The notes under the pieces were generated by a model. That model was not told the DNA's origin, did not search any database, and saw only the letters and a program-made list of their open reading frames with translations. DNA of 38,816 nucleotides from Pezizomycotina sp. ARF18 (lineage: Eukaryota; Ascomycota): the NCBI GenBank assembly GCA_002224055.1, contig AZLU01000235.1, positions 1 through 38,816 on the forward strand, written 5' to 3'. Positions 1-38,816 of this stretch are shown piece by piece. The stretch's first letter is position 1. Each line of letters begins with the position of its first letter. The translations under genes were made by a program, and so were the position numbers.

Positions 1-395
1 TTTAGCCAGCACATCCCTTCTGATGCCTTCACATTCCTAAGAGAGATATATAACGACAAAAACGTGTCACTTGTTTTCTCGAAGAATTCTTCACTATTTA
101 ATCTTTATTCGATTTCTTATCTTAATCCCGTATCCTAACAAGTATACATTGTTCTAAACTGGAACGCTTTGCTACCGAGATTCTTGAAATTTTCCCTTCG
201 TGCTTGGAACGAAAGGCCGTTGTTTTTGGATTGTGTTGACGATAATATCGTCTCGGCGCCTTTATTACCAGTCCTTCATTTTGTCGAGATACTATTGAAA
301 GCGAGGCAAAGGCTACTATCTCGTTCTCATATATGAGAAGTTCGGGGTCAAGGATGCAAAGCCTGAGCCGTCCGTCTTAAATTTTATTATTCACA

Positions 396-1332
396 ATGCA
401 TCTCGTAAAGCACAAAAATGTGCCTCTCCTACTCCTCGTCGTCTTAGGCCTATGCTACTGGTCGGAGGCCTGATTCGGGCTCGGATCCCATGTTCCTAGA
501 GCTCGAGATCAATTACCCGAAGACAAAATACACACCGAAACCGTTCAAACGAGAACGAAAGTGGCGCTCCTCATGGAGAATCGCCCTTTACCAGTCTTGA
601 CCCTCTACTTTTGCATTTCATGAAGGTGTCCCGCCGGACTGGACTTTCCGCTTCATGGCTCGGAGGAATCCCGCGCGCACCTGAACAGGTCGGCTGCCAT
701 CAGGGATTTTGTCAATATCGGCAAATTGACGCTCGACTTAATCCCCGCAATGTATTCTGTTGAAAACCAGAGGCGCTCAGCCAGACGCTGACCAACTATT
801 GGTTTTACGATACGGTCCTCAGCCCGCGAATGGCTGTTCATCTTCCAGACCGACAGCATACTGTGCGCCAACTCGCACATGAGCTTGAACGACTGGATCG
901 ACCGCAACTTCAGCTGGGTCGCGCCTCGTGGGGTAGGAAGAGGCGCTGGGCGGTAACGGCGGCCTGTCTCTCCGCAAGGTATCCAGCATTAAGCGGATCC
1001 TCGAACACCAGACCCGTTTCCCGCGAGAAGCTGGAGATTGGTGGCTCACGGACCGTCTGGGTCACATCCCGGGCGAGAGGATGGCCAACGGACGGAGTCC
1101 TTGAGTTTTCTGTCGAGGTGTTCTGGCACCCGAACCCATGGCTACCATACGGCCATTCGGGTCAGACGCTCATGTAGACGTGTGGCAGGACAAAGCCCAC
1201 CGCGATGAGATATACGAGTACTGCCCGGAGATCAAGATGATCCTTCCAATGGTTTTACGGAGGGAGGTACAGTGCGATGCAAAATTCGGCTTCACGCCGT
1301 ACTACCCACCAGCCGGGGAATCCGGGGAGTAA
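396..1332 (+). CDS. DUF5672 family protein with N-terminal membrane anchor (frameshifted by base errors)
   Basis: The protein starts at the ATG at 396 and opens with a short basic stretch and a hydrophobic segment (VPLLLLVVLGLCYW), which looks like a signal anchor of a type II membrane protein. A stem of about 40 residues follows, then a DUF5672 domain: VALLMENRPLP near 560, LFIFQTDSILCANSHMS near 835 (the conserved FQxDSxxCANS), GGNGGLSLRK near 945 and DWWLTDRLGHIPGERMANG near 1035. The family is common in filamentous ascomycetes; its biochemical function is not established, although a glycosyltransferase-like Golgi role is often suspected from the type II topology. No intron is needed. Frame changes near 475, 580, 770, 920-945 and 1105-1140 each look like a lost base. 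The family assignment is secure; the exact C-terminus after about 1250 is less so. Confidence 0.8.
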
Positions 1333-3754
1333 TCGTGCCTCAAGGATACTCTCGATATCACATTCGCAACTTTTCTCCGTTCTCTTTTCTCTTTTCCTTG
1401 TAAATTTACTCCTCCTACATGTATCCATAGTCGTATTTCTTCCCTAGACATGTATTTATCCTGCAGTTTTTTTTTTTTTTTCTAGTGCTTTGAAAGAGCT
1501 AACCTTTATGGGTGACAGAAATCAATACCCCTTGCTTGGGATATTCATTGTTCGTAGTAATAGGCGAAAGGAAGTAAGTAACTTACTAAATACCTCGCCC
1601 CCGATTTGTCTCTTGCTCTTATCCCTTCTGTGTGTATCTGTTTCACAGTTGTTTCTTCGGCGTAAATAAAGGCCTTAGAGGGTTTTATAATTTTTATTTA
1701 TCTATTTCTCTAGATAATCGAGTTGTTTCATAGAGCTTTGGTGCCACCCGATTAGTTGGCAATTTTTTCTTTCTAAGATTCGCCAGTGCTTTGCCTTATT
1801 GGGGGTTCTTTCTCCAGCTAGCTCCAAATCCATTTGAACTTCTGACAAAACAAACTCTTTTGGGGCCTCCGGGATAATTGAGGCTCCACTTACCACCGAG
1901 GACACAATTTGTCTGCGATATTGACGCCTAATATGATTGTACAACTAATTGCATATAAATTAGATTATTTCTTCCGGTGGAATGACCTTAATATCGCGAA
2001 GCTCTTATCCGGGCGCAATTTCCGAGGCTTTGGATATAAGGCATCCCAGGCGTTCGGTTGAAGGCTTAAATAACAATGACGGAACTATTCTTGATTGCGA
2101 TGTCGTGCCGCTTTCTACCTAGATCGAGGTTGCCACGCGAACTCCGTGGAGGAAGAAAAAAAAAAAAAAGGGGAGAGAGAAGGAAAAGAACAACAATAAA
2201 CAGCTAGAGCTTGGAATCTGGATGTTGTGATTTGAAGATTAGTGCTTCGGCGTATTAGTGTCCTTTCCAGACACCTTGTATTCTTTGTAGCAATGATTCT
2301 TCTCTCATTGTATGATATTTTTCTTCTAAAATTGATCTCGAAATATTTTTTTATTCTCTTTAAGGTTTGACGTGACGTGTAAGTGTGTCTCTGCTGATCG
2401 GTTGTTCTAGAGGTCCAGGAGTTAAGGGACAATCGCGCGCTAGTAAAAGACACGAACTTGTGTCTTAAATCTGGTCTGTTCTTTGCATGGCGGACATGGG
2501 TGGGACACTGGGATTGTTCCAGATACAGATGGAAGACGCCTCTGTTAGCGAAAAACCCTAAGGTGACCTTTTTTGCTCTTCCTTTTCTCGAACTAAAATT
2601 ATTTTATATCAGAATCTCTGTCTAGGTCTTTGGTAATAATAAATTATCACGGAAATAGATTGAACGGATATAAGGAACGCTTTTAACTTGCCTGAGAGCT
2701 AGAGAGAAACGACCGATAACAGATTTGTTCTCTTATCTCTTGTCGCCCGTCAGCCTATCTTGATTTTCAGACCAATCAGCGGTATTTTGGTAACCACACC
2801 ATCTTTACTCATTTCCGGTGCTTGTCTGGATTCGGAAGATATAGCGAGAAGAAACGAAAAAGCGACTCGAGAAAAAGAAAGCAGAGACGCCAGTCTGGCC
2901 CCCACAATTCGCTTGCTACTTGCTCTCTGAAGCACAAATACTTAAACACACTCAGAGTCACAGGTGGGTCAAAGCGAGACACTCTCGCCGATCAGCGAGC
3001 AGCAAGTAGATTTTGCTGGTAAGCGTTTTTCATTAAATAATGATAAACTGATTATTTTTCTTTTCTTTTTTTCCCACTTGGTTAAAGGCTAGAGAGGGTC
3101 GACCAAATTTGTATACGACTCAAAAAAAATTAAGTCTGCCCCAAGACCCAAATCCTCGGTGTTCATTAAAAAGAAATATACGTCGCCGTCTCGTAGTGGT
3201 TGATGCGTTTCCCTTCCCCTCATGTGAAAAAAAAAAAAACTTCCCATATACGAACGGGACAACACTGTATAGTACCCAGCTACTAAGCTTTTGTTTCCTT
3301 GGTCGCCGTTCATTGTTCAAACGTACTCGGGTTCCTGGCCCTGACATTTCCGTCTACCTAAAAACGACACGACAAAAAAGGGCTGAACGGCTCTATTGGA
3401 TCTAGGAAATGCAAGATTAGCTTTTTGCAATTCTTGCTAGCCCAGATCTATATCTCCAACGTTCAAAAACGTTGCGAAACCGTGAAGCAAATGTTTCTCT
3501 TGCTAAAAGACAATACTTACGAACTGTTGACGGAGAGGTGGTGGGTACAAAAAACCGGATTGTTTTATCCCGAAGCCTTCGCCAATTTACACATCAAAAG
3601 CTTCGTAAATTCTCCCACGTCTAGGTTCCTCCCAGAACACGAGTTTTGAAACGGTTGAACGACTCAGTTAAAAAAAACCAAAAAATTAAAAATTAAGCAC
3701 GCCCGCCACAACGCTAACGTTGCTGGAAGCTTTCTGAGAACGTCAGCACGCTAC

Positions 3755-3779
3755 TTTTTTTTTTTTTTTTTTTTTTTTT
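3755..3779 (+). repeat. Poly(T) tract, 25 nt
   Basis: There is an uninterrupted run of T on the + strand in the gene-poor region, with no gene assigned on either side within 2 kb. Confidence 0.95.
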
Positions 3780-4086
3780 CTTCTTATTGTGAAGAAGAGG
3801 ATCAGTGATCTCCAGTCCTCAACTTGCGTCATGAACTTTGTTAAGCAAAGAAGAGGAAGCAAATTCAAATGGATTAAACTTACTGAAGTCCACCGCACTA
3901 GCAAGAACAAGCATGCCGGAGAAAGGAGGAGAAAAGCTAAAAGATACCTTGCGTTGTTTTTCTCCATGAAGTCATTGCTTTACCATTAGAAAAAGATAAT
4001 GATCGATACTACAATCAACTGTTGCTCTTTAGTCTTCTCCGCTTTGCTCATGAGGATCGTTGGAAATGATTTTAATTCTTGGTTCC

Positions 4087-4108
4087 TTTTTTTTTTTTTT
4101 TTTTTTTT
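4087..4108 (+). repeat. Poly(T) tract, 22 nt
   Basis: There is an uninterrupted run of T on the + strand in the same gene-poor region as the tracts at 3755 and 4923. Confidence 0.95.
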
Positions 4109-4922
4109 CCCAAGAAATGATTTCCAGAAGCCGTATTTGGACGCAAGCTATCATTCCATTTGCGTGTTGCTTGTCCGTCATCGTTGTATATTTATTTTCC
4201 CCACCATTGCCGCCAGTTTCGAAAACGGGGGAAATGCCAAATCTGGTGACTGTTTTGAGGGGCATTTGAAGAGTTCGAAATTCAATCGGCAAGTAAACTG
4301 TAAGAACATGGGTAATTAAAGTACAGTACATACAGGATTTCTAAGCCTGCAGTGTGTTGTTTTATCATTTTATACCTCCGCAGCAGCACCGTGAAATGGT
4401 ACGTTATCTGTCTCTTTGTTGGGGGAAAAATATTATCATGGGTCAGCCTGAAGGATAATAATTACTTAGGTGTAATCGGCCCTGACCATAGGAATAGGGG
4501 CGGAAAGAGGACATCGAATGTATGGTACTAATTTTTTTTTTATTATTTTTATTTTTATTTTTTTATTTTTGCAATCACCAGATTGAAGCGCCGCACTTGT
4601 CACTGGGACTTACAATGGCGAAAACTCCTGAAGGTCGTTCGCTGCTTGTAATCCCCGGTTCGGAAGGGCTAGCCTCCATAGTGAAGTTCCCGTTCAAGAG
4701 ATATTCCTCGTATCTGGACATGGGTGAGAGGCGTAGCGCAAATTTCGATTGGAGATTCTGAAGGATCAGTCGTCAGTAATCATTTTTAATCCCAGAAACC
4801 CCGGGGGAAGAGGAGCAAAAGTCGCATCCTAGCTTAAGCTAACTTGAATTGAGAGTGTCAGCAAGTTTATCAAGCACAATACATTTAATTATAAATAATC
4901 AATATCTACTCGTTTCATTCCC

Positions 4923-4949
4923 TTTTTTTTTTTTTTTTTTTTTTTTTTT
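4923..4949 (+). repeat. Poly(T) tract, 27 nt, flanked by a short inverted repeat
   Basis: There is an uninterrupted run of T on the + strand. It lies between CGTTTC on the left and GAAACG on the right, so the pair forms a 6-bp inverted repeat around the tract. The pair may be chance. Confidence 0.9.
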
Positions 4950-5567
4950 ATCGGAAACGTGAAATGCACAGTACTGAAATTATTGACAAAAGAAAAGTTG
5001 CCAGTCAAGTAATAATAATAATGGATATAGAATATAGGGTGGGCAAGGACACAACCGGAGTTACTGGACCCACCTCTTCCCATAAGAAACCAGATAATTT
5101 TCTATTGATTTCCAGGATAGTAATGTCCGAGGAACTTAAAAAAAAATCCACAAAGCAGATAAACAGAAACCAAGTAGTATTGCTAAGCTTTAAGCTATCT
5201 ATTTTTTTTTAACACGGAGAGAGAGATATCATGGCGAAGAAGGAAATACCGTCGAGTCTTCTGCTTTGTATTTGAAAAGAGTATTTTTTAAGCTAGTCGC
5301 TTGAGCTTCGCAATAAACAGTAGTATTGCAAACATAAAAAGAACATTGTGCGCAAGCCGTTGAAGTCTCTACATACCCCCAAAGAAATCGAATTGCTTTT
5401 TTACACCCTTGATTCCTATCTACATGCTGCAGCCCTAATTACTGTTCGGATTCGAAGAGATGGCGAAAAGTATATAGAAACGGAGGAGGGTGGAAAAATT
5501 AAATACCAAAACCTCTTTGCGGGAGCCGAAAACGAGAAGAAATAAAATATATCAAGAGGTGGGGACG

Positions 5568-5680
5568 AAAAAAATAAAAAAAAAAATAAATAAAAAATAA
5601 ATAAATAAATAAAAATAAATAAAAATAAAAAATAAAATAATAGAAATAAAACAATAAAAAAAAAATATAAAAAAAAATAA
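5568..5680. repeat. A-rich AAAT/AAAAT low-complexity tract
   Basis: About 110 bases consist almost only of A and T on the + strand, built from imperfect repeats of AAAT and AAAAAT. The tract ends directly before a pyrimidine-rich block, so strand composition flips sharply at about 5690. Confidence 0.9.
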
Positions 5681-5689
5681 CAAGATATT

Positions 5690-6698
5690 TCTTTCTTTTC
5701 TTCTTTTCCAGTGTCTCCACCGTTCTTTGCTTGCGCTGCTGTCTTTTGCTTTTTTTTTTTCTTTCTTTCTTTTCTTTACCGGACGAGAAGAGGGAGATGT
5801 TCTTATTGCCTCTTTCTTTTTCTCCTCTCGCTATTTTTTTGCACCCTTTTTTTTTTTATCTCCCAACTGCATACAGTACCACACAGCACGAGCTGTGGTG
5901 AGAGTGAGGCTTCCCTCAAGTGTGTGTCCTCTCTCTTCCTTTTTCTTTTTTTCTTGTTCCTCTTTAATCCAGCTCGTCCCCACCTAAGGCTTGTTCTCTT
6001 TTTTAAACCTCTCTTCCTTAAATAATTTATCCGTCCTCAGGTGGTTGGATCTCTTTCTTCCGATATTATTTCATCTAATATCATTCGTTATATATCTACT
6101 ATATTCTGTTCTTTCTCTCTTATTTGTTTTTTCCTTCTCGTATTACGCATTCCACCTCGAAGAAATCAAGGCTTGTTCTGTTGAGAATCAGACCTTACGA
6201 TCACAAAGCAACACGCTACTACGGTCTATTGAAGAAAAGGGAAGAAGTCGTTTCTTAATTGCGGAGCGCCATAAAAAAAAAAAACAATTTCGACAAAAGG
6301 CACTCTATCTTGTCGGGTCGAAAGCCCAATTTTTTCTCGATACGGTCAAAAGGATTCCTCGCATATATCATTTCCTTGACGACGAAAAAGAAAACGACAA
6401 TTTTCAGTAAACGAGGCTGAGAAAGAAGGAGAAAAAAAAAAAGAGGGATCGAAAGGATATATATTTGAAAAAGGAAGGACTGCTTGGATACCAAGGACGC
6501 CGACAACCAATTGAAAGCTTGGTGTGCCTGCAGTCGCTGTCTGTCGGAAATCCAGCCGGAACCAGCATTCACAATTTTTTGGAGCGGAATCGAAATCACT
6601 ACCGGAACCTTCAACACGCTTTCAAAAAGGAAAGATAGAAAGGGCAAAGACAGAAGAACACGACAAGAAAAAGTTAAAGATAAGGAAAAATCATAGCC
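5690..6698 (+). promoter_or_regulatory. CT-rich promoter and purine-rich leader of the ammonium transporter gene
   Basis: From about 5690 to 6150 the + strand is strongly pyrimidine-rich (long CTTT/TTCT runs). From about 6230 to 6690 it changes to purine-rich (for example 6410-6480 and 6605-6690), up to the ATG at 6699. CT-rich core promoters followed by A-rich leaders are known for strongly expressed fungal genes, so I infer a promoter and a 5' untranslated region of several hundred bases. Reading frames in this block are low-complexity and are not proposed as genes. A single GATAAG motif near 6680 is too isolated to claim AreA/GATA control. Confidence 0.45.
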
Positions 6699-8430
6699 AT
6701 GTCAAGTACAGGCGTGAACGCCTCAAGCACAAGTGCGCCGTTTGTGCCTTTGAAGCCTTTTCCTACCCCAGATACCAATCCCAATGGAGCAGATTCGAAT
6801 GTGGTGGATGTGAGTCTGTTCTGGCAGGTTAGTATACGAACATTCTCTCAAAAAAATTTTTTTTATATGAGACAAGAAAAGTATTCAAGATGTTTTTTTT
6901 TCCGTTCTTATACTGACAGTTCATGGCCACTTATCCTTTCTTTCCTAGACGGGTAACATGGCATGGATCATCACAGCGTCCGCCCTCGGTCTTCTCATGA
7001 TCCCTGGCGTCGGGTATTTCTACTCGGGTCTGGCAAGACGAAATCAGCATTATCATTAATTTGGTTGACGATGATGTCCACCGCGCTCGTAGCATTCCAA
7101 TGGGTGTTCTGGGCTATTCGCTTGCCTTTTCTCCAACGGCTGGGAAATTTATCGGCGACCTGAAGCACATGGGTTTACACGATGTCCTCGCGCGCAGCAT
7201 AACGGTCGCCCAGTCCCAGATATTTTGTACGCCCTCTTTCAGGGCATGTTCGCCGCTATTACTGTAGCACCCTCATCGGCGCTGCTGCCGAACGTGGCCG
7301 GATGTTACATGTGTTGTGTTCATGTTCGTGTGGTCTACCCTCGTATACGATGTGATAGCTTGCTGGGTTGGAACCCATCAGGTTGTCGTACAAGCTAGGA
7401 GGACTAGATTTCGCTGGAGGCACCCCCGTGCACATAAGCTCCGGATCCTCCGCTTTGGCATTCTCCCTCATGCTTGGAAAAAGACGTGGTCATGGCACCC
7501 ACGAGCTTAACTACAGACCCACAACGTAACGCATATTGTACTTGGTACAGTATTCCTGTGGTCGGATGGGTATGAAGATCCCCTTTTAATAAAGAAGAAA
7601 AAATTGCCGTTCTATTTTAAGGATACTATATATGGCTACAACTGAACTCTAGTTCGGCTTCAACGGTGGTTCCGCTCTGGGTGGCACCGTCCGTGCCGTC
7701 ATGGCTTGTATGTGCACGCACACCTCCGCATCGCTGGGAGGTATCACATGGTGCTTGCTGGATTACCGTCTAGAGCGCAAATGGTCCACCGTCGGCTTCT
7801 GCTCCGGTGTCATTGCAGGACTTGTCTGTATAACGCCCGGTCCGGTTACGTCCCCGTATGGTCCTCCATCATTTTTGGAGTTGTTGGCGCTGCAGCGTGC
7901 AACTATGCGACAAAACTTAAGTTCTTTTTCGGCGTTGATGACGCCCTCGATATTTTTGCCGTCCATGCGTCGGAGGCTTCACTGGAAATATTCTTACTGC
8001 ATTCTTCGCCGCATCTTATATACAAAACCTCGACGGAAGTAACGACAACGAACCCTTGGTTGGGTTGACCACCACTGGGCTCAACTTGGCATTCAGCTCG
8101 CTGACTCTGTTGCTGGATTTGCGTATGCGTTCTTCGTCACTTGTTTTTCCTCTTCGTTATGAACTTGATTCCGGGCCTCTCGCTCGCGCTAGTGAGGAAG
8201 CTGAAGTTCTCGGTATCGATGATGCTGAGCTGGGAGAATTTGCCGTACGTTTCCTAGACGCTACTTTTTTTTTTTTTTTTTTTTTTTTTTTGCAAGGCTT
8301 TATATACTAATTCGCTTTCTCGTTTTCTATTTTCTTGAAGTATGACTACGTCGAGCTCACTCGTGAGGTTGTCTCGGATGACGCGCCAATGGAGTCGAAG
8401 AAGCTCATGCTAGACATCGCATGCCAATGA
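6699..8430 (+). CDS. MEP2: Ammonium transporter, Mep2/Amt type (three introns, many base-error frameshifts)
   Basis: This Amt/Mep/Rh channel brings ammonium across the plasma membrane when nitrogen is scarce. The N-terminus (from the ATG at 6699) is followed by [20 protein letters not shown] near 6950 and [12 protein letters not shown] near 7010. GAAAERGRM lies near 7278. Both pore histidines are present: [12 protein letters not shown] near 7410-7440 and DIFAVHGVGGFTG near 7945-7985. Mep1/Mep3-type proteins carry Glu at the first position, so His points to the Mep2-like class. The end has [19 protein letters not shown] near 8175 and [16 protein letters not shown] at 8341, with a short tail and stop at 8428-8430. 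Introns are 6828-6948, 7570-7652 and 8245-8340; the last contains T27. At least 13 frame changes are present, each explained by one missing base in a short run. All channel motifs are intact, so I read the gene as functional. Confidence 0.93.
8265..8291 (+). repeat. Poly(T) tract, 27 nt, inside intron 3 of the ammonium transporter gene
   Basis: There is an uninterrupted run of T about 20 nt after the donor at 8245 and about 50 nt before the acceptor at 8340. In the sense direction it is a pyrimidine tract. Confidence 0.95.
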
Positions 8431-9234
8431 CCGAAAAAGTAACTATTCCACGATTTTCCATCTCGCCTCTTCTCTCCTTACATTTGTTTGTCATCCTAGA
8501 GCTGGAGTTTCTACTTGTCATATCCGTGTCTTTTCTTTTGGATGTCCTTTATGCTGTGCTTTTTTTTGGACAACCAATATCCCTTCCATATTTTATTTCC
8601 TATTATTAGTCTGATAAATATTTTTTCTTCTTCATCTATCACAGGTTACGGATACAGGATCAGGAATAAGGATTTGTAAATAAGTCCTTTCATATCTTAT
8701 AATCTTGCGTGTCTTTTTGCACAACTCCTACCAAAGAGCCGCCATTTTTTCTTTTACTTGCTCTTATACAAGTTCACGAAAATGCTTATCTCTCGTTAAA
8801 AATATCAACCCTCCATTGTATATTTATCACAATTACGACAACGATACCAATTTTTTGTTCCATTCCCGTTAATATTAATATCATCCATCCCTCTTCATCT
8901 CAGCAGGCAAGTATTTCTGGATCACTATGTACATTTTCTCGTCTTTTACTTTTTGTCATATAATTCTATTTTCGCATATATATGTATAGCTCTCCAAATC
9001 TTCATTTTCAAATTAGAAGTGATGCTAGTCACCTTTTTTTTCTCTCCGTATATAGTTGCATCAATATGAACGATGTTTCTTCTTGGTGTCTTTTGATCTT
9101 ACACTAGCAAGGCTAAGTTTGTCAGCGGTGGGCCCTTTTTTATTCTTTAAATGTAGAATTCGACGATATCACCAAGTTCGTGACACAGCGATCCAAGCTG
9201 ACAGAGCGATCCTTAAGCAAATCTTAAAAAAAGG

Positions 9235-9571
9235 AATGTTAGTAGCCTCCTTAGATCCGTGCGGGGTGGGATTTAATATAGGGAAACGTTTAGTGAAGAC
9301 AATCGTTTCATCTTGGAAAAACCCTTTACGTATATCAAAAAGCAGTAATCAAAATATCCGCTCCTTTTTTCATCCGTTCTCATCTATATATCGGTACGCT
9401 CATATTACATTCCCTGAAGAGCCAGCTCGATGGGGACAACGATTGATGTACCCCCGTATGGCTTGCTTTTACCAAGCCCTAGTTCGTCTAGACGGTGCCT
9501 TACAGCTACCCAAGTCTTACAGAAGAGGTAGAACATTGCACCGGTACATCCGTACCTTATATATTGATTGA
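9235..9571 (+). CDS. Hypothetical small ORF, 111 codons, doubtful
   Basis: The frame is open without interruption from an upstream TTG at 9056; the first in-frame ATG is at 9235 (MLVASLDPCGVGFNIGKR). The product is basic, has no signal peptide or clear membrane segment, and matches no family I know. It stands alone in an A+T-rich intergenic region with no neighbour on the same strand within 600 bp. Most verified genes in this window carry frequent frameshifts, so an unbroken frame is, if anything, mild evidence for a chance ORF. A second frame overlapping its end (from 9495) is also open. I list it as doubtful. Confidence 0.15.
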
Positions 9572-9676
9572 TCGATGCCCAGATGAGATGTCGTATTCAA
9601 AAATTCATTTGTTACTATTGCGAATAGATAGAAGCCTTCGAGCTCTTTTTGATCATTCATTTCCACTCTTTCTTGG

Positions 9677-9695
9677 TTTTTTTTTTTTTTTTTTT
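9677..9695 (+). repeat. Poly(T) tract, 19 nt
   Basis: There is an uninterrupted run of T on the + strand, about 100 nt downstream of the doubtful ORF at 9235-9571. Confidence 0.9.
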
Positions 9696-10736
9696 AATAC
9701 GCCTATTACTTCAAATAGTCGCTTATAGGCCCTAGATTCTGTAAAGCAAGGAGAATGTAAGTCTAAGTTCATCATATAAGTCCCATCGCAATTTGCTCTT
9801 ACGGACATGTTCAGGTACTACCTATTTTCTCTCCTCCCTGCTCTGGTGCTCTTTTGACGTGATCCTCCCTACGGCTCCTAAGAGCGACAGAATGTCGGTG
9901 ATAAACTGCGGCAAAGTGAGATATCTACACTTGCTTCGTCTTTCGATATCATCGAATACTGAGAGCACAAATTAATCGTGGCGTGACATTTCTTTTTTTT
10001 TGGGTTCTGAATCGTAGGGAGATGAGATACTCGAAATGCTCTTTTGTTAAAGAAGATAGTTTATTATTTATTTGTTTTATTTCATTTTTAATACCAAGTC
10101 CGAATGATAAACCTCAATAAGTAATCGAGTTGGAAGCTGATAAATATCAAAACTGTCACGCGGGTCTTACTTTTATTTACTTAAGAGTATCTAATAATTG
10201 TTTAATCTACTTGATTGTCCTTTTTTTTTTCCCCCTTGAGCGAGAAAGCAGTGCTGAAAGATCTATACATCTCTTTAGGTATAATTATCCAAAATTAAAC
10301 ACTGAAGGCCTGACGCTCTGAAGAAGAAAAAAAGGGGGCAACTCTGTTATAGCGTTTTTATATAACTCCTACTCACCTATATAATAAGCTTTATATTGAA
10401 CAGTCAATATATATTACCAAAAGGAGGTTATTCAATCCTGTTTTTCGTTTAATCACAATCAAAGACAAGGTGCGGCTTATTTATTTACGTAGGATATCTA
10501 ATACTATTCTACCTGAAATTTGGTGGCTTTTCTTTCCTTTTCATTCTTTCGTTTTTAGTTCTTTATTATTATTGTTATGTTTTCCAACCCTCGTTTTCTG
10601 TTTCTTAAACATGTCTCTGCTGAAGGATTGCTTAATAGGTTTTGTCTCTACCAAGGATTGGTGCCTTGATACTGGACCGGAATTTTTAACAAGCGATGAC
10701 CAACAGACACAAAACGGGCCAATGTCCCTGTAGCGA

Positions 10737-10781
10737 AATAATAATAATAATAACAATAATAATAATAATAATAATAATAAT
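10737..10781. repeat. AAT trinucleotide microsatellite
   Basis: About fifteen AAT units lie in tandem, with a single AAC interruption near 10754. The tract is intergenic. Confidence 0.95.
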
Positions 10782-12382
10782 GCTGTCTACTCTCTGAAAA
10801 TGAGACAAAACAACCCAACTGAGCTTAAGAATTTTATATTTACTTGAAAGGAGAAATCGTCACGATTTCTCTTTATCTCGTAAAGCCTTATCTCGAAAAG
10901 AGCTCTGTCTTATCTCTTTGCCTTAAGCTTGTTTTGTTTTACAAGAAAATTTCTTGGGATTGTTTTGGCGTGATCGGCGACCTATAGTATCAGGTTTGCG
11001 TGACATTGATTTGATTATTACCGACGTCCGTTTTATTAGGTCGCCGTGTTGGTGGTGTGGTCCCCGGTAAGACTTTGGTTTAGCAGTAGCGTATCTCGTT
11101 TCACTGTTGAAGGGAGTAAAGAAAACAAATTCGCCTCCGCTGCGTTACGCCTCCTCCGAAAACGCCTCCATGACGCCGCGGTGCATTGGAAGGGAAGGTG
11201 TTGGTTTTCTTTGCTCCCGGCAACCGGACGGTCTATTTCAATATTTCCATTCAAGCTGGATTTGAAAAATGCTTGAGGTTTATAATTGTCGACAAAACAT
11301 TTAAAAAAGGAGACAAGTACTGTTATCGGAATAACAATACTTAACTTAAGCTTGCGGATTCCATATTTTTTTTTCTGTTCTTAGCTGGAAAGCTCTCGTT
11401 TTTCAGGGATATCTCCATGACAGTCGACAGGACCCCCCGCTAAAATGGCTTTGCTTTGCGGGTACAAGGTCTAGGTCTTATAGCCGCCCGCTTTGAGCGA
11501 ACGGCTGAGTGTCCACGATATCCTTGCCTTTTTTCGAAATCAGAAGTTAGTAATATGATAATGGGCAATGGTCCAGGGCCCCCTCGAGCATCATCAAAAA
11601 CAACCAGCAGGATATCATGTTTCTGCATGGTTCAACGGTTTCTTCAAAACGTACCGCAATTTCAAAAGAAAATCCGTTATTCCAAAACAGCGAGCGACCT
11701 TGAGTTTCTCGCTGACCTCTTTGTTAGACGGAGCACGCATTGCGGCAGTGAACTTTAACAGCTGTTTGGCCATCCTACGCAGCAGGGGCTACTGGCTATC
11801 TTGGAATAACTAACAAAGCGGGAGCAGTATCGAATTGCTGGAAGGTATCAAGAGTGGCTCAAACGGAATCGTTGTCGAACCCGGTAAGCAGCGATTTCGT
11901 TATCGTCCTGTCAAATGTTAAAGCTTGTTATTTTGACAGCTTATAGAACGGCTGCACGCGCCTCAGTTCCCCAGGTATTTCAGTGCCTTCTTTTAACATG
12001 CGCGATTATTTATAGTATTTCTTGGTCAAAGCTTTTCAATTGAAAAGTCATCTTGTCCTTGATAGGCTTTTGTTCATAAGATCTCTAAGCATGCTCATGC
12101 ATTCTTTTCTGGAGAAATAAGCAAATCGACTTGCTTGGTCACTGTCGACGAACGGCGCAAGTCCCATCGAGACAAAGGGAAAGGGATCTTGGTTGGCGCA
12201 CATTTTAAGAATAAATATAAAACCAGGATATATGAAAGTGGAAATAGGCTTTGCTACACTGGTTTTGCCCATACTTCTATCTTCAAGTAGTTTGTCCATC
12301 AATAATAGTCACATGCTGTGGTTTCCTCCATTTCGCAATTGTTTAGAAAATATTGACACCCGCAATGCAGTTGAATTATCTA

Positions 12383-12404
12383 AAGAAGAAGAAGAAGAAG
12401 AAGA
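12383..12404. repeat. AAG trinucleotide microsatellite
   Basis: About seven perfect AAG units lie in tandem, in the intergenic region upstream of CUS2. Confidence 0.95.
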
Positions 12405-12756
12405 ATGGAAATGAAATGGAAATAATAAAGAGGGAAAAAAGAAAAATTGAAGTATAGATTCTGTATATTCGGAGTCCTTGCGTTCGAGATATCGAAAGCT
12501 CATGCAGGAAGTAGGTTCAGAAGCTGATTGTGTTGTGCCAAGACCCAAAAGCCTCATTAAATTTGTATTTTTTATTTTTCTTTGATCGTTGCACGTCAAA
12601 AAGAAAATTTACGATCATTCCATCCTCCGAAAAACCTAGTCATCCTGACGCCCACTGAATCAGCGAACACCAATTACCATCGCACCGACGATCAGGCATT
12701 GTAGCCCTTATCAATATACTTATCATCCGTACGTCTTTTTATAATAGGTACCGGCG

Positions 12757-14334
12757 ATGGCGGAGGCAGCGACAAAATCACCAACCACCAGAGGTTGCGA
12801 CAGATGCTAGAGGGTTCCCCCTGTTGCGGGAGAACTTTGACGACGATCCCGCATCTCCTTCTCCCGCTTGTCGAACACCTACATCTTAGAAGCGGACGAC
12901 GGAACCGAATATGAGTTCGATGGTAGTTTGCGACGTTGGGTAGCTGTTGTAAGTCCATCTATTTTTTCTCCTTTCATTCTTGAAGTTTCATTTATTTCTT
13001 CCCTTTGTATTTCTTTTATCCACCTATCACTTGAATGGGCATGATTCCAACCACTTGACCTTTCCCTCACTTTCTGGAAAACTCAAATGTCCGAAAAACA
13101 ACAATTAGTTGGATGAATCATTAGTCGAGCAACAGAGCAAAGCTTACGCCGTTGCTGGCGTAGATGAATCGGCACCCGTAAACCAGCGCAACAATAAGAA
13201 GAGGAAGGAGAAGGATTACACCGCAGTAACAACTCCTCCGAGGTACGTACCCGATCGATCATTCCTCGCTGTTTTACTGTACGACCGACCATACTAAATC
13301 TTTCTCTTTACCTGAACTCTTGACAGAAGCAAGAACCCGAGCACAAACGACCGAAAAAGAACGGGAAGGACAACGCCGACCAGAACAAGCCTAGGAACAA
13401 GGCTATCTACATCACGAACCTACGGACGATGTCACCGTCGATGAGCTCCAGCACGTGTTTGGCAAGTGTGGTGTGATCGCGGAGGAGATTGACGGCCGGA
13501 AGCCGCGTATAAAGATATATACCGACGAGAACGGGAAACCGAAAGGCGATGCGCTCATCGTGTACTTCCGAGCCGAAAGCGTCAACCTTGCCATCCAGAT
13601 GCTCGATGATTCGGAGTTCCGACTTGGTGTTAGTAACGCCGGCGGGAGGATGAGGGTCCAGGCGGCGGATTACAGCTATAAAGCGCAGCAGGATGTCTCG
13701 CAAGATAAGAAGTCGAACAAGGACAAGAAGAAGATTATCGCGAAGGCCCAGAAACTCAACAAGTATGTTTTGCTTATTCTTTTCTCCCTCTTTATCGTCG
13801 AACAGAATCGCTGATATTGATTTCATTTGTTTGTAGTAAACTCGCCGACTGGGACGATAATGATCCGGGCCTGGCTCCACAGACTTCGAGGTGGGACAAG
13901 GTCGTAGTCCTGAAGCACATGTTTACTCTCAAAGAGCTGGAAGAGGATGCCGTTGCTATACTGGACATCAAGGAGGATATTCGGGAGGAGTGCGAGAAGC
14001 TAGGGGAGGTCACCAACGTTACACTGTTCGATAAGGAAGAGGATGGAGTTGTGAGCGTGAAGTTTACAACAGTTGAAGCTGCGGCAGCGTGTGTGCGGGT
14101 GAGCAAAGTTCTTCTAAAGCAATACATTGCTATACATTGAGGGTTCTTACTAACGTAAGTTTGTGCAGATGATGAACGGCCGTCATTTCGGAGGCGAAAA
14201 GGTAGAGGCATACATTCACGATGGACACGAAAGGTTTAAGAAGAGCAGTAAGCCAAGGCGGATGATGACGACCAGGAAGAGAACGAGAGCTTGATAAATT
14301 TGGGAAATGGTTAGAGGCGGAAGGGGCAGCATAA
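12757..14334 (+). CDS. CUS2: Cus2/Tat-SF1-like U2 snRNP splicing factor (five exons)
   Basis: The product belongs to the HTATSF1/Cus2/Uap2 family, which binds U2 snRNA and SF3b and acts in prespliceosome assembly in the nucleus. The start at 12757 (MAEAATKSPTT) leads into the N-terminal motif ILEADDGTEYEFDGSLRRWV near 12885-12945. A Lys-rich linker follows, then RRM1 (KAIYITNL near 13400, VFGKCGVIAEEIDGRKPRIK near 13455, the RNP1-like region KPKGDALIVYF near 13540). The family signature LADWDDNDPGL is near 13843. RRM2 follows (VVLKHMFTLKELEEDAV near 13905, then REECEKLGEVTNVTLFDKEE, GVVSVKF). The corrected C-terminus ends FGKWLEAEGAA with stop at 14332-14334. Introns are 12949-13108, 13243-13326, 13763-13836 and 14099-14168. 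Frame slips near 12795-12870, 13425, 14250 and 14293 are single-base losses. Confidence 0.92.
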
Positions 14335-14599
14335 TCTTTCGTTATGTAGTTGAAATTCTTTATCAGAATTCCTTGTCTGCATATATCTTACCTAAACAGC
14401 TTGACAACTAGACAGAAAAAACAACTAAGTAGCGATGGAAGATATTTCCTTTAAACGCTAATAATCGCAAATGATCTTATCTGTACAATAGTAATTCCCT
14501 GTATCCTTGTTTATTACCTGTAGTGTCTAGCAGAAATGTATATTACAGAGATGGCACAGAATGCATCTTATTTTCTTTGGTGGAGCGACCCTTTTTTTA

Positions 14600-15824
14600 C
14601 TATAATTCATCCGCATCGTCCTCACTTTCGTCTTTCTTCTTCGTGTCCTTCTCTCCTTCCGGCCGCCGTAAGCTTTGTCTCTCTTTTCTTCTTCTATTAC
14701 TAGCCTTTCCAAACACTTCACCATGGACTGTCGCTCCTCCTCGCTGGCCTCTCCAGACCCCGCCCAGCGGATCCTACACCTCGCGTCTACGAGGTACACA
14801 AACCCGACCTTCCGGTTTAGCATACCAATGCTGTTCAGGAGGTCCTCCGTCAGCCCGCTCCTTACGAGCATGTACCTGTTGTACATTTCCTCCGTCAGCA
14901 GCCTCTTTATGTTCCCCATGGACATGACTACCATCCACGCCTTCAAGAAATTATCCTCGACGTTTATCCGCACGTGCTGCCATAGTGCATCCTCGGATTT
15001 CAACGTCCACGGCGTACCGTCGCGACCGTAAGTATCCGGCACCGACGCATACCCTCTGACGGCCGCCGAACCTGTGCCGTCGGACTGCTTCGCGGTGTTG
15101 AGTGCCGACGTAAACGTATTTACCTGCTGCTCCGCCACGCGTTCGAGAATAAGCCACGACGGACACCCTACCCGAAAACACCTGCGTGGTACCGATGTCG
15201 TCCGGGCTCGCCGCCGTCCCCGACCATGTTGGGGAAGTACAGCGCTTTGTCGGCTTTAAATACCCTCGTCGGAGCCACAAATATCTTCCTTCGTTGTAGC
15301 GCATGTCCTTGAATCTTGAAAGTATGAGCGCTTCATCTCGGCCGTGAGCTCTTCCCGCCGTTGCAGGTGCTTCGAGTAGTCCAGCAAATCTTCCTTCCGC
15401 TGCTTGTAGCTCCGCTCGTCGGCGCGGTGTTCTCATCCGTGTGGGGAGGGTCGAAGACGCCAATTGGACGTGAGAGCGGAGGACGGTGCGGGTACTGCCG
15501 TCCGCAGACGGTTTGGGCGCCGGCGGAGAGACGTAACCCTTGTGTACTCCATCATCGGCGGAGAGGTTCATGGTGGTCTTCGAAGAATGGATCCTGTTGA
15601 GGCTCGCTGGGCGGTAGAGGAGTGCTACTGGCGGCTTTGTCTGTTTGCTGCTGTAGTGTGGCTTTGGACGTTGAAAATGACTGAGCTGTTACTCTATCGG
15701 TAGTGAGCTTCGGTGGGCAGCTCGTACTACAGGTGATGCATTGTGTAGGCAGAAGATGCACCGCTGCGGCGCCGCGATGTGCCGACGTGAAAGGCGCAAA
15801 GCTAGTCCTGAGCACGCTGTTCAT
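14600..15824 (-). CDS. ATP10: Mitochondrial ATP synthase assembly factor Atp10 (intronless, frameshifted)
   Basis: Atp10 is an inner-membrane chaperone needed to assemble the Fo sector with subunit 6. From the ATG at 15824 the first 70 residues are rich in Ser, Thr, Arg and Ala with few acids (MNSVLRTSFAPFTSAHRG), fitting a mitochondrial presequence. The conserved blocks follow in family order: PIGVFDPPHTDENTA near 15470, YKQRKEDLLDYSKHLQRREE near 15400, FKDMRYNEGR near 15310, RVFKADKALYFPNMVG near 15265, then TPWTLKSEDALWQHVRINVE near 15010, FLKAWMVVMSMGNIK near 14945 and GFVYLVDARCRIRWAGSG near 14815. Correcting one lost base near 14660 gives an acidic tail ending ESEDDADEL and a stop at 14600-14602. 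At least seven single-base slips are needed. The 3' end faces CUS2 at about 265 bp. Confidence 0.92.
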
Positions 15825-18214
15825 TGGGACATGTTGATAATAACTGATAGCGATTGGTTTGTTAGTAAACGGAACCTAAGTCTTTTTTGAGATGCCTTGG
15901 ATTGGTCCGCGCGGGGGGGGGGTTTGAAAGTTGTGCGTGTCCCTCTGCGTCGCAACCACCCCACCGTAACCGAGATCTCGTCCGCCGCAGCTGCAGTGCG
16001 GCAGAGATAAAACCCCGCTAAATTTAGTCTCAAAAATTTTCTATTTTCTTTCTCTCCTCAATTGAATAAATTCAGCGATTTCTAAGTACACGACTGTCTA
16101 TCCTTTCTATACCAGTCTCATTGCTTCAATCGTAAAATTTTGTATTTACATGATCTGAATATATAATCTTTACACATTTTATTTGTCAGGTCTTACGAGG
16201 GTAGTAGGACCCCTTGAGTATAATGCGAAAAAAAAAAACCCCCACCGCGATCTTCTTTGAATTCGCACACGAATTTCATCTCTTTGAAGTGCTTGAGTTC
16301 ACTCGGATCGCGGAGAGCAACCACAAGATTCGTGAAATACCTAGGTCTCCGGGTCTCCTTGACTTCACTGAAATCCCCAGTCAACTTTACAACTATGGGC
16401 TAGGAACTCAAAAAGTGCAATGGAACATTCTCAAATACGAACATAAGACAGTTATGTGGACTAGGAATTCTGCGATATTCTCTGGTACTTGTAATCTTCG
16501 ATATGATCTCGAAAACGTGAGCTCAAAGCTGGAAAGGTTCATCCTACTTAGCCAATGAAAGTCCATGGAGCTTTGGATGGCATGTCAGCCCTACTTCTGT
16601 GGTTTCGTCCACACGAGTGATCTTCAAGCAATCCGAAGCAGTTCAAGGTAGCTCTTTGTTTTTTCCAAGGAAACCTTTCATCCTCTGCCTACATTATGAT
16701 CTAAACTAAACAGCCATATAACGGGCAAGCATCTACTTTTAATGCCATTAAAGCATGCGTATAATATACCAATGTGTATATATTTGTATATTTATAATTC
16801 TTCATGTCCAACCCCCAAGAATTGGAAAGCATAGTGATGATCAAATATCGATTGTTTACACTGCAGTCGAAATGAGGCGTCCTTTGGTCACGACCACCGG
16901 CGGTGCAAGTGGGGACCACAAGGGGAGACGCTCTAACACTTTGGGGGCGTTCTCGCTGCTGCATATCGTACGCAGCTCTACCAGTTATTTCACTTCACGA
17001 TTCTAGGGCGAAATGGCCGATCCTCACATAGGCAGAGCTGCCCATATCTATATCGCAACTGGAGGGGGTATTTCTCCCTGTCGAATTCTCAAAAATATCA
17101 TTGAGAGCTGACTAGCCGTCATAAAGCATAAGGAAGGACGATTTCCTCTATTCATCCATTTAGTATTCTCTCTTGAGCTCTTCTTTGTTTAAATCAAACT
17201 GTTCTTCTGCTCTATAAAATCTTAGAATTCCTTTTTCGGAGTTTAAAAGAGCCACTGCGCGGTTGGGTGAAAAAACTGCAGAAATAGCAAGGAGATTATT
17301 TGCAGAATCAACGACGGGCTCGGCTGGTTTGGGCGACGATCACGGCGAAACTGCAAAGGCTTGGCGGGTCTCGTTCCCCATTGCGCGAGTCCAGACCCGT
17401 CGAGAGGAAAACAAAATGAAAGAGTGGGACGAATTTTGCTCCTAGATAATCCCGGAAGCGGACATTTTGCGCCTTTAAAAATTGCGTAGGCCAGTAGTGA
17501 CAGAAAACTTGGAAAAGGACCAGGGAGAACCAACTGCATGTGCTAAACGACCCCACGTATATCGGACGGGACATCGACTGACTGTATTGTAAGGGCTGGT
17601 AGATCTGCAAAGAAAAAAACGATGCCTTGAAGAAAAAGTGGAACGTCGCGTTTTTTGTATAATTTTTTCCCTTCCTTTTCTGCCGTGGTAGCCTTATACG
17701 TATTGAAAAAAATGAGATAACGTCAAATATTAAATTATCATTACCATTTCTTTCCTTTTTTTTATCGCAAGAAGCTCCTCACCCCTCCTCCAAGTCCTTT
17801 CTTCATCCCCAAAATCTCCGACCAAGGATAATCTCGCGATTCGAACAAAGACACCACGCTATCCAAAATTCCGAGAGTAAAATCAGTTGATCAAATAGGT
17901 CTCGATAGTTCAGGATCCTTGGTATTGGCGGTTTACTGATCCATTCGCCACTCGAAAGTCCCTGTCCCCGATCCGCGAAAGTCTCGTTTCCTTATTACTG
18001 GAACATCTGCGGTTAAAAACTCGTATGGAGTAAATTATTGCTAGAACAATATTACCAGAAATCGCAGACTCCCCCGTCTCATATCTTTCTCTCTTTTTTG
18101 AATTACTCATCCTCCTCGGATCTTTCTATTAATCTGAATTCGTGTTCCAATCTCCCCCCTTCAGAGCCTCGTTCGTTCCTCCGAGAACGAAAATCTCACA
18201 GAACCGCCCCACTT
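15825..18214. other. Divergent intergenic region between ATP10 and SSK2
   Basis: This 2.4 kb separates two divergent genes and must hold both promoters. A G10 run is at 15913-15922, inside a G+C-rich patch (15890-16020) just upstream of ATP10 that probably belongs to its promoter. One open frame, 16223-16558, is listed separately. The patches at 16860-17010 and 17240-17450 contain short open frames without recognisable domains. The block 17740-18180 is T/C-rich and ends just before the SSK2 start, fitting an SSK2 promoter or leader. Confidence 0.5.
16223..16558 (+). CDS. Hypothetical ORF, 111 codons, doubtful
   Basis: The frame opens at an ATG (MRKKKTPTAIFFEFAHEF) and is uninterrupted for 111 codons. 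The composition is ordinary rather than low-complexity, with several aromatic and charged residues, but I recognise no domain, signal peptide or membrane segment. It lies in the divergent ATP10-SSK2 intergenic region, about 400 bp from the ATP10 start. An A10 run near its start codon makes the true frame there uncertain. It could be a small gene, part of an SSK2 leader or chance. Confidence 0.2.
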   Translation: MRKKKTPTAIFFEFAHEFHLFEVLEFTRIAESNHKIREIPRSPGLLDFTEIPSQLYNYGLGTQKVQWNILKYEHKTVMWTRNSAIFSGTCNLRYDLENVSSKLERFILLSQ

Positions 18215-21200
18215 ATGACAATAATGAACAATAGCGTAGACCACAATAACCAAGGCGCGATGACACGGCCCACGCTTATCGGAGTCGATTCTGGCTCCTC
18301 AATGGACTCGCACGACTCCGGCCACCTGATCTCGACCATCGACGATGAAGAGGACGACGACGGGATCACCGACATCACGGGATGACGAGCGAGATGGCAA
18401 CACCGCACGGCAGCACATTTTCCTCCTGGAATTCGGCGCGGCCCGCTCCGGAAGCGAATCAACTACCCTCCCTTCGAAACGGCAGGATGTCGCCTGAAGC
18501 TGGTGCCGGCCCCAACGGCAACAGGCACATACAGCGGCCAGGACCGCTGGTCCGTACGCCTTCAAGCACATACGCTCCCGTCCGGCATCCCGTCAACTTT
18601 GCGGATCCTAGGTCGCACAACTCGGCGCCTCGGTTCGGCAACCAGATCGCGGAGGGATCCAATATCGCAGTACCGCGCGCAGGAAAAGCTATGTGCAAAG
18701 GTTACGGCAGGATAACCAGGCGGACTACTTTGACCCAACACCCAGCTCTTCTACGGCACCGAATCGGAGAACGAGGAGGAACCTTCGCCCAATGAGTTAC
18801 CTTTCGACGGGGACATTTTTGACAACGATAATTTCGTTTTCGGCAAGAAGATCCCAAACCGACGGCGGAAGAGCTTAAGGATCCGGGAAAGCGAGAGCGG
18901 CTCGAGTGGCATGCAATGCTTTCATCTGTGCTCACTGGCGATGTCGTGCGCGAGAGAAAAGCGCCTGATCGGTTCATCGGTCGAAAAAGAGAGGCGACTC
19001 TCAAATCGGAGATATGGATGGGAGTTCGTGCTAAGACGACGGGAGACACTGGCAGACCAGAAGCACGTCGTGAACCAAGGGAGGGAGACGTCAATGCGGT
19101 TCGTCGATGAGGTCATCGAATTTCAGATCCGCGGCAAGACGTCACGGAGAAGACGCCCCACGAGCAGGTCCAGGATGTCCTGAAAAAAGTCGAGAAATGC
19201 TATATGCTGTACCCTTCCGTGGATGCGCTTATCAAAGCTAAGCCCAATGCAAATTCTGCAGCCTTTCTTGCTAAGCTATGACTGTCTTGTAGCCTGAATA
19301 ATATCACCGAATTAGTAAATACGGAGTTGACCATCCTGCACAAGTGGGTGGGAAACGAAGAGCTGAACTTCACGAAACCTAACGCCGAGAAATGATCGGG
19401 GGTTTGGCAAGCGAATCCTCGTTTATAGAACCGCCTGCTCAAAGAAGACAGCTTGAAGTCACTCGTGGGAAAGCAGAGCGTCCTTGCCGGCATCGCGAAA
19501 GTGATCGGTAAGGCGAAACAGACTCTTATAGAGGAATACGGAAGCCTTTCAAAAACGACACCTACCACCGATCATGGATGAGTTATTCACGCTCATCAGT
19601 TTCCCCAGTAGGTTGATCGAAGAGATTATTACTCTGCGTTTAAATTTTGCCAGAAGGATAAAAGAGCCTGCACCTGCTATGGTGGACTCCTTGATCCAAC
19701 AGTTTCATGTCACCTTGGAGTTGGCTTTGGATGTAAAGCAAGGGTACATCGAACTAGCTTCGGGCTGGGATATACCCCTTGCCTCGACGAAAATTTCGAA
19801 CAAGTCGTCCTTGATAGTCTTCGGTTCCACTACAAGCTGTGAACTGGAAGCTTGGTGGAACAAAATACTTTCAAGGAAGCGGAAATTTTAGAGGCGGAAT
19901 GGGATTTCTGCAATAGGGTTTCCCGTTACTTCGAGGGTGCAGACCTCGAAAACCGCGGAGCAGTTCAGTTCTCTTACGAGCAAGCTGATTGACAAGGCTC
20001 ATGAACTCCTTCGAAAAGGAACTCCAGAAGAAACCGGAGAATCGGCTCAAGAAGTCAGCAAGAGGTTATAGATCTAGCTGGGAGACTGTCCGTATCCGGC
20101 AAAGAAAGCTGTTCCGATTTGCTCGGTAAGTACTAGTGACTTCCACCTACCCCCCCCCCCCCCCCTATCCCTAAGCTAACAACATATATAAAATAGTGTC
20201 TTAAAGCCAGCGCTTCGAGAATGCGACGGAATTTTTTATGGAGAAAAAACAAACTAAGGGAACTACTAGACTCTCTGGCGGCCTCGGACCATTTCCTAGT
20301 GGAATCTAATTCCGAACGCGATGTGTTTACCTATTTGCAGACCCCTTCTCTGTATGACAACCGCAAGACATCCAAAAACGTCATGAGAGCTTGCCTGCAC
20401 GACCAGGATTTGGATCGGCACAAAATCCTGTCCTTACGTCCTGATTTGTATGCCCGCAGACCCGATCCGATGGAAAGGCCGGGTGCTGATGGTGGACATC
20501 AAAGAACCGTTCGCCGATATTCGCCCCGTCGGCTTCGCTTAGTTGCGGACGGGTCGGAAGAGCATCTGCGAAGCGAGGAAGCGTTCTTCAGAACACCAAC
20601 CATAGGTTAGATGTTGCCGTCGAACAGCGGGCGAACATTCCGAAAGTGAACCAGGAGCTGCTAAAAATAAAAAAAGACGACGTTCCGCCTGTCAAATACG
20701 ATATGGAAAGCGTGCAAACTGTCCGGAAACCAAACTATAGGTCTGGATTGTCAGAGCTAATACAGTCCTGCTTCGTGTTCGCAACGGAATTCGGGAAGCG
20801 ATCCGTCCTATTCATGGACAATAGCAGAAGATCCATGAATAACATGAAGCTGATGAAACTTGCGATTGACTGGGTCAAGTTATATGCGACGATTGCGACC
20901 AAGCTAAGAAGCTTACGTTCAAGTGGGCAGTGGTTGCCTTGGAGTTTGCAATGGCCATGACAAGAGGTCCAAAGATTTTATCCATAGAGGATGAAATTAT
21001 GACCGTCTGCGTGTCAAGGTCGCTGGCTGCATGTCGCTGATGATATCCCACTTCGATATCATGGGGGCACGTTCTGCGCACAGGAGCGGCTGAGTGAAAT
21101 GGCCAACGCAAAGGCGCGCCGTTTCGACAAGCGGGATGCAGGCGATGACGAGAGCTATGCGGCGGCTCTCTGCGTTGAGCGATGCTCCAAGCTGGAGGCG

Positions 21201-21727
21201 ATGGACCTGAACAGGCTCAACAAAATATCGGAACGTCAAGCTCTGGTAGAGTCTCGATGATAGCATCCAGGAGAACAAGTCTTTGACCTTCCTCTCCAGC
21301 TCGCACTCCAACGTAACGCTCCGGTGGCAGCAAGGCCAATACGTCGGAGGTGGCACATTTGGTTCCGTCTATGCTGCCATCAACCTTGATACCGGCGATT
21401 TTCATGGCAGTGAAGGAGATCGCCTGCAAGACCGCAGCAGATACCTACGATCGTCAATGCCATCAAAGAAGAGATGACCGTGCTCGAATTTCTAGATCAT
21501 CCAAATGTCGTGCAGTACTATGGTATCCAGGTTCACCGCGACAAGGTCTATTTGTTTATGAGTACTGTTCGGGTGGCTCGCTTGCTCAGCTCCTCGAACA
21601 CGGAAGAATCGAGGACGAAATGTTTATTCTCATTTACACCCTCCAGTTGCTAGAAGGTCTTGGATATTTGCATGAGCGTGGCATCGTTCATAGGGATATC
21701 AAACCTGAGAGTAAGCCTTAATAGTTC

Positions 21728-21763
<36 letters not shown>

Positions 21764-22471
21764 CCGTGGCTAATTCTTTCTCTTTTTCTACCCTTCAGAT
21801 ATTCTTCTTGACCACAATGGTGTCATCAAATACGTAGATTTTGGTGCCGCAAAGGTTATTGCGAAGCAAGGGAGGACGCGTCTTCCTGAAGCCACGAAGC
21901 CGGCTTGAACAGTATGACTGGTACACCGATGTACATGTCTCCTGAAGGTCTGTCTCTCTCACTATAAATGTTATACCAGAGTAAAACACACGTATATTTC
22001 TCGTTCTGATGCTGATTATACTATTTTTAAATACAATAGTGATCAAGGAGAAAACCGTGGTCGCCACGGAAGCATGGACATCTGGTCCTTAGGCTGCGTA
22101 GTCCTGGAAATGGCTACGGGTCGTAGGCCGTGGGCGAGCCTTGACAACGAGTGGGCTGTCATGTGGAACATTGCCGCTGGAAATCCTCCGCAGCTGCCGA
22201 CCCCGGATCAGCTCAGCGAAGGCGGCATCGATTTTCTCGTCAAGTGCTTTGAGAGGGATCCGAAGAAGAGACCGACGGCTGCCGAGCTATTGCAGCATCC
22301 TTGGGTAAGTTTTTTTTTCCCCTCTGTTTATCTTATAATTCCTTTCACCCAGCTTGTTCTTGAGAACTACTGACATTTCTGTTTTTAAAGATTCTTACCA
22401 TCAAGGACCAAGTCATCGCACCTGGGACACCATCAAGCGAGTCAGGCAGCAGTGCCGTGTCGAGCAGATAA
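18215..22471 (+). CDS. SSK2: Ssk2/Ssk22-type MAPKKK of the osmostress (HOG) pathway (multi-exon, heavily frameshifted)
   Basis: In the known pathway this kinase is switched on by the Ssk1 response regulator and phosphorylates the MAPKK Pbs2, leading to Hog1/SakA activation. The long regulatory region shows ERLEWHAMLSSVLTGDVVRE near 18895-18955, VEKCYMLYPS near 19190, NITELVNTELTILHKWVG near 19300, KEDSLKSLVGKQ near 19443 and EAEWDFCNRVSRYFEGADLE near 19890-19950. The kinase domain follows: QYVGGGTFGSVYAAI near 21340, MAVKEI near 21402, MEYCSGGSLAQLLEHGRIED near 21555-21615, HRDIKPEN spanning the intron at 21711-21798, YVDFGAAKVI near 21832, MTGTPMYMSPE near 21915, DIWSLGCVVLEMATGRRPW near 22077 and RDPKKRPTAAELLQHPW near 22256. 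Other introns are 20126-20196 (with C16), 21948-22039 and 22305-22390. The stop is 22469-22471. The DFGAAK and GTPMYMSPE forms identify the Ssk2/MEKK4 class. The start, and possible further introns before 20126, are uncertain because of many slips. Confidence 0.9.
20150..20165 (+). repeat. Poly(C) tract, 16 nt, inside an SSK2 intron
   Basis: There is a run of 16 C between the donor at 20126 and the branch-like GCTAAC near 20175 in the 71-nt intron 20126-20196. It is the longest G/C homopolymer I noticed in the window. Confidence 0.95.
21731..21758 (+). repeat. Poly(T) tract, 28 nt, inside an SSK2 intron
   Basis: There is a run of T within the 88-nt intron 21711-21798, which splits the kinase catalytic motif HRDIKPEN. 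Confidence 0.95.
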
Positions 22472-23040
22472 GCGCAATGGCGTTAAAAATAGCCGTTGCC
22501 CCTACTTTTTATTTTTGAGATATAATACCTCCCACAATATAGGCTTTCTTCAGTGTATATATATAACATTTTTTTTTTTGTTATTTGATCCTTCTCTATT
22601 CTTCTTTCCGCGTTTCCCAACAAAACAGCGACACCTCTGAACTTCTTCCACCAAGCGCTTCTCTTCACTTTCTTCAAATTAATTCGTTTATCTGTTAATT
22701 ATTACCGCTGGCATTATCTGCATTTTTTCCTACAAATTTGACATCGTTATTGTTCTCGGCGTTCCTGTCTATTCCATGGATCCAATTGCTTCTTTCCCAT
22801 GCCAGTCACCTAGTTAAATGGTAGTTTACACTCTATGTACACTTTTGTTAGCGTTGCAGGAATAGCGTTAGAGTTACACCATCTCCTGATTCCACGTGGT
22901 TGTCTGAAGTATCCAAGCTTACCGAAAATGAACAATGCGCGTGCGGAGCGTATATTGAGTTACACCCTTTTGACACGGACGGTTACACGTTCTAGTACAT
23001 ATAAGTCTTTCTGGACAGCTGTCTCACAATCCAGCTAGCA
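22472..23040. other. Intergenic between SSK2 and the tRNA gene
   Basis: The stretch is A+T-rich with short T runs. I see no protein or RNA gene; it should contain the SSK2 3' untranslated region and the upstream flank of the tRNA. Confidence 0.6.
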
Positions 23041-23141
23041 GCTGCTTTAGCTCAATTGGCAGAGCGTGAGATTGCAGTTCGTCAACTGGTTGGCATCTGT
23101 TAATTATCTTAAGGTTCGTTGTTCGAGTCAGCGAAGCAGCT
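23041..23141 (+). tRNA. tRNA-Cys (anticodon GCA) with a 28-nt intron
   Basis: A full cloverleaf can be drawn. The acceptor GCTGCTT (23041-23047) pairs with AAGCAGC (23134-23140) over all seven positions. The D stem is GCTC/GAGC (23050-23053/23062-23065). The anticodon stem is TGAGA/TCTTA (23067-23071/23107-23111, one G-T pair). The T stem is CGTTG/CAGCG with loop TTCGAGT (23117-23133). The 5' side of the anticodon loop reads TTGCAG, placing GCA at 34-36 and a purine at 37. The canonical intron position after 37 gives an intron at 23078-23105. Base 73 is T (23141), the known identity base of tRNA-Cys. Box A (TAGCTCAATTGG) and box B (GTTCGAGTC) are present, and a T9 run at 23150-23158 can end Pol III transcription. 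Confidence 0.85.
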
Positions 23142-23230
23142 CTTTCTTATTTTTTTTTATCGTTTCGTCGGTATTTTTATTTTTTTATTTTTTCCCTTAT
23201 ACAATGGATTTTCTATACTTATTCTAATAA

Positions 23231-23262
<32 letters not shown>

Positions 23263-23841
23263 CAATGGCAGACATTTTCGTATCAGCCGGTCATATATCG
23301 ATCATTGAAAATTCTTCCCTCTGCATTAGTTCGCTAGTACTAGCTGTACGCCCAGACCTCTCTGCAAGTAAGCAGGGGAGCTTGTTCCTGAGAAGGTCAT
23401 GGAATATGACTACGTAGTGAAAGTAAGCTTTAAGAGATCTGAGTAGATATAGCGTGTCATTTTGTAGGAGTTGTGAACTCTTTTTCACTATTGGCAGCAG
23501 CAGCAGCTTTAAGGGAAAATTTTCTAAAAAAAAAAAAAAAACAATTGAAATTTTTTTTCCCACTACGTGCATTTTTGAAACCAAGAAAGATCTTTTATAG
23601 CTGTCCGTTGTTCCAATTTCTCAAAGCTCCTAAAGAATTCCCCAGCTAGCTCTCTTTCGTATTTTTTCTTCTCCTTAGCTCTACTCCACACTCCGTAGTT
23701 CCTTCCTCCCTTTTACTTTTCCTCTTCTTGACCCTTGCCTTTTCTCCTAGCTATTGCTCCTTTACTCTCTTCCTTGGCCAATTCCTAGCTTTTATTTATT
23801 CACACTTATAGCCGCAGGGGCTTTCATCAGAACGATCCACA
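23142..23841. other. Intergenic between tRNA-Cys and RLI1
   Basis: The stretch holds the Pol III terminator T run just after the tRNA, T29 at 23234-23262 and A16 at 23526-23541. A CT-rich block at about 23640-23800 lies before the RLI1 start and is a likely promoter. I see no protein gene. Confidence 0.6.
23234..23262 (+). repeat. Poly(T) tract, 29 nt, the longest homopolymer noted
   Basis: There is an uninterrupted run of T on the + strand, about 90 nt downstream of the tRNA-Cys gene. Confidence 0.95.
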
Positions 23842-26282
23842 ATGGCGGACAATTAACACGGTATGCGGAAACGATTTCATCATGATCAATGGCGCATAGA
23901 TAGGAACAGTCCGCTAACATTCGTTGAAACAGTATTGCCATCGTGAGCTCAGATAAAGTACGAACGCTGATTCACAGACGCTCTTTTTATTCATTCCCTC
24001 CAAATGATTGCGCTTGGGATAGCTTGCTAACAGAACTTGTGTCGCCTGTGTGCAGTGTAAACCAAAAGTACGTTCAAACTACGGAAACCCTCCTTTCTTA
24101 GCTAGCAAACCTCTTTTCTTTGTTTTCCCAGCTCATGGTCAAGGAGCTGTTGTTGAGGTAACGATGCTAATTTTTCCTTTTTTTTTCCCCTTGCAACAGA
24201 AATGTAAACAAGAATGCCGGAAATCATGTCCCGTCAACCGTACCGGGAAGCTGTGCATTGAAGTCACGCCCGACTCCAGGATCTCCTTCATATCGAGCAG
24301 CTGTGTATCGGTTGCGGTATCTGCGTGAAGAAATGCCCTTTAGCGCCATATCGATCATCAACTTGCCGACGAACCTGGAGACCGAAGTGACGCACCGCTA
24401 CTCGGCCAACTCTTTCAAGCTGCACAGACTACCGACGCCCAGGCCGGGACAGGTTTTGGGTCTCGTGGGCACGAACGGTATCGGTAAAAGTACTGCGCTC
24501 AAGGTGCTGTCCGGGCAGCTCAAACCCAACCTGGGCCGCTACGATAATCCGCCGGACTGGTGGGACATCATCAAGCACTTTAGAGGGAATGAGCTCCAGA
24601 CGTACTTCCAAAAAGTGCTCGAGGAGAAGCTGAAGGCCGTCATCAAGCCGCAGTACGTAGATCAGCTCCCGAAAGCGCTCAAGGTTTCAAAGACGGTACG
24701 GGAGATGCTTCAGAGGAAAGATGATATGGATGCTTTAGACGAAATGGCCGATGTGCTTGGTAAGTGCTCAATCTTCAATCCTTCCTAAAAGATACTGGAT
24801 ATAGCTTCAAAACAAGCTATCGAATTTGGTTTCTGATCGTATTATAAACAATTAGAGCTTAAGGAGGTCCTGGACCGTGATGTTAGCAGCTTTCTGGTGG
24901 TGAGCTGCAACGTTTCGCGATAGCAATGGCTTGCGTTCAGAGGGCAGATGTGTAAGTTTTTGGCAATAAATCAGGAATGATCCACAGCCCCCTTTTTTTT
25001 TTTTTTTTTTGGCTAATGCATTTTTATCTTGTAGATACATGTTTGACGAGCCCTCGTCCTTCCTGGATATCAAGCAGCGCCTGAAGGCAGCCGCCACGAT
25101 CCGCGACCTGGTAAAGAAGAACGATCTAGGCTATGTCATCGTCGTCGAACACGATCTTTCCGTGTTGGATTACCTGTCCGACTTTATCTGCGTCCTTTAT
25201 GGCAGACCAGCCGCCTATGGTGTCGTCACTATGCCAGCTTCCGTCCGTGAAGGTATCAATATTTTCCTCGACGGCAATATTCCCACAGAGAATTTGCGCT
25301 TCCGCGAAGAATCGCTGCAGTTCCGCATAGGTGAAGCGGGCGATGACTTTGGCGCCGACCGCAGCCGCGCATTCAAGTACCCATGCATGGTGAAGACGCA
25401 GGGCGACTTCCAGCTTACAATAGAGGAGGCAGCTTCACCGATTCCGAGATTATTGTCATGATGGGCGAAAACGGTACCGGGAAGACAACGTTCTGTAAGC
25501 TCCTGGCAGGTCTGGAGCAGCCGGATGCTGAGTCGAATAAGGTCCCGCAACTGTCTATTTCGCTCAAGCCGCAGACGATTACCGGAAGATTCCCAGGAAC
25601 CGTCAGGATGCTATTCCTGAAGAAGATCAAGGCTGCTTTCCTTAGCCTCAATTCCAAACGGATGTCTACAAACCGCTCAAAATCGACGATTTCATCGACC
25701 AGGAAGTTCAGAATCTGTCCGGTGGTGAATTGCAGCGTGTCGCCCTCGTCTCGCGCTCGGCAAGCCCGCCGACATCTACCTAATCGATGAACCGTCGGCC
25801 TACCTCGATTCGGAGCAGCGTATCATTGCCTCGAGAGTCATCAAGCGGTATATCATGCACGCGAAGAAAACGGCTTTCGTCGTCGAACACGATTTCATCA
25901 TGGCCACTTACCTGGCCGACCGCGTTATCGTCTTCGAAGGTCAACCCTCTGTTAGAGCTACCGCGACGACACCGCAATCCCTCCTAACCGGCTGCAACAA
26001 GTTCCTGAAATCACTAAACGTCACGTATGAGCCATAACTCCTCCAGTTTGTTATTCATTAGTCCGCCATGATCTCTCAAAGCTAATATTTTAAACAGTTT
26101 CCGACGAGACCCATCCTCCTACCGCCCGAGGATCAATAAGCTGGACAGTCAGCTCGATCAAGAACAGAAATCATCTGGCAACTACGTGAGTTACCTCATC
26201 CCATGTCGCTTTTCTAAATTTCGATATATCTTACTAACCACCCTCTTCAACACCGTAGTTCTTCCTCGAAGAGACTGCTTAA
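23842..26282 (+). CDS. RLI1: Rli1/ABCE1 Fe-S ABC ATPase, ribosome recycling factor (eight exons)
   Basis: Rli1 splits terminated ribosomes in the cytosol together with eRF1 or Dom34. The protein begins [19 protein letters not shown] across three very short exons (23842-23860, 23933-23957, 24056-24067). Exon 4 starts at 24200 ([12 protein letters not shown]). Both Fe-S cysteine motifs are visible, the second as [13 protein letters not shown] near 24305. Nucleotide domain 1 has GTNGIGKST near 24468, [20 protein letters not shown] near 24893 and [11 protein letters not shown] at 25036; VIVVEHD is near 25136. Domain 2 has GENGTGKTT near 25465, [20 protein letters not shown] near 25715 and [12 protein letters not shown] near 25773. 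The stop is 26280-26282 after FFLEETA. Introns are 23861-23932, 23958-24055, 24068-24199, 24760-24855, 24952-25034, 26025-26097 and 26186-26258 (branch TACTAAC). Frame slips at about 23852, 24294, 24344, 24893, 25427, 25636 and 25752 are single missing bases. Confidence 0.96.
24993..25010 (+). repeat. Poly(T) tract, 18 nt, inside an RLI1 intron
   Basis: There is a run of T in the 83-nt intron 24952-25034, about 25 nt before the acceptor. Confidence 0.95.
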
Positions 26283-27877
26283 AATTTCGACCTTTGTATA
26301 TCCAAAAACGTTTTCCTGTGTGCATTTTTTCTGGGCATTATTATTGGTATTTGTACTCATTTCATTTTTATTTTCGCCAAAGAAACCAAACTTTGGCGTC
26401 ATGAAGTCATCATTCGTCTGCTTCCTTTGGGAATGGAGTAGGGGAGTATCACATGTCCTCTGAACCTTTTTCAACGGCTTATTTTTTTCCTTTTGGCTTT
26501 GCTTTCTATTTGGACTATATTATCGTCTTTCAAACTAAACGGCATTCCTTGAGTAAAGTAGGGAACAAGATGAAAGGGCTGTTGTTTTAATATATGAAGT
26601 AAGAATATAAAAAGTTTTTTATTTTTTCTTTTGATTCAAACCATTTTTGTGTTTCTAGCAAGGTTCCTATTGGTTTTCTTAACTTTTGCTATCGGTAATA
26701 TTCGCTTTAAACGCCTTGAACGGCCCTTGAAGAGTAGATTTGGCCCCTTGAGTATGAAGAATAAAGACGACGTAAAGGAGAAAAAACCCAAGCTTGGGTT
26801 GGTGGTATCGCGTGGTTTCGTGAGGCCCCGTCGCAATACGAAAAATACGAAATTCACCTGATACCGCTAATACATGTCGATACTTGCCTTGCAGATGAAT
26901 CATTATTCAATCTCTCCCGGCTTGGTTTATTTTCTTCCCCTTTCCTTTTTTTTTGTGATCATATTGTCTCATCATAATAGCGGGTTGGTAATGTACCAAC
27001 TTACCTATGCTATTAACACCCCTATTGTAGGGTTCCTGTTGATAGAGTACATAATGGCTGGCATCGATGACTTCCGGTGATCATTTCATGGGTGTATTAG
27101 GTCTTCAGGGAAGGCTTACTTGGAGATATTGTTCTTCATTGTTTTCATATAGCATGATAGCTGTGGCCCGGGTAGTCTCACAAGCTTTTGACTTGTTTGG
27201 ATACGTACGCATGCTTATCGATGTTAGTATCTCAGCCAATGACCGTGATCAGGAGAATATACGAACTAAAATCCCTTTTGCAGGAAGGAAGGGCTTTCAT
27301 CAAACGTATCACCACTTATAGCTTTTGACCTTCCTGCTCTGAAGCCTTTCTCGATGATCCATCTGTTTAGCCAGAAGTCATATTAAAAAGGTGAAAATAT
27401 AATGATAGTTCCTTTTTTAATGAACAGGGGTCGTTATGGAAAAACACAAAAGATAGTAGAATTAGATAGTGTGCTGATACAACGCACCGTGGTAGGTTTG
27501 TTAGAGCCGTGTCTCGCTGCCTTCAACGAAATACTTGTCAAATATGAAATTAGGAGAGAAAATGTTTTGAAAAAATCCGAGAGCAGTTAGTCCGCTTCCA
27601 GACTTTGAGTGTTAGTTCATACCTCAGATGACTTCTTCCGCCAAAAAATGCATATAAGGGGCTACAAGAAACGCTCCAGTAGTAGTAAAATAAACATAAA
27701 ATAAAAATATTATAGAAATCAATCAAGGATGCAGAACTTTTCCCCCTCTTAGTATCTTGATATGCATAACGATAGACCCCATATACTCTTGCTTTTTGAA
27801 CGAGAAAGTCCCTATTTCTTTTCATGAGTCGGAACCTGGAGTTTCTACCCTTGGTTAACTTAGCCTGAATTTCTTTT
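26283..27877. other. Convergent intergenic region between RLI1 and PRP40
   Basis: This 1.6 kb lies between the 3' ends of two convergent genes. It is A+T-rich with only short overlapping frames, none with a recognisable domain. A perfect 16-bp palindrome (AACCCAAGCTTGGGTT) lies at 26785-26800. Confidence 0.6.
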
Positions 27878-30800
27878 TTACTCTGCAATTTCCCCTTCTT
27901 CGCTCTCGGCGCCGCCATCTTCGGGAACTTCTCCGTCTTCGCGCTTAGTGGACTGAGAATCCTTCTCCGTTTGAGGTGTGCGGTCACGGTTGGAGCGATC
28001 CTTTCTTGAACGCTGCAGTATTCACTTGTTAGCAATCTTTGTTCCACGCGAAGGTTTTGTAAAATGATCAACCAACTAACCTTCGAGCTTCGTTTCGATC
28101 CATCACTGTCTTCACCAGGGCTCTGGGACGGGCTCTGCGCCGAGAACTGCTGATACTAGCATCATCGCGGTCCTTCGACCTGTACTGGCGCTCTCGCTCT
28201 TCCTCCCGCTCGCGCCTCTCGCGGTCGTAGATACTCTCGGAGTGGCGTCCTGTCACGGTCCCTGTCACGATCGCGGTCACGTTCTCGCTCGCGCTCACGA
28301 TCGCGGTCATATCTTTCTCTATCGCGGTCACGGTCTCTATCGCGTTCGCTGCGGCCCACAGGGAAGCCAGTTCCTCCCTTCTGGTGTTGCCGCTCCCTCT
28401 CACCCGCAGCGCGCCTACGCTCTGCTTCGTAGGGATCGACCTCGGGAGTCCTGCGGTGCACGGAACGGGGACTGCGACTTCCGCGGTAGTGGTGACCGTT
28501 CCTGTCTCGATCCCTATCGCGCTCCCGCTCCCGATCGCGTTCGCGGTCTCGATCTCGATGGTCTCTGTCACGGTCGCGATCCCTATCTCGCTCGCGCTCA
28601 CGATCTCTGTCCCGCTCACGCTCCCTATCGCGATCACGGTCTCTGTGCCTATCCCTAGCATCTCGGGATCGCTCGCGGTCCAGCTTCTCGGCACCTCTAC
28701 TAGACTTGCGCTCCTTGCGGTCCGCCTCACGATCGTCGTCCTGCCTGTCCTTCAGTCGCCTTATGACCTTGTCAAAAGCGGCCTGGCGCATTTCCTCGGA
28801 GTCTAGATCACGGAAACTCATCGTATTTAGCGATCCGAGGACGTACCTGTTCCCACGTGTCGCTCACGGATACGGGCGGATCGAGGTGCTTGATCACGGA
28901 TCTCAAGGCATCTACGCGCCTTCGCTGGTGGCGTTCCGACTGGTGCCTGTCTTCTTCGCGACGACGCTCGGCTTTCTCGCGAATCTTATCGAAAATCACA
29001 GCGTACATTTCACCGTCCAACCTAGCTGTTTTTGGGTCACTCTGCAAAACTTGAACAAACTCTTCAAGTGTGGTGTTAGGAGTCCATTGAAAACGCTTCT
29101 CCTCCAGAACATCCAATGCGTGGTTTTTCCACTGGCGGAGGTCACGATCAACCTCTTCCATCTTGTCCCAGAAAAGATCCAACGGCGTGGATCCAGGTTG
29201 CCCAAGCATGTTCTTATACCTCTCGTCATCTTGAATGGAGGGATATATTTGCTTCCATTTCGAACCTGGGCGTATTTCTCCCTTGGAGTGTAATTCGTCG
29301 AGGAGGGCCTATTTTGACGGTCAGTAAGAAAGCTTGGACGGGCAACTGATTACGGCTTATACTTACAACAAAGTCTTCACGGTGTTTCCTTTCCTCTCTC
29401 TGCTTAACGGTCTTTTGTTTTTGCTTCTTGTCGTTCTGCGATCTTCAAGGAATTTGATATGTCCCTCGTAAACGCTCAAAACATCGAGTTTGGAAAGAGC
29501 CTGGAATTTCGGTTCAGACTTGAATGTTTCGTTCTCTTGGATGATGTCTTGGGCTTCTGACCATCGAGTGTATGGCTCTAGAATAAGAGACTTGAGCAAA
29601 GTTTGCAACTCCTCCATCGCTTGCTTCCGTTCGCTAGCTTCCCTTTCTTCCTCCTGCTTGCGGAGTCCAATAACGTATTCACAAAGAGATTGCGCCTTTC
29701 GTTTTTCGTCGGCAGTAGACCTAAATATAGTCTCTTTTTCGATGATCGGACGGGCAGTTCTAGTGGAGGCGTTATGATTAGTAAATATATACGAAACAAA
29801 TGATATATCTAAATATCATCTAGAAAGGCCTATGTGTGTAAGACTTACCGCCATCTAGTGTAGTATTTTGATTTCAGGATGGCTCTTGAGCATCGTCGCA
29901 AAGTCCTGCCGGAGCTTCGACATCCTATCCTTTGCCTTTCTAGATCTTGCAAGCGCAAATCTGCAGTATACTTCTCGAATGCCGCTCTCCTGTCCTTAGG
30001 GTCCTTGATGGCTCGGTACTGGGGTTCCTTGATAACGGCCCTCATTGTCTGCTCCCATGTCCAGTCGGAACCTACCCGCACTTCTTAAGCATTTTGAAAA
30101 AAGCGGCTTCCGCTTCAGCGGGATTGGAGTACTCATTCTTCTCAGCGTCGGACTTGCCGACCTCTTTGGCGACATCGGCAATCAATCCTGAAATAGCGGC
30201 CGCACGTTCCGGGTTCATTCCTTCATCCTGTAAGCTTTGTTGCTGCTGGTGCTGCTGTTGAGGTATTTGAGGGAGACCATGGCCAGGCTGCAGGGTTGGC
30301 GGTTGTCCTTGTTGCTGAGGCGGAACAAACGGTTGGTGCTGTTGGTGGAGAGGGTGCTGGAACGGATGATGGTGCTGGTGTTGCGGAAAGTGCGGATGGT
30401 GAGGCGGGCCGTGGTGTGAGGCGCCATGATGCGGAGGCCCTTGCTGATGAGGCTGCTGCTGTTGGTGCGGCTGCTGTGGAGGCCCTCCAGGCTGCTGCGG
30501 CGGTTGCTGTCCCTGCTGTTGATTTGGTCTCCAGGTTATATTACTATAAGTCGGTACACCACCAGCCACGAATTGAGGCCTGTTTATGTCAAAAAGTTCA
30601 AGTATATTGTTAGTCGAGGCTGATGTTTAGTCACGTGATATATGAATGAATGAAAGAAATAAAGAAGGCTAGAAACTCACGCTGCCGGTTTGTTAGCAGC
30701 CGCTTGCTGCTCTGCCATTTCCTTCCCATATTCAAGGGCAGCCTTATACGTCTCAGGCATCTCCCAGACACTCTGCTTGGTCTTTTCGTGAGACCAGTAC

Positions 30801-31049
30801 TTCTTTCCCTCGGGCGTCGTGTACTCCTTCCATGGTTGAGCCGCAATGGCTTTCTAAATAGATTCGAAAAAAAAATCTCATCAGCGCCGGTTCCTCAGAA
30901 GTCGCCAAAGTGGGTAGTCTGAAAAAAGAGCACTCACCTCCACCGGAGTCATCAAGTCTACGGTTTGTCCATTGCGTCTGGTTAGTCCTCGTGTTATAGT
31001 AATATATCCTGCCATCCGTATGCTTCGCTTCCTGCCAAAGCGCAGACAT
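27878..31049 (-). CDS. PRP40: Prp40 pre-mRNA processing protein: two WW domains, FF domains, Q/P/H linker and RD/RE-rich tail
   Basis: Prp40 is a U1 snRNP protein that bridges the 5' splice site complex to branch-point factors. The ATG at 31049 opens with WW1 (ALWQEAKHTDGRIYYYNTRT). WW2 follows intron 30854-30937 (PWKEYTTPEGKKYWSHEKT, then QSVWEMP). After intron 30580-30680 comes a linker of about 100 residues rich in Gln, Pro and His (30530-30240). FF-type blocks follow: FFKMLKKCG/VGSDWTWEQTMRAV near 30100-30050, KDRMSKLRQDFATMLKSHPE near 29920-29870, LKSLILEPYTRWSEAQDII near 29595-29540 and STPLDLFWDKMEEVDRDLRQ near 29190-29130. Intron 29760-29848 splits this part. The C-terminal third is dense in Arg-Asp and Arg-Glu dipeptides (28660-28190). 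After intron 28013-28080 the acidic end EDGGAESEEGEIAE runs to the stop at 27878-27880. Slips occur near 30965, 30080, 29430 and 28240. Confidence 0.94.
28190..28660 (-). repeat. RD/RE dipeptide-repeat coding tract in PRP40
   Basis: About 470 bases encode tandem Arg-Asp and Arg-Glu dipeptides (for example RDRDRERERDRDRERER). The DNA is a degenerate hexamer repeat of the CGCGAT/CGTGAC type. The same tract gives long open frames on the opposite strand (28242-28658 and 28384-28806), which are repeat artefacts. Confidence 0.9.
30240..30535 (-). repeat. Gln/Pro/His-rich coding tract in PRP40
   Basis: The segment encodes a linker of repeated QQ, PP, HH and HQ units between the WW pair and the first FF domain. 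It is a CAG/CAC-like degenerate repeat, prone to length change, and its antisense frames are artefacts. Confidence 0.9.
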
Positions 31050-31680
31050 CTTGTTGATTCCCTGTAGCCAGATATGGCACAAAAAAAAGGAGCGGCGCTT
31101 TGGTTAGGTCACAGAAATACGACAAGTGATAAGTTCGATGAATAGAAATGAAAGATTCTATCGGCAGAAAGGACGAAATAGATCACTAAATCAATGGAGA
31201 TAGATAGTTAAAAAACAATAACAAAATATAGGAAAAAAGAGAGATTGGAAGATACTAAGTGGGGGGATGTATATATTTTTTAAGTATTATTTAAGTGTGG
31301 AAGCGCGTTCGGTGGTGAGAAGGAAATGAAAATTTTCGAGGGTGGAAGGAAGAGGCTAATTATTATTTTTAATTTTCCCGAAAATTTAAATTTCTTTTTC
31401 TTTTTCCTTCCCCTCTCAGAAACAGAGTAATAAAGGTCCCTAATATATAGCTTGGCCTATCCCTACCTGTTTAGCTATTACACACCCAGAGCTTCGGGCT
31501 CCTTGATTTATACGCTTCTACAAAAGGCCTCAGTCGACTATCACCAGCTCTCCCTTATCCTCTTCCCGCCATTTCTTAATTCTTCTTTAGTCTTCTCGAT
31601 AATGTCTACTTGCGATGCGATGGCGATGGCGATGAAAGTATTTCTGCTACGTTCCGCCGGGTCACCGGCGAACGACAACC
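31050..31680. promoter_or_regulatory. Divergent promoter region of PRP40 and TRS65
   Basis: About 630 bp separate the two start codons, so both promoters must lie here. An AG acceptor just upstream of the PRP40 ATG (CTACAG near 31064 on the minus strand) may mark a leader intron. The centre (31200-31400) is A+T-rich. I see no RNA gene. Confidence 0.45.
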
Positions 31681-33785
31681 ATGGATATCATAGAACGAGC
31701 TCGTATCGACGTTATCGTACCAGACGCGACAAATTTGAACATGGAAGAGTACCTCGACGCATCAAAGACAATACAAACCCGCCTCAACCGCCTGCAGAAC
31801 ATGCGAAGCGCAAAGGAGATATTAACCAGCCGCCAATTGCTCTTCCCTTACTTGCTGGATCAAGCAACGTAGGGTTTTATTTTATGGTAAGAACAATTCC
31901 AACGAAATCGAACCTTTTGTTTTCTTTTTTCCTTGATTTTCTTTTAATTCTTATCGTCTCTATAGCTTTGTCTTGGGGGAAATCTCACCTACTAAACAGC
32001 AATTCGCTTACATTACTGACAGTTCTGGCACTGTAGACGAAGATGTGCCGCTGTTCATTGCCCTGCAGATAATCGGCGTCCAGGATGATGCGCTTTTCGA
32101 ATCATACAATTCACGGTTAGCAGTTTCGTTGGAGGTACACGCGAACGACAATCAAAATCAGCGGGTAGCGCGCCGGTCGCTATTAAGGAGAGCGAAGGCG
32201 CTATACTGCTTTACCAAAAAACCATACAGGAAAATGACGGGAGCAGGATATCAAGAAGAATAGGCGACACTCGGATATCCGTTTGGAAGCTAGCAGTCCC
32301 AGTTGGTACGATTTGTTTTGTTTGCCCTTTGATTAGCTTATTCGACTTGGTTATCGTGGTATTTTGTGGACTTTAGCGATTGATTTTACTTCCAGGCCAC
32401 CCGAAAGTCAAGACCTCTAGCCCGCGCGTAATGTTCTCCGCATCAGCGACCATTCGATATTACGCACATGATCAGAAGCAGCAACCTACTGACGACGAAT
32501 ACATGCCGAGTTCCGAACCTCTCGGCGCGAATCTGCTGGAAACCTTTGACGTTGGACATTTTGACGAGGAGGGCGATGGCAAGACGGCACCGCCTTTCTT
32601 TCCGCACGGCGTGTCTCGAGAGTGATACCAGCGGCTCCTACCCCTAAGGAGCTATTTAGGTCCCTAGGATATGCTTCCAGAAGATCATTCTCGATCTTGC
32701 CTGCCATAAACTTTAAGTTGCGCGGTTCGAGGCTAGCGCTTTCAACGACGCAAAATATGGTTGCGTGCCTTCATCTCGAAGCCACTTCCCATGCCAACTG
32801 CGAAGTTCGGATCGACGAGGTCTCGCTCCGCATGCCTACAGGAGTTCGGAACTCATTGCAGAGCCTGATGTCCTTAAGCTTCCTCTCATTTTAAGACCTC
32901 AAGATGAGATGATACTCCTATATTCGCTACAATCGAAAGGGCCTCGGAGCTTAGTACACCGATAGTAAATCCCTCGCTCATCAAGAAGCTTACAGTAAGG
33001 TTGAAAGGGGAAGCACAGGTTTCGACCGGTGCCGTCCGCTGATAGCGACGTTCTGGATACCACGATCGACTTTACCAGCTCGTCGATAACAACCAGCAAC
33101 AGGAGCATGGCGCCTCACCTGCAAAAGTCGTTGCGCCCGCCCCAGGCGCGGCCGCAGTCTCAGTCCGGCGCTGTAAGCAGACCCGTTACGCCGCAATATC
33201 CGCAGCAGTCCCAGCAGTCCCAGTTCACGCTGGTGGGCTCGGTAGCAATGATTTTATGGATTAATGATAACTTTTACAGGTCCCGACCGAGTCTACGTCG
33301 GTGAGGTATTCAGCTGGCAGGTTTTCGTGGTCAACCGGGCAGCGTCACCGGAAGCTTGCCCTGGTGGTACCGCCTAAGAGGCGGAAAGGCGAAGGGAAGC
33401 TTTTGCCAAATCCTCCTCAGAGCTCTACGGAACCTGTATTGGACGAAGGTATAATATCGTCTACCTACAGGAGCAGATACCTGCAGCCTGCAGAACTTAT
33501 ACCGCTTATTAATGACGTCAGAATAGGGTAAGATATTTCCGTTTATTTTTCGATTATACGATTTCTGAGGGAGCATTTAGCGCGACTATGTATTTATGAA
33601 TATACTATATTGGTTTTGCTTGCTAACTGTAATTCCAAACGAAAAAGACCACTAGCGCCAAACGCCTGCCACACGTGGAACTGCGGTTCATGCCGTTAGC
33701 TACCGGCGTGCTTGCCGTTGAAGGCGTGCGGGTGATAGACCTCCTGACTAACGAGGCTACCGACTGTCGGATCTTCCCAGCGTGA
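31681..33785 (+). CDS. TRS65: TRAPPII complex subunit Trs65
   Basis: Trs65 is a fungal subunit of TRAPPII, the Rab guanine-nucleotide exchange complex at the late Golgi. The start ATGGATATC at 31681 gives ERARIDVIVPDATNLNMEEY, the typical N-terminal block. The middle part is recognisable as ILPAINFKLR near 32695, NMVACLHLEATSHANCEVRI near 32754 and DEVSLRMP near 32815. The C-terminal domain has GPDRVYVGEVFSWQVFVVNR near 33280 and KLALVVPPKRRKGEG near 33352. PLAPNACHTVELRFMPLATG lies near 33650 and VEGVRVIDLLTNEATDC near 33718; the stop is 33783-33785. The last intron is 33528-33647 with GCTAAC branch. An intron near 31888-31964 is likely, as is one ending at 33279, whose donor (33231 or 33242) would make it unusually short. 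Several single-base slips are present, and the part 31850-32650 is only partly resolved. Confidence 0.87.
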
Positions 33786-34747
33786 TTTGCATCAGCCGGC
33801 GCCAGTAGAAACTCCAGGGAAATTTTCTTTTCTTCCCTTTTCACTATATCCCCAATGATATCCCAATATCCCTTCAACCTTGGACCTCGTTTTAGTAGCA
33901 TTGTAAATAGTACGTAAATCTAATAATTTAACGTAATGAGTATTACACTATCAGTATATGCACCGCCTCTCTTTGACGCGTGAGGTATTTTGGCTCCTAC
34001 ATTCCTTCAGGTCCTCAAACGTAGATCAGCCTCGTAAAAGCTTTTTCTGGATGCATCCATCTAGACAAAACAAAATAAATTATATTTATTAACTCTATAT
34101 TCATCTTTCATCTTTAATCCTCTTCTCCATTTCAATCTCTTTTTTCCCTCCTTTCTCTTCGATCCATTCCATTCTTCTTTAATCCTTTGATTTCGATATA
34201 TTTTCGATATTTTTCGGATTTTGGGATCCCTTAGAAGTGCAGCCGCGACGCCACCGAGCGTTTACTACTTACTGTTCCGGAAGAATGCCCCTTAAGCTTA
34301 AGGGTCCGCTGTCTCCTACGTAATCCCCCACTGCTCCCGAATAAAATCTCCGGCTCTCGCCTGCTTCTGGCCACTAAACAATATCATCTTTAAAATCATT
34401 AATTGGCATCGATCATCTTCTCGAGCTAGTTCGCTCTCCCCTTTTTGTTTCTTTTTTTCTTTTCTTTTTTTTTGTATTTATTCTTTTGGTTGTTAAGTCG
34501 ATTTTGTTTGCCTTTTTTCCCTAAAAATGTCACCGTCCTTGCTGGTTCGAGGTCGAAGATTCAAGAGACACCTTGACGAAAAATACATCTATAATAGATT
34601 CGTAAGTTAAATTTTTTCCTTCCCTCAAATGTCTTTCCTTTCAAACAACGATATCCTCAACCTCACTCATTCGTTTCAAATTTATTTTCTAACAAGAAGA
34701 ACAGCCTCTAGTAAAACGCACTAGTGATCCTAGTGATATTCATAGCA
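33786..34747. other. Intergenic region and 5' leader of the Mpv17/PMP22-type gene
   Basis: The region is T/C-rich from about 34090 to 34215 and again from 34430 to 34520, as expected for a fungal promoter. It contains a small upstream ORF and a possible leader intron, both described separately. I see no other gene. Confidence 0.5.
34527..34610 (+). promoter_or_regulatory. Possible upstream ORF (27 codons) in the leader of the Mpv17/PMP22-type gene, overlapping a donor-like site
   Basis: An ATG at 34527 in good context (CTAAAAATGTCAC) opens a 27-codon frame beginning MSPSLLVRGRRFKRHL and ending at 34608-34610. A donor-like GTAAGT at 34602 lies in its last codons, and CTAACAAG near 34690-34697 could be branch and acceptor. 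If spliced, the frame would be altered. It may act as a regulatory uORF, or be a first coding exon I cannot join. Confidence 0.3.
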
Positions 34748-35623
34748 ATGTCGAAGCTCATATCCGCCTTCAACTCTTACTACGAGCGGAAGCCGCTGCT
34801 CACGATGATGGTATCGAACTCCGTACGTTTCTTCAGAATCCCAAGCTCCTAATTCTAGAGCTTCGAGCATTTTCAATCTCAACACCTTCGCTTTTATTTT
34901 TCTAAACAGATTAATCAATTAACTAACGAACTGTAAATGAAGATCCTAAACGGCCCTCGCGGACACCGCCGCCCAGACAGTAACCGCGATACGGAACGTG
35001 CCCTCCGCAAACCGCTCGGTCCCGATCCGGCAACGGACCCTCTGGCCATCGAAATCGGCGAAATCGACCGCAAAATACCCGAACAACTATCCCCACAACC
35101 TTCGCACAACAGCGGCCTGCGTAACGTCCTCAGCAACAACAACGGCGGACTGATACCGCCATCCCGCGACCTCCCGCCGCCGTTCGACTTCGAAAGGCTG
35201 GCACGCTTCATGGTCTGGGGCTTCGCCATGGCGCCGCTGCAGTTCACCTGGTTCAAGATACTCTCACGGACATTCCCTATCACGGCGCGCAACAAGGACG
35301 CCGCGTTCTCGCAGACGCTAAAGCGCGTCGGGTGCGACCAGCTCATGTTCGCGCCCGTCGGCCTGGCGATGTTCTTCACGTACATGACGCTAGCGGAAGG
35401 AAAAGGGAAGAAAGAAGTTTATCAAAAGTTTCAACAGGGTGTACATACCCGCGCTGAGGGTAATTACATGCTGTGGCCGGCGGTGCAGATTGTGAACTTT
35501 AGGTGGATGCCGATACAGTTCCAGCTGCCGTTCGTTTCTACGGTGGGATATTCTGGACGATCTTATTTGAGCCTGACGAATAGCGCCGCGGAGTATAAGA
35601 AGGTGTGGACCACATTTGAATAG
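34748..35623 (+). CDS. Mpv17/PMP22 family integral membrane protein, '25D9-6' type
   Basis: Members of this family sit in the peroxisomal or mitochondrial inner membrane; this subgroup with a long hydrophilic insertion is typical of Pezizomycotina and has no established substrate. Exon 1 (34748-34822) encodes NSYYERKPLLTMMVSNS. The intron 34823-34942 has a CTAAC branch near 34922, and exon 2 opens ILNGALADTAAQTVTAIR. The insert IEIGEIDRKIPEQ is near 35050, then PPPFDFERLARFMVWGFAMA near 35175 and PLQFTWFKILSRTFPIT near 35235. VYQKF near 35418 and the family signature WPAVQIVNFRWMPIQFQLPF near 35475-35535 come next, then a C-terminus STVGIFWTIYLSLTNSAAEY. A lost G near 35548 and an extra T near 35567 compensate each other, so the given frame reads through with a wrong segment of about six residues. 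Confidence 0.9.
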
Positions 35624-37059
35624 AATGAGTAAATTGGTTTTCATCTTTTTTTTTGTTTAAACAGAAAGAATCACGAACTGTTTTCCGGTTCTTTGAGTGA
35701 TAAGAGTTTCACTCACTAGTACTAAGAGAACTATGAATAGACTGGATCAAAAAATAGACATTATTATATATTTAGATGGCGGTGTTTGAGGTCTAATTGT
35801 CCTGCTTCAATTGCTTTACTTTAATAAAGGTTGTTTTTCGATAAAAAATTGGTTCGTTTCATAAAGTGCACGGAGTTCGCATTTGCCTGTTTCATCATTC
35901 TACAAAAAGGTTGTACATAATCAATAATCAAGGCATCATGACCCTAGTATCTATCATTCGCTTCTCGAAGACACTGGAGCCCCTTAAGCTTTCAGGTTGT
36001 TCACAAATTTCGATTCGCTTTGGCTCTTTAGAATGGAATCTCCAGTAGTAGTAGACAATACAAAGGAAAATGTGGTCTATCTAGTAACATGCCCAGATCT
36101 TCAAATAAAAGAAAAAGGAGTTACAAGAAAAATAGGGAAGTTGAAGTTCCCTCAAGTTTTTCTTTCTTTTGTTTATGATAAGCAGAAGAAGGAAAAAAAA
36201 TATGCCACCCAATGCTTGTTGAAACCCACAACAACATAGTATACCAAAGAACCCTTCGCCAGATACGTCGACATAAGAAAAAAGACAGTTAAGGATCACA
36301 ACATCGAACAAAAGAAGATAGAATAGAAATATAGTATTCTGTACTAAATTAAACCCTAAGAATACGAAAGAAAGGAACTAAAACAATAATAGGAAGAAAC
36401 AAACAAAGAATTGCACCGTGATTTTTGATTCCAGACCGAATGAAGTGTTGAACATTCCTTATAACTAGACGCCATAGTATGATTTTGTCTCGTAATGCCT
36501 TTTGAAAAGTAGTAAGACAGTTTAAGAAACGTAAAAAAAAATTACAATAATAGAAGAGAAAGAATATGTAAGGAGAACCCGCCAAATCAATTAACAATAT
36601 ACAATTATTTAATCCATATTAAAAAAAAGTGTCGTGAAGAAATTGTCATGCTTTTTTTTTTTGTCGTTCGTTAGAAAGTCATTCCAATGGATAGGGATAT
36701 CAAGGAAAAGAACAGTATAATAACAGTTAGAGCACACGACCTTGAAAAGAGAAAAAGGAAATCAAGAATTTCCTATTTATTCTACTTTCAACCCTGAATA
36801 CTCTATTTTTCCGACCTCTGGTCATTTTTGCTTGCTGAAAGAATCTCTCGTACAATGCCGGTTGTCTGGGAAATTGCCCTCGCAGAAGAAGTTGAATTCA
36901 ATCTACAAGAGGTAGTGCGGAAAAGGAAACGGTTAAGGAAGGTAAGGTAGTAGAGAGCTATCCTAATAAGATAGCCGTTTGATTATACATGAGGAATGGA
37001 TGTATGAGAGGGAGAGAGGATGAAAAAAGAAGGATTTATGTGTGAATTCAGGATAGCTT
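35624..37059. other. Convergent intergenic region between the Mpv17/PMP22-type gene and SAM synthetase
   Basis: This 1.4 kb lies between two convergent genes and is strongly A+T-rich. Only short frames without recognisable domains occur. A minus-strand AATAAA near 36778 could serve SAM synthetase. Confidence 0.6.
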
Positions 37060-38658
37060 TTACAGCTCAAGAGCCTTGGCTTCTCCCAGCTGAATTCCTG
37101 GTTCGTGAAGTGGCGTTCTTCGCGGTAGCGAGGTACTTGGGCTTGGCAAGATCGAGCTCCTGGACAATGACACCAGGGCGCATGTCGAAGTTCTTCTTAA
37201 TGATCTCGACAAGCTCGTCCGAAGACTTCTTGCTAGTACCGTAAGTCTCGACAAAGATCGACAGAGCTCTGCGACACCAATAGCGTAGGAAGCTGGACAA
37301 GGCAGCGGCGGGCGAGTCCAGCGTTTGACTAGCGACTTCGCGATCCACCGGGCGAGGTAGGCGGCAGATCTGTCGACCTTGGAGTAATTCCTTCCGGAGA
37401 AAGCACCACCTCCGTGGCCTCCGTGACCACCGTAAGTGTCAACGATGATCTTGCGGCCAGTAAGGCCGGCGTCACCCTGAGGTCCACCAATAACGAAACG
37501 ACCCAGATGGTTGAATCTAAAAAAGAGAAGGGAACCAGTCAGTAACTCAATTGCATTTATCGCGGGTTTTAACTCTTGGGATTCTATTTGTTAGACTTAC
37601 ATGATAGACGTTCTGTCGTCGAGATATCTCTCGGGAATGGCTTCCTGACGATCTATCGAGAATCTGCTTCCCTGAGCTCGGGGAGAGATATCTTCTGAGT
37701 GCTGGCTGAGACGACGACAGTGATCCACTCTCCGGGAACGAAAAGCGCCACCCTGGTTCTCAGTACTAACAGTAACTTGGGTTTTGGTATCTGGCCTCAA
37801 CCAGGCCAGAGAGCCGTCGCGCCTTGCCTTGGACATTGCTGAGTGAGCCTGTGTGCGAGGAGGATAGTAAGGGGAGAAGTTCGGGTTTCGTCGGTAGCAA
37901 ACCGAACATGATACCCGATCACCGGCACCAAGCTCTTCGAGGGCCTTCTCGTAGTGGAGACCCTGAGCGATTATCAGAGGACTGTGCTCAATTGCCACAA
38001 GGATATTGCAGGTCTTGTAGTCGAAGCCCTTGTCGGACAGTCATAGCGATGTCACGGATGGTGTTGCGGATAACTTCTTGGTAGTCAAGATGGCCCTGGT
38101 GGTATTTCTCCGAAGCCATTATCATTCTGTGACGCGGCGTTAGCATTCTGCAGTTATTTTCTTCTATTAACACAAAATCGCAATATAGGTTGTTTCAAGC
38201 CGGTTAAGCGCATCGAGGTTGGCTTTCCTTTTCCCTTTCTTTCTTTTTTTTTTCTTTTTTCCTGGTATCACAGAGCCCTTTATTTCCTCCGGAAAGGAGA
38301 GCCTGCATTCACATGCATGTCTCCCAACAAAGCAAGACATACGAAAAAGGGAAGGAAGAAAAATTAAAAGAACTTAAAATGCTTACCAGTTTTCGTGGCC
38401 GCTCGCAGCAACCTTTGATAGGGGATCCTCAGCAAGGCAACATCGAAATAGCATCCGAAACTTGAATCATATTGGCAAAAAAAAAAAAAACATTCAGTCA
38501 GGCTATTAACAAATCCACAAATATCTTCTCGGAGCTCTAAATTCATCTTCCGCCGCAATTGCACCAGGAATACTTACGCGATCTTGTCCGGGTGGCTTCA
38601 CCGACAGATTCGAGGTGAAGAGGAAAGTCTTTCCGAGCGTTCCGTTGGGGACAGTCAT
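37060..38658 (-). CDS. SAM1: S-adenosylmethionine synthetase (methionine adenosyltransferase), multi-exon
   Basis: The enzyme makes S-adenosylmethionine from methionine and ATP in the cytosol. Exon 1 (38658-38578) encodes [16 protein letters not shown] and, after two lost bases, the ATP-binding ESVGEGHPDKI. Exon 2 ends at 38387 and carries EDPLSK. Exon 3 starts near 38126 and gives MIM, then [15 protein letters not shown], a slip-broken stretch and [16 protein letters not shown] near 37965-37915. [20 protein letters not shown] near 37840-37785 and an intron of about 90 nt (near 37514-37601) follow, then [20 protein letters not shown] near 37510-37445 and [13 protein letters not shown] near 37430. 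The C-terminus KPKALEL precedes a stop at 37060-37062. GHPDK and the Gly-rich GGAFSGKD motif are intact after base correction. More than ten slips occur, several in the most invariant parts of this enzyme. Confidence 0.95.
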
Positions 38659-38816
38659 TGTGTGAGGATAAGAGAGGTTGTGGAAGAGAGGGTTTTAGAA
38701 AAGCGAGATGATGAAGTCTATACGAGGTCGAAAGGATAATATAGATGAGAGAAGGACTAGAATAAGATAAAGAAAGGGGCCCTTTTTTTTTTTTTTTTTT
38801 TTTTTGTCAATGTGCG
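38659..38816 (-). promoter_or_regulatory. Promoter/leader of SAM synthetase, CT-rich in the sense direction
   Basis: Just upstream of the ATG at 38658 the minus strand is pyrimidine-rich for about 120 nt, followed upstream by a run of 23 A in the sense direction (T23 on the + strand at 38783-38805). A CT-rich block next to a poly(dA:dT) tract fits a strongly expressed fungal promoter. The window ends before the promoter is complete. Confidence 0.45.
38783..38805 (+). repeat. Poly(T) tract, 23 nt
   Basis: There is an uninterrupted run of T on the + strand upstream of SAM synthetase, which is transcribed leftward, so the tract is poly(A) in the sense direction of that gene. Confidence 0.95.

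Follow-up and report, generated by a model that had tools for sequence, protein, structure and literature searches.

Single-base losses in short homopolymer runs, very probably consensus errors, break conserved genes in the assembly of Pezizomycotina sp. ARF18

Protein prediction from long-read assemblies is reportedly the subject of a published warning. According to the texts on Kastor (PMC12007338) and Polypolish (PMC8812927), long-read drafts contain frameshifts, and errors in homopolymer length are the commonest kind; both address small or bacterial genomes, whereas the genome considered here is fungal. A fungal parallel is provided by Drechmeria coniospora (PMC7500977), where unpolished (nanopore-only) assemblies have errors mostly in homopolymers and their reading frames are broken, fewer than one-sixth of 305 conserved genes were predicted at full length in the new genomes, and run lengths were corrected by short-read polishing. 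The likeness lies in conserved genes whose reading frames are broken by indel errors. The two cases differ in that the count there covered runs of at least four and polishing made more insertions than deletions, whereas here runs of two and three lose bases and deletions dominate. PacBio assemblies are described in that paper as free of the problem, so that more than one platform may lie behind the present assembly.

The whole genome comprises 46,361,250 bases in 408 contigs, and the window, i.e. the whole stretch of DNA analysed (38,816 bases), is bases 1-38816 of contig C235 (62,735 bases). The broken genes found in it and elsewhere are almost certainly artefacts of a known kind, neither dead genes nor a case of novel decoding. 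Judged from the assembly alone, the lost bases are very probably residual consensus errors of a poorly polished, coverage-limited assembly. Indel-prone reads, presumably error-prone long reads, would have been merged at too little depth or with too little polishing, so that stretches of two to four identical bases would often have come out one base short. The fungus itself presumably has intact MEP2, RLI1, SAM1, and CCT genes. For most longer genes, gene models, pseudogene counts, and claims of gene loss drawn from this assembly would be wrong.

Broken genes in the window and on other contigs

The identities of three genes in the window were obtained with phmmer against solved structures (PDB):

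6699..8430, + strand: MEP2-type ammonium transporter gene, frame broken (PDB Mep2 chains, E 5.9e-103; aligned part about 6955-8244)
24295..26025, + strand: RLI1/ABCE1 gene (aligned part), frame broken (yeast Rli1, E 4.1e-237)
37121..38083, - strand: SAM1-type S-adenosylmethionine synthetase gene (aligned part; MAT2A chains, E 2.5e-70)

Raw DNA was aligned to protein by frameshift-aware dynamic programming, which permits losses or gains of one or two bases as well as GT-AG introns and penalises one-base losses and gains equally. As a control, metK and amtB of E. coli, both intact, went through an identical alignment against the protein references used here and yielded no frameshift. When 245 deletions were planted across the whole of E. 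coli metK, of which the reference spans a part, 125 were recovered as deletions and four as insertions. Columns without reference letters (X), which held one stop in SAM1 and seven in CCT2, were excluded from the codon counts.

In the 390 aligned codons of MEP2 (1,170 nt), single bases are lost at 14 sites, one per 84 nt, and neither an insertion nor an in-frame stop occurs; at a stiffer frameshift penalty of 16 or 20, 12 deletions and one insertion are called. A first-pass annotation made from the letters had placed 13 frame breaks in this gene. All 13 lie within 10 nt of an aligned deletion call, and the alignment adds another loss site near 8054. RLI1 (501 codons, 74% identity) has lost single bases at five sites and is free of insertions and stops, and its event count is constant over frameshift penalties of 9-20. 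For SAM1, the alignment shows seven one-base deletions and two insertions in 250 codons, or five one-base deletions, one insertion, and one two-base deletion at penalty 20. Outside the window, 30 candidates were scored for the chaperonin family and produced 33 matches. CCT3 (C139), CCT2 (C54), and CCT4 (C24), aligned to their yeast counterparts, have two, four, and five one-base deletions, respectively, and their compared codons contain neither insertions nor stops.

When the genes are pooled (RLI1, MEP2, SAM1, CCT2, CCT3, and CCT4; six in all, from four contigs), 37 one-base deletions and two insertions occur in 2,329 codons, which corresponds to one deletion per 189 nt, and the pool contains no in-frame stop. 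The excess of deletions over insertions (direction p = 3e-9) agrees with the earlier observation that nearly every frameshift is one lost base; both insertions are in SAM1. The protein sequence on either side of the losses is conserved, as had also been noted: identity to distant orthologues is 53-79% across the six genes, and flanking identity to yeast reaches 70-79% in the universal single-copy genes RLI1, CCT2, CCT3, and CCT4. Deletion density spans an eightfold range, from 1.5 per kb in CCT3 to 12 per kb in MEP2, and this spread is tentatively ascribed to local depth.

The protein alignments leave some freedom in where a loss is placed. Among equally good placements of a deletion, a mean share of 0.475 extends a run; this value covers 29 of the 37 deletions, and the other eight were omitted because a neighbouring event was too near. 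For MEP2 alone (10 events) the share is 0.44. Deletions planted uniformly gave 0.287 (SE 0.064, 29 events) and those planted in runs only gave 0.535 (SE 0.072). The observed share exceeds the value for uniform loss and approaches that for losses confined to runs; the placements thus seem to favour runs over uniform loss, a consistent but weak signal. The more specific assertion that each site falls in a run of two or more asks for site-by-site proof, for which the protein alignments place the losses too loosely; the run rule is exact on 5S rRNA, as described below.

The same rule had been extended to further genes of the window. It can be followed in RLI1 and SAM1, where one-base losses were counted (with the two gains in SAM1), whereas SSK2, ATP10, and TRS65 offer only Pfam pieces in different frames, and introns are possible there. 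CUS2, also named in the first-pass annotation, did not turn up in the frames that were scanned. The features concerned, with two others, are:

14701..15482, - strand: ATP10 gene; Pfam PF05176 pieces in two reading frames, with a possible intron between them
21416..22307, + strand: protein kinase domain, the SSK2 of the first-pass annotation; Pfam PF00069 pieces in two reading frames
28964..31037, - strand: Prp40-like gene; Pfam WW, FF, and FF_PRPF40A pieces in three frames, introns possible
33337..33782, + strand: TRS65 IgD3 domain; Pfam PF12735 pieces in two reading frames
34937..35623, + strand: Mpv17/PMP22-family gene, the unbroken exception; open 228-aa frame, Pfam PF04117

Introns could partly explain the frame changes in the kinase, ATP10, TRS65, and Prp40-like genes. 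The Mpv17/PMP22-family frame is the longest ORF listed for the window. A Pfam scan of two whole 15-kb frames returned a single weak match, to an ammonium transporter; fragments this short thus call for more than a domain scan. A genome-wide search for a near-identical duplicate of positions 26800-34900 of the window returned only four short matches of 71-77% identity, so that a haplotig comparison is impossible for this stretch.

5S rRNA copies, rDNA repeats, and mitochondrial DNA

Near-identical dispersed RNA genes within one assembly provide a cheap, read-free gauge of indel error and of its dependence on run length. The genome search yielded 15 5S rRNA matches. These genes lie apart from the rDNA repeat, scattered over ten or more contigs, and comprise at least two sequence types and diverged copies. 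After removal of four diverged copies (L013-L016), the counts rest on 11 near-identical copies of two sequence types, three of which are the reference or identical to it. In these copies 13 deletions and one insertion occur, or 0.99% per base. Runs of two or more contain 12 of the 13 deletions, against a background base share of 0.377 (p = 7e-5), and the losses per run for lengths one to four are 1/816, 4/129, 7/69, and 1/7. Runs of all four bases are struck, with no fixed slip motif observed at the losses. The full runs are kept in other 5S copies of the same genome, and the loss is therefore not a fixed property of the site. Five copies (L005, L007, L008, L010, and L012) share among them eight deletions and one insertion without any substitution. 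5S copies are sometimes pseudogenes, and L011, with four deletions and three substitutions, may be one.

Coding and noncoding sequence are thus both affected, the 5S rate comparing with 0.5% in the six genes. The 5S rate is also similar to the one loss per 110 coding bases proposed in the first-pass annotation; that figure is not general, however, given how far the density varies from gene to gene.

The rDNA and the mitochondrial DNA, both high-copy, look clean, unlike the single-copy nuclear sequence. On contig C189, four rDNA copies form six pairs, each with no mismatch over 1,572-2,432 columns and with zero to five gaps per pair, although the copies share one contig, the assembler may have used one consensus for all, and the loci are partly masked. 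Several of the gap columns sit at the start of an alignment or beside masked stretches. The first two copies are spaced 10,867 bases apart, and a group I intron match adjoins the 3' part of the 18S gene (L089:825-1104, L092:823-1103).

Contig C50 is mitochondrial, as indicated by its tRNAs and cox1, and its cox1 matches contain TGA. Together with the gene content (introns, CCT subunits, Trs65, and Mep2), this TGA indicates a fungal genome. Over 59,387 bases of C50 read with code 4, the frames, which were selected by length, run stop-free for 505, 383, 311, 294, 263, and 258 codons, and all six match models of LAGLIDADG or GIY-YIG endonucleases, cox1, cob, or nad1; by comparison, the longest ORF listed for the 38,816 bases of the nuclear window reaches 228 aa. 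When deletions were planted in these mitochondrial sequences, one per 142 nt, the frame lengths survived in none of 60 trials, and at one per 1,411 nt in one of 60, a test that begins from the observed sequence and is indicative only. The contig is very large, with listed tRNA matches from 5,177 to 230,805 and cox1 matches from 91,811 to 206,518. Positions 1 to 50-52 of the cox1 model are matched at two separate sites, and at both the match shares its reading frame with a LAGLIDADG endonuclease.

Losses in single-copy nuclear sequence that are not seen in rDNA or mitochondria are what insufficient depth or polishing of the consensus would produce. The first-pass reading, uncorrected homopolymer-deletion error, thereby gains support from several sides: the ratio of deletions to insertions, the lack of in-frame stops in the six genes, 5S losses that scale with run length, broken CCT genes on three more contigs, and the clean rDNA and mitochondrial sequence.

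Alternative explanations and other features of the window

If the source were not a long-read consensus but a flow-based platform (454, Ion Torrent) that undercalls homopolymers, this would be compatible with the dependence of loss on run length in 5S, and G and C runs of at least four are indeed scarcer than expected under a simple chain (G4, 33 vs 56.5; C4, 51 vs 66). Such an origin is nonetheless unlikely. The 5S losses occur already in runs of two and three, yet T runs as long as 29 bases are retained in the window, and the existence of contigs longer than 700 kb (C3 has a tRNA match near base 706,900) favours long reads; both arguments presuppose the usual behaviour of these platforms.

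True gene decay would place pseudogenes with mutational loss of bases in the window or throughout the genome. The frames are broken as written, and four of the 15 5S copies are diverged. Against this stand the 2,329 codons that hold no in-frame stop beside the 37 deletions, and the identity to orthologues, which stays high; the nonsense and missense changes that accompany frameshifts in pseudogenes are thus not the pattern seen in the six genes. Moreover, RLI1 and the CCT subunits are broken on four contigs, and these genes are essential in yeast. The five 5S copies that lose bases in runs without substitution point in the same direction, and decay is accordingly most improbable as the source of the losses.

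Residual consensus error also has to be weighed against unusual decoding or insertional mRNA editing that would restore the frame at short runs. Losses that are nearly all single-base, lie in runs, and leave the flanking protein conserved are what such a mechanism would produce. Programmed frameshifting or mRNA editing would, however, be confined to decoded or edited transcripts, and the untranslated 5S rRNA genes show like losses at like places. Runs of all four bases are affected there, no fixed slip motif having been observed, and other copies in the genome keep the full runs. Since 5S RNA is untranslated and full runs persist in other copies, neither decoding, nor mRNA editing, nor decay of coding genes accounts for the losses, and the chance that decoding or editing underlies them is minute. 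That the nuclear genome truly lacks the bases and a run-guided insertion restores many RNAs, including 5S rRNA, while the rRNA repeats and mitochondria are exempt, is barely conceivable.

At least 54 matches to tRNA genes occur in the genome; they were left out of the error counts. One of the tRNAs, 101 bases long and with a probable intron, lies at 23041-23141 of the window, where it is found by Rfam and missed by ARAGORN under the settings used. Among the long T runs of the window, one spans 8265-8291, and one is located inside an apparent MEP2 intron. The window also contains one C run of 16.
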